From an uncultured delta proteobacterium (lineage in GTDB: Bacteria > Desulfobacterota > Desulfobulbia > Desulfobulbales > Desulfurivibrionaceae), in assembly GCA_903869265.1 (NCBI GenBank), contig CAIPYE010000014.1, positions 186,001 to 250,000 on the forward strand: 64,000 nt of DNA. The letters are read 5' to 3'. This document shows positions 1 to 64,000 of this stretch, in pieces (the first letter of the stretch is position 1; every line of letters starts with the position of its first letter). The position numbers were made by a program, and so were the translations under genes. The notes under the pieces were generated by a model. The model saw only the letters and a list, made by a program, of their open reading frames with translations. It had not been told where the DNA came from and searched no databases.

Positions 1-630
1 GACGCTGAGCTGGTCGGCTTTGTCCGCATCTATGTGCGCAAGCTTAACGATCTGCTGGATCGCCACATGGATCAAGTGCCGCAGGACAGCATCAAGAACA
101 AGCTGATTCGCGACTTCTTCGACACCCTGCGCCCGGAGTATGGCGACACGGTAATCAACCGGGCTCAGGCCTTTCTCAAGGCGGTCAAGGAGATCGTCAA
201 ACGAAACTTCTCCCCCAAGTATTTCTACCGCACCTCGGAGATCATCGAAGAAGCCCGCGGGCTGGGGGCGGGGGTGGTCATTCCCCATCCGGAGCAGTTC
301 TGGCCCATCCTCCTGGCCGACTATGACGTGGATGGCTATGAGGTCTGGAACCCCCAGTCCTGGGAGTACACTGATTTTCTCATCACCGTGCTCAACCGGA
401 AAAATCGGGAGGCCGGCCCATCGACAAAACGTCTGCTGGTTTTCATGGGGGACGACACCCACATGAGCGAGAAGACCCGATCTCCGCATGAACGCGATCA
501 CTTCAAGGCCTCCCGGGAGATCGGGGTGCAACCGCCCTGGAGTGACCAGGCCATCCGCAAGAAGCTGGTGGTGGCCCACATGGACAAACACGATGTAATG
601 GAGGAATACAGGACGAGACTGGCAGGATGA
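1..630 (+). CDS. C-terminal part of a PHP-like protein (5' end outside window)
   Basis: The reading frame is open from base 1, so the start lies upstream; about 209 residues are visible. The sequence contains VVIPHPEQFWPILL and MGDDTHMSE, His/Asp-rich segments reminiscent of the metal-binding strands of PHP-type phosphoesterases, and it ends in a charged helical tail. It lies 53 bases before the amphi-Trp gene on the same strand, so it may be the preceding gene of the GAK operon. No complete domain can be defined from this fragment. The PHP assignment is tentative and an uncharacterised metal hydrolase is equally possible. Confidence 0.45.
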   Translation, partial: DAELVGFVRIYVRKLNDLLDRHMDQVPQDSIKNKLIRDFFDTLRPEYGDTVINRAQAFLKAVKEIVKRNFSPKYFYRTSEIIEEARGLGAGVVIPHPEQFWPILLADYDVDGYEVWNPQSWEYTDFLITVLNRKNREAGPSTKRLLVFMGDDTHMSEKTRSPHERDHFKASREIGVQPPWSDQAIRKKLVVAHMDKHDVMEEYRTRLAG

Positions 631-683
631 CCCAGGATTGTATCTGTTGAGGCTTTTCAGGAAACCACTAAACCGTTCGAGGT

Positions 684-962
684 ATGAATATGTCCACCAA
701 GAAATTTGACTACGAATCATTGCAGGACGGCCACTCCATCAAGACCTATCTGGTCTCCCTGATCGACTCCATCGAGAAGGGACGCATCATCCTCAAGTCC
801 AACGGGGACGAAATGGCCATGCGGGTAGGGGATCTGATGAAATTTTCAGTCCAGGCCAAGAACAAGGACGGGCAAAACAAGCTTTCCATAAAACTATCCT
901 GGTCGGAGATCAAGCCTGTCATCAAAGACGAACGCTCTTCCTCCATGAGCATCGGATCATAG
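684..962 (+). CDS. amphi-Trp domain protein (GAK-associated)
   Basis: A 92-residue soluble protein with the amphi-Trp layout: a helical first half (DGHSIKTYLVSLIDSIEKG), a strand pair (RIILKSNGDEM) and a closing strand KLSIKLSW. Established knowledge: the amphi-Trp family (TIGR04354) is a small protein found repeatedly beside the HprK-related kinase, ATP-grasp and CofD-related genes of the GAK system, with no known biochemical role. Inference: its size and position suit a substrate or carrier modified by the neighbouring enzymes. ATG 684 or ATG 690 could be the start. The next gene begins 13 bases downstream, indicating an operon. Confidence 0.8.
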   Translation: MNMSTKKFDYESLQDGHSIKTYLVSLIDSIEKGRIILKSNGDEMAMRVGDLMKFSVQAKNKDGQNKLSIKLSWSEIKPVIKDERSSSMSIGS

Positions 963-975
963 TGGTGCAAGAACC

Positions 976-2625
976 ATGCTGACGGCTGCACTCAAGGAAA
1001 ACTTAAGTTTTATGGTTGTCGAGGTTGCCCGGCAACTCGACGATACCGCCGGTGTCCTGACCAGCGGCGAAGTCTCGGCCTTCCCGAAAATCAACAGCCG
1101 GGACGACTACATCGACAATCTGAAAACAGTGATCGAGAACCGCTGTTTCAGCACCTTGAGCGAGGCGAGATCCATTACCCAGCGCGAGAGAGATCGCATC
1201 CAGGCAACCCACACCATCTGCGTCAACCTGGAACGCATCGGCGATTTCGCCGTCAGCGCGGTGGACCAGCTCCATTACCTCAAGAAACAGACCATTCTCC
1301 AGCATTTCGATTATCAGCAGATCTTCGATATTCTCGCCGAGCACCTGCATGTGGTCATCCCGGTGCTCGAAAGCGGCAACATGGGCCAGGCCCTCGCCAT
1401 CTGCCGGGCCGAGAACCAGATCGACGCCATCTATAAGGAAAATTTCGACAAGATCATGGAGGAACTCCGGGGCGGCAAGGAGATCGAAAACCTGATTACC
1501 GTGCTGTTCATCTTCCGGTACCTGGAGCGAATGGGTGACTCGCTGCTCAATATCGGCGAGGCCTTGCTCCTTTCCATTCTGGGAGAGAAGATCAAGATCG
1601 AGCAATTCCAGGCCCTGGAAGAAACCCTGAGCAGATCCGGCGTGCGCACCAATCTGTCTGAAGTGGAGTTTTCCTCCATCCTGGGCAGCCGTTCAGGATG
1701 CCGCATCCGCAAGGTCCAAGGGCCTAATGAGCAACCGCTGATCGCCCCCCAGACGCAGAGCAGCATCTTCAAAGAGGGCAACAAAGAAAAAATCCTGGCC
1801 GAAAAAAACAATCTGGAGCGCTGGAACGAGATATTTCCTGATTTAACCCCCAGACTGTTCAGCCATCAGGAATCGGAGGAGACAGCCTCCCTGCTGGTGG
1901 AATTTCTCCCCGGCCAAACCCTTGAAGCCATAATTCTCAAGGGCGACCCCGACGAGTTGGACATGGTGTGCAAACTGCTGCATGCCACTGTTCTGGAGAT
2001 ATGGCAACGGACCAAAAAAAAGGTCCCGGTCAAGGCCAACTTCATCCCGCAAATCATGTCCCGGATGCACAGCGTTCTCAGTGTGCATCCCGATTTTCAC
2101 CGGGTCCGCCAGGATATTGGTTCCTCGGAGGTCATGCCCACCGAGGAGTTGCTTGAGAAATGCCAGCGCATCGAAGAAAATCTGGCAGCCCCCTTCTCTG
2201 TCTTCATTCACGGCGATTTTAATGTCAACAACATCATCTACAACGCGGTCAAGGGGCGCATACAGCTGATTGATCTCTATCGATCCCGCGAGTCGGACTA
2301 TGTTCAGGATGTGTCGGTATTCATCGTCTCCAACTTTAGACAGCCGGTTTTTAAAACGCACCTGCGTGACCGGCTCAACTGGATCACCCGGGACATGTAC
2401 GAATTAGCCAAGGAATTTGCCGCCCAGCAAGGCGACGAAACCTTCGAGGTGCGCATGGCCCTGGCCCTGGCCCGCTCCTTCTACACCTCAACCCGCTTTG
2501 AGTGGAACAACGATTTTGCCCATGAAATGTTCATGCGTTCCCACTTTCTGCTGGAAAAGGTGCTGGCGCATCAGGACAGCCCATGGCGCACCTTTTCCCT
2601 CCCTTCCAGCATCATGTACTATTGA
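976..2625 (+). CDS. PhoU-domain / aminoglycoside phosphotransferase-like kinase fusion
   Basis: A 549-residue soluble protein joining two folds. Residues 1-205 resemble PhoU: two helical repeats with the signatures NLERIGDF and YLERMGDS, the family's acidic metal-binding pattern. Residues from about 230 resemble the APH/choline kinase fold: the catalytic loop HGDFNVNN starts near residue 412, followed by IDLYRSRESDYVQD, where the metal-binding Asp is expected. The usual glycine-rich nucleotide loop is hard to see, so the N-lobe may be unusual. The gene sits between the amphi-Trp and ATP-grasp genes (13- and 23-base gaps). Inference: a small-molecule or protein kinase belonging to the GAK system; the substrate is unknown. 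Confidence 0.75.
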   Translation: MLTAALKENLSFMVVEVARQLDDTAGVLTSGEVSAFPKINSRDDYIDNLKTVIENRCFSTLSEARSITQRERDRIQATHTICVNLERIGDFAVSAVDQLHYLKKQTILQHFDYQQIFDILAEHLHVVIPVLESGNMGQALAICRAENQIDAIYKENFDKIMEELRGGKEIENLITVLFIFRYLERMGDSLLNIGEALLLSILGEKIKIEQFQALEETLSRSGVRTNLSEVEFSSILGSRSGCRIRKVQGPNEQPLIAPQTQSSIFKEGNKEKILAEKNNLERWNEIFPDLTPRLFSHQESEETASLLVEFLPGQTLEAIILKGDPDELDMVCKLLHATVLEIWQRTKKKVPVKANFIPQIMSRMHSVLSVHPDFHRVRQDIGSSEVMPTEELLEKCQRIEENLAAPFSVFIHGDFNVNNIIYNAVKGRIQLIDLYRSRESDYVQDVSVFIVSNFRQPVFKTHLRDRLNWITRDMYELAKEFAAQQGDETFEVRMALALARSFYTSTRFEWNNDFAHEMFMRSHFLLEKVLAHQDSPWRTFSLPSSIMYY

Positions 2626-2648
2626 CATTCTCCTAAAGAGGTCTTTCC

Positions 2649-3524
2649 TTGAAAAAAATTGGCGTTGTTGGCATTCCTGGCGGCTGGTCCTCCGAAAAGC
2701 TCGCCGATGCGGTTGCGGAACGCACCGGTTTCCGCCTGCTGGTGGATCCGGGTGCATTGCGGCTCGATTTGCCTTCGGGCCGGATCCTGTTCGGCGAGGT
2801 GGAACTCAACTCCCTGGACGGCCTGATCATCAAAAAAATCGGCAAGTACTACTCCCCGGATCTGCTTGACCGGCTGGAGGTCTTCCGTTTTTTGTCCGGG
2901 CAGGGACTGCCGATATTTTCCAACCCCTTGAATATCATCCGGGTGCTGGACCGGCTCACCTGCACCATTACCCTGCAGCTCGCCAACATTCCCATGCCGC
3001 CGCTGACCATCACCGAGGATGTGGATGTGGCCCTTGACGCGGTGGCTCTCTATGGCGAGGCGGTATTCAAGCCCCTTTACTCCACCAAGGCGCGGGGAAT
3101 GATCGTGTTGCGGCCCGACGAGGATACCCGCGCAATCATCGAAGACTATAAAGCCGAGCACCGAATCATGTACATTCAAAAAAAGATCGATCTGAACGGC
3201 CGCGACCTGGGCGTGGTGTTTCTTGGCGGCCAGTACCTCACCACCTACGCCAGAACCACCCGCAACGACTCGTGGAACACCACCACCGCCTCCGGCGGCA
3301 AATATCAGCCCTACGACCCGCCGGAGGAGATCATCGCCTTGGCCCGCAAGGCCCAGGCTCCCTTTGGCCTCGATTTCACCTGCGTCGATGTGGTGGAAAC
3401 CGTCGACGGGCTGCGGGTGTTCGAAGTCTCCGCCTTTGGCGGTTTCCGTGGCATTCAAGAGGCAAGCGGCATTGATGCAGCCCAACACTATGCGGACTAT
3501 GTCTGCGGGAAGGTGGGGGCATGA
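2649..3524 (+). CDS. GAK system ATP-grasp enzyme
   Basis: A 291-residue RimK-like ATP-grasp protein, matching what is known of TIGR04356. Visible elements: an N-terminal Rossmann-like strand (KKIGVVGIPGG), ATP-grasp strands AVFKPLYSTKARG and MYIQKKIDLNGRDLG, a basic loop, TTTASGGKYQPY, and a metal-site strand with FEVSAFGGFRGI. The start is TTG at 2649, supported by an AAAGAGG-like ribosome site just upstream. It overlaps the kinase gene by four bases (ATGA), so translation is coupled. Family members ligate a carboxylate to an amine or thiol using ATP; the substrate in this system is not known. Cytoplasmic. Confidence 0.82.
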   Translation: MKKIGVVGIPGGWSSEKLADAVAERTGFRLLVDPGALRLDLPSGRILFGEVELNSLDGLIIKKIGKYYSPDLLDRLEVFRFLSGQGLPIFSNPLNIIRVLDRLTCTITLQLANIPMPPLTITEDVDVALDAVALYGEAVFKPLYSTKARGMIVLRPDEDTRAIIEDYKAEHRIMYIQKKIDLNGRDLGVVFLGGQYLTTYARTTRNDSWNTTTASGGKYQPYDPPEEIIALARKAQAPFGLDFTCVDVVETVDGLRVFEVSAFGGFRGIQEASGIDAAQHYADYVCGKVGA

Positions 3525-4609
3525 AGGTGACACCCATGGCCCGCCAACAACTGGTGCAGCACATCCGCTCGGAGTTCCCCGCAACCGAACAGCTCATTCT
3601 CGCCTTTGACGACTGCCGGATCGGGGTGCAGACCAATTCCCCCGACCTGACGGATAATCTGCGGGAGTACTTCAGCGATTTTATTTCGGACGGTTCGGCA
3701 TGGGACATGCTGATCACTGCCCATGAAGCGCTGCCGTTGGAACTTCCCCATGTTTTCATGACCAAAGAGCCGGACCCTGGCAAGAACAAGATCAAGGAGG
3801 AGTTTATCGATCTGCCCGACGGTCGTATTGTGCGCAAACGGCTCACCGGCATGGTTTTCGTCTTCGGTAGCGATGACAGCGTGGCCGTCGGACCCTGCCT
3901 GGCAAACGCCAATCAGGTGATCAACTTCATCAACAACCGTTTTATCAGCTGGAAACTCCGGCAGGGCTGCCTGCTGGGCCATGCTGCCGGCATTACTTTG
4001 CATGGCCGTGGCTTGGCCCTAGCCGGGTTCTCGGGCATGGGCAAATCCACCCTGGCCCTACATCTGATGAGCCGTGGCGTGAATTTTATCAGCAATGACC
4101 GGGTGATGATCCGGGAGGATGGCGATGGGCTTTTCATGTACGGGATAGCTAAGCTTCCCCGCATCAATCCCGGCACGGCACTCAACAACCCCGACCTGGC
4201 CAAGGTAATCCCGCCCCAGGACCGGGAGCGCTTTGCCAACCTCGCCACGGAGGAACTCTGGAATTTGGAACACAAATACGACGTGTTCCTCGACCATTGC
4301 TTTGGTCCTGGTCGATTCTCCCTGGCAGCCCCCATGGAGGGGTTGGTGATCCTTAATTGGCAGCGAAACCAGGCACCCACTGTGATTCGTGAGGTGGACA
4401 TCCGGCACCGGCGTGATCTTCTGCCTGCTTTCATGAAATCCGCCGGCCTTTTTTTCCTGCCCGAACATGGCGAGGAGATCGATCATTCCGAGGATGCCTA
4501 TCTGGAGCTTCTCGCAAAAACACGGGTGTTCGAAATCAGCGGCGGCATAAATTTCGAACGGGCCTGCGATGCGTGCCTGGCGATTCTAAGCGAAGGTTGC
4601 GAGCAATGA
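3521..4609 (+). CDS. HprK-related kinase B (GAK system)
   Basis: A 362-residue protein whose C-terminal two thirds resemble the HPr kinase/phosphorylase core: Walker A GFSGMGKST near residue 168, followed by SNDRVMI in the position of the HprK SDD-type motif. The first 150 residues form a separate domain. Established knowledge: TIGR04355 members are HprK homologues encoded beside GAK ATP-grasp and CofD-related genes. No HPr gene is visible here, so the target is probably not HPr. ATG at 3521 overlaps the ATP-grasp stop codon. Confidence 0.85.
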   Translation: MKVTPMARQQLVQHIRSEFPATEQLILAFDDCRIGVQTNSPDLTDNLREYFSDFISDGSAWDMLITAHEALPLELPHVFMTKEPDPGKNKIKEEFIDLPDGRIVRKRLTGMVFVFGSDDSVAVGPCLANANQVINFINNRFISWKLRQGCLLGHAAGITLHGRGLALAGFSGMGKSTLALHLMSRGVNFISNDRVMIREDGDGLFMYGIAKLPRINPGTALNNPDLAKVIPPQDRERFANLATEELWNLEHKYDVFLDHCFGPGRFSLAAPMEGLVILNWQRNQAPTVIREVDIRHRRDLLPAFMKSAGLFFLPEHGEEIDHSEDAYLELLAKTRVFEISGGINFERACDACLAILSEGCEQ

Positions 4610-4634
4610 CGGACGGATTGTCGGGTCTCATCTC

Positions 4635-5828
4635 ATGAAAATCAAGGTACAGAGGGAGATTACCCTGCCGGATCCCGTGAGGGTGGAACTCTACCGCCGC
4701 ACCCCCGAACTGGGGCCGCGGCTTCTCTTCTTCAGTGGCGGCAGCGCTCTGCGCGGGGTGAGTCGGGAACTGATCCGCTATACCCACAACTCCTGCCATA
4801 TCATGACCGCTGTTGATTCCGGGGGCAGCTCGGCCACCCTGCGGAAAGCCTTTTCCATGCCCTCCATCGGCGACATCCGGGCCCGTCTCATGGATCTAGC
4901 CGATCAGAGCGTGCAGGGCAACCCGGAAATGTATCGGCTCTTTGCCTATCGCTTCTCCAAAGAAACGGAACAAGACCCGCTCCTTGAGGAACTACGGACC
5001 ATGGTGACCGGCAGGCACCGGTTGGTATCGGCCATACCCAATCCCTTGCGCAAGATTGTCCGCCATCACCTGAAAATCTTTCTCACCCGGATGCCTCAAG
5101 ACTTTGACCTGCGAGGGGCCAGTATCGGGAATCTGGTGCTTACTGCCGGGTATCTGGACAATGGCCGGCACCTCGACCCAGTGATCTTTCTCTTTTCGAA
5201 ACTAGTCGAGGCGCGGGGCACGGTCCGGCCGGTACTCAACCGCTATCTTCACTTGGGAGCGATGCTTGCCGACGGTCAGGTGGTGGTGGGACAGCACCTG
5301 CTTACCGGCAAGGAAGTTCCTCCCCTGGACCAAAAGATCGTCCACCTCTTTCTGACCATGACAACCTCGGCTACCACCAAGGGCGAGGTATGGCCAAGGG
5401 TACGCGACAAGCTCCCCGAACTGATCCTTTCCGCCCAGCTGATCTGCTATCCCATGGGGAGCTTCTATTCCAGCGTCATCGTCAGCCTGTTGCCGGAGGG
5501 GGTGACCGAGGCCATCCAGGGAAACGTCTGTCCAAAAGTCTATATTCCCAGCATGGGTAAAGACCCGGAGGCAGTTGGTCTGAATCTCATGGATCAGATC
5601 GAAACCCTGCTGCGCTACCTGAAGAAAAACAGGCCTGAGATCCCAACCCAGCAGGTGCTGAACTGTGTCCTCATTGACTCAAAGAATGGAGGATACTCAG
5701 GAGAAGTGGAGCAAGAAAGGCTTGCGGAACTGGGAATTCAGTTGATCGATTGCCCGCTGGTCAGCGAGGAAAGCGCGCCCTATTGCGAGCCCAAGCTGCT
5801 GGTCCCCCTGCTGCTTTCGTTGTCCTAA
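4635..5828 (+). CDS. CofD-related protein of the GAK system
   Basis: A 397-residue homologue of CofD/YvcK-type 2-phospho-L-lactate transferases. The N-terminus has LLFFSGGSALRGVSREL followed by TAVDSGGSSATLRKAF, the family's nucleotide-binding glycine loops. A later stretch (GNLVLTAGYLDNG) matches the CofD region that contacts the acceptor. Established knowledge: TIGR04357 is a distinct CofD branch co-occurring with HprK-related kinase B and the GAK ATP-grasp enzyme; coenzyme F420 synthesis is not implied, and no other F420 gene is present. It follows the kinase by 25 bases. Inference: it transfers a phosphoryl-containing group to an unknown acceptor. Confidence 0.82.
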   Translation: MKIKVQREITLPDPVRVELYRRTPELGPRLLFFSGGSALRGVSRELIRYTHNSCHIMTAVDSGGSSATLRKAFSMPSIGDIRARLMDLADQSVQGNPEMYRLFAYRFSKETEQDPLLEELRTMVTGRHRLVSAIPNPLRKIVRHHLKIFLTRMPQDFDLRGASIGNLVLTAGYLDNGRHLDPVIFLFSKLVEARGTVRPVLNRYLHLGAMLADGQVVVGQHLLTGKEVPPLDQKIVHLFLTMTTSATTKGEVWPRVRDKLPELILSAQLICYPMGSFYSSVIVSLLPEGVTEAIQGNVCPKVYIPSMGKDPEAVGLNLMDQIETLLRYLKKNRPEIPTQQVLNCVLIDSKNGGYSGEVEQERLAELGIQLIDCPLVSEESAPYCEPKLLVPLLLSLS

Positions 5829-5853
5829 CGTGGCCTTAGCCGAAGGGGAAGGG

Positions 5854-6105
5854 ATGGATAAGCAGCACAGCGGGCAAGAACCTGATTTAAAAAGCCTGGA
5901 GCGCATCGTCATTGATCTGGCCGCGCAGTTCCGGGTGGAGCCGGAAACTGTCAGGCCGTTATTGATGCGCGCCTACCAGGATATCAGGGCAGTGGCGGTG
6001 GTCAAGGATTTTGTCTCCATTTTTGCCATGCGCTTGGTGCGTGACCGGTTTTATGGGGATAAGGGGCAGAACAACCGACAAGGGGAACGAGGATTTTGTG
6101 ATTGA
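5854..6105 (+). CDS. DUF3562-like small protein
   Basis: The preferred start is ATG 5854, preceded by AGGGGAAGGG, giving 83 residues; an upstream GTG at 5830 would add eight. The sequence is helical with LERIVIDLAAQFRVEP, then VVKDFVSIFAMRLVRDRF, resembling the DUF3562 pattern in which a helix-turn-helix-sized region is followed by VKDFLPxLxxRRVR. Cytoplasmic, no signal peptide. It lies 25 bases after the CofD-related gene, so it may be the last GAK operon gene, but DUF3562 is not a defined GAK component. Function unknown. Confidence 0.6.
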   Translation: MDKQHSGQEPDLKSLERIVIDLAAQFRVEPETVRPLLMRAYQDIRAVAVVKDFVSIFAMRLVRDRFYGDKGQNNRQGERGFCD

Positions 6106-6187
6106 AAGATTCCAGATAAAAGGGTATGAGCTTTCCATGTAAATGGTGGAGCTGTCCGCCTGTTTGTTGTTAAATCTTGGAGGAATT

Positions 6188-6322
6188 ATGAGTAGCCCCG
6201 ATGGCAGTAGTAGCCCGACAGTGAGTCAACCCGTAGCTCAAAACGAAGACGAAGACCCTGGCTCGTGTTGTTGTAGTTGCGTGGCTGTTTTGACGAATCG
6301 TTCCCTCCTCATGATCATCTGA
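6188..6322 (+). CDS. Candidate 44-residue leader ORF before the Mg2+ P-ATPase
   Basis: ATG at 6188 follows a strong ribosome site (TTGGAGGA, five-base spacing). The product begins MSSPDGSSSPTVSQPV, then carries the acidic-proline run NEDEDP and a Cys cluster CCCSC, ending LLMII. The stop at 6320-6322 is 54 bases before the transporter start. Known parallel: enterobacterial mgtA is controlled by a short leader peptide (MgtL) in which acidic and proline codons destabilise ribosomes at low Mg2+. The composition and position here suggest an analogous leader, but there is no sequence homology to MgtL and no attenuator was defined. A genuine small protein is also possible. Confidence 0.45.
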   Translation: MSSPDGSSSPTVSQPVAQNEDEDPGSCCCSCVAVLTNRSLLMII

Positions 6323-6376
6323 ACGACGGTTCGCCTTCAGCCGCCTTCTTTCCTCGCGGCCTTCATGAGGTGAACC

Positions 6377-9028
6377 ATGAAAATCCCTGCCTTTCTCAAG
6401 GGGGTTCCCCAAACCCCCACCAAAGAGACGCGCGTCGTCAACCACGACGAACGCGGACTCATCGAGATATGTGTACTTTCCCAACAGGAAGCGCCGACAA
6501 GACTCGGCGTCACTGCCCAAGGACTTGATTCGGAAGAGGCGGCCCGCCGTCTGGACGAATACGGCCCCAATGAGCTGGCCTACGCCGAGCGCTTGGGTTT
6601 CTGGGCGGATATCTTCCGTCGCCTGCGCAACCCCCTGAATGTTCAATTGTTTCTGATCGCCGGTATATCGGGAGCGATCGGCGAACTCAAGTCGACGTTT
6701 ATCGTCAGCGCCATGATCGTTTTGAGTATCGGCTTGTCCTACATCCTGGATCGGCGTTCCGGCCATGCCGTGGAGACGCTGGGCAAGCGGGTGCAATCGC
6801 GCAGCATCGTGCTCCGGGATGGCAAACAAACCGAGATCCCAATCTCGGAGATTGTTCCGGGCGACATCGTCTTGCTCCAGGCCGGCTCCATCGTTCCGGC
6901 TGACCTGCGGTTGCTTTCGGCCAAGGATTTTTTTGTCAGCGAATCGGCGCTGACCGGAGAATCCATGGCCGTGGAAAAGTCCGCTGCCGCCGAAACCTTT
7001 CATGGGCAAAACGTCACGGAATTGGCCAACATCTGTTTCTACGGCACTAATGTCACCAGTGGCACGGCCCACGGCCTGGTGGTCAACACCGGGATGCGGA
7101 CCGCCTTTGGGTCAATCGCCGAAAGCCTTGCCGGACGCCGCGAAGAGACCAGCTTCGACCAAGGGGTGCGTTCCTTCACCTGGCTCATGATCAAATTCAT
7201 GGTGGTTATGGTCTCCGCCGTGTTTTTCATTGTCGGGCTGACCAAGGGAAATTGGACCGAGGCCCTGCTCTTCGGCCTGTCCATCGCCGTGGGCCTCACT
7301 CCGGAAATGCTGCCGATGATTGTCACCGTGAATCTGGCCAAGGGCGCGTTGACCATGGCCAGGAAGAAGGTTATCGTCAAGCGTCTTCCCTCCATCCAGA
7401 ACCTCGGAGCCATCGACATCCTGTGTACGGATAAGACCGGTACCCTTACCCAGGATCGGGTTGTTCTCGAGCAGCATTTGGACATCACCGGGCACAACAG
7501 CGAAGATGTCCTGACCTATGCCTATTTGAACAGCCATTATCAGACAGGGTTGCGCAGCCTGATCGACCGGGCTATCCTCGACTATGCCGTGTTGGACGCC
7601 GAGGCCAACTGCAGGCTGGTGGACGAGTTGCCCTTTGATTTTCAGCGGCGCCGCATGTCTGTGGTGGTGGACTACGAGGACGACCATGTCCTGATCTGCA
7701 AGGGTGCGGTGGAGGAGATTTACGAATGCTGCGGCCACTACCAGATCGGCGATGAGGTTTTTCCTCTCATCCCCATGATCCGCGACAACCTTTTTGAGGA
7801 GGTGGATCGTCTCAACAAGGACGGCTTCCGCGTGCTGGGGGTTGCCTACCAGGAGTTTCCCAGGGCAAAGGCCATCTTTGCCACCACGGACGAGCGTAAT
7901 CTGATCCTGCTGGGCTACATCGCCTTCTACGATCCGCCCAAGACTTCGGCCTTGGAGGCCATCGGGCAGTTGCGGGACGCCGGGGTCAAGGTCAAGGTGC
8001 TTACCGGCGACAACGCCCTGGTCACACGGAAGGTCTGCCGTGACGTATCCTTTGAGGTTGGGAAGATTGTCTCGGGCGCGGAACTGTCCGCGCTGTCCGA
8101 TCTTGATTTCAAACGGGTGGTCGAAGAGGTGGACGTCTTCGTCAAGCTCAGCCCGGCGCAAAAAGAACAGATTGTGCGGCAACTGCGCGGCAACGGCCAT
8201 GTGGTGGGCTTCATGGGAGACGGCATTAACGATGCCCCGGCCCTCAAAGCCGCCGACGTTGGCATCTCCGTGGATTCCGCGGTGGACGTGGCCAAGGAAG
8301 CCGCGGATATCATTCTTCTCGAAAAAAGTCTCCTGGTTCTGGAAGAGGGGATCATCGAGGGCAGGCGGGTTTTTGCCAACATCGTCAAATATATCCGGAT
8401 GGGGGCCAGCTCCAACTTCGGCAATATGTTCAGCGTGGTCGGCGCGAGTTACCTCTTCCCCTTCCTGCCCATGCTGCCGGTGCAGATACTGGTCAACAAT
8501 TTGCTCTATGATTTTTCGCAAACCGGCATCCCCACCGACAATGTGGACCCAGAACTGGTCGCGAAACCCCTGAAGTGGGACATCACCAATATCAAGCGGT
8601 TTATGGTGTTTATCGGACCGATCAGCTCCATTTTCGACTATGCCACCTTTGCCTTGATGTGGTTTTTCTTCGGGTGCAGCGGTTTCAGCAATCCCACGGT
8701 TGCGGCGGCCTCCAAGGAGGGGTTGGCCCAGCTCTTCCAGACCGGCTGGTTTGTGGAATCCCTGCTGACCCAGACCTTGATTGTGCATATCATCCGAACC
8801 AAGCGGATTCCATTTTTCGGCAGCCAGGCCTCCCTGCACATGACGCTGACCACGCTCATCATCATGGCTGTCGCCGTGTGGCTTCCGTATTCGCCGTTCG
8901 CCGAAGGGCTGGGCATGGTGCCGCTCCCGCCTGTGTATTGGCTCTGGATCACGGGGTTCCTGCTGAGCTACTCGGTTATGACCCATTATGTAAAAACGTG
9001 GTTTTTTAATCGCTACGGAGGTGAATAG
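6377..9028 (+). CDS. mgtA: Magnesium-transporting P-type ATPase (MgtA/MgtB type)
   Basis: An 883-residue P3B-type ATPase of normal family length. Motifs: TGES near residue 193 in the actuator domain, DKTGTLT at about 352 with the phosphorylated Asp, and MGDGINDAP near 614 in the P domain. About ten membrane segments are expected, including the MgtA-like segment VGLTPEMLPMIVTVNLAKGA and the C-terminal NNLLYDFSQTGIPTDNVD, which distinguishes MgtA from Ca2+ pumps. It imports Mg2+ across the inner membrane. ATG 6377 follows GAGGTGA. A short ORF lies upstream, and an EIIA-like gene begins two bases after its stop. Confidence 0.93.
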   Translation: MKIPAFLKGVPQTPTKETRVVNHDERGLIEICVLSQQEAPTRLGVTAQGLDSEEAARRLDEYGPNELAYAERLGFWADIFRRLRNPLNVQLFLIAGISGAIGELKSTFIVSAMIVLSIGLSYILDRRSGHAVETLGKRVQSRSIVLRDGKQTEIPISEIVPGDIVLLQAGSIVPADLRLLSAKDFFVSESALTGESMAVEKSAAAETFHGQNVTELANICFYGTNVTSGTAHGLVVNTGMRTAFGSIAESLAGRREETSFDQGVRSFTWLMIKFMVVMVSAVFFIVGLTKGNWTEALLFGLSIAVGLTPEMLPMIVTVNLAKGALTMARKKVIVKRLPSIQNLGAIDILCTDKTGTLTQDRVVLEQHLDITGHNSEDVLTYAYLNSHYQTGLRSLIDRAILDYAVLDAEANCRLVDELPFDFQRRRMSVVVDYEDDHVLICKGAVEEIYECCGHYQIGDEVFPLIPMIRDNLFEEVDRLNKDGFRVLGVAYQEFPRAKAIFATTDERNLILLGYIAFYDPPKTSALEAIGQLRDAGVKVKVLTGDNALVTRKVCRDVSFEVGKIVSGAELSALSDLDFKRVVEEVDVFVKLSPAQKEQIVRQLRGNGHVVGFMGDGINDAPALKAADVGISVDSAVDVAKEAADIILLEKSLLVLEEGIIEGRRVFANIVKYIRMGASSNFGNMFSVVGASYLFPFLPMLPVQILVNNLLYDFSQTGIPTDNVDPELVAKPLKWDITNIKRFMVFIGPISSIFDYATFALMWFFFGCSGFSNPTVAAASKEGLAQLFQTGWFVESLLTQTLIVHIIRTKRIPFFGSQASLHMTLTTLIIMAVAVWLPYSPFAEGLGMVPLPPVYWLWITGFLLSYSVMTHYVKTWFFNRYGGE

Positions 9029-9030
9029 CT

Positions 9031-9834
9031 ATGGACAGCTTGCTGGATGCTTTGCAGGAAGGGCGCTTGATCGAGCTGCCCGACAACGACAAGATGGATG
9101 CCCTGCAGTTTCTCGCCCACATTATCGAAGCGATTCCGTCGCTGCCAGCCGGAACCGATGTGGCCGGGTTGATTCTGGCCAAGGAGCAAACCAGCCAAAC
9201 CGCCCTTGGCATGGGTTGGGCTTGCCCCGATGCCAGAATGCCCTTTGATGAAGATCTGGTCTGCGTTGTCGGCTGGAGTCCGCAGGGGATCAACTACGGC
9301 GCCCCGGATGGCATCCCTGTCTCCATCATTGCCATGTATCTGGTGCCGGAGAATCAGCGCAATCACTACCTGCGCGAGGTTTCCTTGCTGGCAAAGGCCC
9401 TGGCTGTCTACCCCGGGGCGGAGGGATTGCGGAAGGCCAAGGAACTGAACGAAATTCGAGACCATCTCCTCGACCTCATCACCTCGACCAAGGAAACCAT
9501 CGGGCCAGACAGCCGGGCAAGGATGATCCGGCTCCAGGCCAGGCCAACCCTGGAGGCCTTGCCTGCCGGGGACCTCTCGAGCCTGATTGTGGAACCGGTA
9601 ACCTTGGTCGGCGCCCCAGGCGTCAAGCACATTGTGCTCACCCAAAACGCTGGCCTGGCGCAGAGCCTGGAGGCTGCAGCCGGACTGCTGGAGAAGATCG
9701 AAGCCGATGGGGTATTCCAAGCTGGCGCATGGCGGGTTGCCAAACGGGGGAAGGTTGCCTATCAGAATGGCCGGTTCACCTACGATTGCCTCGCCATCGC
9801 AATTTCTGATGTGGGTCGGAAAGGCAACCGCTAA
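9031..9834 (+). CDS. PTS EIIA (fructose-type)-like protein lacking the active His
   Basis: A 267-residue cytoplasmic protein. The first 150 residues follow the type-2 EIIA fold: KEQTSQTALGMGWACPDARM aligns with the family signature REx(4)TGxGxGxAIPHAR, but the phospho-acceptor His is Asp67. The following GINYGAPDGIPVSIIAMYLV matches the next EIIA strands. Residues 160-267 form an unassigned C-terminal domain. The start ATG, with GGAGGTGA, lies two bases after the mgtA stop, so the two genes are translationally coupled. Inference: a regulatory, non-phosphorylatable sensor for the Mg2+ pump rather than a sugar PTS component. It overlaps convergent trmJ by four bases. Confidence 0.72.
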   Translation: MDSLLDALQEGRLIELPDNDKMDALQFLAHIIEAIPSLPAGTDVAGLILAKEQTSQTALGMGWACPDARMPFDEDLVCVVGWSPQGINYGAPDGIPVSIIAMYLVPENQRNHYLREVSLLAKALAVYPGAEGLRKAKELNEIRDHLLDLITSTKETIGPDSRARMIRLQARPTLEALPAGDLSSLIVEPVTLVGAPGVKHIVLTQNAGLAQSLEAAAGLLEKIEADGVFQAGAWRVAKRGKVAYQNGRFTYDCLAIAISDVGRKGNR

Positions 9835-10607
9835 GTCCGCTTCTGGGGGCGCTGGCCGTCCCGCCAGAGCAACTGTCCACAGACCCCCCGGATAATCTTG
9901 ATTTCCTTTGACTTCAAGCCGATCCGTCCCAGAAACTGGCGGATGCTCTGCATCCAGTAATCATCATCCCCTTTTTTAAAAAAGCCGATAGCCTGCAGGG
10001 CCTCTTCCACATGGGTGAACATGGCCTCCAGCTCCTGCTTGTTTCCCTGGCGGGGAACCGCCTTGGGGAAGGTGCTGCGGCTCACCGCGTCCAGAACGCT
10101 GTAATGGAGTTCGTGGCAGAGGATGGCCACGGCCTGGGCCAGGTTGAGGGAGGAAAAATCCACCGTGGGGATGGTGGTGATCTGATTGCAGTAGCGGAGC
10201 TCTTCGTTGGCCAACCCCCGGTCTTCCGGACCGAAGAGCAGGGCGACCCGGTTGTTTTTGAGCTGGGGCAAAATCTCACCCATGAGTTGCCTGGGGCTGT
10301 TGACCGTGGTCCGCTTTCTGCCCTGACGGGCGGAGGTGCCCAGCACCCAGCCGAAGGGGGCCAGAGCCTCACCCAGCTCTTGATAGCATTCCAGAGTCTC
10401 GACGAGATGGGCCGCCTTGGCGGTGGCGAGCCGGTCCATCTTCTCGCGGTCGGGCATTTCCCGGCAGACGAGGATGAGCCGGTTGATCCCCATGTTCGCT
10501 GCGATTCTCGCCGCCGAGCCGACATTTTCGGCAAACTTAGGCGAGACCAGGACGATGGCCGCTTGGGCCATCAGCTCCCGCACCGTATCCCGCCTTGCCT
10601 GGGTCAT
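9831..10607 (-). CDS. trmJ: TrmJ-family tRNA/rRNA 2'-O-methyltransferase
   Basis: A 258-residue SPOUT-class (TrmH group 1) methyltransferase. The trefoil-knot motifs are clear: SPKFAENVGSAARIAANMG at the N-terminus, FGPEDRGLANEEL and IPTVDFSSLNLAQAV around the SAM site. The ~90-residue C-terminal helical extension is typical of TrmJ. It methylates the 2'-O of a nucleotide, probably at tRNA position 32, using S-adenosylmethionine. Its ATG overlaps the TGA of rnr by four bases, so it is the downstream gene of an rnr-trmJ operon. It converges on the EIIA-like gene with no visible terminator. Confidence 0.88.
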   Translation of the reverse strand: MTQARRDTVRELMAQAAIVLVSPKFAENVGSAARIAANMGINRLILVCREMPDREKMDRLATAKAAHLVETLECYQELGEALAPFGWVLGTSARQGRKRTTVNSPRQLMGEILPQLKNNRVALLFGPEDRGLANEELRYCNQITTIPTVDFSSLNLAQAVAILCHELHYSVLDAVSRSTFPKAVPRQGNKQELEAMFTHVEEALQAIGFFKKGDDDYWMQSIRQFLGRIGLKSKEIKIIRGVCGQLLWRDGQRPQKRT

Positions 10608-12922
10608 TTGTTGGCAATTTTGCGTTTTCTTGTTGGTGGGGCGGTTTGTTTGCGGCCAGTGGAGTCGGCTTTTACCCGCTTGCCTGCGACCGGTTTCGCC
10701 AGGATGTCCGTGGCGCGGGCCAGCTTTTCCTCCACAGTGAAATTGATCCGCCGCCTGGGGATCTCCACGCTGGTCAAGCGTACCCGCACCAAGTCGCCGA
10801 TCTGGTAGACGGTTTTGCTTCGCTGGCCGATGAGCCGGTGGCGGCCCTCCTCCAGTTCGTAATAATCGTCGCGCATCTCGGTGATGGGCACGGCGCCGTT
10901 GACAAAGATCTCGGTCAGCTCGACAAACAACCCGAAGGCCGTGACCCCGGAGATAATGGCTTCAAAGGTTTCGTCGATCTTGTCGGCCATGAAGTGAACC
11001 TGGAGCCGCTCCACCATCTCCCGGTCCGCCTCCACCGCCACCCGCTCCCGCTTGGAGAGAAACCCGCCGGATTCTTCGGTGGATACTGCCTCGTTGGCGG
11101 GAATACCCTTCCCTTTTTTTTGCAGGCTTGCGGCCAGGGCCCGGTGGACCATGAGATCCGGATACCTGCGGATGGGTGAGGTGAAGTGGGTATAGTGGGT
11201 GGCGGCCAACCCGAAATGGCCGAGATTGTGCGGGGAGTAGCGCGCCTGCTGCATAGTGCGCAGCAAAAGATTGCTGATGATGTACTCCTGGGGGGTGCCC
11301 GCAGCCATGGCCAGCACCTTGCCGAACCACTGAGGCGAGCCGCCACCGTCATCGACCGGAAGCCCCATGCTCTGGGCAAACTCGGTGAACTCGGCCACCT
11401 TGAGCTGGTCGGGCGGTTCGTGGATGCGGTAAAGGGAGTCGATCTTGCCCTGGTCCAGGGTCAAGGCCACCGCTTCGTTGGCCGCGAGCATGAACTCCTC
11501 GATGAGCTTGTGGGCCTGATTGCGCTCGCTCCGCTTGATGGTCTGCACGGTGTTGTCCTCGCCCAGCACTACGAGGGGTTCCGGAAGTTCAAAGCCGATG
11601 CTCCCCCGCTTGACCCGCTGCTTTTCGAGATTCAGGGCCAGTTGGCCCATGCGTTCCAGATCCTCCACCATGTCGGCATACTGGCTGCGCACGGCGGCAT
11701 CCTTGTCTGCCAGAATCTGTTTGACGATGGTGTAGGTGAGGCGATACTTGCTGCGGATGATGCTTTTTGTGAAGCGTTTGGCCAGCCGGTTGCCTTGGGC
11801 ATCAAAATCAAGCACGGCGGTGAAGGTGTAGCGGTCCTCGTTGGGCACCAGGCTGCAGAGGTTGTTGGAGAGACGCTCCGGCAGCATGGGGATGACCCGG
11901 GTGGGGAAGTAAACGCTGGTGCCGCGCTGGTAGGCCTCGACATCCACCGGGGTTTGCGGCTGCACATAATGGCTGACATCGGCGATGGAGACATAGAGGC
12001 GATAGCCGTTTTTCAGCGGCGCTATGGCCACGGCGTCGTCAAAATCGCGGGCTGTTTCCCCGTCGATGGTCACATGGACCACATTCCGCAGATCGGTGCG
12101 TCCACCACCCATTTTCACCTCAGAATCCAGCCCCTCCACCTGGGAGATCACCTCCTGGGTAAAGACGTGGGGCAGATCGAACTTGCGGATGACCATCTCG
12201 GTCTGGACCTGGATATCCTTGGGGTTGCCCAGCACTTCGAGGATGATGCCGTCCAGATTGCGCTGGCCGGCGGCAAAGGAGGTGACCTCGGCCAAGACCG
12301 CGTCGCCGTTCTTGGCCCCCCGGCTGTCCTCCTTGCGGATGATCAGATTGTAGGGGAAACGGCTGTCCTCCGGGGTCACCAAGCCGGTGTTGCCCCCGGC
12401 CATGTAAACCCCGACCAGCCGGGTGGTGGCTCGGTTCAGGACCGCGATCACCCGTCCCTCGTAACGGCCCTGGCGGCGGCTCATCAACTGGACCAGCACC
12501 TTGTCGTTGTGGGCAGAGCCGCCCAGCATGCCGGGCGGGATAAAGACGTCCTGGTCGATCTCCAGCTCGACCGGGGCCTCGGCGGGCGAAACAAAGCCAT
12601 AGCCCTTGGTGGTCACGCTGATCGGGCCGGCAAAGAGTTCCGCGCTCTTGCGCAGGGCAAAGGTGTCCCGTTTGCAGGCAAGCACCTTGCGCTGGCAAAG
12701 GTCATCCAGCACCCCCAACACCTCCTGGCGGTGGCTCTTGCTTAACCCCAGCGCTTCAAAGATATCCTTGGCCGAAAGCGGCATGTCCGCCGTGTAGAGC
12801 TGGCCCAGGATTTCGCCTTCAAAGCGTGCGTCCTGGTGTTGGCGCGTTGGCCTGCCACCCTCGCGCTGGCGTTTTCCCGGTCGGCCCTGCTTGCTGTGGA
12901 AAACCTTTCTTCTGTGTGTCAC
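10604..12922 (-). CDS. rnr: Ribonuclease R
   Basis: A 772-residue RNase II/R-family 3'-5' exoribonuclease of usual length. Domains in order: a basic N-terminus with a winged-helix region, two cold-shock domains, the RNB domain with the catalytic acidic cluster DGETARDFDDAVAIA and downstream FGLAATHYTHFTSPIRRYPD, an S1 domain (ISGVTAFGLFVELTE), and a Lys/Arg-rich tail. It degrades structured RNA in the cytoplasm. The start is GTG 12922, preceded by GAGAGG in the coding direction. It is divergent from the Rel gene and is followed by overlapping trmJ. Confidence 0.92.
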   Translation of the reverse strand: MTHRRKVFHSKQGRPGKRQREGGRPTRQHQDARFEGEILGQLYTADMPLSAKDIFEALGLSKSHRQEVLGVLDDLCQRKVLACKRDTFALRKSAELFAGPISVTTKGYGFVSPAEAPVELEIDQDVFIPPGMLGGSAHNDKVLVQLMSRRQGRYEGRVIAVLNRATTRLVGVYMAGGNTGLVTPEDSRFPYNLIIRKEDSRGAKNGDAVLAEVTSFAAGQRNLDGIILEVLGNPKDIQVQTEMVIRKFDLPHVFTQEVISQVEGLDSEVKMGGGRTDLRNVVHVTIDGETARDFDDAVAIAPLKNGYRLYVSIADVSHYVQPQTPVDVEAYQRGTSVYFPTRVIPMLPERLSNNLCSLVPNEDRYTFTAVLDFDAQGNRLAKRFTKSIIRSKYRLTYTIVKQILADKDAAVRSQYADMVEDLERMGQLALNLEKQRVKRGSIGFELPEPLVVLGEDNTVQTIKRSERNQAHKLIEEFMLAANEAVALTLDQGKIDSLYRIHEPPDQLKVAEFTEFAQSMGLPVDDGGGSPQWFGKVLAMAAGTPQEYIISNLLLRTMQQARYSPHNLGHFGLAATHYTHFTSPIRRYPDLMVHRALAASLQKKGKGIPANEAVSTEESGGFLSKRERVAVEADREMVERLQVHFMADKIDETFEAIISGVTAFGLFVELTEIFVNGAVPITEMRDDYYELEEGRHRLIGQRSKTVYQIGDLVRVRLTSVEIPRRRINFTVEEKLARATDILAKPVAGKRVKADSTGRKQTAPPTRKRKIANK

Positions 12923-13090
12923 AGGTCTGCCTCTCTTGGGCTATTTTTTTTGTAGAAATGGAAAATCATTGCACAAGGGCTGAGAACGAAATACCCTTAC
13001 AACATACTCTGATAACAGTGATTGTACCTTATTTGCGGGGACAGATCATCCATATTACCCATAACCGAACAAGAAAGACCACGATCAATC

Positions 13091-15205
13091 ATGGCTCCTT
13101 CCAAAAAATTTAACATAGCCGCCTATTGTGAGCGCATGGAGCAGATCCTCGGCGGGCAGGAAGGTCCGGCCAAGGTTTTCTGGGAGGCGGTGTCCTTTGC
13201 TGTTTCCGCCCATCAGGACCAGCGGCGCAAGTCAGGCGAGGCCTATGTCAGCCATCCCCTCCAGGTGGCGAAGATCCTGGTGGAGGAGCTGGACATCCGC
13301 GACCCGGAGCTGCTGGCTGCCGCCGTGCTCCACGACACGGTGGAGGATGTGCCCGAAGTGACCAGCGAGGTGATCGGCGAGATATTTGGCAAGAATATCG
13401 AGATCATCGTCGATGCCTGCACCAAGATCGCCAACTTCGCCGGCAACAAGCAGACCTTTTACAAATTGGTCCACCGCAAGCTTTTTTCCGGGGCTGCAGC
13501 CCATCTTGAAGTTTTATTGATCAAGCTGGCCGACCGGTTGCACAACCTGCGCACCATGGGTTCCATGCCCAAGGACAAGCGGCAGAAAATCGCCGAGGAA
13601 ACCCTGGACATCTATGCGCCCCTGGCCAAGGTCATGGGCTTGAACTCCATCAAGCGCGAGCTGTACACCCTGGCCCTGATGTATAAATTTCCGCGCCAGA
13701 GCCAGAAGGTGCTGGCCGGGATCAAACGGCTCCAGGACAGCGAAGAGGTGTTGGCCATCAAGCGCACCCTTGAGGAGCGGATGCAGGAGGCGTGGATCAC
13801 CCACGAAATCCGCCTCAACCCCAAGGGGCTTTGGTCCTATTTTGATCCGGCCCAGAAGGTGCTGCACAAAACCATTGCCAACCCCCTGGAATTCATCATC
13901 GTCACCAATGACATCCAGACCTGCTACCGGGTTCTCGGAGTCATCCACCAGAACTATCCGCCCATCCCCAGAACCATCCGGGATTTCATCGCCAACCCCA
14001 AAGCCACCGGCTATCAGAGCCTGCATACCCGCGCCAACATCAAGGGGCGCAACTACCTGTTCAAGATTCGCACCGCCGAGATGACCACCTCCTCCCGCAC
14101 CGGGTTGGTGCGGCAATGGTTTGCCCACAAGCAGGTGCCCAGCAGTTTCGAGGTGGAACTGCGGGAGATGCTGGATATCCTGGGAACGGACGAGGATCTC
14201 TCCTACCGGGAGATGATCGCGGTCAGCGGCAAAAAGGCCATCTACACTTACACCCCCAAGGGCGACCCCATTGAGCTGCCCGCCCGCAGCATTGTGCTTG
14301 ATTTCGCCTTTAAGGTGCACACGGATGTGGGCAAGCGCTGCATCAAGGCCAAGATCGGCAAGCGCCAGGTGGAGCCGGACGCGCTTCTCGAAGACGGCGA
14401 TCAGGTGGAGATCATCTGCCAAAAAGAGCCGGTGCGTTTCGAACCGGAAATCCAGCAGCGTTGCCAGACCCCCAGGGCAAGGGCGGAGCTTTCCAAGCTC
14501 TTTCGCCAGCGGCGGGAGGCCCTGGCCGCCATGATCGGCGAGAGCATCCTCCGCCAGGAACTCAAACATTATGGGTTGCCCTACGATATCCTGGAAAAAT
14601 CGGGCATGGGAACCATCCTGGCACCCCTTGAGGCAAAGGAACTGCCGGATCTTTTCCTCGGCCTGGGCGAGGGCAGATTTCGGTTGCGGGAACTCATCAC
14701 CGACATTAAAAACCGGCTGTACGCAGGCGGGGAAACCCTGCAGCCCCCCACCGGCAGTCTGAACCGCATCGAGCTTGCCACCCTGGACCCGGCCTGTATC
14801 AAATTTTCCCGCTGCTGCAACCCTACCCCCACGGAAAAAGGGCTGTACGGCCTGCTCAGCGAGCGGGGGCTTTCCGTCCATCAGAAGGAATGCGCCACCT
14901 TCACCTCCCTCCATGTCCAACGGGAGGATGTGGTGGAGGTGCGCTGGCGGCTCAAGGAAACCCAGGTGCCCAAGATGCAGACCATCCTCGTGCTGCAGGC
15001 CCCGTCCCGCAACCGGGTTTTGATGATGTTGGGGGTGGCCCCGGAAGAGATGAAGATTACAGAGATCGATCTGCTTTCCAGCCAGCCCTCGCGCACCTCT
15101 GCCTGGCAGATCAACTTTCAGGTGGACACCCTGCAAGGTTTGAAAAATATCCTCGTCCACCTGGACAAGACCGGGATGGCCTTTGAGTTCGTGCTGGAGC
15201 AGTAA
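13091..15205 (+). CDS. RelA/SpoT-family protein, hydrolase intact, synthetase probably dead
   Basis: 705 residues with the long-Rel layout: HD hydrolase (about 30-180), synthetase (about 215-360), TGS (YTPKGDPIELPARSIVLDFA), Zn-finger/helical region and C-terminal ACT. HD residues H55, H81-D82 and D148 (KLADRLHN) are kept. Numbering coincides with Streptococcus Rel across the synthetase: catalytic D264 is Asn, catalytic E323 is Leu (NYLFKIRT in place of xxEIQIRT), and the RFKD loop is TIRD, although GYQSLHT with Tyr308 is kept. It should therefore hydrolyse but not make (p)ppGpp. An upstream TTG at 13022 would add 23 atypical residues. A repeat element starts at its stop codon. Confidence 0.88.
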   Translation: MAPSKKFNIAAYCERMEQILGGQEGPAKVFWEAVSFAVSAHQDQRRKSGEAYVSHPLQVAKILVEELDIRDPELLAAAVLHDTVEDVPEVTSEVIGEIFGKNIEIIVDACTKIANFAGNKQTFYKLVHRKLFSGAAAHLEVLLIKLADRLHNLRTMGSMPKDKRQKIAEETLDIYAPLAKVMGLNSIKRELYTLALMYKFPRQSQKVLAGIKRLQDSEEVLAIKRTLEERMQEAWITHEIRLNPKGLWSYFDPAQKVLHKTIANPLEFIIVTNDIQTCYRVLGVIHQNYPPIPRTIRDFIANPKATGYQSLHTRANIKGRNYLFKIRTAEMTTSSRTGLVRQWFAHKQVPSSFEVELREMLDILGTDEDLSYREMIAVSGKKAIYTYTPKGDPIELPARSIVLDFAFKVHTDVGKRCIKAKIGKRQVEPDALLEDGDQVEIICQKEPVRFEPEIQQRCQTPRARAELSKLFRQRREALAAMIGESILRQELKHYGLPYDILEKSGMGTILAPLEAKELPDLFLGLGEGRFRLRELITDIKNRLYAGGETLQPPTGSLNRIELATLDPACIKFSRCCNPTPTEKGLYGLLSERGLSVHQKECATFTSLHVQREDVVEVRWRLKETQVPKMQTILVLQAPSRNRVLMMLGVAPEEMKITEIDLLSSQPSRTSAWQINFQVDTLQGLKNILVHLDKTGMAFEFVLEQ

Positions 15206-15321
15206 ACTGTCCAGCAGCACTACATCTGCGTTGTCATCGGCCTGCTCGTGGGCGACAGCACACTTCGCAGACCTCTTCCTAGCATCTGCGGCAGCAGCGA
15301 AGCGGCGCTGCTGAACAGTTT
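15204..15321 (+). repeat. Structured dispersed repeat, copy 1 (118 bp)
   Basis: Terminal arms 15204-15218 and 15307-15321 pair over 15 bases with one mismatch (AAACTGTCCAGCAGC against GCTGCTGAACAGTTT). Inside are two CATCTGCG blocks and GTCATCGGCCTGCTCGTG, shared with copies at 31649-31817 and 26160-26291. The left arm starts inside the TAA stop of the Rel gene. This copy lacks the internal block seen in the other two. The folded end could also terminate the Rel transcript. Confidence 0.75.
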
Positions 15322-15368
15322 CCTCCATTTTCGGCACCAAGCAGGTCGTTTGCGTGTCTCTTCCCTGC

Positions 15369-16049
15369 CTACAGCTTTTCTCCCATGGCCAGATCCTCAA
15401 GACCGTCGCGGTCCAGAATGGTGATCTGCGCGCCTTCGCTGCTGATCAACCCCTGTTTGGCGAGCTTGGTCAAGATACGGGAGAGGGTTTCCGGGATGGT
15501 GCCCAGCAGACTGGCCAGCTGAGCCTTGCCGATGTTGAGCTTGACGGTGTCGCTGTCCCCCTGCTGGGTGCTGAGAAAGAGAAGATGCGCAGCCACCCTC
15601 CCCGGCACCTCCTTGAGGGAGAGATCCTCGATCAGATGGGCAAATTTTTTGAGCCGCATGGACAGAGCCGCCAGCATGTTCATGGCCAGGGCCGGATTGG
15701 TCTGGATCAGCTCGATGAAAGCGCGGCGGGGGATGAAGATGGTCCGACTTTTTTCGAGAGCCAGGGCGTGGGCCGGGAAGGTCGAGCCGGTAAAGACGGC
15801 GGCTTCGGCAAAGGGCTCGCCCGGCCCGAAGATGTGGAGGATCTGCTCCTTGCCTTCCATGGACAGCTTGTAGATCTTAACCAAACCCTCCATGACCACA
15901 TAGAACCCGGTGCCTGGATCGCCTTCGGCAAAAATGCTTTGTCCCCGGCCATAGTCCTGGAGGGTGACGATCATGGCCAGCTCGTCGTACTGCTCATTGG
16001 TCAGGCCGCCAAAGAGCGGGACCTGTTTGAGAAAAGACATGAGTTCCAT
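15369..16049 (-). CDS. Crp/Fnr-family transcriptional regulator
   Basis: 226 residues with an N-terminal cyclic-nucleotide-binding-type beta-roll (SIFAEGDPGTGFYVVMEG, LHIFGPGEPFAEAAVF), a dimerisation helix (MRLKKFAHLIEDL) and a C-terminal winged helix whose recognition region is KAQLASLLGTIPETLSRIL. No N-terminal cysteine cluster is present, so it is not a canonical [4Fe-4S] FNR. The helix pattern TIPETLSR is typical of the DNR/FNR-like branches that respond to redox or nitrosative signals. It lies three bases downstream of the phosphopantetheinyl transferase gene in the same transcript. The ligand is unknown. Confidence 0.88.
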   Translation of the reverse strand: MELMSFLKQVPLFGGLTNEQYDELAMIVTLQDYGRGQSIFAEGDPGTGFYVVMEGLVKIYKLSMEGKEQILHIFGPGEPFAEAAVFTGSTFPAHALALEKSRTIFIPRRAFIELIQTNPALAMNMLAALSMRLKKFAHLIEDLSLKEVPGRVAAHLLFLSTQQGDSDTVKLNIGKAQLASLLGTIPETLSRILTKLAKQGLISSEGAQITILDRDGLEDLAMGEKL

Positions 16050-16052
16050 GGG

Positions 16053-16817
16053 TTACTCCTTGGGTATTGGCAGACAAGCCATGGCCCAGGCCAGATTGTC
16101 TGCAAAAAAACAGAGCACGGAAATGTTTGGCGGGCAATCATCCTGCTTTCTGCCCGAGGCAAAGGTCAACGCCAGCGGTGCTTGCGGAGCGCCGCAGCCG
16201 CCATGCCCGGAAATCAAGCGAATCTCCAACAGACCGAGCAGGGGATGGGCCCGGACCGCTTTGCGGATCGCCTCCTTAGCCGCCCACAGCATGGTGAGCC
16301 GTTTTGTTTCGGTAAAAGCCTCCGGCAGCGAGGCGGTCAGGATATCTTCTTCTTCCCGCAGGGCAAAGCGTTTTTTCACCCTGAGGATATTGGCGCCCGG
16401 CTGCTGAATGTCAAACCCGCAGGGGAGATTTGCCGCCAGGGCCGCCGCCAGCGGCCCACTGTGGGAGATGGAGATGAGCGGGACAACGGATTGAGTCTCC
16501 GTCGCGACATAGGGGCGGCCATCTTCTTCGTTCCGGATCGACAGCCCTTGCCAGTCCACCGTTGTCTCGCCCAGAAGCTCCGCAGCCGCCCATTTGGCGG
16601 CCAGTCGTCCGCCCAGCCACTCGCTGCGTCTCTTTTTTTGGCTGAACCCGGTCCATCGGCCCAGCTCGTCCGAGCCCAGATAAATGCTTGCCATCTCGGG
16701 CGTGCAGTCGGCCAGATCGGCAAGCCATATTCCGCCAAGCCGCAACCGGGGTTCCGGGCTAAAATGCTGTTGCCAGCGCGGCCAGCATTCCTCAAAAATG
16801 GCTTGGGCAAACGCCAT
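16053..16817 (-). CDS. 4'-phosphopantetheinyl transferase superfamily protein
   Basis: 254 residues of the Sfp/AcpT type. Signature segments: ISISHSGPLAAALAA, CGFDIQ (family GVDIE, acidic Mg2+ ligand present) and LWAAKEAIRKA (family WxxKEA). It transfers the phosphopantetheine arm of CoA to a serine of a carrier protein in the cytoplasm. No acyl carrier, fatty-acid, polyketide or NRPS gene lies in this window, so the target carrier is elsewhere. It forms a two-gene transcript with the Crp/Fnr gene three bases downstream. Confidence 0.82.
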   Translation of the reverse strand: MAFAQAIFEECWPRWQQHFSPEPRLRLGGIWLADLADCTPEMASIYLGSDELGRWTGFSQKKRRSEWLGGRLAAKWAAAELLGETTVDWQGLSIRNEEDGRPYVATETQSVVPLISISHSGPLAAALAANLPCGFDIQQPGANILRVKKRFALREEEDILTASLPEAFTETKRLTMLWAAKEAIRKAVRAHPLLGLLEIRLISGHGGCGAPQAPLALTFASGRKQDDCPPNISVLCFFADNLAWAMACLPIPKE

Positions 16818-16921
16818 TGTGCTCTCCTTTCATAAAAATCCTTGCCCTTGGCCGCAAGTTTTTGTAAGCCGTATAAAAATAAGCACCAGAGATCAACCAT
16901 GATGGACTTGTAACAGCGGCC

Positions 16922-16989
16922 CTTCGACAAGCTCAGGGCGAACGGAAAGTATTTAACGTATTGATCCGCTCGTGCTGAGCTTGTCGAAG
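16922..16989. repeat. REP-like inverted repeat (CTTCGACAAGCTCAG)
   Basis: Perfect 15-base arms at 16922-16936 and 16975-16989 with the divergent GGGCGAACGG-type flank inside the left arm. The same core, TTCGACAGGCTCA, forms another inverted pair at 26039-26110. This is a widespread intergenic palindrome family. It lies between the divergent phosphopantetheinyl transferase and cvpA genes. Confidence 0.75.
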
Positions 16990-17033
16990 CACCTGTTTGA
17001 AGCAAGTTCTGAGTTATTAAGAGGTTGTCAACC

Positions 17034-17666
17034 ATGACTGCAATTGATTTCGGCGTCATCGCCATCATACTCATTTTTCTTGTCCGTGGCATCTGGATCG
17101 GCTTTGTCCGGCAGTTGGCCTCCCTGGCCGCGCTCATCCTCGGCTACCTCTTTGCCGGCCGCTATTATGAGCAGATCAGTCCGCGTCTTTCTTCGGTGAT
17201 CTCCTCGCCCAAGCTCTGTTTTCTCGTTACCTACGGACTGCTTTTTCTTGCGGTTTTTCTCGGGGTCATGGCCCTGGGCTTTGTGCTCAATAAGGTCATG
17301 AGCCTCTCGCTTCTCGGCTGGTTTGATCGGTTCATGGGCGGGATGTTCGGTCTGGTCAAGGCGGGGGTGATTGCCTCCGTTCTCTTCATGGTGATGTCCG
17401 GACTGTTGACAGATTCCAACCCGCTCATGACCGGCTCCCTTGCCGCACCGTATCTGTCCAAAAGTTCCGGGTTTCTGCTTTCCTTTGTCCCGGACCAAAA
17501 TCTGCACCGCCAACTACTTCCCAAGGAGCCCGCCATTGTCCTTCCGGTCTCCACAGTACCAGCGGGCCAGCCGGTTCGGACTGATCCCGCAAAAAAAACC
17601 AAGCACAATCAGTTGATTGATAACGGTCGTACGCACAAGTCCCAACCGTTGCCAGCGGCGGGGTGA
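17034..17666 (+). CDS. CvpA family membrane protein
   Basis: ATG 17034 follows GAGG at a nine-base spacing and gives 210 residues. Four hydrophobic segments fill residues 1-130, with the CvpA pattern of AIDFGVIAIILIFLVRGIWIG, then LASLAALILGYLFA and LLGWFDRFMGGMFGLVKAG. CvpA proteins sit in the inner membrane; roles in colicin V secretion and envelope integrity are reported. The last 50 residues (hydrophilic, Pro/Lys-rich) are encoded in a 153-base overlap with the convergent glycosyltransferase gene and are probably a non-conserved extension. Confidence 0.8.
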   Translation: MTAIDFGVIAIILIFLVRGIWIGFVRQLASLAALILGYLFAGRYYEQISPRLSSVISSPKLCFLVTYGLLFLAVFLGVMALGFVLNKVMSLSLLGWFDRFMGGMFGLVKAGVIASVLFMVMSGLLTDSNPLMTGSLAAPYLSKSSGFLLSFVPDQNLHRQLLPKEPAIVLPVSTVPAGQPVRTDPAKKTKHNQLIDNGRTHKSQPLPAAG

Positions 17667-18239
17667 GGTGAGGGCCGGTGTTGCGAGCAGGGCGATCTGC
17701 CCCATTTTGCGCAAGCGGCGCACCAACTCAAGATCCTCCAGCAGGGCAATCTCCTTAAAGCCACCCATTGCCTGAAAGCGGGCGGCAGGCAGAAACAGGG
17801 CCTGATCGCCATAGGGCAGCCCCAACCAGGCACCCCGCCAATTGGCGCAATATTCAAGGAACCGAAAGCGCCAGCCTGTGGCATCAATGGCAAAGCGGAA
17901 ACCCCCTGCCACGATGCCTGGCTGGTCGAGGGCGTCGCGGATGTTCGCAGCAAAGCCTTCGGGTAGCGTGGTGTCGGCATGGAGAAAGAGTAAAATCCTT
18001 CCTTGCGCAGCCCGCGCCCCAACGTTTTGCTGGCTTCCGCGTCCCAGCGGCGTGGCGACCACTGTGGCTCCGGCTGCTGCGGCCAGGGGTACGGTTTGGT
18101 CATGGCTACCACCATCGGCGACGATCACCTCCACCCCCGGCTGGCCGACCAAGTCGGCCACGGTTTGGCCGATGTAGCTCGCCTCATTGAGAGTCGGGAT
18201 GATAATCGAAATGTCGTAGATCTTCCGGTCGGTCAACAT
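17514..18239 (-). CDS. TIGR04283 family glycosyltransferase
   Basis: 241 residues from ATG 18239; longer readings add a non-homologous N-terminus. GT-A family 2 fold: ISIIIPTLNEASYIGQTV, VIVADGGSHDQT, the DxD-like LFLHADTTLP, and GLPYGDQALFL. The C-terminus RTTVINQLIVLGFFCGISPNRLARWY carries the membrane-proximal hydrophobic helix usual in this family. TIGR04283 proteins are paired with TIGR04282 proteins and have been linked to arsenosugar or related glycan synthesis, though the product here cannot be read. It overlaps the upstream partner by 56 bases and convergent cvpA by 153. Confidence 0.85.
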   Translation of the reverse strand: MLTDRKIYDISIIIPTLNEASYIGQTVADLVGQPGVEVIVADGGSHDQTVPLAAAAGATVVATPLGRGSQQNVGARAAQGRILLFLHADTTLPEGFAANIRDALDQPGIVAGGFRFAIDATGWRFRFLEYCANWRGAWLGLPYGDQALFLPAARFQAMGGFKEIALLEDLELVRRLRKMGQIALLATPALTSPRRWQRLGLVRTTVINQLIVLGFFCGISPNRLARWYCGDRKDNGGLLGK

Positions 18240-18813
18240 CGGCAAGGGGTTCCAGAAGGTGAGTGGAAAGAGCCATGGCCTGCGCCTGTTCCAGGGTTGC
18301 GGTGAGCACCTTTTCACTGCCCCAGGGGATATCCGCAAAAAGAGCGGGGGCCGGCTGGTTGAGGCCAATGAGATAATAGCCGCCGTCCATGGCCGGGCCG
18401 AGCACCAGATCTTCTCGCTCCAGGGCACCGAAGGCCTGGGCAAACAGGGCCGGCCCGAGGCCGGGGCAATCGGCGCCAATCACCACGACCCGCCTTGCGC
18501 CTTGGGCAAAGGCTTGGGCAAAAGCCCGGCGCAACCGGTCGCCCAAGTCTCCCTCGCCCTGATCCAGGCAGGGGATATCGCTGGAAAGCCAATCCTCCAT
18601 GGCCTGCTGGTTCCCGTCGGTATAGCGGATTTCCGGGCTCACCGGATAGTTGGCCGCAAACTGCACCATTTGGCTGATAACCGTCTCGCTCATCCGCTGC
18701 TGGAGCGCAGCCGCTCCCTGGACTCCCAAGGCCGGGATCAGCCGGGTTTTCGTCCGGCCCGGCTCGGGATACCGGGTGAAAAGAATGAGCCGTGCCTGGT
18801 TGTCTCTGTCCAT
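18184..18813 (-). CDS. TIGR04282 (DUF2064) glycosyltransferase-like protein
   Basis: 209 residues with a nucleotidyltransferase/GT-A fold: LILFTRYPEPGRTKTRLIP near the N-terminus, GDLGDRLRRAFAQAF, VVVIGADCPGL (metal-binding Asp) and LGPAMDGGYYLIGL. These are the hallmark motifs of DUF2064, annotated in TIGRFAMs as an arsenosugar biosynthesis glycosyltransferase. Together with the overlapping TIGR04283 gene it forms a conserved two-gene unit. Cytoplasmic. No arsenic gene (arsM, arsR) is nearby, so the arsenic link is not supported by context. Confidence 0.85.
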   Translation of the reverse strand: MDRDNQARLILFTRYPEPGRTKTRLIPALGVQGAAALQQRMSETVISQMVQFAANYPVSPEIRYTDGNQQAMEDWLSSDIPCLDQGEGDLGDRLRRAFAQAFAQGARRVVVIGADCPGLGPALFAQAFGALEREDLVLGPAMDGGYYLIGLNQPAPALFADIPWGSEKVLTATLEQAQAMALSTHLLEPLADVDRPEDLRHFDYHPDSQ

Positions 18814-18893
18814 CCTTGCCGCCCGCCGTATTCTCCGCTATACTTCAGCCAAGGTTATTCTCCATAAAACTCCATTACCATACCAGCCATGCC

Positions 18894-19667
18894 GTGACCG
18901 TCAAAAGAAAAAAAAAGCTCCCGGACCCCTGCTCCTACCGCAAAAGAACCTACCGGAACCGTGTTGATCACGGCGAGCTGGTCAGCTTCGAGGTGCGGAT
19001 CAGGGAAACGGACCTGCATATCCTTGCCGGCAAAGACCTGCGCGATGCAGCCAGCGCTGCGGTTTTTCAATACCGTAGCCAGCTGGAAGGCTACATCGCC
19101 CGCCATCCTGAATTTGCCACAGCCCTCACCCCCCTGCCGCTCGACCCCACGGCTCCCGCGATTGTCAAGTCCATGCTCGTCGCAGGCATCGCGGCGGAGG
19201 TCGGCCCAATGGCTGCGGTGGCCGGGGCGATGGCCGAATATGTCGGGCTGGATCTTCTCGCTGCGGGAGCAGGAGAGGTGGTGGTGGAAAACGGCGGCGA
19301 CATCTATTTCTGCCGCAACCAGGAGAGCGTGGTTGGCATCTTTGCCGGGGTCTCGCCGCTCAGCAACCGGGTGGGGTTGAAGATTGCCGCCAGCCTCATG
19401 CCCCTTGGCATCTGCACCTCATCGGGCACCGTGGGGCATTCTCTGAGCCTGGGCGAGGCCGACGCCGTAACCGTCCTGGCCAAGGATACCGCCCTGGCCG
19501 ACGCAGTGGCCACCCTGGTCGGCAATGCGGTGCAGCCTGGGCAGAGCCTTGAGCCCGCGTTGGCCAAAGGGCCAACCGTGCCAGGGGTTCTGGGCGTGGT
19601 CATCATCCGGGGCGAGGAGTTGGGCGCCTGGGGGGAGGTGGAGCTGGTGCCGCTGGTGGGGAGATGA
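18894..19667 (+). CDS. UPF0280 family protein
   Basis: The preferred start is GTG 18894 (257 residues, opening with a basic KRKKK tract); the frame is open further upstream, so the start is uncertain. The core matches UPF0280: RIRETDLHILAGKDL, VGPMAAVAGAMAEYVG, VVENGGDIYF, and GICTSSGTVGHSLSLGEADAVTVLA. The GTVGHS and DAVTVLA elements resemble the FAD/ADP-binding parts of ApbE flavin transferases, to which the family is distantly related. The biochemical role is unknown. It is divergent from the TIGR04282 gene, with an 80-base shared upstream region. Confidence 0.83.
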   Translation: MTVKRKKKLPDPCSYRKRTYRNRVDHGELVSFEVRIRETDLHILAGKDLRDAASAAVFQYRSQLEGYIARHPEFATALTPLPLDPTAPAIVKSMLVAGIAAEVGPMAAVAGAMAEYVGLDLLAAGAGEVVVENGGDIYFCRNQESVVGIFAGVSPLSNRVGLKIAASLMPLGICTSSGTVGHSLSLGEADAVTVLAKDTALADAVATLVGNAVQPGQSLEPALAKGPTVPGVLGVVIIRGEELGAWGEVELVPLVGR

Positions 19668-19700
19668 GTTCTTTTTTCTTTCCTGCCCGTTTGGCTATGA

Positions 19701-19717
19701 TATCCTAAATCAGGATA
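19701..19717. promoter_or_regulatory. Perfect palindrome upstream of the sensor kinase (possible operator)
   Basis: TATCCT-AAATC-AGGATA, six-base perfect arms, centred about 63 bases before the start of the ethylene-receptor-like kinase and 34 bases after the UPF0280 stop. There is no T-run, so it is not a terminator. A dimeric regulator could bind here; none can be named. Confidence 0.3.
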
Positions 19718-19771
19718 CTGTCTGCATCTCCGGTCAGCAGATGTCTTCCTCCCAAGGAAAAGGGCATAGGC

Positions 19772-22144
19772 ATGCGTGAATTTCTGGAGCAATTTTCCCA
19801 GGCAACGGATTTTATGCCGCATGGGTATTGCCTTGTCTGGGACCCGGCCCTGCTCTGGCTCCATGTCGGTTCGGATGTTCTCACCGGCCTGGCCTATTTT
19901 GTGATCGCCGGAGCGCTCTTTTATCTGGTTTTCAAGCGGCGGGATCTGCCCTTTTTCTGGATGTTTTTCCTGTTCGGCGCCTTTATCCTTGCCTGCGGCA
20001 CCACGCATTTCTTTGCCGCCTGGACGATCTATGTGCCCTCCTATTGGCAGGAGGGAGTGGTCAAGGCGGTCACTGGCCTGGTATCCATTGCCACCGCCCT
20101 GTTTTTGCTGCCGCTTCTGCCCCGGATGCTCAACCTGCCCAATCTTTCAAGAACCTTGGAGGAAAACAGGCGCTTGAACCGCGAACTGGAGCAGCAGGTC
20201 GAAACCTTGCAGAAATCCGAGGAGCGGTTCCGCTCCCTCATCGAAGCCTCCCATGATGGAATCGTGATAACCAACACCCAAGGGGAAATCCTTACGGCCA
20301 ACCGCGCGGCGGAGAAGATGTTCGGCTATTGCGAAAAGGAGCTTGAAGGCAAGCCGATCATCACGCTCATGCCCCAGCGGTATCAGGAGCAACATCTTCG
20401 GGGGATGCGGAATTTTGTCGCCACGGGCGTGTCCCAGTGCCTTGGCAAGGCGTTTGCCTTTGAGGGCAGGCGCAAGGACGGGAGCGAGTTTGCCTTGGAA
20501 CTCAATATTTCCAGCTGGATTTCGGAGGGACAAGTCAATTTCGGCGGCATCATCAGGGATATAACCGAACGCGCCCGTATGGAGAAGGAAACCCTCACCG
20601 CCCAGAAACGGTTCAAGACCCTGGTGGACAGCCTGGACGGCCTTGTCTACGTTGCCGATTTTGAAACCTATGAGCTTTTATTTGTGAACAAGTATGGCCG
20701 GGATATCTGGGGGGATATCGCCGGGAAGATCTGTTGGCAGACCCTGCAAACCGGGCAGACCGGGCCGTGTTCCTTCTGCACCAATGAGCGTTTGCGGGAC
20801 GCAGCCGGACAGCCGACCGGCGTGTATGTCTGGGAGTTTCAGAACACGGTGAACAACGAGTGGTACGAGTGCCGGGATCAGGCCATCGAGTGGGCCGACG
20901 GCAGATATGTTCGGATGGAGATCGCCACCAATATCACACCCCGCAAACGATCGGAGCAGGAAAAGACCGATCTGGAAACGCAGATCCGCACGACCCAGAA
21001 GATGGAGGCCATCGGCACCCTGGCCGGCGGCATCGCCCACGACTTCAACAACATCCTGGTGCCGATCATTGCCTACACCGACATGATCATGTCCACGGAA
21101 GATCCAGGCAGCGCCACCTGGCAAAACCTGCAGGAGGTGTACAAGGCTGCCAACCGGGCCAAGGAGCTGGTGAAACAGATTCTGACCTTCAGCCGGGAGC
21201 GGGAGCAGGAGACCTGCCCTGTGCAGCTCGTCCCGGTGGTCAAGGAATCCCTCAAGCTTCTGAAGGCCTCGCTGCCCAGCACCATTGAGGTCTCCCAGCG
21301 GCTGGAGGGGGAGGGCGTCACCATCCTTGCGGACCCGACCCAGATCCACCAGATTGTCATGAATCTCTGCACCAACGCCTACCATGCCATGCGGGAACAG
21401 GGCGGGATCATGGAGGTGACCTTGTCTGAGGTGGAAATCGGCGCCCACGATGACCCTCTGGACCGCAGTCTGCCTCCTGGCCCCTATCTTGTCCTCTCGG
21501 TGAGCGATACCGGACCAGGCATGGACCCGGCGACCATGGAGCGGATATTTGATCCCTACTTCACCACGAGAAAACATGGGGAGGGCACCGGGCTCGGCCT
21601 TGCCGTTGTTCTGGGCATCGTGAAAAAATACGGCGGGGATATCCGGGTGTACAGTGAGCCAGGCCAGGGGGCGTCATTTCAGGTCTATTTTCCCGTGTTT
21701 GGCAAGGCGGAGGAAGGTTTGGCCGTTATCCTGCGCACGCCGCTGGTGGTAGGGGATGAGCGGATTCTGCTGGTGGATGACGAGTCGCCCATTGCCGAGT
21801 CCATGCAGAAGATGCTGGAATTCCATGGCTACCATGTCACCGCGAAAACCAGCAGCGTTGAGGCTCTGGAGACCTTTCGCCTTGCGCCCCGGGATTTTGA
21901 TCTGGTCCTCACCGATCAGACCATGCCGCATCTGACCGGCGATCAACTGGTGCTGGAGATGAAAAAAATACGACCGGATATCCCGATCATTCTCTGCACG
22001 GGATTCAGCAACACGATTGATGAGGTAAAAGCCAGGATCCTGGAAATCGACGCCTTTCTCATGAAGCCGGTTCTGCGGAAAGAGCTGGTGGAGACAATCA
22101 GAAATGTGCTCGATAAACCGCGAGGCAATGGCCTCTCGGCTTGA
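19772..22144 (+). CDS. Hybrid histidine kinase with ethylene-receptor-like membrane sensor
   Basis: 790 residues. Residues 1-125 form three membrane helices matching the ethylene-binding domain of plant ETR1: SD35 and LAYF in helix 1, then FGAFILACGTTHF in helix 2 with C75 and H79 as Cys-x3-His. The D35 to C75 distance (40) equals the ETR1 D25-C65 distance. Next come a short coiled coil, two PAS domains (about 150-265 and 275-395), a kinase core with HisKA-like IAHDFNNILVP, HATPase motifs (TGPGMDPATMERIFDPYF, GTGLGLAVVLG), and a C-terminal receiver with DLVLTDQTMP and VDDES. It probably senses ethylene or another small ligand through a copper-type site. The output partner is unknown. Confidence 0.87.
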   Translation: MREFLEQFSQATDFMPHGYCLVWDPALLWLHVGSDVLTGLAYFVIAGALFYLVFKRRDLPFFWMFFLFGAFILACGTTHFFAAWTIYVPSYWQEGVVKAVTGLVSIATALFLLPLLPRMLNLPNLSRTLEENRRLNRELEQQVETLQKSEERFRSLIEASHDGIVITNTQGEILTANRAAEKMFGYCEKELEGKPIITLMPQRYQEQHLRGMRNFVATGVSQCLGKAFAFEGRRKDGSEFALELNISSWISEGQVNFGGIIRDITERARMEKETLTAQKRFKTLVDSLDGLVYVADFETYELLFVNKYGRDIWGDIAGKICWQTLQTGQTGPCSFCTNERLRDAAGQPTGVYVWEFQNTVNNEWYECRDQAIEWADGRYVRMEIATNITPRKRSEQEKTDLETQIRTTQKMEAIGTLAGGIAHDFNNILVPIIAYTDMIMSTEDPGSATWQNLQEVYKAANRAKELVKQILTFSREREQETCPVQLVPVVKESLKLLKASLPSTIEVSQRLEGEGVTILADPTQIHQIVMNLCTNAYHAMREQGGIMEVTLSEVEIGAHDDPLDRSLPPGPYLVLSVSDTGPGMDPATMERIFDPYFTTRKHGEGTGLGLAVVLGIVKKYGGDIRVYSEPGQGASFQVYFPVFGKAEEGLAVILRTPLVVGDERILLVDDESPIAESMQKMLEFHGYHVTAKTSSVEALETFRLAPRDFDLVLTDQTMPHLTGDQLVLEMKKIRPDIPIILCTGFSNTIDEVKARILEIDAFLMKPVLRKELVETIRNVLDKPRGNGLSA

Positions 22145-22400
22145 AGGGGTTTTCCTTTTTTGAACGATGGGAATATTTGGAGCGTGTGGACATGGGGGAT
22201 TTTGGTCGCGCGTCATGGTTGGCCGAGGAGGCGTTGCGGATTGATGCCGCAATCCTGGCCAGCACCCGCGATGCGGTGATCTGCCCCTAAGATGCTTGGT
22301 AAAAGCCCGAGCATTGTCAGCTCCGGGCGTCACGACCGCACCGCCGTTTGTGATTATATTCAGCCTTGTTGAGTTTGTGATAACAACGCCTGGAGGTTTT
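22145..22400. other. 256-base intergenic region between kinase and diguanylate cyclase genes
   Basis: It holds an open stretch ending in a TAA at 22288-22290 with no convincing ribosome site or known motif, possibly the degraded end of a signalling gene (translation includes LASTRDAVIC, vaguely PAS-like). The ribosome site for the downstream gene (TGGAGG) is at its right end. No RNA gene or strong promoter is seen. Confidence 0.4.
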
Positions 22401-24719
22401 GTGACCAGAAAGAAAATATTTCTCTATTTCGTTCTTTTTTTCTGCATCGAGGCCGTGTTCATCGGTCTGCTCTCCTGGGGAAAACAGCGCGCCGAACAGC
22501 AGTATATCGAGAGCGTGCTTGTCCATCACCAGGGGGAATACAATTCCATCGTCGCGTCCTTTGGTCGGTTGGCCCGCGTTACGGCCCAGGAAATCTTTAT
22601 GCGGCCCGAGGCCGTTGCCATTTTTTCCAAGGCCACCCAGGCCGGCGGGCATGAGCGCGATCGTCTGCGCACCCAGTTGTACGATCTGCTGCTCCCATCC
22701 TACAACAATCTCGGCCAGGAATATTTCCGGCAGGTGCACTACAATTTTGCCGACGGGATCAGCTTTTTGCGGATGCATCTGCCGGAGCGCTTCGGCGACA
22801 ATTTGTTCGCGGCCCGACCTTCCGTGCGCATTGCCAACATCGAACAGCGCCTTGTGGAAGGTTTTGAGGTGGGCCGCGACTACCATGCCTTCCGCCATGT
22901 CTTTCCGTTGCAAAAAGACGGGATTCATCTGGGCACCGTGGAGGTGAGCGAGCCCTTTTACGTGCTCAGCAAAGCCTTGCGGCAGGTCTATCCGGAAGAA
23001 TATTATCTTGTTCTCAAAAAAGACCTTCTGGTGGAAAGGCTCACCCCGCAGGGGTTGGAAAATTATGAGGGCTCCACCCTGGTGGAGGGCTATCTCCAGG
23101 AAAAAGCCGATTTTGTGGCGGGCCCCAAGGACCATGCCCATGACGGACATCTGGATTCCGGCCTCATTGCTCGGCTGAACAAGGCTATCAGAGCGAAGAT
23201 TTCTGGCCGTCTGGCAGCGGGCAAGCCCTTTGCCCAAGACGTTCTGCTTGACGGGCAGAAGTATCTGATCGTCTTTTTGCCGGTTGTCGAGGTCGACGGT
23301 CGGATAGCGGGCTTTCTGATTTCCTACGGGGCGGAACCCGCCCTGAGTTCCATCCTGCATGCCTATGTCTTTGCCGATTTCCTGGCCACGGTGCTGCTTT
23401 TGTTGCTGTTTGGCCTGCATCTTCGGGACACCCGGAAGATCTCCGGACAGCTCAGTTTCCAGCAGCAGCTCATGGAGACCATCCCCATCCCCATCTGCCT
23501 GAAAGACCTGCACGGAGTATTCACCAGTTGCAACCAAGCCTTTGTCGAGATGTTCCGTCTGCCCAGGGAAAGGATCATCGGCCAGCGTAACGCCGACCTC
23601 ATTGATCCGCAGGCTGCCGCGCAGCAGGAGGCTCTGGATGCAAAGGTCATCGCCTCAGGGGAGAGGCAGCAGGAAGAGTTGCACCTACTCCATCCGGACG
23701 GAACCACTCTTGACCTGCTGGTGGTCAAGGGGCCGTTTGTTGACGCGCACGACAGGATTGACGGGGTCATCGGTTCCGCCGTTGACATTACCGAGCAGAA
23801 ACGGAGCGCGGCGAAAATTCAGCAGGCTTATGCCGAGCTGGACCAGATCTTCAATACTGCGGCCAACGGCATGCGGGTGGTGGACAGGAATCATATCGTC
23901 CTGCGGGCCAATCAGACCTTCTGCACCCTCACTGGTCTGACCGAGCAGGAGGTTGTCGGCAGGGAATGTTCCGACGCCTTTGGCGGTTCAGCCTGCCAGA
24001 CCGAACAGTGCCCCCTGACCCGGATCCTTGAAAAGCCCCAGCGCTTGGAATCCGAGCTGATCAAAATTCTGCCATCGGGCCGCAGGATTGAATGCGCCGT
24101 CACCGCCACCCCCTATTTCGGCGTCAACGGAGAGCTTGTTGGGATTATTGAGGATTTCAAAGATATCACCCATCACAAGGAGCTGGAGCAGCATCTTCGG
24201 GAGATCGCCATCACCGATGAGTTGACCGGGCTTTTCAACCGGCGTGGTTTCCTGACTCTGGCGGAGAAGCAAATGGGCAACGCCCTGCGGGCCGAGTACG
24301 ATATGTTTTTGATCTTTGCCGACCTGGACAACATGAAGATGATCAACGATACCTTGGGCCATGAAACCGGGGATCTGGCCCTTGCCACGGTCGGTTCGAT
24401 CTTGCGCGCCACCTTCCGTCAGGCCGATATCCTTGCCCGTCTGGGCGGGGATGAGTTTGCCGTCTTCATCTCCTGCAAGCCTGGAACGGAGAGCGAACAG
24501 GCCATTCTCTCCAGGCTGGAGGCCAATATCACCCAGGAAAACCGGGACGGAGAACTGCCGTTTACCATTGCCGTCAGCTTTGGCGTGGTGCGGCTTGAAA
24601 AGGACGAAACCCTGGGGCAGGTTATGATCCGAGCCGATGGGCTGATGTACGACAGCAAGCTCAGGAAAAAAGAGGCTGCGCGGAACAACGGGAAAACTAC
24701 CTCTTCCCTCGGAGCCTAA
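22401..24719 (+). CDS. Membrane-bound PAS-GGDEF diguanylate cyclase
   Basis: The start is GTG 22401, six bases after TGGAGG, giving 772 residues. Helix 1 (IFLYFVLFFCIEAVFIGLL) and helix 2 (about residues 315-335, FADFLATVLLLLLFGLHL) bracket a ~290-residue periplasmic sensor of double-Cache size. Two PAS domains follow (QQLMETIPIPICLKDLHG and IFNTAANGMRVVDRNH), then a GGDEF domain: active site GGDEF at 682-686 and inhibitory I-site RQAD exactly five residues before it. The intact motifs predict c-di-GMP synthesis with product feedback. PilZ receptors occur at 45758 and 56239. Confidence 0.9.
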   Translation: MTRKKIFLYFVLFFCIEAVFIGLLSWGKQRAEQQYIESVLVHHQGEYNSIVASFGRLARVTAQEIFMRPEAVAIFSKATQAGGHERDRLRTQLYDLLLPSYNNLGQEYFRQVHYNFADGISFLRMHLPERFGDNLFAARPSVRIANIEQRLVEGFEVGRDYHAFRHVFPLQKDGIHLGTVEVSEPFYVLSKALRQVYPEEYYLVLKKDLLVERLTPQGLENYEGSTLVEGYLQEKADFVAGPKDHAHDGHLDSGLIARLNKAIRAKISGRLAAGKPFAQDVLLDGQKYLIVFLPVVEVDGRIAGFLISYGAEPALSSILHAYVFADFLATVLLLLLFGLHLRDTRKISGQLSFQQQLMETIPIPICLKDLHGVFTSCNQAFVEMFRLPRERIIGQRNADLIDPQAAAQQEALDAKVIASGERQQEELHLLHPDGTTLDLLVVKGPFVDAHDRIDGVIGSAVDITEQKRSAAKIQQAYAELDQIFNTAANGMRVVDRNHIVLRANQTFCTLTGLTEQEVVGRECSDAFGGSACQTEQCPLTRILEKPQRLESELIKILPSGRRIECAVTATPYFGVNGELVGIIEDFKDITHHKELEQHLREIAITDELTGLFNRRGFLTLAEKQMGNALRAEYDMFLIFADLDNMKMINDTLGHETGDLALATVGSILRATFRQADILARLGGDEFAVFISCKPGTESEQAILSRLEANITQENRDGELPFTIAVSFGVVRLEKDETLGQVMIRADGLMYDSKLRKKEAARNNGKTTSSLGA

Positions 24720-24730
24720 CGCTTACCTGC

Positions 24731-24825
24731 GGGAGAGGGGTGGGGTGAGGGGGACATTGCCGAATAATGGTGTTTGGGTTGACCTTCCCCCACCCCCTCA
24801 GCCCCCTCCCGTCATGGGAGGGGGG
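24731..24825. repeat. G-rich/C-rich imperfect inverted repeat
   Basis: A G-rich tract at 24731-24754 (GGGAGAGGGGTGGGGTGAGG and on) faces a C-rich tract at 24785-24810, forming a long imperfect hairpin; a further GGGAGGGGGG follows. This resembles the common bacterial intergenic repeat of the GGGAGAGGG...GTGAGGG type. It could also act as a bidirectional terminator after the diguanylate cyclase gene, or form a G-quadruplex on the + strand. Confidence 0.6.
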
Positions 24826-24928
24826 ATCTCGCTCCGACCAGGGCACACGCCTCAATTTTCAAGTTTTTCTCCCCGCAAGCCGAAACGTATCCTGAAGAGG
24901 CAACATTCTCTTCAGGGAGGGTTTCGCC

Positions 24929-25996
24929 ATGAAAATCGCCACTGCTGTCGTCAGTTTGACAAGCACCCACGCGCTGCACGAAGAACACACCAAGGAAGAA
25001 TCGCTCCGCCTCTGGGTGGGCGATACACGGCCTGTTTTTGCCGGGGAAGAAGAGCCAGCCGCCGCCGCGCAGGTGCTGATCTCCCCGGAGGGTCGGCAGC
25101 TCCAGCAGGCCGCGGGTCAGTCGCTGGTGGCCGATGCTGTCGCCACGCCGCCTGATGCCTTTCCGTCGGAAGACCCGAAGCTCAAAGCCATGCGTCTTAT
25201 TCTTGAAGCGCTCACCGGTCGGAAGATCCGCATCGCCAGTTTTGAGTCGCTCTCCGTTGACAATGGCGGCCCCTCTTCTGGCGCCACTCAGGGAGCAAAC
25301 CCGGCAGAATCCCCGCCTGCCCGCCAGGGCTGGGGCCTTGAATACGATCTGAAAGAAACGGTGAACGAGCAGGAAGCCTTGAATTTTTCCGCCACCGGCA
25401 AGGTCGTCACCGCAGACGGGCAGACCATTGATTTCCAGATTCAGGTGGCCATGCAGCGGGAATTCGTGTCCGCGACCAATGTGCAGGTCCGGGCCGGAGA
25501 CGCCAAGTTGGTTGATCCGCTGGTCATCAATTTCAACGGTAAGGCTGCGGAGTTGAGCGGTGGTCGCTTTGCCTTTGATCTTGATGGGGACGGCAAGAGC
25601 GAGCAGATTTCCGGACTTGCCCCAGGCAGCGGCTTTCTTGCCTTGGACCGCAACCAAGACGGCAAGATCAACAACGGCCTGGAGCTTTTCGGCCCGGCCA
25701 CCGGCCAGGGATTTGGAGAATTGGCCAAGCTGGACAGCGACGGCAATGGCTGGCTTGATGAAAACGACCCGTTGTATACCCAACTGCGGGTATGGATGCG
25801 GGACCAAGCCGGAAACGAGTCGCTGACCAGCCTTGCCCAAAATAATGTCGGCGCGATCTTTCTCAGTCCCGCCAAAACAGCCTTTGCTCTGAAAGACAGC
25901 AACAATGGTTTGCAGGGTCAGCTCCGGGAAAGCTCGATCTTTTTGGGGGAAAACGGTGGAACCGGGACGGTGCAGGAGGTTGATCTTGCGGTGTGA
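24929..25996 (+). CDS. Calcium-binding-repeat protein (EF-hand/dockerin-like loops)
   Basis: 355 residues from an ATG preceded by CAGGGAGGG. There is no signal peptide. The first 200 residues are low in recognisable motifs. The C-terminal half has three Asp-rich loops of the calcium-binding DxDxDG type: DLDGDGKSEQ (about 215), DRNQDGKINNG (about 240) and DSDGNGWLDEND (about 270). Similar proteins are annotated as VCBS/FG-GAP or hemolysin-type calcium-binding repeat proteins and are usually surface or flagellum-associated. It stands alone between repeats. The role is unassigned. Confidence 0.6.
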   Translation: MKIATAVVSLTSTHALHEEHTKEESLRLWVGDTRPVFAGEEEPAAAAQVLISPEGRQLQQAAGQSLVADAVATPPDAFPSEDPKLKAMRLILEALTGRKIRIASFESLSVDNGGPSSGATQGANPAESPPARQGWGLEYDLKETVNEQEALNFSATGKVVTADGQTIDFQIQVAMQREFVSATNVQVRAGDAKLVDPLVINFNGKAAELSGGRFAFDLDGDGKSEQISGLAPGSGFLALDRNQDGKINNGLELFGPATGQGFGELAKLDSDGNGWLDENDPLYTQLRVWMRDQAGNESLTSLAQNNVGAIFLSPAKTAFALKDSNNGLQGQLRESSIFLGENGGTGTVQEVDLAV

Positions 25997-26038
25997 TGCG
26001 GGCGAGGGGTTTGTTTCGCCAAATAACTGTAGCAAGCT

Positions 26039-26110
26039 CCGTTCGGCCTGAGCCTGTCGAAGGCCAGTAGTGGCAATGGAACCGCGGTTCGACAGGCTCA
26101 CCGCGAACGG
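26039..26110. repeat. REP-like inverted repeat (TTCGACAGGCTCA)
   Basis: Arms 26039-26061 and 26088-26110 are 23 bases long with three mismatches (core TTCGACAGGCTCA, outer CGAACGG). Same family as 16922-16989. It is intergenic, downstream of the calcium-repeat protein. Confidence 0.75.
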
Positions 26111-26159
26111 GGTAACTGTTTTGTGACAAAACGAGGATAAACCTGCACTTCATAATTTG

Positions 26160-26291
26160 TAAACGACCACAGGGTGGTGCAGATGCGCGAAAGAGATTTG
26201 TCCGCCAGACATCAGGTATGCGAACAGACCGATGACAGGTACGCGAGCGAAGCGAGACTCCGAGGCAGATGCGCCGTCTTGTGGTCGTTTA
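26160..26291 (-). repeat. Structured dispersed repeat, copy 3 (132 bp)
   Basis: Terminal arms 26160-26171 and 26280-26291 pair perfectly over 12 bases (TAAACGACCACA). On the minus strand the interior reads CGCATCTGCCTCGGAGTCTC then CTGTCATCGGTCTGTTC, matching copy 2 at 31649-31817, with a second CGCATCTGC near the far end. It begins three bases after the stop of the REC-kinase gene, in the same relative orientation as the other copies. Its outer stem sequence is unrelated to theirs. Confidence 0.7.
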
Positions 26292-26294
26292 GAC

Positions 26295-27410
26295 TTAGGC
26301 CCCAGGCAGGCTGAAGGTGAAGCACGACCCTTTGTCCGGGGTTGACTGCACCGTTATCACGCCGCGATGGGCTTGGGCCACGGTCTGACACAGGCTCAAG
26401 CCCAGGCCAACCCCGGAAACGGATGCTTGCACCGAGCCAGGCGCGGCCTGGACGCCCTTGGTGGTGAAAAACGGGTCGAAGATCTTGGGCAGATATTTCT
26501 TGGGGATGCCGCAGCCGTTATCCGTGACCCGGACAAAAATATTTTTGTCCTGCCTTCCGGTTTCGATAAGCACGGTGCGCGCCTCTTTTCCCAGGGTGGC
26601 GTGGGCGGCATTGCGGATCAGGTTCATGATCAGCTGTTTGGCCAGGCCGAAATTGAGCACCGCGTTGCAGTCCGTGGCAAACCCGGTTTCGATCTGGATT
26701 CCTGCCTTCTCCATCTCTTTGCGGCAGAAGGAAAGGGCCTCGACCACCGTATCCGTCAGGCTGCCGTGGGCAAAACCCCACTGGGCGCTCTGGTCGCTGA
26801 AGGTGGACAACTCCCTGACGATTTCCGTGCCGCGCTTGCTAAATACCCTGACCTGTTCCAGCTGTTCACGGACCTCGTCCGGCAGATCCTTGTGGAGCAG
26901 GGCCATCTGCACATAGCCCAGGATGCCCACATCGATATTGTTGAACTGATGGGCAATCCCGGCCACGAGATGGCCCAGGGCTGCGAGGCGTTCCGCCCGA
27001 TGGAGCTGCTCTTCGGCCTGGCGACGGCAGGCCATGGCCTCGTGGTACTGGAAACCGTTGCGCACGGCCATGACCAGTTCCCGGTTGTCCTGCCAGGGTT
27101 TGGTGATGTAGCGCCAGACCGCTTCTTCGCTCACCGCTTGCATGATGCTGTCGATGTCCAGATACGCGGTGAAGATCATGCCGACAAAGAAATGGTTTTT
27201 CTGGCGGGCTCGGTGGAGAAGCTCCAGACCGTTCATGCCGGGCATGCGCAAATCGCTGACAATGACCTGGGGAGTATCCTCTTCCACCAGCCGCAGGGCT
27301 TCTTCGCCGCTGCTGGCCAGCAGCACACCGTATTCTTCCTTGGCAAAGGCCAGTTCAATGGTTTTAAGAATTACCGGATTGTCATCCACGAAGAGTACGG
27401 TCTGACGCAT
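26295..27410 (-). CDS. Receiver-histidine kinase protein (REC-HisKA-HATPase)
   Basis: 371 residues, soluble. Residues 1-120 are a receiver with VLFVDDNPVILK and the phospho-Asp in VIVSDLRMPGMNG. A linker helix leads to the kinase core: AALGHLVAGIAHQFNNIDVG (H-box), the N-box LIMNLIRNAAHA, G1 VTDNGCGIPKKYL and G2 SGVGLGLSLCQTV. With a receiver in front of the kinase and no sensor domain, it should itself be switched by an upstream kinase. It is monocistronic on the minus strand, with a repeat element directly after its stop. The partner is unknown. Confidence 0.88.
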   Translation of the reverse strand: MRQTVLFVDDNPVILKTIELAFAKEEYGVLLASSGEEALRLVEEDTPQVIVSDLRMPGMNGLELLHRARQKNHFFVGMIFTAYLDIDSIMQAVSEEAVWRYITKPWQDNRELVMAVRNGFQYHEAMACRRQAEEQLHRAERLAALGHLVAGIAHQFNNIDVGILGYVQMALLHKDLPDEVREQLEQVRVFSKRGTEIVRELSTFSDQSAQWGFAHGSLTDTVVEALSFCRKEMEKAGIQIETGFATDCNAVLNFGLAKQLIMNLIRNAAHATLGKEARTVLIETGRQDKNIFVRVTDNGCGIPKKYLPKIFDPFFTTKGVQAAPGSVQASVSGVGLGLSLCQTVAQAHRGVITVQSTPDKGSCFTFSLPGA

Positions 27411-27538
27411 GAAGGCTCCCTGCCTGCGGAATTTGGGTGGCTGCTACTTCTGTGTATCAGGATATGACGAAAGGGCGAGTGCTGTCAAGCACGCCCGCAA
27501 CTTTCCGTCAGCCTGACCCTGGCGATGGTGGCGGAATT

Positions 27539-27961
27539 TCAGTGGAGTTCCTCGCCGGTGGTGGTCATGACCAGTTGGCCATGCTTGACCCCCTTCACCC
27601 CGATGAGTTCGTTGGCGATCCGTTTCACCTCTCCCACCGGTCCCCGCACCACCAGAACCTCCAGGCAGTTATGCGCGTCGAGATGCACATGGAGGGCGGA
27701 GATGACCCGGTCGTGGTGGGCGTGCTGGTGCTCGGTCAGCTTGTCGGAAAGATCCCGGACATGGTGGTTGTACACCAGGGTTACGGTGCCGACCACTTCC
27801 GCATCTCCGGCGGCAGCCCATTTCTCCTCCACCAGGGCCGAGCGGATCAGGTCGCGGATCGCTTCGGAGCGGTTCATGTAGCCCTTGGCCTCGATGTGCT
27901 GGTCATAGCTTTCCAGCAGTTTTTCATCCAGCGAGATTCCGAAACGGATTGTTTTTCCCAT
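27539..27961 (-). CDS. nikR: Nickel-responsive regulator NikR
   Basis: 140 residues. The N-terminus is a ribbon-helix-helix DNA-binding domain ([34 protein letters not shown]); the C-terminus is an ACT-like metal-binding domain with the high-affinity nickel ligands: His in HQHAHHD and the HVHLDAHNC cluster (His, His, Cys). The apo-protein binds DNA weakly; Ni2+ loading promotes repression. It is divergent from the nickel-uptake operon starting at 28156, with a candidate operator between them. Confidence 0.95.
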
Positions 27962-28017
27962 GGGGCTTCTCCTTGCAAAAAGTGTTGACGCCTATTTCTG
28001 AATATTGTATTGAATCC

Positions 28018-28044
28018 GTGTTACTAAACAAAATCCCGTGCTAC
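28018..28044. promoter_or_regulatory. Candidate NikR operator
   Basis: GTGTTAC (28018-28024), a 13-base spacer and GTGCTAC (28038-28044). The first half equals the half-site I recall for deltaproteobacterial NikR (GTGTTAC-N13/14-GTAACAC); the second half matches the expected inverted half at only four of seven bases. Its place between nikR and the nickel-uptake genes supports the call. Confidence 0.45.
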
Positions 28045-28155
28045 TTGTCGCTGGATATGCTCCCTGTCGCGATGGATTTTGTTTTTTGGAAAAATACCCG
28101 GCATGGCGTCAGGGAACACGCTAATTATTAAGGGAAGACCGAAGGAGCGTAGAAA

Positions 28156-28941
28156 ATGAAATTATCCCCTGTATCAAGGAAGCAACACCTGTCTGTCCCC
28201 CTTGCTTTTATGAGCCTCCTCTCCTGCGCGACAGCTGCTTTTGCCATGCACCCCCTGATCACGGACGATGCCGGCACCATGGGCACAGGCAAGTCCCAGC
28301 TCGAACTGACCGGTGAATATGGGCATGATAAGGAAGATGGCATCACCACGAAAACACGGCAGGGGGCCGCGTGCTTAACATACGGGCTTGGCGAATCGGT
28401 GGATCTTGTTGCCGGAATTCCCTATCTGCATGTCAGAACCAGCGACGACACGGGCAACAACACCGAAAACGGCTTCTCCGACACCTCCCTTGCCGTGAAA
28501 TGGAGGTTCTATGAGCACGATGGCTTAAGCCTTGCCATTAAACCAGGGCTCACCTTGCCCACCGGGGATGATGAAAAAGAGTTGGGCTCGGGCAAGGCCA
28601 CCTACAGTCTCTTTTTTATTACTTCAAAGGAAATGGACCCGTGGGGCTTCCATCTCAACCTCGGCTATATCCGAAACGAAAACAGCCTGGATGAAGAAAA
28701 GAACATCTGGCATGCGTCCATCGCTTCCACCTTTGCCTTGACCGAAAATCTCAAGGCGGTCGCGAACCTTGGCGTTGAAAGTGATCCGGACAAACTCGGG
28801 AGCACCGATCCCGCCTTTCTCCTTGGCGGGCTCATCTATTCCCTGTCTGAGAATGTTGATCTCGATTGCGGGATCAAGTACGGACTCAGTAATTCCGAGA
28901 CCGACCGCACCGTGCTTGCTGGGATCACCTGGAAATTTTAG
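28156..28941 (+). CDS. Outer-membrane beta-barrel protein (MetA-type transporter family), nickel-locus
   Basis: 261 residues with a signal peptide (residues about 1-30, LAFMSLLSCATAAFA, cleavage near AFA-MHP) followed by MHPLITDDAGTMGTGKSQLEL, a typical opening of Phenol_MetA_deg-type barrels. Alternating amphipathic strands (SLAVKWRFYEHDGLSLAIKP) continue to a terminal TVLAGITWKF ending in Phe, as outer-membrane barrels do. It is the first gene of the operon downstream of the NikR box, 43 bases before nikMN. Inference: an outer-membrane channel for nickel. Confidence 0.72.
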   Translation: MKLSPVSRKQHLSVPLAFMSLLSCATAAFAMHPLITDDAGTMGTGKSQLELTGEYGHDKEDGITTKTRQGAACLTYGLGESVDLVAGIPYLHVRTSDDTGNNTENGFSDTSLAVKWRFYEHDGLSLAIKPGLTLPTGDDEKELGSGKATYSLFFITSKEMDPWGFHLNLGYIRNENSLDEEKNIWHASIASTFALTENLKAVANLGVESDPDKLGSTDPAFLLGGLIYSLSENVDLDCGIKYGLSNSETDRTVLAGITWKF

Positions 28942-28984
28942 CGGATAATCGCTAACTCCCTCTCAATATTAAGGAGAAAACACC

Positions 28985-30013
28985 ATGCATATGGCTGACG
29001 CGTTGTTATCCCCCGCTGTCGGCGGGGCCATGTGGGCCGTTTCCGCTGGCGCCATCATATACTGTTCCAGAAAGTTGCGCAAAGAAATGGACGGGGGCAA
29101 GGCGCCGCTCATGGGGGTACTGGGCGCCTTTCTCTTTGCCGCGCAGATGATCAACTTTACCATTCCGGCCACCGGCTCCAGCGGCCATCTTGGCGGCGGC
29201 CTGCTCCTGGCGGTTTTGCTTGGGCCGGCGGCCGCCTTCATCACCATTGCCTCGGTGCTGGTGGTGCAGGCGTTGTTTTTTGCCGACGGGGGGTTGCTGG
29301 CCCTGGGTTGCAATATCTTCAACCTCGGTTTTCTGCCTGCCTTTCTCGCCTATCCCCTGATCTACAAGCCGTTGGCGGGCAACGCTCCGAACAAGCCCCG
29401 GATAGCCGTGGCCGCCATGGTTGCCGCCATCGTCGGCCTTCAGTTGGGAGCCTTTGCCGTGGTGCTTGAGACCGTGGCCTCGGGGATTTCCTCCCTGCCC
29501 TTTGCCACCTTTGTCAGCCTCATGCAGCCGATTCATCTGGCCATCGGCGTGGTGGAGGGGCTGGTGACCGGGGCGGTGATTTCCTTTGTCCATCAAGCCC
29601 GCCCGGAAATTATCCGGAGCGTCCAGGAGGACCGCCCCCTTGGCGCAACCCCATTGCGCAACGTCCTGGTGGCCTTTCTTGCCGCCGCCTTGCTGACCGG
29701 CGGGTTTGTTTCCTGGTTTGCCTCGAAAAACCCCGATGGTCTGGAATGGGCCATTGCCAAGGTCACTGGCGGGGAAGAATCCGCCGAGGTGCGGGCGGGG
29801 TCTGGCCTGCACGCTCGCCTCGCTGCGCTGCAGGAAGCGATTGCCTTCCTGCCGGAGTATACGTTCAAAAAATCCGAGCAACAACCGGAAAACGTGGCTG
29901 GGCAGGAATCCCCTCTGGGAACCAGCGTGGCCGGAATTGTCGGCGGCTTGCTGACCCTGGCCATCGCTTTCCTGAGCGGGAAATTCTTAAGGAAACAGGG
30001 CAGGGTGGCTTGA
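28985..30013 (+). CDS. Nickel ECF transporter fused S-component NikM-NikN
   Basis: 342 residues. The N-terminal 215 residues are a CbiM/NikM substrate-binding membrane subunit: the processed-type N-terminus MHMADALLSP (His2 is the metal ligand in this family), multiple hydrophobic helices and LMQPIHLAIGVVEGLVTGA. The C-terminal part has the PDGLE-type (NikN/CbiN) region: FASKNPDGLEWAIAKVTG followed by a last helix VAGIVGGLLTLAIAFLSG. It binds and translocates Ni2+ (or Co2+) with NikQ and NikO. NikR and the absence of cobalamin genes favour nickel. Confidence 0.88.
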   Translation: MHMADALLSPAVGGAMWAVSAGAIIYCSRKLRKEMDGGKAPLMGVLGAFLFAAQMINFTIPATGSSGHLGGGLLLAVLLGPAAAFITIASVLVVQALFFADGGLLALGCNIFNLGFLPAFLAYPLIYKPLAGNAPNKPRIAVAAMVAAIVGLQLGAFAVVLETVASGISSLPFATFVSLMQPIHLAIGVVEGLVTGAVISFVHQARPEIIRSVQEDRPLGATPLRNVLVAFLAAALLTGGFVSWFASKNPDGLEWAIAKVTGGEESAEVRAGSGLHARLAALQEAIAFLPEYTFKKSEQQPENVAGQESPLGTSVAGIVGGLLTLAIAFLSGKFLRKQGRVA

Positions 30014-30044
30014 AGCAGCACGGGAGTATGGGGATTGCTGAACA

Positions 30045-30082
30045 CGGGAAGGAGGTTGAACGCCTCTTCCCCTCTTTTTTTT
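30045..30082 (+). terminator. Terminator-like hairpin between nikMN and nikQ
   Basis: GGGAAGGAGG (from 30045) pairs with CCTCTTCCC (30063-30071) with one bulge, followed by CTC and eight T residues. The T-run abuts the ribosome site of nikQ. It fits a Rho-independent terminator inside the operon, likely partial, or an attenuator. Confidence 0.5.
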
Positions 30083-30092
30083 GGAGAGGCGG

Positions 30093-30905
30093 ATGGCATC
30101 CATTGGCGGAGCGGTAAAGGATTTTAGACAGCTCGACCTGATGGCCACCGGGAATACGGGGGTGCATCGGCTCGATGCCAGGGCCAAGGTGCTGGTGACC
30201 CTGGTCTTCATTCTGGCCGTGGTTTCCCTGGGTAAATACGAACTGGCTGCGCTATTCCCCTTTTTTTTCTACCCGGCGGTTATCATGGCGCTGGGCAATC
30301 TGCCGGCCCGCCATATTGCCGGGAAGGTCGTGGTTGTCCTGCCCTTTGCCCTGATGGTGGGGCTGTTCAATCCCCTATTCGACCAAACAGTGCTGGTTCG
30401 CCTCGGCCCCCTTGCCATCAGCGGCGGCTGGCTCTCCTGCGCCTCCATCCTGGTTCGGGCGACGCTCACCGTCGGCGCTGCCCTCATCCTGGTCGGCATA
30501 ACCGGCTTTCCCGCGATCTGCCAAGCCCTTGATCAGTTGGGCATGCCCCGAATCTTTACCGTGCAGCTTCTCTTTCTCTACCGCTATCTTTTTGTGCTCA
30601 GCGAAGAAGGCACCCGGACGGCGCGGGCCCGCGAGCTCCGGGCTTTTGGTAACAAAGGCTTGGGCTTAAGCTCCTACGGTTCGTTGATCAGCCATCTCCT
30701 GCTGCGCACCTGGCTGCGGGCGGAGCGGATTCACCTCGCCATGCTGGCCAGGGGGTTTACCGGGGATTTCCACCCACGCCGGACAACCCGGTTCGGGGTC
30801 TGGGAGTTTCTCTTTCTTGCGGGCTGGTCGGGGTTGTTTCTGTTTTTTCGTCTGGTTAATGTTTCCCAGCTTTTGGGATCCATTGTTACAGGGAGGCTGG
30901 GATGA
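30093..30905 (+). CDS. ECF transporter T component (NikQ/CbiQ)
   Basis: 270 residues from ATG 30093, preceded by GGAGAGGCGG; a TTG at 30081 is not needed. Five to six membrane helices, with the CbiQ coupling-helix signatures AREEGTRT-like EEGTRTARARELRAFG and RAERIHLAMLARGF, which contact the ATPase. It joins the substrate subunit NikMN to the ATPase NikO in the inner membrane. The NikO start codon overlaps its stop (ATGA). Confidence 0.9.
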   Translation: MASIGGAVKDFRQLDLMATGNTGVHRLDARAKVLVTLVFILAVVSLGKYELAALFPFFFYPAVIMALGNLPARHIAGKVVVVLPFALMVGLFNPLFDQTVLVRLGPLAISGGWLSCASILVRATLTVGAALILVGITGFPAICQALDQLGMPRIFTVQLLFLYRYLFVLSEEGTRTARARELRAFGNKGLGLSSYGSLISHLLLRTWLRAERIHLAMLARGFTGDFHPRRTTRFGVWEFLFLAGWSGLFLFFRLVNVSQLLGSIVTGRLG

Positions 30906-31651
30906 GCCATCATATTGTCGAGGTCAAGGATCTGCGCCACGTCTATCCCGACGGAACCGAGGCTCTGCGGTCCGTCTCCTTTCGGATCACCCATGGCGAA
31001 TCGGTGGCGATCATCGGCGCCAACGGGGCGGGAAAATCCACTTTGCTCCTGCATCTGAATGGATATCTGGCAACCAGCCAGGGCGCGATCCGCATCGGCG
31101 ATTTTCCTCTGAATAAAGCCACCCTGCCCGAGATTCGGCGCACGGTGGGCATGGTTTTTCAGGACCCGGACGATCAGCTGTTCATGCCCACCGTGTTTGA
31201 CGATGTGGCCTTTGGCCCGCAGAATCTGGGGTTGGATGGGGATGAGCTGGAAGAGCGGGTGCGGCAGGCCTTGGCACGGGTCGGGGCGGAGCATCTGCGC
31301 GACAAGCCGCCTTACCGGCTTTCCGGCGGGGAAAAAAAGCGGGTGGCCATTGCCACGGTGTTGGCCATGTCGCCGGATATCCTGGTCATGGATGAGCCGA
31401 CCAGCGGGCTTGATCCCTTTGCCCGACGACAACTCATGGCATTGTTGAAAGATTTTCACCACACCCGAATTTTCACCAGTCACGATCTGGATATGGTGCT
31501 GGAACTGTGCGAGCGGACCATTGTTCTGCACGAGGGGGAGGTCAGGGCCGATGGCCCGACCCTGGATATCTTTCGAAACGAACCGCTGCTTGCCGCTTGC
31601 AGGTTGGAAAAGCCCTTTGCTATGCAGGGCTGCCCGGTCTGCAATCGCTAA
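30902..31651 (+). CDS. ECF transporter ATPase (NikO/CbiO)
   Basis: 249 residues. ABC ATPase motifs in order: Walker A GANGAGKST (about 40), Q-loop MVFQDPDDQLF, signature RLSGGEKKRVAIAT, Walker B DILVMDEPTSGLDP and the switch His in FTSHDLDMVL. It powers the nickel transporter from the cytoplasmic side. Last gene of the operon: a structured repeat starts at its TAA stop and may end the transcript. Confidence 0.93.
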   Translation: MSHHIVEVKDLRHVYPDGTEALRSVSFRITHGESVAIIGANGAGKSTLLLHLNGYLATSQGAIRIGDFPLNKATLPEIRRTVGMVFQDPDDQLFMPTVFDDVAFGPQNLGLDGDELEERVRQALARVGAEHLRDKPPYRLSGGEKKRVAIATVLAMSPDILVMDEPTSGLDPFARRQLMALLKDFHHTRIFTSHDLDMVLELCERTIVLHEGEVRADGPTLDIFRNEPLLAACRLEKPFAMQGCPVCNR

Positions 31652-31817
31652 CCGTCCAGCAGCACCGCATCTGCTTCGCAGTCTCGTTCCACTCGCTTAG
31701 CTGTCATCGGCCTGCTCATGTGCAATAGCACACTTCGCAGACCTCTTGGTCTGCACTGCTGCCGACAATTGACACGCGCATCTGCGGCAGCAGCGAAGCG
31801 GCGCTGCTGAACGGTTA
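31649..31817 (+). repeat. Structured dispersed repeat, copy 2 (169 bp, longest)
   Basis: Arms 31649-31663 and 31803-31817 pair over 15 bases with one mismatch (TAACCGTCCAGCAGC), starting exactly at the TAA stop of the nikO-type gene. Two positions differ from copy 1 and both keep pairing (A:T to T:A, T:A to C:G). Inner hairpins: GCAGACC-TCTT-GGTCTGC and CTGCTGCCG...CGGCAGCAG. Two CGCATCTGC blocks flank CTGTCATCGGCCTGCTC. Confidence 0.78.
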
Positions 31818-31867
31818 TGACAGCCGGTCACCCCTTCCTTATTCTTCAGCCAGACAGGGATAGCGGC

Positions 31868-32290
31868 TTACGGGCAGCGCACCACCAGGACATTGCAGTG
31901 GGCATGTCCGATGACCCGCGCCGTGGTGCTGCCCATGAGCAGCCGCATGAGTCCGGTGCGGCCATGGGTGCCGAGCACGATCAGGTCCACCTTGCTTTTT
32001 TTTGCAGTTTCCACCAGTGATTCTTGGGCAGAAGCGGTGACGACGATTTTTGCCTCACAGGTGAGCCCGGCCTTTTTCACCTTGGCCGCCGCCAGATCCA
32101 GATCGGTGCGGGCCTTTTTTTCCATCAACTCATTTGCCTCCGGCGCCATGGCCTGGAGTTCGACATTGATTTCCGGGGCGGTCACCAGCAGGAGTTTCGC
32201 GCCCGAGTCTTTTGCCAGGGCCATCGCCTCCTTCAGCGCGCAATCACTGAATTTTGTGCCATCATAGCCAACCATGATTTTTTTATACAT
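31868..32290 (-). CDS. Universal stress protein (UspA family), copy 1
   Basis: 140 residues, single Usp domain: MYKKIMVGYDGTKFSDCAL at the N-terminus and the ATP-binding-type loop GTHGRTGLMRLLMGSTTARV near the C-terminus (G-2x-G-9x-G-S/T). About 55% identical by eye to the Usp at 35094-35516, and the start regions (GGGAGAATGCT before ATG) and promoters are shared, so the two are duplicates. Likely an ATP-binding stress protein of the cytoplasm. Confidence 0.92.
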   Translation of the reverse strand: MYKKIMVGYDGTKFSDCALKEAMALAKDSGAKLLLVTAPEINVELQAMAPEANELMEKKARTDLDLAAAKVKKAGLTCEAKIVVTASAQESLVETAKKSKVDLIVLGTHGRTGLMRLLMGSTTARVIGHAHCNVLVVRCP

Positions 32291-32370
32291 AGCATTCTCC
32301 CATGTAGATGTTTACCAACAGGACCGGTAGTGGTATTTTGCCGGGCTGGCAAAGCGGATGTCTTATAGTC

Positions 32371-32400
32371 ATTATCTGTAATCGTCAGGGCTTTTGTCAA
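32371..32400 (-). promoter_or_regulatory. Sigma-70-type promoter of usp copy 1
   Basis: On the minus strand: TTGACA, 18-base spacer, GATAAT. The same promoter with the same spacer precedes usp copy 2. Here an extra ~70 bases separate it from the ribosome site. Confidence 0.6.
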
Positions 32401-32420
32401 AACAAATATAAAAATGGGCC

Positions 32421-32493
32421 AGATCCTGGCCCTTGTTCATGGGATCCAGCACGGACTGATAGCCTGACTCAAGGTCCAGTTTCAGCATCCGGC
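32421..32493 (-). pseudogene. Remnant of a duplicated radical SAM gene
   Basis: 73 bases matching 35986-36058 of the intact radical SAM gene with about eight mismatches (translation RMLKLDLESGYQSVLDPMNKGQDL against RMLKLGLESGDQSVLDAMNKGQDL, compared piecewise). It sits directly behind a copy of the usp promoter, as the intact gene sits behind the usp2 promoter region. The flanking parts of the gene are gone, and the proton-ATPase reading frame ends inside this segment in another frame. Confidence 0.75.
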
Positions 32494-34958
32494 CTCTGGG
32501 TCTTCTCCGATGCCGGATGCTTCTCGATGGCGCGCCTGGTAAGAACCGCCTTGAGGAGATCGTTTGGGCCGAGCACGAGTACCCCGGCGCAAACGACAAT
32601 CATCGCGCTTTCGGCCAGCGGCAGCGGTCGCAATTCCCCCAGGCCAAAGAGGCCCACCAGTATCCCTGCCAACGCATCCGCCGCGATCGCCGTGGCAAAC
32701 GTCCTGCTTGGTCGAGAGGCCCAGAACAGGCGCCGTTCCCGGACAGAGATAATCGAAAAAAGCGCGAAGAACAGCAGGATTTGAAAGGTAAAGGTTTGCA
32801 GACGTCCGTCGCCGTTGTCAAGCGCAAGGCGGTTCCAGCTGAAGGCAAGCAGGCCGAGCGCCTCGACGAGCATCAAGAGCCCCAGGATGACCGAGACTCC
32901 CACCAGCGGGGCGATATCCCAGGTTTCCGGCGTTCGGGACGGATGCACCCGGTCGGTCGCCAACGCTATTTTCACGAAATCGGTCATGAATACCAGCAGA
33001 ACCATGCCCAGCGCGGAGATGACAAACTTGCCGCTGACCAGGAAGGCGATAACAACAAGGCCCGCCTTCAGGATGGTGCGGCTGACCTTGTTGATGACCC
33101 AGGTGAGCACGCGCTGGTAGATGGCTCGTCCGATTTTGACCAGATCGATGATGTTCGCAAGCCCTTCGGTGGTGAGAACGGCGCTTGCCGCTCCTTTGGC
33201 CACGTCGGATGCACCGCTGACCGCGATGCCGACTTCCGCCTGACGCAGGGCGGGCGCATCGTTCACGCCATCGCCCGTCATTCCCACTACGTGTCCGGCT
33301 GCTTGCAGGCTCTTGACCACAAGGAACTTGTCTTCGGGGAACACTTCGGCGAAGCCATCCGCGCTGACGGCCAGCTCGGACGCCCGTGACGCGGCGTCGT
33401 GCTGCATGGCGCGTAAATCCGGAGCGCGCGCTATCTCGCCCAGGCCCAGCAAGCGTGCAATCTCACGGCCGACAGGCAGCGCGTCCCCCGTGAGCATCTT
33501 CACCTGGATACCGAGGGAGCGCAGTTCCTCAATGAGGCGCTTGGAGTCGGGACGTGGCGCGTCGTAGAGATAGGCCAGGCCAACCAGCTTCAATGGGGCA
33601 TCGCCATCCGCCCGGGCGACCGCGAGGGTGCGCACTCCCTTCACCGCTTGCGCGGCGGCGGGTTCTTCCAGTCTGGCGATTGCCGCGGTATCGAGGCCCG
33701 CGAGTTCCGCAACGGTGCGCAAGGCTCCCTTTACATAGCGGCCTTCACGTCCCTCGAATTCGACAACCGCCTCGGTACGTCGCGTGGCGGCGGAAAAGGG
33801 CAGAAAGGAGAGGAGCCGCGTCCCTTGTGACGCGAAGCCATGCTCCTCCGCTGTGCGCAGGAAAGCAAGATCAATGGGGTCGGCGTTGGCCTTGTTGGAC
33901 GCCAGGGAGCCTCCCTGCATGACGTCGTTCTCGGAAAAACCGGGCAAGGGCAAAACCCCGGCAAGGGAGAGCCGGTTCATGGTGAGGGTGCCGGTTTTAT
34001 CGGCGCACAGCACATCCATGGTGGCCGCGTCCTCAACCGCATTCAGCCGGGTGATCAGAACCCCGTGGCGCGACAACTCCATGGAGCCCAGAGCCATGCT
34101 CACCGTGAACATCACCGGCAAGGCCACCGGGATCGCGCTCATCAGCACCACCAAGGCGATGGGCAGGGTGTCCAGCAGCGGCAGGCCGTTCATGATCGAC
34201 ACGGCAAGCGTCAGCGCCACCAGCGAGCCGACAATGATAAACAGCCACCTGACCACGCGGGCGATGACCTCTTCGACATGCAGTTTCGGCCGCGCGCCCT
34301 CGACGAGCTGCGTGGTGCGCCCGAAATAAGTATCCACTCCTGTCGCCACCACGACGCCGGTCGCCTCGCCTTGGCGCATGGTCGAACCCGAGTACAGCAC
34401 TTCACCGATGCCTTTCCCGATCGCCTGCGATTCGCCGGTGAGCATGGACTGGTCGATCTCCACCTCGCCCTCGATAACCTGCAGATCAGCGGGAACGAAA
34501 TCCCCCATCCGAACCCGCACCACGTCGCCCTTCACGAGAGAGTGTGCCGGGACGGCTGACCAGGTCCCGTCGCGCAACACCTTGGCCAGCACATTGAGTT
34601 GACGGCGGAGCGCCGCCACCGCCAGGGAGGCGCGCTGTTCCTGAATGAAGCTGAGGATGGCGTTGACCACCAGCAGGGATAAGGCGACCCAGAAATCGGC
34701 GCGTTTATGGAGGATGAAGGAGAGCAGGACGATCAGTTCGAGCATCCACGCGGAGAGTCCCCAGAATTTTCGGAGAAAAAGGAGGAGGGGATGTCGTTTC
34801 TTTTCCGGAACTTCGTTGGGGCCGTGACGCCGCAGTCGAGCATCGACTTCCATAGTGGAAAGCCCGACCTCACGACTGGTGCCAAGCGTATGAAGCGTAT
34901 CTGCGACTATCGCCGCAAGGGGAAGGTCTCCAGCCTCTGTGCTCCCTCTCCTGGCCAT
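32469..34958 (-). CDS. Plasma-membrane-type proton-efflux P-type ATPase (P3A)
   Basis: 829 residues from ATG 34958, preceded by TGGAGG; the frame is open further upstream without homology. Motifs: MLTGES in the actuator domain, CADKTGTLTMNRL with the phosphorylated Asp, KMLTGDALPVG, and MTGDGVNDAPALRQAEVGIAV. The N-terminal GLSxxEVxxRLxxxGPNEVPE-like start and LFLRKFWGLSAWMLELIVLLS are typical of P3A H+-ATPases. It pumps H+ out using ATP. The last residues (PDAETGP) and the stop codon are supplied by the radical SAM remnant, so the original C-terminus was altered. It reads GC-richer than its neighbours and may be acquired. Confidence 0.88.
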   Translation of the reverse strand: MARRGSTEAGDLPLAAIVADTLHTLGTSREVGLSTMEVDARLRRHGPNEVPEKKRHPLLLFLRKFWGLSAWMLELIVLLSFILHKRADFWVALSLLVVNAILSFIQEQRASLAVAALRRQLNVLAKVLRDGTWSAVPAHSLVKGDVVRVRMGDFVPADLQVIEGEVEIDQSMLTGESQAIGKGIGEVLYSGSTMRQGEATGVVVATGVDTYFGRTTQLVEGARPKLHVEEVIARVVRWLFIIVGSLVALTLAVSIMNGLPLLDTLPIALVVLMSAIPVALPVMFTVSMALGSMELSRHGVLITRLNAVEDAATMDVLCADKTGTLTMNRLSLAGVLPLPGFSENDVMQGGSLASNKANADPIDLAFLRTAEEHGFASQGTRLLSFLPFSAATRRTEAVVEFEGREGRYVKGALRTVAELAGLDTAAIARLEEPAAAQAVKGVRTLAVARADGDAPLKLVGLAYLYDAPRPDSKRLIEELRSLGIQVKMLTGDALPVGREIARLLGLGEIARAPDLRAMQHDAASRASELAVSADGFAEVFPEDKFLVVKSLQAAGHVVGMTGDGVNDAPALRQAEVGIAVSGASDVAKGAASAVLTTEGLANIIDLVKIGRAIYQRVLTWVINKVSRTILKAGLVVIAFLVSGKFVISALGMVLLVFMTDFVKIALATDRVHPSRTPETWDIAPLVGVSVILGLLMLVEALGLLAFSWNRLALDNGDGRLQTFTFQILLFFALFSIISVRERRLFWASRPSRTFATAIAADALAGILVGLFGLGELRPLPLAESAMIVVCAGVLVLGPNDLLKAVLTRRAIEKHPASEKTQRPDAETGP

Positions 34959-35093
34959 GGTGGATTGCCTCCAGTGGGATAAATTTGGGCGCGACCCGGA
35001 TTTGGCAAGGTCCGCCCCCCAGGATATTTCCACGAATCCATGTCCGGCGGTGAATTCCCAACACACGAGACGTTTGCAACGGCAACGGTCCCG

Positions 35094-35516
35094 TTACAGG
35101 CAGCGGACCACCAGGACATTGCAGGGGGCATGGCCGATGACCCGTGCCGTGGTGCCGCCCATGTCCAGACGCAAGAGAGCGGTACGGCCATAGGTGCCGA
35201 CCACAATCAGATCCACTTTGTTTTTCTCGGCCGTATCCACCAGTCCTGCATGGGCGGAGTCGGCCATCACGATTTCCGTCTTGCAGGCAACCCCTGCACT
35301 CTTCGCTTTTGTCGCGGCCTGTTCCAGGGCGGCAAATGCATTTTCCACCAGCATGTTGTTGATCTCTTGGGCTGTCTCCCTGATCATTGGGTTGATTTCA
35401 GGGACTGTCACCAACAGGATTTCGGTGCCGAACACCTTTGCCAGTCTGATCGCCTCACCCAGGGCGCAATCGCTGAATCGTGTACCATCGTAACCAACCA
35501 TGATTTTTTTATACAT
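35094..35516 (-). CDS. Universal stress protein (UspA family), copy 2
   Basis: 140 residues, single Usp domain with MYKKIMVGYDGTRFSDCAL and the nucleotide-loop region GTYGRTALLRLDMGGTTARV. It is a paralogue of the Usp at 31868-32290, ending in the nearly identical CNVLVVRC. It lies between the proton-ATPase and the radical SAM gene on the same strand, 135 bases upstream of the ATPase start. Likely an ATP-binding stress protein. Confidence 0.92.
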   Translation of the reverse strand: MYKKIMVGYDGTRFSDCALGEAIRLAKVFGTEILLVTVPEINPMIRETAQEINNMLVENAFAALEQAATKAKSAGVACKTEIVMADSAHAGLVDTAEKNKVDLIVVGTYGRTALLRLDMGGTTARVIGHAPCNVLVVRCL

Positions 35517-35533
35517 AGCATTCTCCCTTTATT

Positions 35534-35563
35534 ATTATCTGTAATCGGTGAGGATTTTGTCAA
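35534..35563 (-). promoter_or_regulatory. Sigma-70-type promoter of usp copy 2
   Basis: Minus strand TTGACA, 18-base spacer, GATAAT, then AATAAAGGGAGAATGCT and the ATG. The leader is therefore very short. It is the duplicate of the promoter at 32371-32400. Confidence 0.62.
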
Positions 35564-35597
35564 AACAAATAAAAGAAGGGTTGGGGCTTTGCAGTGT

Positions 35598-37112
35598 TCA
35601 GCAGAAAAAAGCGGCATGATTGGAGGTGAAAATGGGCGGATCGCGGTGGAGAATTTGGGCAATGGCCGGATGACGCTTGAACTCCTGGTCGAGAAATTTC
35701 CTGATTTCCTTGCGTGACCAGCCTTTGGGATGTTCGAAATCGGTGTACAGGGAGAGATCGCCCCCGTAAAATTCGCTGCGTGTCACCAAGGGCGCTTCCG
35801 GGCTGCCGAGGGGCATGTTGAACACGGCCAGATTGAGGAAGGTGATGGCTGCATGGTGGTGGACCACGAAAGCCAGGGTTCGCCTTGCTTCGGCAAGGGA
35901 TTCCGAGGGGGTGCCGAACAGCAGATAGATGTAGGTGGCGATCCCGGCCTTGGCCAAGGTGTGGAGCACCTTTTCGCTCAGGGGTAGATCCTGGCCCTTG
36001 TTCATGGCGTCCAGCACGGACTGATCCCCTGACTCAAGACCCAGCTTCAGCATTCGGCAGCCGGATCGACGCAAGGCGCGGCAAAAATCAATGTCGGCCA
36101 GCAGAGGGCTGATCCGGGCAAAGCCGTACCAATCGAGGCCCGGCGGTTCGGCGGCCAGGGCCTGCATCAGGGGTGGGCTCACCGCGTTGTCGAGAAAATG
36201 GAGCAGGGTCGGTTGGATAGGCTGGATGGCGGCTTTGAGGCTGGCTATATCCGCCAGCACCGTGGCCGGAGGAATCTGGAGGTAGGGGTTGCCTTCGGCC
36301 TTTTCCGGGCAGAACAGGCAGCGGTTCCAGTAGCAGCCCGAAGAGGCCGCGTAGGGCAGGATCAGGCCGGGGGCCAGGTACTCGGCCAGGGGCAAGCCGA
36401 GGTAGGAAGGCGTTTGAAGGCGCGGGGAAAAATCGCCGGAAAGGAGCCGAACCAGCGCTTCTTCTCCAGGCCCGGCCAGGCAATGGTCGATCAACCCGGC
36501 AAAGGGGTTGCTCCAACTCGGGCTGCGTAGCCAGGAGGTGACCAGCCCGCCTCCCAGAACCACAGGCAGCCCCGGATAGCGTTTTTTAAGAAAGCCGACC
36601 ATGGCAAAGGTGGTGGGGGCCTGGCTCAGGTAGTTCAGGGAGATGCCAACAAGTGTTGGTCGGGTCTCTTCGATGAGGGTGGGAAGCCGGGCCGCAAAGT
36701 AGGGAAAGAAGATGTTTGCCTTTGGGTTCTCGGCAGCCTGGAGAAGATCGGCACTGCTCAAGGGCGAGACCCCCTGTTCCTGGTAGTTGGCAAGGCTGAG
36801 GGTCAGGTGGTGGCGCTTGCCGGTCTGCTCCAGCACCCGGTTGACATCCGCCACTGCCCGCCGGTAGCGGGAAGGGTTTTGGTACAACTCCGGGGTGCGC
36901 AAGGCTGCCAGATTATCTTTGAGATTCCTGCCCGCGCGGAGACTCCAGGTATCTGTGCCGAGGGATGGGGCGGCGAGCAGGAACAGCTGGCCTTCCAGGT
37001 TGGCGTCCAGCAGGGTGCAGTCCAGACCATGACCACGGAGGGTCCCGGCCAGGCGGGCAATCCCGGCTGGAGGTTCGCAGGCTTTGGCGGCAGGGGGGTG
37101 GATGAGAAGCAT
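35598..37112 (-). CDS. B12-binding-type radical SAM protein
   Basis: 504 residues. The N-terminus (MLLIHPPAAKACEPPAGIARLAGTL) and the segment PVVLGGGLVT match the cobalamin-binding-like domain of this superfamily, though no DxHxxG cobalamin motif is evident. The radical SAM core begins at SSGCYWNRCLFCPEK (CxxxCxxC-type cluster, near residue 260), with GCRMLKLGLESGDQSVLD and YIYLLFGTP as later barrel strands. The substrate is unknown. It follows a terminator and precedes usp2. A 73-base duplicate fragment of it lies at 32421-32493. Confidence 0.82.
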   Translation of the reverse strand: MLLIHPPAAKACEPPAGIARLAGTLRGHGLDCTLLDANLEGQLFLLAAPSLGTDTWSLRAGRNLKDNLAALRTPELYQNPSRYRRAVADVNRVLEQTGKRHHLTLSLANYQEQGVSPLSSADLLQAAENPKANIFFPYFAARLPTLIEETRPTLVGISLNYLSQAPTTFAMVGFLKKRYPGLPVVLGGGLVTSWLRSPSWSNPFAGLIDHCLAGPGEEALVRLLSGDFSPRLQTPSYLGLPLAEYLAPGLILPYAASSGCYWNRCLFCPEKAEGNPYLQIPPATVLADIASLKAAIQPIQPTLLHFLDNAVSPPLMQALAAEPPGLDWYGFARISPLLADIDFCRALRRSGCRMLKLGLESGDQSVLDAMNKGQDLPLSEKVLHTLAKAGIATYIYLLFGTPSESLAEARRTLAFVVHHHAAITFLNLAVFNMPLGSPEAPLVTRSEFYGGDLSLYTDFEHPKGWSRKEIRKFLDQEFKRHPAIAQILHRDPPIFTSNHAAFFC

Positions 37113-37181
37113 GGGAGTGAAGATACCCGAATGCGTGCGGGAATGCGATGGGCAAGAGAGTTTGGCGCAAAGCCATCGCTG

Positions 37182-37211
37182 AAAAAAAACGGGCGCTCAA
37201 ATGAGCGCCCG
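37182..37211 (-). terminator. Rho-independent terminator after the stress operon
   Basis: Read on the minus strand, GGGCGCTCATTTGAGCGCCCG forms a nine-base perfect stem with a short loop, followed by eight T residues. It sits 33 bases after the tandem Usp stop and closes the operon transcribed from the sigma-54 promoter at 40662-40678. Confidence 0.9.
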
Positions 37212-37244
37212 CGGAAAATACTGTTGGTGGAGCAAAGCTTTTGA

Positions 37245-38099
37245 TTACAGGTGGCAGACCAGGACCGGGCAGTCTGCATAGCCGATAACCCGTTCGGTGA
37301 CGCTGCCCATGAGCAGTCTGGTCAAGCCTTTGCGTCCATGGGAACCCATGACGATAAGGCTGGCGGACATTTCCGCCGCCATGGCGGTGATGGCTTGATG
37401 GGGCTCTCCATCCCGTACGAACAGCTCCGTCTGGACGCCGAGATCACCGGCCCATTTCCGGACCTTGTCCAGAACCTTGTCCGCTTCCTGGTACAGTCCC
37501 TTCATAACTTCCTGGCCAAGGGCATAAAATTCGTCATTGGTATACACCACGGAAACGGCAGAGAGTTTTGCTTTCCGTTCCTGGGCTATTTCCAAGGCCC
37601 GGGCCAGGGCGTTGTCGCAGCAGGTTGAGCCGTCCGTGGCCAGCAGGATATTCTCCCAGGAGAGCTTGGCGGTTTCCGGAATAACCAGGACATCCTTGTT
37701 GGTATGTCCGATGACCCGGGCGGTGACGCTGCCGATCAGTGCCCGCTCCATCTTGCCCTTGCCCCGGCGGCCCATGACAATGAGATCGCAGCTCTCTTCT
37801 TCGGCGACATGGACAATCTGCTCATAGGGTTCACCCTGTTCCAGATTGGTCAGGATGTGGATTCCTTCGCGATCCGCCAGTTGTTTGGCTTCCGCCAGCA
37901 GATCCTGGCCGGAGCCGGCAATGGTTGCCTTGATATCCGTAACTCCGAGGAGTTCTAAATCTCCAAGGTAGGGGGGGACAACGGCCAGAACCTTGATCCA
38001 GCTCTTATCCTCCCTGGCAAGGTGGCTTGCCAGGGAGAGAGCGTTTTGAGCCGAGGGGGAACCGTCGTACGCAACGAGGATCTTTCGGTATTTGGCCAT
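37245..38099 (-). CDS. Tandem universal stress protein (two Usp domains)
   Basis: 284 residues with two Usp domains. Domain 1 (1-145): KYRKILVAYDGSPSAQNAL and MGRRGKGKMERALIGSVTARV. Domain 2 (150-284): ENILLATDGSTCCDNAL and MGSHGRKGLTRLLMGSVTERV. Both carry the G-2x-G-9x-GS ATP-binding-type loop. It starts three bases after the TauE/SafE stop, so it is co-transcribed with the exporter and is the last gene before the terminator. Confidence 0.92.
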   Translation of the reverse strand: MAKYRKILVAYDGSPSAQNALSLASHLAREDKSWIKVLAVVPPYLGDLELLGVTDIKATIAGSGQDLLAEAKQLADREGIHILTNLEQGEPYEQIVHVAEEESCDLIVMGRRGKGKMERALIGSVTARVIGHTNKDVLVIPETAKLSWENILLATDGSTCCDNALARALEIAQERKAKLSAVSVVYTNDEFYALGQEVMKGLYQEADKVLDKVRKWAGDLGVQTELFVRDGEPHQAITAMAAEMSASLIVMGSHGRKGLTRLLMGSVTERVIGYADCPVLVCHL

Positions 38100-38102
38100 T
38101 GC

Positions 38103-39431
38103 TTATGCTCCAGCCAGGGCCTTTTTGCTCTGGCGGTCGGCGCTCATGCCTTTCACCATGGCAACGACGATGATGAGACCGGCGGAGCCAAGGGCGAGGA
38201 TCAGGGACCAGAAGCTGATGCTTTCGAACAGGGCGATGGTGCCCGGATCAATGGGGCTCGTCAGTTCAAGATCGACCAAGTAGCCGGGGATCTTGACGCC
38301 GCGGCTGACCGCAACGATGAGCATGGTGGTGGCCATAACCACCTTGATGATATAGTCCTTGACATAGGTGGTGCCCAGGGCGCCGAGCTGCACGCCGATG
38401 AGGGAGGTGGCCAGGAGCAGCAGGGAGAGGCGGATGTCGATAAGGCCGGAGAGGCCCCACTGTACGGAACCCCAAGCGCCCATGACAAAGGCGATGATCA
38501 ACTCGGTGGCGCTGGCTACTATTGCAGAGGCGCCGACCACATAAATCATGCCGGGAACGCCGATGAAGCCGCCCACCGCGATGGTGGCCGCGAGCATGCC
38601 GGTGAGCACGCCGACCGGAACGGTGATCCAGGCGGAGATGGTCACTTTGGCGGTTTTGAAGTGCATCATGGGTGCGAGCTGGATCTTCTGCATGCGCAGG
38701 GCCAGTTTGCTCACGGTCTCTTTCCCGTCGCCCTTTGCGAGTTTCATGGCGTCATAGAAAACATAGCCGCCGACAAAAACGAGAACAATCATGAAAACCG
38801 TGCTGATATAGAGGTTGGAGCCTGCGCTGCCAAAGTGATCCATGATGTATTTCTGGATCTCGATGCCGATCTGCACGCCTATGATGGCGGTGCCGGCCAT
38901 GACCATGCCGAGCTTGATGTCAGCCTGTCCGTATTTCCAGCGCTTGTAGGCGCCGATCATGGCCTTGGGGAACTTGTGGCACATGTTGCTGGCTACAGCC
39001 ACCGCGCCGGGTACGCCCAGAGACATCATGGCCGGGGTCATGACAAAGGCGCCGCCGGAGCCGATGAAACCGGAGAGCAGGCCGCCGATCAGGCCGATGA
39101 CGAGCAGGGCGAGGAGCTTGCTGCCGGTCAGGTTCATGAACATGACGGAGACCTCTTTCATCACATTACCAGCCGCGGCATGTTTGTCCAGGCTGATCAG
39201 GACCTTTTTGTTCAACCGGATATCCTCGGGCTTCATATTCTCGCCCAAGACAAGGGTCGTCATCTCCTCCGTGCCATCCTTCTGGAAGACAACGGTGCGT
39301 TCCGCAACATTCATTTCGGTAATCTTGCCTTTGAGGATGTCCTTGGGGGGGCCGCCAGCAGCAAGGGCCGACTGGGCAACCAGGGACAGGGGGAGAAGGG
39401 CGAACATGAGTATAATCAGTAACTTCTTCAT
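38103..39431 (-). CDS. TauE/SafE family anion exporter with periplasmic N-terminal domain
   Basis: 442 residues from ATG 39431, ten bases after AAAGGAG. The signal-like helix KKLLIILMFALLPLSLVAQSALA is followed by a ~75-residue hydrophilic domain (KGKITEMNVAERTVVFQKDG..., beta-rich) before the first transport helix. The membrane part has the two duplicated TauE signatures: GLIGGLLSGFIGSGGAFVMTP and TGMLAATIAVGGFIGVPGMIYV, across about eight or nine helices with a ~60-residue loop between repeats. Family members export sulfite, sulfoacetate or related organosulfur anions; the substrate here is not established. It overlaps no neighbour and precedes the tandem Usp gene by three bases. Confidence 0.85.
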   Translation of the reverse strand: MKKLLIILMFALLPLSLVAQSALAAGGPPKDILKGKITEMNVAERTVVFQKDGTEEMTTLVLGENMKPEDIRLNKKVLISLDKHAAAGNVMKEVSVMFMNLTGSKLLALLVIGLIGGLLSGFIGSGGAFVMTPAMMSLGVPGAVAVASNMCHKFPKAMIGAYKRWKYGQADIKLGMVMAGTAIIGVQIGIEIQKYIMDHFGSAGSNLYISTVFMIVLVFVGGYVFYDAMKLAKGDGKETVSKLALRMQKIQLAPMMHFKTAKVTISAWITVPVGVLTGMLAATIAVGGFIGVPGMIYVVGASAIVASATELIIAFVMGAWGSVQWGLSGLIDIRLSLLLLATSLIGVQLGALGTTYVKDYIIKVVMATTMLIVAVSRGVKIPGYLVDLELTSPIDPGTIALFESISFWSLILALGSAGLIIVVAMVKGMSADRQSKKALAGA

Positions 39432-39470
39432 TGTGGGTAAATCTCCTTTCAACAGGGTTGTGCGCCTGAA

Positions 39471-39818
39471 TTATTTTTTTGCTTCGATGCCGATGCTGCT
39501 CAACAGATTGCTGGCAAAGGCTCCGTGGATGAAGGAAAAGAAGAAGGCTGCCCCCACCGGGAACACCCAGTGCCAGCCGCCCATGGTGAAGACCTGGGTG
39601 ACCAATTTTTCGTTGGTGAAGAGCAGGTAATAGGCGGAAAGCGACATCGAACCGAAGATGATGGTCTTCAGGTAGGGCTTGCTTTTTGCCGCCGGAACCG
39701 GAGATTTAGCGTGCTGCTTTTTTGCATTCTCGCCCAGGATCTGGCGGGCGGTGTCGTGTTCGCCTGCCTCGGCAAAGGCGATCGCCGACATGTTTTTGTC
39801 AAAGGCTGTGATGTTCAT
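39471..39818 (-). CDS. AEAGE-motif small membrane protein
   Basis: 115 residues, family unrecognised. The N-terminus NMSAIAFAEAGEHDTARQIL shares the AEAGE motif with the two genes upstream. A basic linker (about 30-50) leads to two hydrophobic segments, LKTIIFGSMSLSAYYLLF and WVFPVGAAFFFSFIHGAFASNLL. It likely lies in the inner membrane with the AEAGE segment cytoplasmic. It sits 39 bases before the exporter gene, so it may be an accessory subunit. Function unknown. Confidence 0.75.
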   Translation of the reverse strand: MNITAFDKNMSAIAFAEAGEHDTARQILGENAKKQHAKSPVPAAKSKPYLKTIIFGSMSLSAYYLLFTNEKLVTQVFTMGGWHWVFPVGAAFFFSFIHGAFASNLLSSIGIEAKK

Positions 39819-39855
39819 CTTTTCTCCCTTGTTGGTATGAATTTAGTTATAGAAG

Positions 39856-40383
39856 TCAGGCTTTGACAGATGCTCCTGCGTACATCACGACAGGGCAGTG
39901 CAGAGCCTGAAATTTTGCAATCATGTTTTCTTTTGCCTTGCGGCAGTTCGTGCCGTTTGGATCCAGCACATCGAAGACAACGCAGAGGATATCTCTGCGG
40001 CCACCGGCATGCCGGAGTACTTCGTCCGCCAGGCAGCCAAGCCCGTTGAACGGTTGATAGATGACGCCTTTTTCTTGCAGCGAGGTGTTCAGGGCGGCAA
40101 TGGGCTCGTTTTCCTGACTCATGCCAGAAGCGATTTCGTTTTCCGGCATGTTCAGCATGTGGAAGATTTCCAGGCCGCCGCCCAAGCGTTGACAGAGGTG
40201 CAGGGCGTAGTTGATGGTCCTGGGAGCGATCTCAGGTTTGTCGGTTCCCAGGAGCACCCGTTTGTGTGCATTCTTGTTTGTCTTGAGGATCTGGCGAGCC
40301 GTCTCGAACTCGCCAGCTTCGGCAAAGGTCGCCGCGGTCATGGCTTCTTCAAGTTTTTTGAACATCGTCGTCAGGGCGCTCAT
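39856..40383 (-). CDS. AEAGE-motif protein with a divergent Usp-like domain
   Basis: 175 residues. The N-terminal helix MTAATFAEAGEFETARQIL carries the motif shared by the three consecutive genes. Residues 40-175 resemble a degenerate Usp fold: KRVLLGTDKPEIAPRTINYAL as strand 1 and helix 1, LGGGLEIFHML as strand 2, ILCVVFDV and HCPVVMYAG as the late strands; the G-2x-G-9x-GS nucleotide loop is missing. Cytoplasmic, second gene of the sigma-54-driven operon. Function unknown. Confidence 0.72.
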   Translation of the reverse strand: MSALTTMFKKLEEAMTAATFAEAGEFETARQILKTNKNAHKRVLLGTDKPEIAPRTINYALHLCQRLGGGLEIFHMLNMPENEIASGMSQENEPIAALNTSLQEKGVIYQPFNGLGCLADEVLRHAGGRRDILCVVFDVLDPNGTNCRKAKENMIAKFQALHCPVVMYAGASVKA

Positions 40384-40411
40384 GGCAGTTCCAAGGTGAA
40401 GAGTATTCGGT

Positions 40412-40591
40412 TCAGTGGGCGGTGTGGTGAGCTACGACATGGCCGCCAGTCATCTTTGTGGTCTGTTTCGTCTGTTTGGTTAGCGTCGGCTTCCTGTTGC
40501 CAAGGCATTCTTGTGCCAGTTCGGGTTCGTTGGCCTCGGCAAAGGTAATGGCCATCATCAGGCGGTCGATTCGATTCAGGATGGTGTTCAT
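40412..40591 (-). CDS. AEAGE-motif 59-residue protein
   Basis: ATG 40591 follows AAAGGAG, giving 59 residues; the longer frame from 40678 lies in the promoter region and is rejected. The N-terminal helix RLMMAITFAEANEPELAQECL is the motif shared with the next two genes; the rest is Lys/Thr-rich and ends GGHVVAHHTAH, a small His cluster that could bind metal. It is the first gene of the operon, about 60 bases after the predicted transcription start. Function unknown. Confidence 0.7.
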   Translation of the reverse strand: MNTILNRIDRLMMAITFAEANEPELAQECLGNRKPTLTKQTKQTTKMTGGHVVAHHTAH

Positions 40592-40661
40592 GGCGTTTCT
40601 CCTTTGTATATGCATGTTGCTTGAACAGGTTGAATGCTCGTTGCTGTTGTCTTGTTCATAA

Positions 40662-40678
40662 AGCAACAAGCGTGCCAA
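40662..40678 (-). promoter_or_regulatory. Sigma-54 (-24/-12) promoter of the AEAGE/TauE/Usp operon
   Basis: Minus strand TTGGCACG-CTTG-TTGCT: it matches the sigma-54 consensus TGGCACG-N4-TTGCW fully, with GG and GC ten bases apart. The predicted start is near 40651, about 60 bases before the ATG at 40591. The divergent genes encode a histidine kinase and a GAFTGA-containing sigma-54 activator. Confidence 0.85.
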
Positions 40679-40742
40679 TATCTGATTTATTTTTTATCTT
40701 GTTATTCCAGTATGTTGGATTATTTGTCATCGTCTTGCTTTT

Positions 40743-40758
40743 GTTGCGGTTTTGCAAC
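40743..40758. promoter_or_regulatory. Candidate enhancer site 1 for the sigma-54 activator
   Basis: GTTGC-GGTTTT-GCAAC, perfect five-base arms, about 65-80 bases upstream of the -24 element of the minus operon. A similar palindrome is at 40831-40845. Position and repetition fit activator-binding sites. Confidence 0.45.
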
Positions 40759-40830
40759 GTCAATTTTATTAAAAAAATAATAATGAGTTAAAACAACAAG
40801 ATGAGCATGTGTTACAACAGGAAATGCGGT

Positions 40831-40845
40831 GTTGCCAAATGCAAC
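40831..40845. promoter_or_regulatory. Candidate enhancer site 2 for the sigma-54 activator
   Basis: GTTGC-CAAAT-GCAAC, with the same arms as the palindrome at 40743-40758 but a five-base spacer. It lies about 155 bases upstream of the -24 element and about 95 bases before the kinase start, so it could serve the divergent gene as well. Confidence 0.4.
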
Positions 40846-40937
40846 CTCTGGACTTTGTTTTTCACTGGGGGTATTGTGTTTTCGAACAGGAAACGGACGG
40901 GGAGAATCGGCGCCCCGGCGGGAAAGGACGGCGGATT

Positions 40938-42401
40938 ATGTTCGATCTTGGCATACGAAAGAAGATCACCTATGGCTTTAACCTGTTGCTCATCCTTATG
41001 ATGAGTTCCGCCGTTCTGACCTATGCCATTGTCAAGCGGGTGGAAGATCAGGTTGCCTTTGGCGAGGTCATCGAGGATTTTTTCAATACAACCCTGGAGG
41101 TGCGCAGGTTCGAGAAGAATTATTTTCTCTACCGACAGGAAAAGGATTTTCAGGAGAATCAGTTCTACTGGGGGAAAGTCAGGGACATCTTTGGAAATAA
41201 CGCGGCGGCCCTGCACCTGGTTGTCTCGTCCTCCGAGATCCAGCATCTGGCAGGGGTAATCGACACCTACAACGGGTTCATGGGGCAACTCCATGCGCAC
41301 TACCAGGAAGTTGCCCGGGGGGCAGACTACACGGGTATGGCCCGGACCCAGGAAAAGCTGGAAGAACAGGTCCGCTCCTCGGGCAAGGAGCTCACCGAAT
41401 TTGGCGAAAAGACTCGGGATGCCGTAAAGAGGAAAGTCAAGGCGCTCCTGAAAACGACCCAGAACATTCTCCTTGCCTCCATGGTCTGCCTGTTTGTTTC
41501 CGCCCTAACCATTGCCGCCCTTTTGGGGAGGAAAGTTGTGAATTCCTTGAAGATTCTTGAGGGATACACCAAGAGGATTTCCCAGGGTGATTTTGTCGAG
41601 GTCGCGGTGGGCGAAGGGGAACAGGAGATCCGCTCGTTGCTCACGGCGTTCAACCGGATGACCAAGGAATTGCAGATGCGACAGCATCAATTGGTGCAAT
41701 CGGAAAAACTGGCAGCGCTGGGCACCCTGTTGTCCGGGGTGGCCCATGAATTGAACAACCCTTTGTCCAATATTTCCAGTTCGGCCCAGATTCTCGGCGA
41801 GGAGCTTGAAGAGGACGATGTGGAGTTCAAGAAGAATCTCATCGACCAGATAGAGACCCAGTCGGACAAGGCCCGCGATATAGTGCGAACCCTGCTGGAT
41901 TTTTCCCGAATCAAGGAATGCAAAAAGGAGAAGGTGCTCCTCAGGAAGCTGATGGATGAAACAATTTTGCTTCTTCGCGGGACTGCGCCCAGCGAGGTGG
42001 TTATCGCCGTGGACATCCCGGAGGATCTTTCTATTATTGTCGATAAGCAGCGGATGCAGCAGGTTCTGCTCAACCTGATCAAAAATGCCATCGACGCAGT
42101 GCAGGGCAACGGGCATATCTGGGTTTCCGCCCTTGGCACGGGGTGCGGCTCAGGGCTTGATGAGGTGGAAATTCTTATCGAGGATGACGGGCCGGGGATC
42201 GACGCGGAGCATGTCAACAGGATTTTCGACCCATTTTTCACCACCAAGGATGTAGGCAAGGGCTCCGGCCTTGGGCTGTTTATTGTTCACGACATAATAG
42301 AGTGGCATGGAGGGTCCATCACCGTGGAAAGCAGACCCGGCCTTGGCACTACCTTCATTATCTGGTTGCCGGCAGCGCAACAGGAACATGGTTATGAATG
42401 A
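40938..42401 (+). CDS. Sensor histidine kinase of the sigma-54 two-component pair
   Basis: 487 residues from ATG 40938; the upstream frame has no ribosome site. Helix 1 (about 8-30, YGFNLLLILMMSSAVLTYAIV) and helix 2 (about 182-202, ILLASMVCLFVSALTIAAL) enclose a ~150-residue helical periplasmic sensor with RRFEKNYFLYRQEKDF, resembling HBM/four-helix-bundle sensors. HAMP, then H-box SGVAHELNNPLSNISS, N-box LLNLIKNAIDAV, G1 EDDGPGIDAEHV and G2 GSGLGLFIVHDI. It phosphorylates the regulator whose gene overlaps its end by eight bases. Signal unknown. Confidence 0.9.
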   Translation: MFDLGIRKKITYGFNLLLILMMSSAVLTYAIVKRVEDQVAFGEVIEDFFNTTLEVRRFEKNYFLYRQEKDFQENQFYWGKVRDIFGNNAAALHLVVSSSEIQHLAGVIDTYNGFMGQLHAHYQEVARGADYTGMARTQEKLEEQVRSSGKELTEFGEKTRDAVKRKVKALLKTTQNILLASMVCLFVSALTIAALLGRKVVNSLKILEGYTKRISQGDFVEVAVGEGEQEIRSLLTAFNRMTKELQMRQHQLVQSEKLAALGTLLSGVAHELNNPLSNISSSAQILGEELEEDDVEFKKNLIDQIETQSDKARDIVRTLLDFSRIKECKKEKVLLRKLMDETILLLRGTAPSEVVIAVDIPEDLSIIVDKQRMQQVLLNLIKNAIDAVQGNGHIWVSALGTGCGSGLDEVEILIEDDGPGIDAEHVNRIFDPFFTTKDVGKGSGLGLFIVHDIIEWHGGSITVESRPGLGTTFIIWLPAAQQEHGYE

Positions 42402-43755
42402 CGCACCCGAAAGAATATTGGTCGTTGACGACGAAGAAATAGCCCTGAATAACCTCAAGCATGTTTTGAAAAAAGAGGGTTATGAGGTTACCGCCTCCCA
42501 AAGTGGTCCACGGGCCCTGCATTTGCTGGAGGAGAATGTCTTCGACCTTGTCCTGACCGATTTGAAGATGGAAAAGGTCGGCGGTATGCAGATACTGAAG
42601 CGCGTTAGAGAGCTGTATCCCGATACCGAGGTGATCATGATCACCGGTTACGCCACGGTGGATTCCGCCATAGATGCCATGAAGGGAGGAGCCTACCATT
42701 ATATAGCCAAGCCATACAAACTGGATGAGGTTCGCAAGGTTGTGCGGGAAGCCCTGGAGAAAACAAGGCTCAAACGCGAAAACAGCAGGTTGCGGGAGCA
42801 TCTCAAGGCTTTTCAGGGAGAAGCCAGGATTATCACAGATAACCCCGGCATGAAAAGATTGTTGGCCACGGCCGGGCAGGTTGCCACCTCGGACAGCAAT
42901 GTTGTGATCTGCGGGGAGTCAGGCACTGGCAAGGAATTGTTGGCCCGTTTTGTCCATACATGCAGCAATCGACGGAACGGCCCCATGCTTTCCGTGAATT
43001 GCGGGGCCTTTCAGGAGGATCTCTTGGCCAATGAGCTTTTTGGTCATGAAAGAGGGGCTTTTACCGGGGCGGTGGAGATGAAGAAGGGGCTGGTGGAGAT
43101 GGCCGATGGCGGCACTCTTTTTCTCGATGAGATCACCGAGATGTCTCCGGCCATGCAGGTGAAGCTCCTCCGGGTGATCCAGGAAAAAGAGGTGATGCAT
43201 CTCGGCGGAGTAACGCCGATCAAGGTCAATGTCCGCTTTCTCGCGGCAACCAACCGAAACCTGCCTGAAGAGGTGAAGCTGGGGAACTTTCGGCAGGATC
43301 TGTTCTTTAGGATCAATGTGGTGGCGCTCCAGATTCCGCCCCTGGCCGAGCGCAAGGATGACCTGCCCCTTTTGATTCAGCATTTTATCAGGAAATACGG
43401 GGTGTTGATGCACAAGGAGGTGCGCAATATCGACCCGGAGGTGGTGGATATTCTGTTGCGTTACGATTTTCCGGGCAATGTCCGGGAGCTGGAAAACATC
43501 ATCGAACGGGGGGTGGCTCTGGCCAGCGGCGATACCATCGAGGTCGGGCATCTGCCCGAAGACCTGCGTGGCGCCTCGTTCCAAACCTTCCGTCGGAAAA
43601 GCGGCGGAATCCCGAACCTTGCCGAACAGGAACGGGCTTATATCGAGTGGGTATTAAAGGAACACGGGGATAACAAGAGCCTGGCCGCCCAGGTTCTGGG
43701 CATTGACCGGGTCTCCCTCTGGCGTAAGATCAAGAAATACGAGCTCGAAGGCTGA
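42394..43755 (+). CDS. Sigma-54-dependent response regulator (NtrC family)
   Basis: 453 residues from ATG 42394 (ATG 42388 is an alternative). A receiver with ILVVDDEE and the phospho-Asp in LVLTDLKM, then the AAA+ domain with Walker A GESGTGKE, the sigma-54 contact loop GAFTGA in HERGAFTGAVEM, Walker B GGTLFLDEI, and a Fis-type helix-turn-helix at the C-terminus (SLAAQVLGIDRVSLWRKIKKY). It should activate the sigma-54 promoter at 40662-40678 through the upstream palindromes, controlling the AEAGE/TauE/Usp operon. Confidence 0.92.
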   Translation: MNDAPERILVVDDEEIALNNLKHVLKKEGYEVTASQSGPRALHLLEENVFDLVLTDLKMEKVGGMQILKRVRELYPDTEVIMITGYATVDSAIDAMKGGAYHYIAKPYKLDEVRKVVREALEKTRLKRENSRLREHLKAFQGEARIITDNPGMKRLLATAGQVATSDSNVVICGESGTGKELLARFVHTCSNRRNGPMLSVNCGAFQEDLLANELFGHERGAFTGAVEMKKGLVEMADGGTLFLDEITEMSPAMQVKLLRVIQEKEVMHLGGVTPIKVNVRFLAATNRNLPEEVKLGNFRQDLFFRINVVALQIPPLAERKDDLPLLIQHFIRKYGVLMHKEVRNIDPEVVDILLRYDFPGNVRELENIIERGVALASGDTIEVGHLPEDLRGASFQTFRRKSGGIPNLAEQERAYIEWVLKEHGDNKSLAAQVLGIDRVSLWRKIKKYELEG

Positions 43756-43762
43756 GTAGACT

Positions 43763-44251
43763 TTAATGCGTTGTTGCCTTTTCGGTGCTGGGCACAGGCG
43801 GCAGCAGCAAGCCAAAACCGCTGCCCAGCCTGCGGACCAGCTCAATGAAGCTGTGGGGCATCGGCAGGTCGCGATCGGCCAGGAGGATTCCCAGATTCTG
43901 CGCCTGCTGGAGGGTGGCGGTGCTGTCCTGGCCCTCCTGGTGGTCGCACAGGGCTTGAATGCGGAGAGCATCGGTGAGAGGAATCCGCAGCTCCTCAAGC
44001 ATGGTGCCGACCTTGGCCTGCTCGTGGGCAATGAGGTTCGCGTGGCTCCGGGCGAAGACGGCAAAGGGCTCCTCGTAGGCCGGAGCACCGAAGATCGTAT
44101 TGATCAGCGCCCCGGTAATCTTGGCGATGAATGCGGCCTCCCGGTCGGGATGTTTCTTTGCCAGGGCTTCTTTCAACTTCTTGAAAGAAATCATCTTCAC
44201 GATCTCGACCCCCTCGCGCAGAATGGGAATCAGCTTGCTCTCAAAGTCCAT
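43763..44251 (-). CDS. Hypothetical protein, last gene of the ParA operon
   Basis: 162 residues, soluble, mostly helical, without a recognised domain. Notable segments: FKKLKEALAKKHPDREAAFIAKITGA, a helical repeat-like VFARSHANLIAHEQAKVGTML, and DRDLPMPHSFIELVRRLGSGFG. It follows the ParA-type gene by 63 bases on the same strand and ends eight bases from the convergent sigma-54 regulator. A partner of the ParA-type ATPase is possible. Function unknown. Confidence 0.65.
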   Translation of the reverse strand: MDFESKLIPILREGVEIVKMISFKKLKEALAKKHPDREAAFIAKITGALINTIFGAPAYEEPFAVFARSHANLIAHEQAKVGTMLEELRIPLTDALRIQALCDHQEGQDSTATLQQAQNLGILLADRDLPMPHSFIELVRRLGSGFGLLLPPVPSTEKATTH

Positions 44252-44314
44252 GGGCGGAATCCTCTCCGGTCCTGTACGGCAGCACCGGCTGGGTGTTGTT
44301 GGGATGGAGTGGGC

Positions 44315-45289
44315 TCAGGTGAAAAGATCAGGTTCGCCGGTGACCTTGCGGACAAGCTCGCGGTAATCCTGGGCTCCGTTGGATCCGGGGGCAAATTCAA
44401 AAATGGTCTGGCCATAGGCCGGAGCCTCGGACAGACGGACGTTGTAACGGATCGGGGCACAGACCTTCTCGCCGTAAATCTTTTCAATCTCCTCCAGAAA
44501 CTCGGTCCCCCTCTTTATCCGCATGTCGCGGAAGGTGGGCAGGATGTATTGGAGCTGAACCTCCTTGCGGAACTTCTGGATGGAGGCGATGCTTTTCAGG
44601 AATTCGCCAAACCCCTGGATGGACATGACCTCCAGGGAGACAGGGGTCATCAGTTCGTTGACATAAAAAAGAACATTGACGGTGAGCGGATCCCATCCCG
44701 GCGAGGTGTCCACCACCACGTAATCGTAGTCTTTTTCCAGCGGGGTCAGGGCCTCGGCAATGGTCAGCTCGCCGCCGTAGTCCTTGCGGTCGATGAGGCG
44801 TTTGAGGCCGGCCAGGGATTTGCCTCCGGCCAGGATCCAGAGATTTTTGCGGGCCTGAATGATTGCCTCCTCGGGAGGCAGCTCGCCGGTCACCAGCTCG
44901 GTAAGTCCGCCCTTGGGTTTTACGCCCAGCATGAAGCTCGACTGCCCCTGAGTATCGGTGTCAACCAGAAGAACCCTTTTTCCCGCCAATGCTAGCCCGG
45001 CCGCGAGATTCACCGAGGTGGTGGTTTTGCCGACCCCGCCTTTGCTCAGGGAGACGCCGATTCTTCTGGTTTCCTGGCTGGGTGGAGCTGCGGGGCCGGG
45101 AGCAGGAACCGCAGCCACAGCAGCCTCGATTATCGCGGGTTGTGGCAGAGGGGGTTGCGGTTCTTCGCGGGGAATATCGAGAGGAAACTGTTGCCCGCAG
45201 CCCTGGCAGCGAGCCATCTTGACATTGGGCGGGATTCTCTTTTCATCGATATTGTGTTGTTTTTTGCAATGGGGGCAAGTGATTATCAT
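44315..45289 (-). CDS. ParA/MinD-family ATPase with N-terminal zinc-ribbon
   Basis: 324 residues. Residues 1-40 are an MJ0042-type zinc ribbon (ITCPHCKKQH ... ARCQGCGQQF, two CxxC). A Pro/Ala-rich linker follows (about 42-72). The ATPase part has the deviant Walker A KGGVGKTTTSVNLA, VLLVDTDTQGQSS, and YVVVDTSPGWDP, as in ParA/Soj. Such ATPases place cargoes (DNA, chemosensory arrays, flagella, carboxysomes) by dynamic nucleoid or membrane binding. The RHH-type gene upstream (36-base gap) could be its partner. The cargo is unknown; the locus is chromosomal and lacks a ParB. Confidence 0.85.
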   Translation of the reverse strand: MIITCPHCKKQHNIDEKRIPPNVKMARCQGCGQQFPLDIPREEPQPPLPQPAIIEAAVAAVPAPGPAAPPSQETRRIGVSLSKGGVGKTTTSVNLAAGLALAGKRVLLVDTDTQGQSSFMLGVKPKGGLTELVTGELPPEEAIIQARKNLWILAGGKSLAGLKRLIDRKDYGGELTIAEALTPLEKDYDYVVVDTSPGWDPLTVNVLFYVNELMTPVSLEVMSIQGFGEFLKSIASIQKFRKEVQLQYILPTFRDMRIKRGTEFLEEIEKIYGEKVCAPIRYNVRLSEAPAYGQTIFEFAPGSNGAQDYRELVRKVTGEPDLFT

Positions 45290-45325
45290 TGTGAAGTCTC
45301 CGGGCCTGATCGGGCCAACTTCTTG

Positions 45326-45727
45326 TTATTTCCGACGAATATCTTTCAATATCTCTGTGATCAGGTGGCTTTTTTCGCCCTTTTCCTCAAATTCCTTGAG
45401 GATCATTCTGAGCGCCTGATCGACAATGCGGGACTTTGAAACACGGGATTTCAACCGCTGGTGCACAAGTTCGTTTATTTTATCCCTCGCCTCATCCAGA
45501 TCAGCGAAAATCTCTCCGGAAAGATAGTGCGTGGATTTTTTCTTGCTTTTGTCCCCAGGTTTTTTTTCCCGCTCCGCGCCTGAGGCGCTTCCGTCAGGAT
45601 GCTGTGAGCTGGCTTTTTCTCCGGTGCGATGAATCAGTCTGGCAAGGGAGGAAGTATCATGCGCCGTGTCCTCCGATGAGCCTTTCAGAAGGGCATCCAT
45701 GATGTCGTCTTTATTTTTTGCCGCCAT
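45326..45727 (-). CDS. Putative ribbon-helix-helix-type partner of the ParA ATPase
   Basis: 133 residues. The N-terminal half is polar and low-complexity (GASxGAEREKKPGDKSKKK-like); the C-terminal half, YLSGEIFADLDEARDKINEL then RVSKSRIVDQALRMILKEF, resembles a ribbon-helix-helix arrangement (strand, helix, helix), as in small partition proteins. It is immediately upstream of the ParA gene in the operon. Inference: it binds DNA or the cargo and stimulates the ATPase. No domain could be confirmed without a profile search. Confidence 0.6.
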   Translation of the reverse strand: MAAKNKDDIMDALLKGSSEDTAHDTSSLARLIHRTGEKASSQHPDGSASGAEREKKPGDKSKKKSTHYLSGEIFADLDEARDKINELVHQRLKSRVSKSRIVDQALRMILKEFEEKGEKSHLITEILKDIRRK

Positions 45728-45757
45728 TCTTTCCCGGGTCCACGATGAGATTGCGGT

Positions 45758-46231
45758 TCAATCCATGCCAAGATCGGCAGGGCGGCTTGTCCCACCAAAA
45801 AGTCTGGCGTGGTGGGTGGTTAGAAAATGCTGCAGGGTGTGCTCGTCATTTTTGCTCAGGTCGATGAATTCGATGCCGCAGTGGCACTCGCCGGAGATTT
45901 CGCTCGGAGAAATATGGGTGACTTTTCCCCGGAGGGAAATGGTGCTGTCACCGACATGCAGCCTGACGCTGTAGGGTGCACCTGTCACAAAACCGCCAAG
46001 GGATGGGACGATGAGACCCAGGCCGCGACTGCCGACATCGCAGACCCGGTGGATGTGGCCATCGATTTCGGCGCAGACCGTATCATCATCGAGAATGGGT
46101 TCCCGATAGTTCTCACGTATGATTTTTTTAAGATCGGCATCCGCAGGTTTGGCGCCGACTGGAGCGACAGGCAGGGACTTAAGCTCCCAGACCGCTGTTT
46201 CTTCGGGGCTGCTTTTTTTCTTGGTCATCAC
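45758..46231 (-). CDS. PilZ-like domain protein
   Basis: 157 residues. The C-terminal 110 residues form a PilZ-like beta-barrel: HRVCDVGSRGLGLIVPSLGG in the place of the DxSxxG motif (here DVGSRG), LRGKVTHISPSEISGECHCGIEFIDL as the later strands. The first PilZ arginine motif (RxxxR) is weak, so c-di-GMP binding is uncertain. It lies 30 bases before the RHH-type gene in the operon. It may link the ParA system to the second messenger. Confidence 0.65.
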   Translation of the reverse strand: MMTKKKSSPEETAVWELKSLPVAPVGAKPADADLKKIIRENYREPILDDDTVCAEIDGHIHRVCDVGSRGLGLIVPSLGGFVTGAPYSVRLHVGDSTISLRGKVTHISPSEISGECHCGIEFIDLSKNDEHTLQHFLTTHHARLFGGTSRPADLGMD

Positions 46232-46286
46232 CGGCTCCTAAGATTTTCCGCTTGCAGCTTTTTGTCGGCAGGGCGGGACGAAGCAC

Positions 46287-46727
46287 TCAGCCCAACTCGG
46301 GAAATTTCACCTTGAGTGTTTCCTTGTCTGCGGTGCGCTCGATTTTTACCTGGACCTCGATCTGGTCGTTTTTAAGACCAAGGGTCAGCGGCAGGCCTCC
46401 CTTGTCTTCATCCAGATGGAGGATGCCGCGCATAATGGCGATGATTTTGTCGAAAACAGGTTTTGCTGGCGGGCGCAGGGCGGTCTTCTCATCATCGTGC
46501 TTGATGGTGACGGTAATCTTGTTTTTCTTCCGTTTGAGGGAAAGCTGCCGGGCTTGCTCGGTCAGGGTGAAGAGAAGGGCAAGAGCCAGATAGCGGAGGG
46601 CGTCCTCCTGGATGTCGGCGGAAGGGGCATCCGCAACCTTCTGGATGGTGGCGGCATAGTCTGTGCCAAGATAACAGTCGCACATTTCCATAAGTTTCAG
46701 ATGAAGATTCGGGTCATGTATTTCCAT
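46287..46727 (-). CDS. Hypothetical protein, first gene of the ParA operon
   Basis: 146 residues from ATG 46727, preceded by AGGAGG; the ORF extends five codons further upstream, which is unlikely. Helical N-terminus (LHLKLMEMCDCYLGTDYAATIQKV) followed by a beta-rich domain (KNKITVTIKHDD, IEVQVKIERTADKETLKVKF). No family recognised. It leads a five-gene run (to 43763) in one direction with gaps of 30-63 bases, so the whole operon should share a promoter upstream of 46727. Confidence 0.65.
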   Translation of the reverse strand: MEIHDPNLHLKLMEMCDCYLGTDYAATIQKVADAPSADIQEDALRYLALALLFTLTEQARQLSLKRKKNKITVTIKHDDEKTALRPPAKPVFDKIIAIMRGILHLDEDKGGLPLTLGLKNDQIEVQVKIERTADKETLKVKFPELG

Positions 46728-46883
46728 GGCTCCTCCTGGCATGGTTCTGTCTGGTGGAATAATCGTTCCGCTTGCTTACTCCTGCCCTTCATATTGCTAT
46801 GAACAGCTTTGTCGTGTCAAGGGAAAGGATGCTGAAAAGCACAGGGTTTTTCGGCGCGGTGTTTTTTTGTCCCTGAAAGAATT

Positions 46884-46912
46884 TTGACAGCGTGGCGGCA
46901 GCCTGCTATATT
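46884..46912 (+). promoter_or_regulatory. Sigma-70-type promoter of hemL
   Basis: TTGACA, 17-base spacer, TATATT; the predicted start near 46919 gives a leader of about 110 bases. The leader holds a hairpin GTCCGCG-TTTTTTT-CGCGGGAC at about 46975-46996 before the ribosome site AAGGAGG. The rest of the 303-base gap between 46728 and 47030 shows nothing else. Confidence 0.65.
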
Positions 46913-47030
46913 TTCCGCTCGCTGGAGACAGGTGGCGTATGTCGTAGGCGTTGCAGTATTGTCATTGACATGTGTCCGCGTTTTTTTCGCGGGACCATCC
47001 AACCATTGAGAAGTCAAGGAGGCCAGGAGC

Positions 47031-48323
47031 ATGAAGACCGACTTATCGCATACCTTGTTTGCAAAGGCGCAGCAGCTTATCCCCGGCGGAGTGAACAGCC
47101 CGGTGCGGGCCTGTAAATCCGTGGGTTGTGAGCCTCTTTTTGTCAAAAGAGCCGTTGGCTCCAAGATTTATGATGTGGATGGCAACGAGTTTCTCGATTT
47201 TGTCTGCTCCTGGGGACCGATGATCCTTGGGCATAATCATCCGGCCGTGGTCGAGGCCATTGAAAGAACTCTGCGGGACGGCACCAGCTTTGGTGCGCCC
47301 TGCCCCCTGGAGATCGAGCTGGCCGAGTTGGTGATCAAGGCCCTGCCTTCGGTGGAAAAGGTGCGTTTTGTCAGTTCCGGCACCGAGGCGACCATGAGCG
47401 CCATTCGGTTGGCCAGGGGCTATACCGGTCGCAATGTGGTGGTGAAGTTTGACGGCTGCTACCACGGTCATGCCGACAGTTTCTTGGTCAAGGCGGGCTC
47501 TGGGGTGATCACCCTCGGCATTCCTGGCAGCCCTGGGGTGCCCGAGGATATTGTCAAAAATACGGTGTCCATTCCTTATAATAATACGGAGATTCTGGAA
47601 AAGACCCTGCGGGATGAAAAATTGGACATTGCCTGCGTGATCATCGAGGCGGTGGCCGGCAATATGGGGGTTGTCGCGCCGCAGCCCGGATTTTTACAAA
47701 AGCTGCGAGCCCTGACCACCGAACTGGGCATCGTTCTGATTTTCGACGAGGTGATCACCGGCTTGCGTCTGGCTCTGGGTGGAGCGCAGGAGTACTTTGG
47801 CGTCATGCCGGATCTCACCTGCCTGGGCAAGATCATCGGCGGCGGCCTGCCGGTTGGGGCCTATGGCGGCAAAAAGGAACTCATGGACACCATCTCACCG
47901 GTCGGCCCGGTGTATCAGGCCGGAACTCTATCCGGAAATCCCTTGGCCATGGCTGCGGGCGTCGCCACAATGCGGCAGTTGGCTCAGCCCGGCTTTTATG
48001 CGGCGCTGGAGGAAAAATCGGCCCGCTTTGCCCAGAGCCTGACCGGGCTGGCCGAAAAATACCTGCCCGGCCAGACCACCCTGAATCGGGTGGGTTCGAT
48101 GATGACCGCGTTTTTTACTGCCGGGCCGGTGGTGGATTTCGACTCCGCCATGCAGGCGGATACGGGCAGATATGGCCAGCATTTCCGGCAGATGCAGGCC
48201 CAGGGCATCTGGCTGGCGCCCTCCCAGTTCGAGGCCCTTTTCATCTCCGCCGCCCAGAGCGAGGCCGAACTGGCCATGGCCCTTGAGAAAACTGAATGCT
48301 CATTCAAAAAGTTGGCCAAATGA
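47031..48323 (+). CDS. hemL: Glutamate-1-semialdehyde 2,1-aminomutase
   Basis: 430 residues, normal for HemL. Class-III aminotransferase fold: PGGVNSPVRAC near the N-terminus, SSGTEATMSAIRLARG for PLP phosphate, FDEVITGLRLALGGAQE, and the PLP lysine in CLGKIIGGGLPVGAYGG. It isomerises glutamate-1-semialdehyde to 5-aminolevulinate, the second step of the C5 heme pathway whose first enzyme (HemA) is at 59787. ATG 47031 follows AAGGAGG. A long leader precedes it. Confidence 0.95.
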   Translation: MKTDLSHTLFAKAQQLIPGGVNSPVRACKSVGCEPLFVKRAVGSKIYDVDGNEFLDFVCSWGPMILGHNHPAVVEAIERTLRDGTSFGAPCPLEIELAELVIKALPSVEKVRFVSSGTEATMSAIRLARGYTGRNVVVKFDGCYHGHADSFLVKAGSGVITLGIPGSPGVPEDIVKNTVSIPYNNTEILEKTLRDEKLDIACVIIEAVAGNMGVVAPQPGFLQKLRALTTELGIVLIFDEVITGLRLALGGAQEYFGVMPDLTCLGKIIGGGLPVGAYGGKKELMDTISPVGPVYQAGTLSGNPLAMAAGVATMRQLAQPGFYAALEEKSARFAQSLTGLAEKYLPGQTTLNRVGSMMTAFFTAGPVVDFDSAMQADTGRYGQHFRQMQAQGIWLAPSQFEALFISAAQSEAELAMALEKTECSFKKLAK

Positions 48324-48420
48324 GAAAAAAGCCGTTGACTTTGGGGGGAGGCAATGATAGTAATCCTATCGGTCGTAAATCAATGGATTCTTTGTCCGAG
48401 CAGCGGCAAAGAGGCTGAAG

Positions 48421-48645
48421 ATGTCCAATAACCGAAAGGATGCGCTGCGGTTGCTGGCCCAGTTCAGCACTGTAGGGATGTCCGTGGCCTTCTCCATCTT
48501 TATCGGAGTCGGTATCGGTTATTATCTGGACCATAAGGTGTTTGATGGCAGAACATCGCCTTGGTTGACCTTGATTTTTCTCGGCTTCGGGGTGGTAGCG
48601 GCCTTCAAAAATCTGTATGACGTGGCCAACAGAAAGGATCTCTGA
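48421..48645 (+). CDS. AtpZ/AtpI-type ATP synthase accessory protein
   Basis: 74 residues with two hydrophobic helices: MSVAFSIFIGVGIGYYLDHKVF and PWLTLIFLGFGVVAAFKNLY, the pattern of the AtpZ/F0F1-ATPase_subunit family placed first in atp operons. It overlaps the next gene by one base. Reported roles are in Mg2+ or Ca2+ handling and c-ring assembly; none is shown here. Confidence 0.78.
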   Translation: MSNNRKDALRLLAQFSTVGMSVAFSIFIGVGIGYYLDHKVFDGRTSPWLTLIFLGFGVVAAFKNLYDVANRKDL

Positions 48646-49046
48646 TGGTGGCCAGTGGTTCGAAAGCATCAGCGGGCGAGGTGTCGCTCACCAAGATCAT
48701 GGCGCTTAACTGGCTGTTGCTTGCGGTGCTTACCGGTTTGGGATGGTGGGGTTATTCAGGCTTTCATGCCCGTTCCGTTTTTATCGGCGGAGCGATTGCC
48801 AACCTGAGTTTCCTGCTGTTGAAAAGGGACTTGCTCAGGTTGTTTGGCGGACCGCTTGAGGCGGTCAAGCCTTTGTTTTTTATGCGATATTATCTGCGTC
48901 TGTCCGTGGTCGTGGGTGTTCTTTTCCTTCTGGTCAAGTATCAGTTGGTTCACATCCTCGCTCTGCTGGTTGGCTTGTCCACCGTGCTCTTGGGCATCGG
49001 GCTTGCCGTCATGGTCGCAGCAAGAAGTATTTATTCGACAAAGTAG
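48645..49046 (+). CDS. atpI: ATP synthase subunit I (AtpI)
   Basis: 133 residues with four predicted membrane helices (ALNWLLLAVLTGLGWWGY, SVFIGGAIANLSFLLLK, YYLRLSVVVGVLFLLVKY and LALLVGLSTVLLGIGLAVMV). Size, order and position between AtpZ and subunit a fit AtpI, a c-ring assembly helper. The sequence is not strongly conserved in this family, so the call rests largely on context. Confidence 0.78.
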   Translation: MVASGSKASAGEVSLTKIMALNWLLLAVLTGLGWWGYSGFHARSVFIGGAIANLSFLLLKRDLLRLFGGPLEAVKPLFFMRYYLRLSVVVGVLFLLVKYQLVHILALLVGLSTVLLGIGLAVMVAARSIYSTK

Positions 49047-49074
49047 TACAAGGTTAAGGAGGCTCGTGCGGTCC

Positions 49075-49797
49075 ATGGAACATCCAATACTGTTTATCTC
49101 GTTGATTCTGCAAAGTCTGGGGATGCCCGTTCCCCACGGTCCGGTTGGTGATACGCTGCTGGCCAAGCTGGTTTCTCCCCACATGACCTACACCTGGCTG
49201 GTCATGCTCTTTTTGATCATCGTCCCGAAACTGACCCTGGGCAAGATGTCCCTGGTGCCGGGCAAGGGCCAGAATTTTTGGGAGGTCGTCATCGGCGGTC
49301 TTGAGGGGTTCATGGCGGACAACATGGGCAAGGAAGGGGCTCGGATGATGTTCCCCATGCTGGCCACTTTTGCCCTCTATATCCTGGTGGCGAACATGAT
49401 CGGCCTGATGCCGGGCTTCATGTCTCCGACCTCCAATCTCAACATCACCCTGGCCTGTACCCTGATTGTGTTTTTCACGACCCACATTCTGGGCATCAAG
49501 TTCCACGGCATCGGCTATATCAAGCATTTCCTCGGACCCATTCCCTGGTTGATTCCCCTCATGCTCCCCATCGAGCTCATCAGCCATTTTGCCCGTATTT
49601 TGTCTCTCTCCATCCGTCTTTTCGGTAACATCATGGCTAAGGAAACCCTGCTGGGCATCCTGTTCATGCTTGCGGGCGCGTATTTTGCCCCGCTACCGAT
49701 CCTGTGTCTGGGCGTGTTTGTTTCCATCGTGCAGGCACTGGTTTTTCTGCTGCTCTCGATTCTCTATTTTTCCGCCGCCATGGAGCATGCCCATTAA
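49075..49797 (+). CDS. atpB: ATP synthase F0 subunit a
   Basis: 240 residues from ATG 49075; GTG at 49066 lies closer to AAGGAGG and could be the true start, adding three residues. Helical membrane protein with LISHFARILSLSIRLFGNIMAKE, which includes the essential stator arginine (SIRLFGN), and NMIGLMPGFMSPTSNLN. Subunit a forms the proton half-channels against the c-ring. The F1 genes and subunit b are not present; this operon carries only F0 a, c and accessory genes. Confidence 0.93.
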   Translation: MEHPILFISLILQSLGMPVPHGPVGDTLLAKLVSPHMTYTWLVMLFLIIVPKLTLGKMSLVPGKGQNFWEVVIGGLEGFMADNMGKEGARMMFPMLATFALYILVANMIGLMPGFMSPTSNLNITLACTLIVFFTTHILGIKFHGIGYIKHFLGPIPWLIPLMLPIELISHFARILSLSIRLFGNIMAKETLLGILFMLAGAYFAPLPILCLGVFVSIVQALVFLLLSILYFSAAMEHAH

Positions 49798-49800
49798 TGA

Positions 49801-50202
<402 letters not shown>

Positions 50203-50227
50203 TTTTTTCGCGATATTTCAGTTGTGT

Positions 50228-50268
50228 AAGGCCGCAGGGGAAACCCTTGCGGCCTTTTCCGTTTTTTG
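50228..50268 (+). terminator. Rho-independent terminator of the F0 operon
   Basis: AAGGCCGCAGGGG-AAA-CCCTTGCGGCCTT, a long near-perfect stem, followed by TTCCGTTTTTT. It lies 25 bases after the atpE stop and before the nucleoside phosphorylase gene, ruling out earlier starts for that gene. Confidence 0.9.
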
Positions 50269-50281
50269 GGGTCTGCCGGCC

Positions 50282-50992
50282 ATGAGCGAAGTCGTTGTCC
50301 ATCCCAGTCGTAGCAAAACCGAGCCGCAGCTCCCACCCTGGGGGATTCTGTTGGTTAATCCCGCCGAGGCGCGACAGGCGGCGCAGATCTCAGGCCAGGA
50401 AGGCTGGACCCGGCATTTTTTGTTTCACAGCAACCTCCATCTCGGTCAGTCTCCTCCCATGTTCTTGGCAGGGCCAGCGGTTGGCGCGCCCATGGCCGTG
50501 ATCTGTCTGGAAAAGCTTATCGCTCTTGGTGCCAGCCGGATCATCGTCTGCGGCTGGTGCGGCTCGCTCCAGCCGGACCTTGGCGTGGGCGAACTGGTGT
50601 TGCCGACCTGGGCCATCAGCGAGGAGGGAACCTCCGCCCATTACCCCGTGGCGGGCAAAGTTGAATCCTCTGTCCGCTTGCGTCAGGCTCTGAAGGATTC
50701 TTTTGTCGTTAAGGAAGGGCCGATCTGGACCACCGACGCCCTGTACCGCGAGACCAGGGAAAAGGTTGTCCGTTATGGCCAAGAGGGCATTCTTGCCGTT
50801 GACATGGAGTGTTCCGCGCTCATGCAGGTCGCGGCCTTTCGTGGGGTTGAACTGGCCGCAGTCTTGATGGTTTCGGACCTGTTATGGCAGAACCCCTGGC
50901 AACCTGGTTTTCAGGGCAATGACTTCCGCAACCGTTCCCAAGAATTGGTGGCCGACCTTCTGCGCTGTGTCGGCGGTTTGGCTGCCGTATAA
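50282..50992 (+). CDS. Nucleoside phosphorylase family protein
   Basis: 236 residues from ATG 50282; the terminator at 50228-50268 excludes the longer reading. Phosphorylase superfamily I fold: FLAGPAVGAPMAVICLEKLIALGASRIIVCGWCGSL (phosphate and base strand region, in parts), GELVLPTWAISEEGTSAHY, and the ribose/base loop LAVDMECSALMQVAAFRGVELAAVLMVSDLL, with MEC resembling the MEx2 ribose contact. Substrate (uridine or purine) is not clear. It is followed by rimO after 13 bases. Confidence 0.85.
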   Translation: MSEVVVHPSRSKTEPQLPPWGILLVNPAEARQAAQISGQEGWTRHFLFHSNLHLGQSPPMFLAGPAVGAPMAVICLEKLIALGASRIIVCGWCGSLQPDLGVGELVLPTWAISEEGTSAHYPVAGKVESSVRLRQALKDSFVVKEGPIWTTDALYRETREKVVRYGQEGILAVDMECSALMQVAAFRGVELAAVLMVSDLLWQNPWQPGFQGNDFRNRSQELVADLLRCVGGLAAV

Positions 50993-51005
50993 AAAAAATG
51001 AGGCG

Positions 51006-52367
51006 ATGATGCGTAGAGTCTTTACTGTCAGTCTGGGCTGTCCTAAAAATCTGGTGGATACGGAACTCATGCTCGGACTGCTGGTCGAGGCTGGTTACGC
51101 GCCCTGCGAGGAATCGGATGAGGCTGACCTGCTGCTGGTCAATACCTGCGGCTTCATTCAATCCGCCGTGGAAGAGGGGATTGAGGAGATTCTGACTCTG
51201 GCCGAGATCAAGATGAAGTACCCTGAAAAAAAGCTGGTGGTGGTCGGCTGCATGGTGCAACGCTACGGCGCGGATCTTGCCAAGGAACTCCCCGAGGTCG
51301 ACCTCTTCATCGGCACCGAGGGAACCCAGGATATAGTCAGCAGGCTCAAGGAGCTTGCCCACGCGGATACACCGCTGGTGCACCTTGCCCCGCCGACATT
51401 TTTGCTGGACTCCACTTGGCCGCGAAAGCTTTCTTCTCCGGCGCATCGGGCCTATATGAAGGTGACCGAAGGCTGCTCCAACCGGTGCGCTTATTGCCTG
51501 ATCCCCTCCCTGCGCGGGGACCTGCGCAGCCGGCCTCTTGCCGACCTGGTGAACGAGGCCGGGATGCTGGCGGAAAACGGGGTGCGGGAGTTGACCTTTG
51601 TGGCCCAGGATCTTACCGCTTACGGCCTTGACTTAGGCCCCGGCGCTCCCCGCCTGGTGGATATGCTTTGCGAAATGCTTACGGCCTGCGATATTCCCTG
51701 GTTCCGCCTGCTCTATCTTTATCCCACCCGCGTCAACACCGAGCTTCTTGAGTTCATGGCTACCAATTCCCGGGTTGTCCCGTATCTGGATATCCCGCTC
51801 CAGCATGTGTCGGATTCGGTGCTGAAAGCCATGAACCGGCCCTATGGCCGCAAACAGATCGAGTCGCTTTTGGGGAAGATTCGTTCGATCCTGCCCCAGG
51901 CTGCCATTCGAACTACCTTCATGGTTGGGTTTCCCGGCGAAACCGAGGAGGATGTACAACAGCTCGGCGAATTTATGCGGGAGCAGGAACTGGCGCATGT
52001 CGGGATCTTCGGGTACTCAAACGAAGAGGGCTGCGCCGCCTACGATCTGCCCAAGCAGTGCAGCGAAGAGGAAAAGAACGAGCGCCGACAGCGGCTCATG
52101 GAGCTACAGGGCGAGATATCCCTTGTCAGAAATCAGGCAATGGTCGGCAAGGTGGAAAAGGTGCTGGTGGAAGGCTGGAGCCGGGAAACCGATCTCCTGC
52201 TGGAAGGGCGGACCCGTTTTCAGGCCCCGGAGATCGATGGCTGTGTCTACATCAATGATGGCGTGGCTAATCCGGGTGATCTAGTTGATGTCAGGATCAC
52301 CGAGGCCCATCCCTATGATCTTGTTGGCGAGATTGTCGCGATGGACCCGGAGGAAAACGGCGATTAA
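51006..52367 (+). CDS. rimO: Ribosomal protein S12 methylthiotransferase RimO
   Basis: 453 residues from ATG 51006 (51009 is also possible). UPF0004 domain with three cluster cysteines (LGCPKN, VNTCGF, VVGCM), the radical SAM cluster EGCSNRCAYCLIPSLRG, and a TRAM domain at the C-terminus. It methylthiolates the conserved Asp of ribosomal protein S12, using S-adenosylmethionine and two 4Fe-4S clusters. It converges with the IHF/HU-like gene, the ends overlapping by four bases. Confidence 0.94.
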   Translation: MMRRVFTVSLGCPKNLVDTELMLGLLVEAGYAPCEESDEADLLLVNTCGFIQSAVEEGIEEILTLAEIKMKYPEKKLVVVGCMVQRYGADLAKELPEVDLFIGTEGTQDIVSRLKELAHADTPLVHLAPPTFLLDSTWPRKLSSPAHRAYMKVTEGCSNRCAYCLIPSLRGDLRSRPLADLVNEAGMLAENGVRELTFVAQDLTAYGLDLGPGAPRLVDMLCEMLTACDIPWFRLLYLYPTRVNTELLEFMATNSRVVPYLDIPLQHVSDSVLKAMNRPYGRKQIESLLGKIRSILPQAAIRTTFMVGFPGETEEDVQQLGEFMREQELAHVGIFGYSNEEGCAAYDLPKQCSEEEKNERRQRLMELQGEISLVRNQAMVGKVEKVLVEGWSRETDLLLEGRTRFQAPEIDGCVYINDGVANPGDLVDVRITEAHPYDLVGEIVAMDPEENGD

Positions 52368-52648
52368 TCAGCAGATTCGTTGACCCGTTCTTTTAGTTCC
52401 TTGCCGACCTTGAAGAAAGGCAGCTTTTTCGGCTTGACCTTGATTTTTTCTCCGGTTTTCGGGTTGCGGCCGAAATACGAGTCGTACTCTTTGACCACAA
52501 AACTGCCGAAGCCACGGATTTCAATACTCTCTCCCTTTGCCAGGGCATCGCCCATGGCATCGAGAATGGTGGTGACGGCTGAGCTCGCGTCCCGCAAGGG
52601 AACCCGCATCTCTTCAGCAAGCGCTTCGATCAACTCCGATTTGTTCAT
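52364..52648 (-). CDS. HU/IHF-family DNA-binding protein
   Basis: 94 residues from ATG 52648. It opens MNKSELIEALAEEM, with the DNA-arm GFGSFVVKEYDSYFGRNPKTGEKI, including the minor-groove-inserting RNPKTG. The start MNKSEL and overall pattern are closer to IHF-beta than to HU. It bends DNA and would also help the sigma-54 promoter looping at 40.7 kb, as IHF does at many sigma-54 promoters. The RsuA-type gene lies upstream on the same strand, 99 bases away. Confidence 0.9.
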   Translation of the reverse strand: MNKSELIEALAEEMRVPLRDASSAVTTILDAMGDALAKGESIEIRGFGSFVVKEYDSYFGRNPKTGEKIKVKPKKLPFFKVGKELKERVNESAD

Positions 52649-52747
52649 CGTCCTTACTCCGATATATTCCCAGTAAAAAAGAATATTAAATACAGCAAGA
52701 TAAAACATCTTAAACAGCTAACTATTCAATTGTAAAGAAGATTTTTT

Positions 52748-53461
52748 TTATGAGAAAATAAGGGCCAAATCCGCAGGGACGAGACGGCGGTATTTGCCGG
52801 TTGGCAGGGCGCCAAGCCGTAGGCCGCCGTAGGCGATGCGCTTGAGCGTGAGAACCCTGTGGCCGATGGCCGCAAACATCATGCGGACCTGTCGTTTGCG
52901 CCCTTCGTGGATGGTGATTTCCAGGGTTGTTGTCGCGGGGGCCTTTTCGATGATTCTGACCTTTGCCGGCCAGGTTTTTTTCCCTTCCAGCTCAAGCCCT
53001 TCTTCAAGCAGGCGGATTTCTTGAGGTGCTGGCAGGCCGCGCACTTCTGCCTGGTAGGTTCGTTTTATTTCAAAACGGGGGTGGAGGATGCGTTCGGCAA
53101 AATCGCCGTCATTGGTGAGGATGAGGGCGCCTTCGGTGTCAAAATCAAGGCGGCCCACGGGAAAGACTCGGCTGGTGATGCCGGTGAGCAGGGAGGAGAC
53201 AATGGGCCTGCCCTGGGGGTCATGGAGGGTCGTGACATAGCCCCGTGGTTTGTTGAGCAGGAGGTATATTTTTTCTTCTTCCAGGCGCAGGGGGCGTCCT
53301 TCAAAGGCGACAACCTGCCTGTCCGGGTCGACCTTGCAGCCCATTTCGGTGACGACCGAGCCGTCCACCGTTACTTTTCCCTGGCGGATCAGCCCCTCGG
53401 CATTACGTCGGGAGGCGATACCGGCCTTGGCCAGGATTTTTTGCAGCCGTTCTTCGGGCAT
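52748..53461 (-). CDS. RsuA/RluB-family 16S/23S rRNA pseudouridine synthase
   Basis: 237 residues. N-terminal S4 domain (RLQKILAKAGIASRRNAEGLI), then the pseudouridine synthase domain with the catalytic Asp in VGRLDFDTEGALILTNDGDF and the motif LNKPRGYVTTLHDPQGRP. C-terminal RKRQVRMMFAAIGHRVLTLKRIAYGGLRLG completes the RsuA/RluB/E signature. It converts a uridine of rRNA to pseudouridine; which site cannot be told from sequence. Confidence 0.92.
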   Translation of the reverse strand: MPEERLQKILAKAGIASRRNAEGLIRQGKVTVDGSVVTEMGCKVDPDRQVVAFEGRPLRLEEEKIYLLLNKPRGYVTTLHDPQGRPIVSSLLTGITSRVFPVGRLDFDTEGALILTNDGDFAERILHPRFEIKRTYQAEVRGLPAPQEIRLLEEGLELEGKKTWPAKVRIIEKAPATTTLEITIHEGRKRQVRMMFAAIGHRVLTLKRIAYGGLRLGALPTGKYRRLVPADLALIFS

Positions 53462-53561
53462 GGAAATGTGCTTTGGGGATCAGACGCGGAAGGATGCGGC
53501 AACGGAGCGGCAAGAAAACAGGCGCTCAAGGAAGGGATATTCGGTGGATGACCGCAATGGC

Positions 53562-53996
53562 TCAGGCATGGTAGTCGCCACGCCTGAGTTTTGCGGCCTC
53601 GACATATGACGCGGTTGCCACCCGCTCAAGCAGGGAGGAGAGAGGGTTGCTTTCTGGGAGCTGATTTTTTAGGCTGACCAGGGCTGCGGTGTCATTTTCA
53701 AGGGCTGAGGCAAAAGGCTCAAGATCCTGGGCGGAAAAAGAGCGATTGCCCAAGGCGGCGCCGAATTTTTCCAGGGTGTTGATGGTGTCTTCAGTCAGGG
53801 TAAGGCCATCCAGCCTCAACGCTGCGGGGATTGGCGCGGCGGCGGAAGCGGCGGCTATGGCTGTGGTGGCTGGGCTTTTGGCTACAGCCAGTTCCTGCGC
53901 GAGGATATCCTGAAAAGAAGATCCCGTGGCCGAAACCGAGCCCTTGCCTGTGGCTGAAGCATCCTGCTGGCCAGGAGTAATCGCGCTAATTTTCAT
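53562..53996 (-). CDS. Hypothetical Ala/Ser-rich protein
   Basis: 144 residues from ATG 53996; five more residues are possible upstream. The first 65 residues are Ala/Ser/Thr-rich with GSSFQDILAQELAVAKSPATT, resembling the flexible leaders of some flagellar or secreted proteins. The second half is helical (LTEDTINTLEKFGAALGNRSFS, LVSLKNQLPESNPLSSLLERVATAS). No family recognised and no flagellar gene nearby. It lies 100 bases downstream of the UbiD-type gene on the same strand. Confidence 0.6.
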   Translation of the reverse strand: MKISAITPGQQDASATGKGSVSATGSSFQDILAQELAVAKSPATTAIAAASAAAPIPAALRLDGLTLTEDTINTLEKFGAALGNRSFSAQDLEPFASALENDTAALVSLKNQLPESNPLSSLLERVATASYVEAAKLRRGDYHA

Positions 53997-54097
53997 GATG
54001 TACGTCCCCATGCTTATTGACTGCCTTGCCTATACCATAGCTATTCGGCAGAAGGATCGTCAATCTTTAAGAGAAAGAATGTTTAAAATTTTTCTGT

Positions 54098-55882
54098 TCA
54101 GCGGTAGCGGGGCGGCAGGATATCGCTGATTTTTCCGTCCACCAACCGTTTGGTTTTTTCGTCCACAGCAAGAACCTCCGGGTACCATGGCTTCAGTCGA
54201 CAGTCAAAAATAATGGGCGGGGTCAGGGTGGGGTGGAAGCGGCGTAATTCGGTTGCGGCTGCATGGATATCGGCCGCCGGTTCGAAACGGGTGAAAACGG
54301 TCCAGAGAAATTCCTGGAGATTCTCCGTGGCTGCTTTTGCGTCGTCAACCAGCACCACCACCTGCCAGTCGGCCAGCGCCGGACAGTGGGCTAAACGGGC
54401 GGGAAGATCCTGTTGTGAGGCAAAAGCCTCCCCTTGAACCACCAGGGTGCCAGGGAGAAAGACCTCTGCCCGGTCGCAGCCCTGGGGCAGTTCGCTGTGA
54501 AAGGACTCTGGTAGGATGCGGCGGGGATCCTTGCCAAGCCCCATCATCATGGCCTTGGAGCCGTTGTTCACCGAGGGGCCGGTGTAATCCAGGGTGTCCT
54601 GGGAGACATTGGCAAAGACGAAGAGATCGGTCTGCCAGTTGATCCGTTCCAGCACATGGACCCACAGTTTTTTGAAGCCCGTTACTTCGATCTCGCCGTC
54701 GGTCAGGATCAGAAATTTGGTGAGCGAGAGCTGCCCTTCGCCCAGGATGCGGAGACCCGAGGCAAAGGCCTCGCGGGGGTAGCGGTTGGTGACCTTGGCT
54801 GCGGCCAGACAGTGGAAGCCGGTCTCGCCAAAGGTTTTGAGCTGGCGCACCCCGTTCATCACCAAGGGGAAGAGCGGGGAGAGCAGATCCTGGAGATAGT
54901 CGCCGATGTAAAAATCTTCTTGTCTGGGGCGGCCCACCACGGTGGCCGGATAGATGGCGTCGCGGCGGTGGTAGAGCCGTTCCACATGGAAAACCGGGTA
55001 GTCGTGGGTGAGCGAATTGTAGCCGTAATGGTCGCCGAATGGGCCTTCGGGCCGCCGCATGTGGGGCGGGACAAAGCCCTTGGCCGCGAATTCCGCGTGG
55101 GCGACCAGGGGATGGCCGCCGGCCGGATCGCGGGTGACGGGCAGCTTTTCCCCGAGGAGCAGGGAGGCCAGCATAAGCTCCGGGATGTTTTCCGGCAAAG
55201 GGGCAATGGCGGCCAGCATCAAGGCAGGCGGCCCCCCGATGAACAGGGTCATGGGCAGGGATTCATTGCGGCTTTCCGCGGCATGGTAATGGTAGCCGCC
55301 GCCCTTGTGGATTTGCCAGTGGATGCCGGTGGTGCGGTCATCGTAGCGCTGGATGCGGTACATCCCCAGGTTGTGGCCCCGGCCGTCCGGGTGCTCGGTG
55401 TAGACCAGGGGCAGGGTGACGAAAGGGCCTCCGTCCGTGGCCCAGGAGGTGAGCAGGGGCAGCTCGCTCAGCCGGGCCGGGGTCTGGCAGACCTCAAGAA
55501 TCGGTGCCTTGTCCGCAGGGACCTTTTTTAAGCCCACCTTGGTGGCTTGCCCCAGCAGGGAGCGCATCTCCCATATCTTGCCCAGGCTGGGGGGCATCAG
55601 GGTTTCCGCCGCCCGGACCAGATCGGTCACGAATTGTTGGGGGCGTTTACCAAAGGCAAGCTCCAGCCTGGGCGCCGTGCCGAAGAGGTTGGTGACCACC
55701 GGAAAACTGCTGCCCTTGACATTGGTGAACAGCAGGGCAGGGCCGCCCTGGGCGATCACCCGGCGATGGATCTCGGCAATCTCCAGATGCGGGTCAACCG
55801 GGGTGGAAACCTCGAGCAGGGAATCTTCCCGGCGCAGGATTTCGAGAAAGGCCCGGAGATCTCTGATAATATTCTGGCTCAC
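54098..55882 (-). CDS. UbiD-family decarboxylase
   Basis: 594 residues, as expected for the family. Characteristic segments: the substrate/prFMN-site loop RPEGPFGDHYGYNS, NLGMYRIQRYDDRTTGIHW, and the C-terminal VDEKTKRLVDGKISDILPPRY. UbiD enzymes use a prenylated flavin to (de)carboxylate aromatic acids, in ubiquinone/menaquinone synthesis or in anaerobic aromatic degradation. No UbiX gene is close, and the N-terminal part (VDPHLEIAEIHRRVIAQGG) is typical. The physiological substrate is unknown; menaquinone synthesis is a reasonable guess for an anaerobe. Confidence 0.88.
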   Translation of the reverse strand: MSQNIIRDLRAFLEILRREDSLLEVSTPVDPHLEIAEIHRRVIAQGGPALLFTNVKGSSFPVVTNLFGTAPRLELAFGKRPQQFVTDLVRAAETLMPPSLGKIWEMRSLLGQATKVGLKKVPADKAPILEVCQTPARLSELPLLTSWATDGGPFVTLPLVYTEHPDGRGHNLGMYRIQRYDDRTTGIHWQIHKGGGYHYHAAESRNESLPMTLFIGGPPALMLAAIAPLPENIPELMLASLLLGEKLPVTRDPAGGHPLVAHAEFAAKGFVPPHMRRPEGPFGDHYGYNSLTHDYPVFHVERLYHRRDAIYPATVVGRPRQEDFYIGDYLQDLLSPLFPLVMNGVRQLKTFGETGFHCLAAAKVTNRYPREAFASGLRILGEGQLSLTKFLILTDGEIEVTGFKKLWVHVLERINWQTDLFVFANVSQDTLDYTGPSVNNGSKAMMMGLGKDPRRILPESFHSELPQGCDRAEVFLPGTLVVQGEAFASQQDLPARLAHCPALADWQVVVLVDDAKAATENLQEFLWTVFTRFEPAADIHAAATELRRFHPTLTPPIIFDCRLKPWYPEVLAVDEKTKRLVDGKISDILPPRYR

Positions 55883-55963
55883 CTTTGCGCTCTCCTTGAT
55901 GATATGCTATTTTGTGAGTATAAATGAGAGGTTAATTCTTGGTGACGGGCTTACGCGCCGCCA

Positions 55964-56209
55964 TCAATCCTTGAGGAACAGACGGTGGTACTCCTTTTCG
56001 CTACAATGCTTATGCATCAGGCGGGAAAGAAAATCAAGGAGCGAGGTGATTTCATCTTCTTCCAGTCGAGGGATGAGGGTCTGGAGGAAAGCTGGTTCGG
56101 CGAATCGTTGCAGAAATGCCGCCAGGGAAAGTTCATCGGTTTCCCGGTTCAGGCCAAAGCAGATGCTTGCTGCCTTCAGTGAAGTGGGGGGTGTTTTTCT
56201 CGTATTCAT
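55964..56209 (-). CDS. Hypothetical 81-residue protein
   Basis: Helical, soluble: LAAFLQRFAEPAFLQTLIPR and EITSLLDFLSRLMHKHCSEKEYHRLFL. No recognised domain, no signal peptide. It lies 81 bases upstream of the UbiD gene on the same strand and is divergent from the PilZ gene at 56239, 29 bases apart. It might instead be part of a longer coding region; it is kept because its composition and reading frame look coding. Confidence 0.5.
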   Translation of the reverse strand: MNTRKTPPTSLKAASICFGLNRETDELSLAAFLQRFAEPAFLQTLIPRLEEDEITSLLDFLSRLMHKHCSEKEYHRLFLKD

Positions 56210-56238
56210 GGCAGATTCCGGTAATTTTAGGTTAAAAA

Positions 56239-56973
56239 ATGATCGCTTTTAAAAGTAATGATGGAAAAAGGTCAAGGCAATGGATAACCTTGGAAAATGG
56301 GACGCAATCCACCGAGTCTCCGGAGCTGATCCGGATGGCCCTTGACCGGTTGCGGGAAAAAAGGGAGCTTGTTTCCCTGGTGCACAAAGGCTATCAGTCT
56401 CCCAAGACGGTCATTGTCAGCTACGATGACCGGATGCTTGAGATTGACAAGCCCATTGACTGGCCTGGAACCCAGGAGAGTATCCATATCCTGTTCAAAG
56501 ACGAAACCATGGTCTGGAACAAGGTGCGGGTCCAGGTGACGCGCACCACCGAAAGCAGCATCTTTACCGAGTTTCCCTCAACCCTGTTCCGCCTACAGCG
56601 CCGGACCAATTATCGGGTTGGCGTGCCCCACGGCAGCACGGTCATGTTCATGCATAAAAACGAAATGCGTCAGGGGTTCCAGGTCATTGATGTCAGTGCC
56701 AACGGTATTTTTGTCTGCACGGACAGGTTTGCTCCCCTTGAGCCAGGGGATATTCTCCTTGATCTGGCCGTATTTTTCCCTGGGGCTGGAACCGGGCTGA
56801 GCGCAGGCACTTATATGAACATCAGCAAGGCAAAGGTAATGCGGGCAACCCGGGGAGACAATAAAAAATATTGTTACGGTATCCTTTTTGACCTTACCAA
56901 GGGAGAAGAGGAAACGCTTCTTCAGTATGTGCGTTTGCGAGAGCGGGATCTGTTGCGCAAAGGGATGTTTTGA
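56239..56973 (+). CDS. PilZ-domain c-di-GMP receptor (YcgR-like)
   Basis: 244 residues. Residues about 20-115 resemble the YcgR-type N-terminal barrel (LVSLVHKGYQSPKTVIVSYDD). The PilZ domain follows with the binding motif RLQRRTNYRV (RxxxR type) near 125 and DVSANGIFV near 153, then GRKYCYGILF-like KKYCYGILFDLTKGEEETL. Both motifs are intact, so it should bind c-di-GMP, made for example by the cyclase at 22401. YcgR proteins act on the flagellar motor or on exopolysaccharide synthesis. Confidence 0.85.
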   Translation: MIAFKSNDGKRSRQWITLENGTQSTESPELIRMALDRLREKRELVSLVHKGYQSPKTVIVSYDDRMLEIDKPIDWPGTQESIHILFKDETMVWNKVRVQVTRTTESSIFTEFPSTLFRLQRRTNYRVGVPHGSTVMFMHKNEMRQGFQVIDVSANGIFVCTDRFAPLEPGDILLDLAVFFPGAGTGLSAGTYMNISKAKVMRATRGDNKKYCYGILFDLTKGEEETLLQYVRLRERDLLRKGMF

Positions 56974-57003
56974 TTTTTTCCCCGTGCGCCTTGGCGAGAA
57001 CGG

Positions 57004-57399
57004 CTAGACAACGCGCCAGAAGACCTTGCGGGAGCGGGGCCCGTCAAACTCGCAGAAGAAGATTTTTTGCCAAGTGCCGAGTAGCAGACAGCCATTTTCA
57101 ATAAAGATCGTTACCGAACTCCCGACAAGCGAGGCCATGACATGGGCCGGAGAATTGCCCTCCAGATGCTGGTAAGCGTGGTTCATCGGCACGATTTTTT
57201 GCAGGGCGGCAAGGATGTCGGTCTGCACGGCGGGGTCTGCCCCTTCGTTGATGGTCAGTCCGGCGGTGGTGTGCGGATTGTACACATGGCAGACCCCATC
57301 GGCAATGCCGCATGTAGCCACGGCCTTTTGCACCTGGGCGGTGATATCGGAAAACTGCATGGTCTTCGAGGTGGAAACGGCAAAGGTTCCCGCTGGCAT
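57004..57399 (-). CDS. yjbQ: YjbQ-family protein (UPF0047)
   Basis: 131 residues from ATG 57399, eight bases after GGGAG; a longer frame to 57465 lacks homology. YjbQ pattern: ITAQVQKAVATCGIADGVCHVYNPHTTAGLTINEGAD, read in parts, with the conserved HTTAGLTINE, then HAYQHLEGNSPAHVMASLVGSS and IENGCLLLGTWQKIFFCEFDGPRSR. Known members catalyse a secondary thiamine phosphate synthase-like reaction. It is convergent with the PilZ gene. Confidence 0.9.
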   Translation of the reverse strand: MPAGTFAVSTSKTMQFSDITAQVQKAVATCGIADGVCHVYNPHTTAGLTINEGADPAVQTDILAALQKIVPMNHAYQHLEGNSPAHVMASLVGSSVTIFIENGCLLLGTWQKIFFCEFDGPRSRKVFWRVV

Positions 57400-57503
57400 G
57401 GAAGATCTCCCGGTCCGAAATGATGGGTCAAATACCCCTAAGCAGTTGCTGAAAATGTTGGTCATTTTCGTATGGGCAAGACGGCAGCAGTGTAAGCGGC
57501 GTA

Positions 57504-57556
57504 AGGAGCCGTAAAGGAACAGTCAGAATTGTACAAGTTGTTTTGTGACGGCTCCT
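57504..57556. repeat. Spaced inverted repeat AGGAGCCGT / ACGGCTCCT
   Basis: Nine-base perfect arms at 57504-57512 and 57548-57556, flanking a 35-base loop, between yjbQ and the MBL gene. A TATAAT box at 57588-57593 follows but has no good -35. The structure resembles a small dispersed palindrome rather than a terminator, as no T-run follows. Confidence 0.5.
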
Positions 57557-57655
57557 AAGTTCTGCAAGAAAACTGTACGGTTATGACTATAATAGATTGC
57601 GGAACGTGTCAAATTGATTATAGAGCGAATTGGGTAAAAATATGGAAGGGGGGAT

Positions 57656-58288
57656 ATGGTAGAGAAAGTTTTCAAAAATCTTCGCTGGCTCGGCCATGAC
57701 GCTTTTCTTTTGCGGGCCGGGGGCAAGATTATCTATTTCGATCCCTTTCAGCTTGGTCCGGGGCTGCCGCCCGCCGATATCATCTGTATTTCCCATGCGC
57801 ATTACGACCATTGTTCTCCCGCAGATGTGCTTGCGATCCAGCACCCCTCCACCCTTATTGTCACCGAAGTGCAGGCTGCGGCAAAACTTAAAGGGAAGAT
57901 CATAACCCTTGTCCCGGGCGAGCGGTGCGAAGCGGAGGGCATTACCATCGAGACGGTTCCAGCCTACAACACCAACAAACAGTTTCATCCCCAGTCCAAC
58001 GGCTGGCTGGGATTTATCCTTACCGTTGACGGGGTGCGGGTGTACCATGCGGGCGACACCGATTATATTTCGGAGATGAACAATATCCGGGCAGATATTG
58101 CCCTGCTGCCTGTTTCCGGCACCTATGTGATGACCGCCGAGGAAGCGGCGCAGGCGGCCCTTGCCATCGAGCCAAAGATCGCGGTGCCCATGCATTATGG
58201 TGCCATTGTCGGAACAAACGATGATGCGAAGCGGTTTGCCGCAGCACTTGCCGACAAGGTCCGGGTGGAAATCCTTGGCCGCGGATAA
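57656..58288 (+). CDS. MBL-fold metal-dependent hydrolase
   Basis: 210 residues. It opens NLRWLGHDAFLLRAGGKIIYFDPF, with the HxHxDH-type metal motif ISHAHYDHCSP near residue 45, a later GDTDYISEMNNI and PMHYGAIVG. The pattern is that of the UPF0173/UlaG-like branch of metallo-beta-lactamase-fold hydrolases. The substrate is unknown. It overlaps the start of the siroheme-synthesis gene by 14 bases, suggesting a shared transcript to hemA. Confidence 0.88.
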   Translation: MVEKVFKNLRWLGHDAFLLRAGGKIIYFDPFQLGPGLPPADIICISHAHYDHCSPADVLAIQHPSTLIVTEVQAAAKLKGKIITLVPGERCEAEGITIETVPAYNTNKQFHPQSNGWLGFILTVDGVRVYHAGDTDYISEMNNIRADIALLPVSGTYVMTAEEAAQAALAIEPKIAVPMHYGAIVGTNDDAKRFAAALADKVRVEILGRG

Positions 58289-58985
58289 TTTGCAATATTT
58301 CCCGGTCTGTCTGAAGATCGATGGCCGGCAATGTCTGGTCATCGGCGGCGGGCGGGTTGGCGAGCGCAAGGTGCAAGGGCTGCTGGCCCATGGCGCCTTG
58401 GTCACGGTGATCAGCCCCGAGTTGAGCAAGGCGCTGTCCGCCTTGCAACAGGCCGGGACGATTGCCTGGCTGCCCCGCCCGTATCAGGAAGGGGATCTGG
58501 CAGGAATGTTTTTGGTTATTGCCGCCACCGACGACCCTGCTGTACAGGAGCGGGTCCATGCCGAGGCAGAAGAGCGGAACATTCTGCTCAATGTGGCGGA
58601 TGTGCCGAAATGGTGTAATTTCATTCTTCCGGCCACGGCGCGACGGGGAGACTTGGCCATTTCCGTTTCCACTGCAGGCAAAAGCCCCGCTCTGGCCAGC
58701 ACTCTGCGCCAAGCCCTGGAGGTTCAGTTTGGCCCGGAATATGGGGTTTTGGTGGATATCCTCGGGGCTCTGCGGGACACTGTTTTGGCCAGCGGCAGGC
58801 CGCATGCGGAAAACAAAGTGATTTTTGCCCGGCTGGCCGACCCGGAGATGGCGATTTGGATTAAGGATGCTCTCTGGCAGAAGCTTGCCGAGCATATTCA
58901 GGAAGTCCTGGGCCCGGATGTCCCCCTTGACTGCCTGGAGGCGGCCAGGCAGGAATACCAACGATCTTCAGGAGCGATGCGATGA
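58275..58985 (+). CDS. Precorrin-2 dehydrogenase / sirohydrochlorin ferrochelatase domain protein
   Basis: 236 residues from TTG 58275, which follows GTGGAAATCC; the upstream frame is not homologous. N-terminal NAD-binding fold: LVIGGGRVGERKVQGLLAHG, VTVISPEL, FLVIAATDDPAVQERVH, and NVADVPKWCNFILPATARRGDLAISVSTAGKSPALA, read in parts. The domain structure equals the CysG N-terminal (Met8p) part without methyltransferase. It oxidises precorrin-2 and inserts Fe2+ to give siroheme, needed by sulfite reductase. It overlaps ccsA by four bases. Confidence 0.87.
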   Translation: MAADNLQYFPVCLKIDGRQCLVIGGGRVGERKVQGLLAHGALVTVISPELSKALSALQQAGTIAWLPRPYQEGDLAGMFLVIAATDDPAVQERVHAEAEERNILLNVADVPKWCNFILPATARRGDLAISVSTAGKSPALASTLRQALEVQFGPEYGVLVDILGALRDTVLASGRPHAENKVIFARLADPEMAIWIKDALWQKLAEHIQEVLGPDVPLDCLEAARQEYQRSSGAMR

Positions 58986-59797
58986 CCCTGTTTTTTCAAC
59001 TCACCCTGTATCTGTACCTCCTGGCCACCGCAGTGTATGTGGCCCATTTTCTCTCCCAGCACAAACAGGTGCGGACGGTTGCCCGGGCGATTCTTCTTGC
59101 CGGCGGCATCCTGCATACCGTGTATTTTGTTGCCCGGTATGTCGCCGCAGGGCATACCCCCCTGACCAGCAACCATGAAACGGTTTCCTTTTTCGCCTGG
59201 TCCATGACCTGGGCCTTTTTGTCTTTTTGGTGGCGGTATCGGGTGAAAAATTTCGGCGTTTTTGTTACGCCGCTTATTTCTCTGCTGATGCTGATCGCCG
59301 CCTTTTCCTCACAGGAGATGGCGCCGTTGCCCCCGGCCCTCAAGAGCAACTGGCTCCCGATCCATGCCAGCATAGCCATCATGGCCAACGGCTTCATGGC
59401 CATGGCGTTTTGTGGCGGGGTCATGTACCTTCTCCAGGAGCGGGAGATCAAGAAGAAAAAATTCGGAATATTTTACAGCCGGTTGCCTTCTCTGGAGGCG
59501 CTTGACAACCTGAATCAGCATTGCCTCGCCTTTGGCTTTCTGCTGCTGACTTTGGGGATCATCACCGGTTCCGTCTGGGCAAAGCAGGCCTGGGGGGCAT
59601 ACTGGCAGTGGGATCCCAAGGAGACCTGGTCGCTCGTCACCTGGCTCATCTACGCGGCCATCCTGCACCAGCGGCTGACCATGGGTTGGCGGCGTAGGCG
59701 GGCGGCAATCATGGCCATTGCCGGGTTTGCCGCGGTCCTTTTTACCCTGTGGGGGGTAACATATCTCTTGGGGGGAGTGCATTCCTATGTTGGCTGA
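58982..59797 (+). CDS. ccsA: Cytochrome c biogenesis protein CcsA (ResC/CcmC-like)
   Basis: 271 residues with about eight membrane helices. The heme-handling Trp-rich motif is present: WGAYWQWDPKETW, with flanking histidines in NHETVSFFAW and SNWLPIHASIAIMANGF. CcsA, with CcsB/ResB, exports heme and attaches it to apocytochromes c. It lies between the siroheme gene and hemA, overlapping both, so heme supply and cytochrome maturation are transcribed together. Confidence 0.88.
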   Translation: MTLFFQLTLYLYLLATAVYVAHFLSQHKQVRTVARAILLAGGILHTVYFVARYVAAGHTPLTSNHETVSFFAWSMTWAFLSFWWRYRVKNFGVFVTPLISLLMLIAAFSSQEMAPLPPALKSNWLPIHASIAIMANGFMAMAFCGGVMYLLQEREIKKKKFGIFYSRLPSLEALDNLNQHCLAFGFLLLTLGIITGSVWAKQAWGAYWQWDPKETWSLVTWLIYAAILHQRLTMGWRRRRAAIMAIAGFAAVLFTLWGVTYLLGGVHSYVG

Positions 59798-61073
59798 GAG
59801 CATCGTCATCATTGGCGTGAATCATAAGACCGCTCCGGTGGCGGTGCGGGAGAAGCTGGCTTTTTCCGGGGATTGCGCCGGGCCGTTGCTGACGCTGATG
59901 AGTATCGAGGGTTGCCGGGAATGCTGTTTTCTCTCAACCTGCAACCGGGTGGAGGTTATCTTTGTGGCAAGCGACCCGGCCGCGGCAGCGGTGGCTGTGC
60001 GCGGTTTTCTTTTTGCCAAGAGCGGGCTTGCCGACGCCGAAGCCCAGCAGTACAGCTACATGTATCATGGCAAGGATGCGGTTGAGCATCTGTACCATGT
60101 GGCGGCCAGCCTTGATTCCATGGTGGTGGGGGAGCCTCAGATCCTGGGGCAGTTGAAGCAGGCTTACCGCGAGGCCCTGGAGCAGAAGACCACCGGCGTC
60201 ATCTTGAACCGGCTGCTGCATAAATCCTTTTCCGTGGCAAAAAGGGTGCGCACCGAAACAAATATCGGCGGCAGTGCGGTTTCCATCAGTTACGCGGCAG
60301 TAGAGCTGGCAAAAAAGATCTTCGGAAGCCTGCGGGACAAGGCCGTTCTCTTGGTGGGGGCCGGGGAGATGGCCGAACTGGCGGCCGAGCATCTGGTTAG
60401 GCAGGGGATAGGCCGGGTAATCGTGGCAAACCGGACTGTGGAGCGGGCGGTCAAGCTGGCCCTCCGATTTAACGGCACCGCCGTGGGCTTAGCCGAATTG
60501 ACCACCCAGCTGGCGGAGGTTGATATCCTGGTCAGTTCCACCGGGGCTACTGACCTGATTCTCACCAAAGATCAGGTGAAGCCGCTCATGCGGCAGCGGA
60601 GAAACAGGCCGCTTTTTCTTATCGATATCGCGGTGCCGCGCGACCTTGACCCGGAACTCAATGACCTGGACAATGTTTACCTCTATGATATCGACGACCT
60701 GAAAAACGTGGTCGACGTGAACAAGGCAGAGCGGGAAAAAGAGGCGCTGCGGGCGGAAGGCATTGTCGCCGAGGAGGTGGTCAAGTTCGGGCAGTGGCTG
60801 GAAGGCATGGATTTGGCCCCCACCATCACGGCCATACGGCAAAAGGCCAATGGTATCCGCGAGGCTGAAGTCGCGAAAACCCTGGGCATGCTGAAATCTC
60901 TTTCGGAAAATGAACGGCGTTCGGTGGAGATGCTGGCCAACGCCATTGTCAATAAATTGCTCCATGAACCCATGGTATTTCTCAAAAACAGCGACCCCCA
61001 CGACAATCCCCAGCTCAAGCTGGCTTTTGTCCGGCAACTGTTCGGTCTTGACAAGGATTCTTCGGAACAGTAG
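59787..61073 (+). CDS. hemA: Glutamyl-tRNA reductase
   Basis: 428 residues. Catalytic Cys in ECCFLSTCNRVEVIF near residue 50; HHKTAP-like NHKTAPVAVREKL at the N-terminus; the NADPH-binding VLLVGAGEMAELAAEHLV; SSTGATDLI; and the C-terminal dimerisation helix. It reduces glutamyl-tRNA to glutamate-1-semialdehyde, the first step of the C5 pathway completed by HemL (47031). The start overlaps ccsA by 11 bases. Confidence 0.95.
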   Translation: MLAESIVIIGVNHKTAPVAVREKLAFSGDCAGPLLTLMSIEGCRECCFLSTCNRVEVIFVASDPAAAAVAVRGFLFAKSGLADAEAQQYSYMYHGKDAVEHLYHVAASLDSMVVGEPQILGQLKQAYREALEQKTTGVILNRLLHKSFSVAKRVRTETNIGGSAVSISYAAVELAKKIFGSLRDKAVLLVGAGEMAELAAEHLVRQGIGRVIVANRTVERAVKLALRFNGTAVGLAELTTQLAEVDILVSSTGATDLILTKDQVKPLMRQRRNRPLFLIDIAVPRDLDPELNDLDNVYLYDIDDLKNVVDVNKAEREKEALRAEGIVAEEVVKFGQWLEGMDLAPTITAIRQKANGIREAEVAKTLGMLKSLSENERRSVEMLANAIVNKLLHEPMVFLKNSDPHDNPQLKLAFVRQLFGLDKDSSEQ

Positions 61074-61090
61074 CCGCCTCGGGAAAACGT

Positions 61091-61119
61091 TTGACATGTC
61101 GCATGGCTCTGGGTAATAT
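61091..61119 (+). promoter_or_regulatory. Sigma-70-type promoter of rpmH-rnpA
   Basis: TTGACA, 17-base spacer, TAATAT, 18 bases after the hemA stop. The predicted start near 61126 gives a leader of about 140 bases to rpmH. The AGGAAGACG ribosome site precedes the ATG at 61267. Confidence 0.7.
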
Positions 61120-61266
61120 AGCGAGCTTTATTGCTGGGCGGATTTTTGCGCTTTCGGGGTTGTTTCCGCAAGGGCGCGTGACGCAAGGGTCCAGCTGCTG
61201 CAAGACAGCAAAACTTGAAGGAAGGCCAACGAGAGGCCGTAACAGAAGAGAAAAAGGAAGACGATC

Positions 61267-61404
61267 ATGAGCAAGAGAACTTTTCAGCCCAGCAATCTCA
61301 AAAGGCACCGCACCCATGGCTTCAGGGCCAGAATGCAGACAAAGAACGGCAGGGCCGTTATCAATCGTCGTCGGGCCAAGGGCCGGAAACGGCTGACTGT
61401 TTAG
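61267..61404 (+). CDS. rpmH: 50S ribosomal protein L34
   Basis: 45 residues, too short for most ORF searches: [19 protein letters not shown], then [20 protein letters not shown] and RLTV. This is the complete, highly conserved L34 sequence pattern ([26 protein letters not shown]). It starts the conserved rpmH-rnpA-yidD-yidC-jag cluster, which in many bacteria lies near oriC; dnaA is not upstream here. Confidence 0.97.
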
Positions 61405-61434
61405 TCCCCTGGCTGACGAGAGCACTCGCGCAGC

Positions 61435-61821
61435 ATGAGAGCCCAGGCCCTGTCCAAGGCCATGTTGTTGGTCAAGCCCTGGCAGTATAGGTTGGTTTAT
61501 GAGCAGGGGAAAAGGGTGCGTGGGCAGAATTTTACTCTGCTCCATGTGCCAAACCGGACCACGGGCACCAGGCTGGGAATAAGTATCCACGGAGTGAGGC
61601 AGGCGGTTCAGCGGAACAGGATCAAAAGAATCATTCGGGAATTTTTTCGCCAGAACCAAGGGTTTATCGAGCCTTTTTCCGACGTGGTTTTTGCCGTGCG
61701 GCCAGGGTTTGCTCCAGACTCTCCAGCGGAGGTTGAGGTCGCTGTTCGAGTAGCTCTTGCCCGGCGTAAGGCTGGCGGGCGGGAAACAGGTCCAGATGAA
61801 GAGGCGTTGGAAGTTCCGTGA
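61435..61821 (+). CDS. rnpA: Ribonuclease P protein component
   Basis: 128 residues. RnpA motifs: VYEQGKRVRGQNFTLLHVPN, LGISIHGVRQAVQRNRIKRIIREFFR with the RNR RNA-binding motif, and DVVFAVRPG. It is the protein cofactor of the tRNA 5'-maturation ribozyme. Thirty bases separate it from rpmH. The start (ATG 61435) could also be the ATG nine codons later. Confidence 0.93.
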   Translation: MRAQALSKAMLLVKPWQYRLVYEQGKRVRGQNFTLLHVPNRTTGTRLGISIHGVRQAVQRNRIKRIIREFFRQNQGFIEPFSDVVFAVRPGFAPDSPAEVEVAVRVALARRKAGGRETGPDEEALEVP

Positions 61822-61885
61822 TATCTTCCGGGTGTCAGGGCTTTAGGATGTGGCAGGGCCGCCCCCCCCAGAAAAGGATTTGGAT

Positions 61886-62104
61886 GTGAAAAGAATTTTC
61901 ATTGCCCTGATACGGTGTTACCAGCTCTGTATCTCCCCACTTTTTGCGCCGACCTGCCGTTTTTCTCCCACCTGTTCACAGTATGCCATAGAGGCTCTTG
62001 CCCACCACGGAACAGCTCGTGGTCTATACCTCGCCGCCCGTCGCCTTCTCCGATGCCATCCTTTTCATCCCGGTGGATTTGATCCGGTGAACAAATCTTT
62101 TTGA
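61886..62104 (+). CDS. yidD: Membrane protein insertion efficiency factor YidD
   Basis: 72 residues from GTG 61886, after AAGGAT; a longer frame from 61850 is not needed. Conserved motifs: [31 protein letters not shown], read in parts, then [17 protein letters not shown] small amphipathic protein at the inner membrane that aids YidC/Sec insertion. It precedes yidC. Confidence 0.93.
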
Positions 62105-62180
62105 GGCAGCCGAAGGTGGCGTTGTCCGGGTGCTTCAGGCCTGCATCCAAAACTTAATAAGCCTGACAAGGATTGATTTC

Positions 62181-63821
62181 ATGGACACACAGAGAATGTT
62201 TTTGGCCATTTTCCTTTCGTTGGCCATCTTGCTTGGGTATCAGTATTTTTTTGTTCCCCCTACCCCTCCGGTCACGGAAAGCAGTGTTGCATCCTCTCCC
62301 CAAAACGGCAAGACTGAAGAGAAAAGCGTTGCTAGCGCGCCAGCTCCCGTTGCCGCAGCCAGCCTGTTGGCTGCCCAGCCTGCTGGGTCGGCCATCAAGC
62401 AAGGCCGCGAGATTCCGGTGACAACCAGCCTATACTCCGCAGTGGTGATGGAGTCTGGCGGCATGGTGAAAAGCTTTCAATTGAAGAATTACCGGGAAGC
62501 TTTGCCCAAGGATTCCGGCAATAAAGAGCTTTTCCAGCCAAAAGCCGACGACAATCTGCCCCTGAATTTTTCCTGGGGGACCGAACCGGGCAGCATCCCT
62601 CCGCTGATGTATGAGGCCGCCCCGATCAAGGAGGAGCAAGGTAGCGCGGTCCTGACCCTGCGGGGCAAGTTGCCCTCGGGTCTTGAGATTGTTCGCACCA
62701 TGCGGTTTCTTGACCAGCAGTATCTGGTGGAGCTGACCATCGATGTGGTCAATCATACGGCCACTCCCCTACAGGGCGCACCGTATCTGACTCTTGACAA
62801 CCGGCCGTTTTCCCATGAGAAACAGATGGTTTTTGTTGGACCCGCTGTTTTGCACGATGGGGTGCTGGAGGAAATCAAGGCCGCCGACTTGAAAAAGGGG
62901 GGCAGAAGCTTCACCGGCAAGATCGGTTGGGCGGCCTACGAGGATAATTATTTCCTGTGTGGCATTGTCCCGCGCACCGGCGAGCAGCACACGGCCCATT
63001 TTTCCTTGCAGGATGAAAACAGGGTGACCACGGTGTTGGCCGGGGCCAGCGATGTCATTCAGCCTGGACAGCGGCAGCAATATACCTATTCGGTGTATTT
63101 CGGACCGAAGACCATGGAGGCTCTCAAGTCAGTCGGTCACGAACTGGAACGCAGCATCAATTTCGGTTGGTTTGACGTGATGGCTAAGCCGACGCTCTAT
63201 ATGCTCAAATTTCTCCATAAATATGTGGGCAACTATGGTGTGGCCATTATTTTGGTGACTGTGCTCATCAAGCTGCTTTTTTGGCCGGTTTCCCAGAAAG
63301 GCATGAAGTCCATGAAGACCATGCAGAAGCTGCAGCCCAAGATGGCCAAGCTGCGGGAGAAATACAAAGACGACAAGCAACTGCAGCAGCAGGAAATGAT
63401 CAAACTGTACCAGACTTACAAGGTGAATCCGGTGGGCGGCTGTCTGCCCATGGTCATACAGATTCCGGTATTTTTTGCGCTGTACAAGGTGCTGCTCCAG
63501 ACCATCGAGCTACGGCACGCACCTTTTTTTCTTTGGATTACGGATCTGTCCGCGCCGGACCGGTTGTTCATCGGCTTTGATCTTCCGTTTGTCGGGGGAA
63601 TCCCGGTGTTGACCCTGCTGATGGGGGCAACCATGTTCCTGCAGCAGAAGATGACCCCGGCCACAGGGGATCCCACCCAGCAGAAGGTCATGATGTTCAT
63701 GCCGGTGATCTTTACCTTCATGTTTCTCAATTTTGCTTCGGGGCTGGTCTTGTACTGGTTTGTCAACAACCTGCTGTCCATTGGCCAGCAGTATCTCGTG
63801 AATCGGCATGAGGTCGCGTAG
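62181..63821 (+). CDS. yidC: Membrane protein insertase YidC
   Basis: 546 residues from ATG 62181, Gram-negative-type length. N-terminal anchor (MFLAIFLSLAILLGYQYFF), a large periplasmic beta-domain (about 60-330), then the insertase core: KPTLYMLKFLHKYVGNYGVAIILVTVLIKLLFWPVS, read in parts, GGCLPMVIQIPVFFALYKVLL, and the late helices VMMFMPVIFTFMFLNFASGLVLYW. It inserts and folds inner-membrane proteins with and without SecYEG. Confidence 0.96.
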   Translation: MDTQRMFLAIFLSLAILLGYQYFFVPPTPPVTESSVASSPQNGKTEEKSVASAPAPVAAASLLAAQPAGSAIKQGREIPVTTSLYSAVVMESGGMVKSFQLKNYREALPKDSGNKELFQPKADDNLPLNFSWGTEPGSIPPLMYEAAPIKEEQGSAVLTLRGKLPSGLEIVRTMRFLDQQYLVELTIDVVNHTATPLQGAPYLTLDNRPFSHEKQMVFVGPAVLHDGVLEEIKAADLKKGGRSFTGKIGWAAYEDNYFLCGIVPRTGEQHTAHFSLQDENRVTTVLAGASDVIQPGQRQQYTYSVYFGPKTMEALKSVGHELERSINFGWFDVMAKPTLYMLKFLHKYVGNYGVAIILVTVLIKLLFWPVSQKGMKSMKTMQKLQPKMAKLREKYKDDKQLQQQEMIKLYQTYKVNPVGGCLPMVIQIPVFFALYKVLLQTIELRHAPFFLWITDLSAPDRLFIGFDLPFVGGIPVLTLLMGATMFLQQKMTPATGDPTQQKVMMFMPVIFTFMFLNFASGLVLYWFVNNLLSIGQQYLVNRHEVA

Positions 63822-63923
63822 AACGGGTTGAAAGAGGGGATCGTGCCCCTGGGGCCACAATTGCCAAGAAAAGACAAAGACGCCGGGCTGCCAGAGAATG
63901 GCCTGAGACGGAGGAATCACACC

Positions 63924-64000
63924 ATGTCTGCCAAGATGGAATATAAGGGTACGGATGTTGAAGAGGCGATCGGCAATGCCTGCGCCGCGCTTAATGTGGT
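63924..64000 (+). CDS. jag: Jag/KhpB RNA-binding protein, 5' end (cut by window end)
   Basis: About 25 residues are visible: MSAKMEYKGTDVEEAIGNAC and AALNV, matching the Jag N-terminal domain (EYxGxTVEEAIxxALxxLxV), which precedes KH and R3H domains. ATG 63924 follows GGAGGAATC. Its place directly after yidC is the usual one. The rest lies beyond the window. Confidence 0.85.
   Translation, partial: MSAKMEYKGTDVEEAIGNACAALNV

Follow-up and report, generated by a model that had tools for sequence, protein, structure and literature searches.

Organisation of the operon

The window analysed, a stretch of 64,000 nucleotides of DNA from an uncultured delta proteobacterium, opens with seven tightly spaced plus-strand open reading frames, the coordinates of which were confirmed and agree with the preliminary description of seven consecutive genes separated by no more than 53 bases and including an ATGA overlap. 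Taken in gene order, the intergenic gaps are 53, 13, 23, −4 (ATGA), 25 and 1 bases. The genes present, together with one that lies outside the window, are as follows.

1–630, plus strand: predicted PHP-type metal-dependent phosphoesterase (gene 1), C-terminal 209 aa of 388 aa, 5' truncated by the window
684–962, plus strand: amphi-Trp protein, 92 aa, core copy (TIGR04354)
976–2625, plus strand: PhoU-APH fusion (PhoU domain plus APH-fold kinase), 549 aa (PF01895, PF01636)
2649–3524, plus strand: GAK ATP-grasp protein (RimK/LysX fold), 291 aa, TTG start (TIGR04356)
3521–4609, plus strand: HprK-related kinase B (HprK-B), 362 aa (TIGR04355)
4635–5828, plus strand: CofD/YvcK-like protein, 397 aa (TIGR04357)
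5830–6105, plus strand: small 3-helix-bundle protein, 91 aa, a restricted accessory (NF046112, just under cut-off)
C14:184787–185359, directly upstream of gene 1 and outside the window: XXXCH gene (TIGR04358, 93 bits against a cut-off of 40)

The start of the window thus cuts the operon, gene 1 beginning at C14:185464, 537 bases before it. The gene list drawn up previously was sound for the amphi-Trp, PhoU-APH, ATP-grasp, HprK-B and CofD-related proteins, and had missed both the PHP enzyme and XXXCH. A search of the operon and its upstream region against Rfam returned no match. Just downstream, at window positions 6377–9028, lies a gene for a magnesium-translocating (MgtA-type) P-type ATPase (TIGR01524, over cut-off), and ATPases of this type also occur near three other loci of the same kind (L173, L144 and, by similarity and clustering only, L180). 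Elsewhere, a protein combining a NosL domain with a Phenol_MetA_deg domain is encoded upstream of the operon (L002:4803–6329).

Membership of the GAK system and gene content across loci

GAK is an already named system, defined by the co-occurrence of its member families. The proposal that this is a GAK-type operon was borne out by profile searches with the relevant NCBIfam models, none of TIGR04354–04357 scoring below its cut-off and all four families in the window exceeding theirs with a margin: amphi-Trp (TIGR04354) 60.2 bits against 31, ATP-grasp (grasp_GAK, TIGR04356) 450.5 against 300, HprK-B (HprK_rel_B, TIGR04355) 547.6 against 200, and the CofD-like protein (CofD_rel_GAK, TIGR04357) 519.8 against 340. 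With XXXCH included, all five GAK families (TIGR04354–04358) are over cut-off in a single operon, while the small 3-helix protein reaches 24.5 bits against a cut-off of 25 for NF046112. Genome-wide, the source genome contains one HprK-B and one amphi-Trp match. Within the library of PMC papers searched, none mentions GAK, amphi-Trp, HprK-related kinases or the TIGR04355–7 numbers. The locus is an ordinary, well-preserved and typical representative of this known system, which is itself uncharacterised; its five models omit the PHP phosphoesterase and the PhoU-APH fusion.

HprK-B was found over cut-off in 7 of 27 genomes of the family, 15 of 243 of the order and 24 of 395 of the phylum, and the neighbourhoods collected from HprK-B genomes and from named contigs yielded 104 distinct GAK loci, 73 of which were well flanked (at least 6 kb upstream and at least 3 kb downstream). 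As labelled in their records, there are loci from Desulfobacterota, Zixibacteria, Nitrospinota, Phycisphaerae and Spirochaetia. Among the 73 well-flanked loci, PhoU-APH and amphi-Trp were each present in 70, ATP-grasp in 69, PHP in 66, CofD in 57, XXXCH in 47 and the small 3-helix protein in 7, so that PHP and PhoU-APH show a constancy equal to or above that of several named GAK members. The comparison of neighbourhoods upheld the expected conservation, the usual order of PHP, amphi-Trp, PhoU-APH, ATP-grasp, HprK-B and CofD recurring in most of these 73 distinct loci, far beyond chance, and amphi-Trp is often present in two copies. Described beforehand as an addition to the operon, the PhoU-kinase fusion has to be regarded instead as a core component, since it is found in nearly every well-flanked locus, in 23 of 24 HprK-B genomes (Fisher p = 1e-30 over 395 genomes that are not phylogenetically independent) and in the smaller cassette described below. 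Similarly, 26 of 29 PhoU-APH genomes have PHP (Fisher p = 4e-35 over the 395 genomes, shared ancestry being ignored). Inter-locus pairwise distances for the five enzymes were correlated (rho 0.33–0.59; 0/200 permutations), a result that fits co-inheritance but which species relatedness alone could also yield.

No conserved exporter or reductase cluster was found among the neighbours of GAK loci, and viral contigs searched with the HprK-B protein contained no relatives. Of the 104 distinct loci, 8 have genes for a phosphate ABC transporter (PstS or PstA, over cut-off) close to the operon, a raw count that includes some related loci. In four loci (L127, L145, L167 and L179), the GAK operon has a PhoU-like gene of PhoU size ahead of it on the same strand, and two of these loci (L145 and L179) also have a pst gene nearby. 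Variation in content was also recorded: L073, L074 and L075 have no CofD and carry a gene of ~300 aa between PhoU-APH and ATP-grasp, the one example tested giving a weak NUDIX match, while in each of three genomes (G448, G509 and G618) the system is split between two loci (L077–L082), both with a copy of HprK-B.

The PHP phosphoesterase and the PhoU-APH fusion

Gene 1 returned no Pfam, NCBIfam or PDB sequence match. An AlphaFold2 model generated from 26 orthologues (pLDDT 88.6) was most similar in Foldseek searches to the PHP phosphoesterases 3e0f/3o0f (BAD_1165) and to RNase AM 9etk (E 5e-6 to 1e-5), with modest TM-scores of 0.38–0.42 by query length that reflect partial-length matches. Eight positions that may serve as metal ligands (HxH, H, E, H, H, DxH) are kept in 82 of 82 orthologues, with the exception of one D in one sequence. 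On the basis of the modelled fold and these predicted metal ligands, gene 1 is predicted to encode a PHP-type phosphoesterase.

The reading frame at 976–2625 matches PhoU (PF01895, 75 bits) and APH (PF01636, 41 bits), and its PDB profile matches are to PhoU 4q25 and APH 4feu. The APH-fold kinase signature of Lys, Glu, HGDxxxxN and Asp is complete in every PhoU-APH sequence, residues K266, E276, H412, D414, N419 and D433 being invariant in 86 of 86. The PhoU domain of the fusion carries the conserved PhoU signature and, as already noted, pst genes occur near some GAK loci; however, unlike PhoU itself, the domain is here fused to an APH-fold kinase, and the fusion scores 84.5 against the PhoU equivalog cut-off of 130.25. 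Two separate stand-alone PhoU proteins over that cut-off are present in the source genome. A PhoU homologue was followed as a lead from the literature; should Dde_2835 encode the 550-aa fusion, fitness data already available would tie GAK to phosphate starvation. The DVU0251–0245 nitrate cluster (PMC4001038) is a different gene set.

Fixed substitutions in HprK-B, ATP-grasp and the CofD/YvcK-like protein

By contrast with the PHP and PhoU-APH proteins, which keep essentially all of the catalytic residues checked, the three enzymes encoded downstream each carry one fixed substitution. HprK-B retains its Walker A motif together with H154, K175 and D193; however, the catalytic His-Lys-Asp-Asp tetrad of HPr kinase/phosphorylase reads His-Lys-Asn-Asp in all 103 sequences, N192 being the position aligned with HprK D178 (L. 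casei numbering). Lasso-peptide precursor kinases are likewise HprK-like. HprK-B resembles both groups in possessing a P-loop region with Walker A, the catalytic His and one Asp, and differs from them in its Asn, all four tetrad residues being needed by the lasso-peptide kinases (PMC9266682). It differs further in its genomic setting, for the source genome (99.2% complete) contains no match to HPr (PF00381), and HPr was therefore rejected as the substrate of HprK-B.

The ATP-grasp protein is clearly RimK-like in fold, its PDB matches including RimK and LysX within a RimK/LysX/MptN-like group. Of the metal-binding positions expected of a RimK-type enzyme, the Asp and Glu are kept (D247 in 97 of 98 sequences, E259 in 98 of 98), but E-x-N is replaced by E-x-S in 97 of 98.

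The PDB matches of the CofD-like protein are exclusively to the YvcK/UPF0052 family, and it resembles YvcK/GlmR rather than F420 CofD; a role as an F420-type transferase is accordingly not favoured. The Asp pair before GGSS, both members of which are catalytic in F420 CofD and the GlmR uridyltransferase, reads D-S in 73 of 73 sequences. The catalytic residues of GlmR are D38 and D39 (PMC13046274), and their placement on this pair is our own reading of the alignment. A second CofD/YvcK-related match in the source genome (G000:C5:44944–46143) scored 103 bits, under the 196-bit cut-off, within a 767-aa frame. In B. subtilis, the yvc region associates YvcK/GlmR with YvcJ, WhiA and Crh. The present gene set is comparable in combining a YvcK-family protein, as identified by PDB profile search, with an HprK-like kinase and a small protein; it differs in having Ser in place of one Asp of the GlmR catalytic pair and a small protein unlike HPr, and no RapZ or WhiA equivalent was seen in the operon.

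Being invariant or nearly so, these substitutions suggest altered rather than decaying chemistry. They also qualify the previous account, in which the operon encoded two kinases together with a ligase-type ATP-grasp and a transferase of phospho-groups: the kinase half of PhoU-APH keeps all six residues checked in every sequence, but HprK-B has exchanged an Asp for Asn and the ATP-grasp an Asn for Ser, while the putative transferase is of the YvcK type with one Asp replaced.

The small proteins

First copies of amphi-Trp (n = 85) share an S-x-Q-D motif (S 94%, Q 95%, D 95%) and a Trp conserved in 100%. The AlphaFold2 model consists of one helix and a four-strand meander and found no structural counterpart in the PDB at E < 1, and an HPr fold was rejected for lack of a structural match. 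In the model, S-x-Q-D is located just before the helix and may thus be structural, serving as a helix cap. Ser12 was considered as the acceptor for HprK-B and set aside, because its conservation among first copies and its replacement in family f94 (see below) fit helix capping equally well. No conserved C-terminal Glu of the LysW kind was noted in amphi-Trp alignments.

The C-terminus of XXXCH matches the C-terminal heme helix of cytochrome c', a class II c-type cytochrome (E 3e-5), and contains an invariant C-H within a conserved C-H-x-x-Y-K pattern. It differs from cytochrome c' in having a single Cys, the first of CxxCH being lost, and in showing no signal peptide evident by eye.

A reduced cassette

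One family, f94, carries a cassette consisting of PHP, amphi-Trp and PhoU-APH. HprK-B was matched in 0 of 37 f94 genomes and PHP in 33 of 37. The short flanks of the 30 fetched f94 loci contain amphi-Trp genes (18) and PhoU-APH genes (17) but no ATP-grasp, HprK-B or CofD; for ATP-grasp and CofD this absence refers to the fetched flanks. In those loci that were opened the three genes sit side by side, and inspection of the kinase and PHP motifs found them intact. The f94 copies of amphi-Trp mostly read F[VI][TS]DP, that is [TS]-D-P, in place of S-x-Q-D. The cassette is called reduced on gene content, and could be either ancestral or reduced. At three loci (L191, L192 and L194) it is flanked by a protein which, by reading, has an acetate kinase-like N-terminus. 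PHP, amphi-Trp and PhoU-APH thus constitute the core of the system, a trio that accompanies the other GAK genes and, in f94, occurs without HprK-B.

Interpretation

The reading that we prefer, at a confidence falling somewhat short of even, is that the operon encodes an intracellular signalling switch in which a kinase with a PhoU sensor and a phosphatase of the PHP type act on or through amphi-Trp, the GAK enzymes adding a second layer. The PhoU domain would act as a sensor of phosphate or metal status. The acceptor phosphorylated by the APH-fold kinase would be either amphi-Trp or a small molecule that amphi-Trp handles, and its phosphate would be removed again by the PHP enzyme. In most loci HprK-B, ATP-grasp and the YvcK/CofD-like protein would form the second layer, either modifying the adaptor further by an altered chemistry or binding a nucleotide or metabolite and so regulating it, and XXXCH would couple the system to a cytochrome c'-like domain. 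This reading is favoured because of the high frequencies of PhoU-APH (70/73) and PHP (66/73), their co-occurrence across genomes and the distance correlation, with its caveat of kinship; because f94 keeps the trio, with motifs intact where inspected, without HprK-B; and because the core enzymes keep the residues checked when the other three are substituted, HPr is absent and Pst genes lie near eight loci. Against it, Pst adjacency extends to just those 8 of 104 loci, S-x-Q-D is perhaps a cap and the f94 motif differs. Moreover, the usual substrates of APH-fold enzymes are small molecules, so that prior expectation does not favour a protein as acceptor. The fuller proposition, that GAK loci represent an undescribed signalling system in which the PhoU-sensor kinase and PHP reversibly phosphorylate amphi-Trp itself while HprK-B, ATP-grasp and the YvcK-like protein, each with its fixed non-canonical residue, carry out a modification for which their parent families are not known, is advanced only tentatively.

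The main rivals to the switch are a biosynthetic pathway and a module of the HprK/YvcK type. The former, which we consider rather unlikely, would have amphi-Trp as a carrier protein comparable to LysW for LysX, the ATP-grasp ligating an amino acid, the kinases activating it, and PHP and the CofD-like protein finishing a phosphorylated metabolite or cofactor. The affinity of the ATP-grasp to RimK, LysX and MptN is consistent with this, as are the small size and frequent duplication of amphi-Trp and the established fact that small molecules are common substrates of APH and CofD folds; however, f94 keeps amphi-Trp, PHP and PhoU-APH with neither ATP-grasp nor CofD seen in the fetched flanks, the LysW-like Glu was not noted, the neighbours offer no conserved exporter or reductase cluster and a PhoU sensor domain would be unexpected in a pathway enzyme. 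The second rival, a shade more doubtful again, holds that HprK-B phosphorylates Ser12 of amphi-Trp and that this adaptor, once phosphorylated, governs both the YvcK-like protein and carbon or envelope metabolism, in the manner of the Firmicute yvcJ-yvcK-crh genes. It draws on the YvcK affiliation of the CofD-like protein, the Walker A, His and one Asp retained by HprK-B, the absence of HPr from the genome, the precedent of a lasso-peptide precursor kinase with the His-Lys-Asp-Asp motif (PMC9266682) and the conservation of S-x-Q-D in first copies but not in f94, which is without HprK-B. That last difference, however, concerns a single lineage in which the replacement motif also contains Ser/Thr; the tetrad Asp required in lasso-peptide kinases is Asn in 103 of 103 HprK-B sequences, Ser takes the place of one Asp of the GlmR catalytic pair in 73 of 73, and the amphi-Trp model has no HPr-like match. 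A redox, NO or heme-responsive system, with the cytochrome c'-like, single Cys-His XXXCH protein as sensor and the enzymes transmitting its state, is in our judgement very improbable: the heme-helix match (E 3e-5), invariant C-H and C-H-x-x-Y-K pattern argue for it, but CxxCH is without its first Cys, inspection by eye shows no evident signal peptide, and 26 of the 73 well-flanked loci have no XXXCH.

What is new here is the revised core, the reduced cassette and the fixed active-site substitutions, which together make the biochemistry of the system testable. The fixed substitutions warn against assuming HprK, CofD or RimK chemistry for the three name-giving enzymes, and the notion of a GAK operon with an extra kinase is replaced by a testable claim, that of a constant core of PHP, amphi-Trp and PhoU-APH.

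Follow-up and report, generated by a model that had tools for sequence, protein, structure and literature searches.

A long RSH protein with a dead synthetase site, predicted to be the hydrolase half of a split Rel system in Desulfobulbales

The window, a stretch of 64,000 nucleotides from an uncultured member of the Desulfobulbales, an order that includes sulfate reducers, contains a gene for a long RSH protein of 704 amino acids. This protein is called H here, and its clade H1. The features of the locus are as follows.

10604..12922, minus strand: divergent neighbour gene of H (context, not part of the enzyme)
13091..15205, plus strand: coding sequence of the predicted hydrolase-only long RSH (H, H1), 704 aa, from the open reading frame and the reading of its residues
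13187..13639, plus strand: HD hydrolase domain (HD_4), aa 33-183, catalytic and metal residues intact
13703..14125, plus strand: pseudo-synthetase domain, approximately aa 205-345 (Pfam RelA_SpoT)
13880..13882, plus strand: codon AAC, Asn264, replacing the catalytic Asp
13973..13984, plus strand: TIRD replacing RFKD, aa 295-298
14057..14059, plus strand: codon CTG, Leu323, replacing the catalytic Glu
14063..14065, plus strand: codon AAG, Lys325, replacing Gln
14117..14257, plus strand: shortened segment of 47 residues from the last Trp of the synthetase (SYNTH) domain to the Pro of TGS
14240..14416, plus strand: TGS domain, aa 384-442 (Pfam)
14813..14893, plus strand: zinc-finger-like CC...H...C motif (C575, C576, H597, C601)

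The ATG at 13091 was taken as the start of H; an upstream TTG at 13022 would extend the open reading frame to 727 aa. The neighbouring gene, which we take to be RNase R-like, lies head to head with the RSH gene with 168 bp between them. Of 86 loci with an H gene, many of them short or overlapping each other, 63 had such a gene opposite H, and the layout is kept in most families of the order. No NCBIfam model scored above its own curated cut-off for the protein.

The open reading frame, the codon positions and the numbering of the original prediction, anchored at Tyr308 in GYQSLHT, proved exact. It had named H55, H81-D82 and D148 as kept in the HD site; all are present, together with R46, E85, D86, N152 and T155. 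His410 of the TGS domain and the zinc-finger cysteines are also retained, so H may still associate with the ribosome. The synthetase site is different. The Pfam RelA_SpoT match covers only aa 270-343 of H, corresponding to profile positions 31-106. The predicted replacements of Asp264 by Asn (AAC at 13880), of Glu323 by Leu (CTG at 14057) and of RFKD by TIRD were all confirmed, and the equivalents of R241, H244, K251 and R269 of RelSeq are missing as well. Tyr308, His312 and Asp298 are still present, probably retained for folding. A 63-row alignment places the Asp and Glu of the consensus exactly at positions 264 and 323 of H, where H itself has Asn and Leu and thus no acidic residue at either site. 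Since invariant residues (C278 and R327) lie close by, a register error is very unlikely.

A protein with these residues had been expected to depend on another synthetase for (p)ppGpp, and a survey of the genome supports this as a prediction. The assembly (2.82 Mb, 99.2% complete) gave two RelA_SpoT matches and two HD_4 matches, located in the same two genes, and no third gene of either kind. The second RSH, termed S, is a protein of 718 aa encoded on contig C1 of the same genome (G000, locus L001, positions 787-2943). Its synthetase site is intact in every residue checked, with equivalents of R241, H244, K251, D264, R269, RFKD, Y308, H312, E323 and Q325. Its HD site is broken, with LLHGVLKK in place of LLHDVVED and HDM in place of HNM. 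The residues gone are Asp78, which acts as a metal ligand in the HD site, Glu81-Asp82 and Asn148 (N148D). Changes of E82, D83 or N147 in the SpoT protein of Acinetobacter baumannii, the equivalents of HD sites lost in S, abolish hydrolysis according to the available text of PMC9974481. This predicts a complete division of labour between two proteins, one making (p)ppGpp and the other hydrolysing it. A small alarmone synthetase was excluded as a source of (p)ppGpp in this host, given that the genome has only two RelA_SpoT matches.

We surveyed 58 genomes of the order and aligned 56 H-type and 54 S-type proteins. As the original prediction had suggested checking, the loss of the synthetase site is consistent across the H orthologues: D264 is replaced in all 56 (N in 27, T in 11, H in 6, S in 5, others in the rest), and all 56 have Leu at 323 and Lys at 325 (positions that are one higher in the numbering of Bacillus subtilis Rel). 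None of the HD residues H53, H77, D78, E81, D82, D144, N148 and T151 (numbered as in B. subtilis Rel) varies among the 54 H proteins in which they could be read. D264 is present in all 53 S proteins in which it was read, and E323 in all 54. Asp78 is replaced in 49 of the 50 S proteins read, and the exception (L029) lacks R44, D82 and N148. A larger set of 57 H and 70 S proteins gave the same pattern. Read from these residues, the pair of H and S is fixed across the sampled families of the order. Four incomplete genomes (79-86%) depart from it: only H was found in G001 and G026, and no H was found in G005 and G051. In G073, which is 95% complete, the H copy is present and an S copy was not detected. 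Desulfopila sp. IMCC35008 and a Desulforhopalus MAG, both belonging to the Desulfocapsaceae within the Desulfobulbales, also possess an H gene and an HD-broken S partner, and the S protein of Desulfopila clusters with family f12 of the order in a tree of 80 RSH proteins.

Mean pairwise identity within the order was 72% for the HD domain and 55% for the SYNTH domain of H, 63% and 69% for those of S, and 65% and 59% for the single Rel proteins of other lineages. Within the genus of the window the median dN/dS of H (14 pairs) was 0.036 in HD and 0.103 in the pseudo-SYNTH domain; that of S (12 pairs) was 0.089 in the pseudo-HD and 0.055 in the SYNTH domain. Purifying selection acts on the dead domains too, as would be expected if they serve as regulatory scaffolds. 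Both a pseudogene and an alignment slip were ruled out by fixation, by gap-free anchors and by dN/dS.

Two further loci in the order deserve mention. In G064 the genome's own H/S pair was seen as matches, and it contained in addition a third long RSH with both sites intact (L112, contig C5, positions 637-2964). L112 groups with an actinobacterial Rel and reflects either gene transfer or contamination. In the single-contig genome G071 the gene for the synthetase-only Rel consists of two overlapping frames (L175, contig C1, positions 2567851-2568182), for which a sequencing error, a pseudogene or a frameshift could each account.

A search with an H profile was extended to 198 genomes, 190 of them outside the order, with two copies called at E <= 1e-60. 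Two long RSHs were found in 15 of the 190 (families f48, f81, f32, f56 and f71); 6 of the 198 had no long RSH and the remainder had one. In all 15 two-copy genomes the second copy had an intact HD and a dead SYNTH site, and the resident Rel had an intact SYNTH and a changed HD site. The 108 outside-order genomes that were read, partly picked by match score with weak scorers added on purpose as a counterweight, comprised these 15 with H and an HD-broken Rel, 90 without H and 3 unscored. In every one of the 90 the HD site of Rel was intact. Set aside in this count were G113 (HD unread), G125 (split gene) and G224 (masked letters), and four named carriers of H1 (G285-G288) were removed from the outside-order counts. 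Some partners outside the order carry conservative HD changes (E81D, N148D and T151V in G263; D82E and T151H in G252) and could retain some hydrolysis. A scan of named genomes with two short HD motifs yielded at least 4 H-type carriers among at least 80 loci; the other 76 listed loci were taken as ordinary long RSHs by their identity of 28-33%, some of them after checking.

Other RSH-like genes were encountered in the course of these surveys. G146 contains an intact Rel and a divergent HD-SYNTH-TGS protein of 504 aa with degenerate HD residues (L173, positions 1260-2771). Several active-site letters of this protein are shared by a 557-aa protein of Desulfopila sp. IMCC35008 (L298, positions 589-2259) that matches RelA_SpoT strongly but gives no HD match in Pfam. 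A protein of 728 aa in G031 (L073, contig C57, positions 3441-5624) combines a sigma-54 activator AAA+ domain with a synthetase-like RelA_SpoT domain. Among genomes of other orders that are 91-100% complete, G120 has as its sole RelA_SpoT match a protein of 548 aa whose synthetase domain is N-terminal (L172), and G138 and G140 gave no RelA_SpoT match at all.

In the tree of 80 RSH proteins, which was built by a quick method and, like our other RSH trees, contained no Moraxellaceae sequence, the S proteins fell inside the radiation of Desulfobacterota Rel and the H proteins outside it. The latter formed three fully supported clades: H1 (the order of the window, f48 and f81), H2 (f32 and f56) and H3 (f71), whose members have only about 485 aa. 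Membership of H in the SpoT or the RelA clade was rejected, as H forms a separate, fully supported clade; the deep position of this clade rests on a long branch. In a tree of HD domains alone, calculated with a mixture model, H1 stood apart from SpoT on a branch of 1.24. The deep position of the H clades is weakly fixed because long branches meet there.

A second tree was built from Rel proteins without the HD columns (124 ingroup rows). In this tree 40 rows have an H partner and 40 have a broken HD site, and the two traits coincide. Each needs four changes, of which at least three are forced by well-supported branches, and so the partners apparently lost their HD site at least three times, as far as the tree of their remaining columns tells. 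The damage differs in kind between lineages, which supports independent losses. In a sign test the three independent pairs were all concordant (p 0.25), three pairs being too few for significance. The S proteins of the order are nearer to the single-copy Rel of f59, f39 and f75 than to S of f48 and f81, with an SH-aLRT of 94% that is just below the support mark used by the tree tool. Since the S proteins are not sisters and H1 is one clade across the order, f48 and f81, the H1 gene may have been transferred from one order to another.

The segment between the SYNTH and TGS domains offers a further trait of the H proteins. The 57 H1 proteins measured in the order have 46-48 residues here, those of f48 and f81 have 49-51, H2 has 43-44 and H3 has 40. 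By comparison, the segment spans 54-57 residues in 70 S proteins from the order and 53-57 in partners elsewhere. Among 38 other Rel proteins its length is 48-56 with a median of 54; SpoT of Escherichia coli has 55 residues and Rel of B. subtilis has 56. The segment is therefore shortened in all three H clades. For A. baumannii SpoT the pseudo-SYNTH domain has been described as regulatory, with shorter disordered segments favouring a compact hydrolysing state (available parts of PMC9974481). An AlphaFold2 model of H (mean pLDDT 86.6, pTM 0.71) matched the catalytic halves of Rel proteins with Z scores of 31-33 and an rmsd of 2.5-3.1 over 310-329 residues (2.5-2.8 for Staphylococcus aureus Rel and RelSeq). 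The first Foldseek match of the whole model was full-length A. baumannii SpoT, with the domains placed differently (TM 0.39, rmsd about 28). Because of this difference the compact state is one that we infer: the shortened segment may lock H in a hydrolysing conformation.

We consider it very probable, from the residues of both partners, that H is a dedicated Mn-dependent (p)ppGpp 3'-pyrophosphohydrolase and one half of a split Rel system. It might instead be thought that H is a duplicate in decay, its synthetase domain eroded by redundancy and the gene heading for loss. The SYNTH domain is indeed less conserved than the rest of the protein. However, dN/dS of H within the genus is as low as 0.02-0.13 across HD and pseudo-SYNTH, the HD residues do not vary, H is present throughout the order and its gene neighbourhood is conserved, so that we give this explanation almost no credence. 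Another possibility is that the HD site is active on a different substrate and that H is no antagonist of S. HD-family substrates vary, some small RSH-type hydrolases act on (p)ppApp or NADPH, and the structure matches included PDB entries titled as a (p)ppApp hydrolase and as Mesh1-NADPH. Yet all ppGpp-site residues that were checked in H match those of Rel, and no HD_4 site other than that of H is intact in this genome, which does have an intact (p)ppGpp synthetase. Moreover, wherever H occurs the HD site of Rel is broken, and some other hydrolase has to stand in for it; a different substrate is very improbable on these grounds.

The conservation of the TGS domain and the C-terminal motifs might also suggest that H is non-catalytic or mainly regulatory and tunes S through these domains, hydrolysis being secondary. 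This sits poorly with the HD domain being the most conserved part of the protein, both in identity and in dN/dS, and we regard it as very unlikely. In the preferred reading, a dedicated hydrolase, H would keep the full body of a long RSH with the former synthetase serving as a structural or regulatory pseudo-domain. S would make (p)ppGpp without being able to hydrolyse the alarmone, and H, as the only intact HD_4-type (p)ppGpp hydrolase found in the genome, would have to stop it from running away. The shortened SYNTH-TGS segment would favour a compact, hydrolysis-locked form of H, as proposed for A. baumannii SpoT. H would then be essential while its partner S is present; this essentiality, like both enzymatic activities, is something we infer.

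It is likely, on the trees and residues described above, that a complete split of Rel took place at least three times in the phylum, each time with the gain of an H-type RSH, the decay of the HD site in the resident Rel and the shortening of the segment in H. If this is true, a split of the RelA/SpoT type is a repeatable outcome and not a gammaproteobacterial accident. With such recurrent splits as natural replicates one could ask why a bifunctional Rel becomes divided, what the pseudo-domains do, and whether a shorter SYNTH-TGS segment suffices to hold a long RSH in its hydrolysing form.

Second long RSHs of this group have been seen before. A survey of 2011 described RshD, a divergent second long RSH beside the resident Rel, as H is, in four deltaproteobacteria including Desulfotalea psychrophila, and named Rel[HS], alone or accompanied by small RSHs, as the usual complement of deltaproteobacteria (PMC3153485, in its available parts). 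The RshD proteins of D. psychrophila and Syntrophobacter fumaroxidans grouped with 100% support, and the second copies of Pelobacter and Magnetococcus, which did not group with these two, were pooled under the same name. D. psychrophila belongs to the Desulfocapsaceae, the family of the H carriers Desulfopila and Desulforhopalus. RshD was labelled bifunctional [HS], whereas the residues of H predict [Hs], and the available text of PMC3153485 makes no mention of a hydrolase loss in the resident Rel. As the SYNTH site was dead in all H proteins read, they would not be bifunctional, and the label RshD[HS] looks wrong for the H clade; if so, its functional label becomes [Hs].

Searches of the open-access literature turned up no report of hydrolase-only long RSHs in Desulfobacterota, and in the parts of it that were available (PMC3153485, PMC9974481 and PMC12742793) a complete split was described for Moraxellaceae only (most subscription papers and bioRxiv lay outside this scope). 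The split that those sources attribute to Moraxellaceae alone seems to be the norm in an entire order and to have evolved repeatedly. With Rel[HS] of B. subtilis and Streptococcus H shares the HD-SYNTH-TGS-C-terminal order and the HD site; it differs in lacking the SYNTH site and in its segment of 47 instead of 56 residues. S resembles RelA[hS] in its intact SYNTH and broken HD site, but its place in the tree is inside Desulfobacterota Rel and away from RelA of E. coli. The closest functional parallel is SpoT[Hs] of Moraxellaceae (A. baumannii SpoT, PDB 7qpr), likewise a long RSH with an intact HD and a dead SYNTH site that forms a complete split together with a synthetase-only long RSH, RelA[hS] (PMC9974481 and PMC12742793, as far as their available text goes). 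In A. baumannii SpoT the loss of D272 and Q347, which correspond to N264 and K325 of H, is held to preclude synthesis (same parts of PMC9974481). The replacements differ: that protein has Ser at the D site and Thr at the Q site, and the H clade has Asn, Thr, His or Ser at 264 together with Leu323 and Lys325. Unlike Moraxellaceae SpoT, H falls outside the gamma- and betaproteobacterial SpoT clade. As predicted from its residues, the H/S pair works like SpoT[Hs] and RelA[hS], and by descent, as placed in our trees, it is neither SpoT nor RelA.
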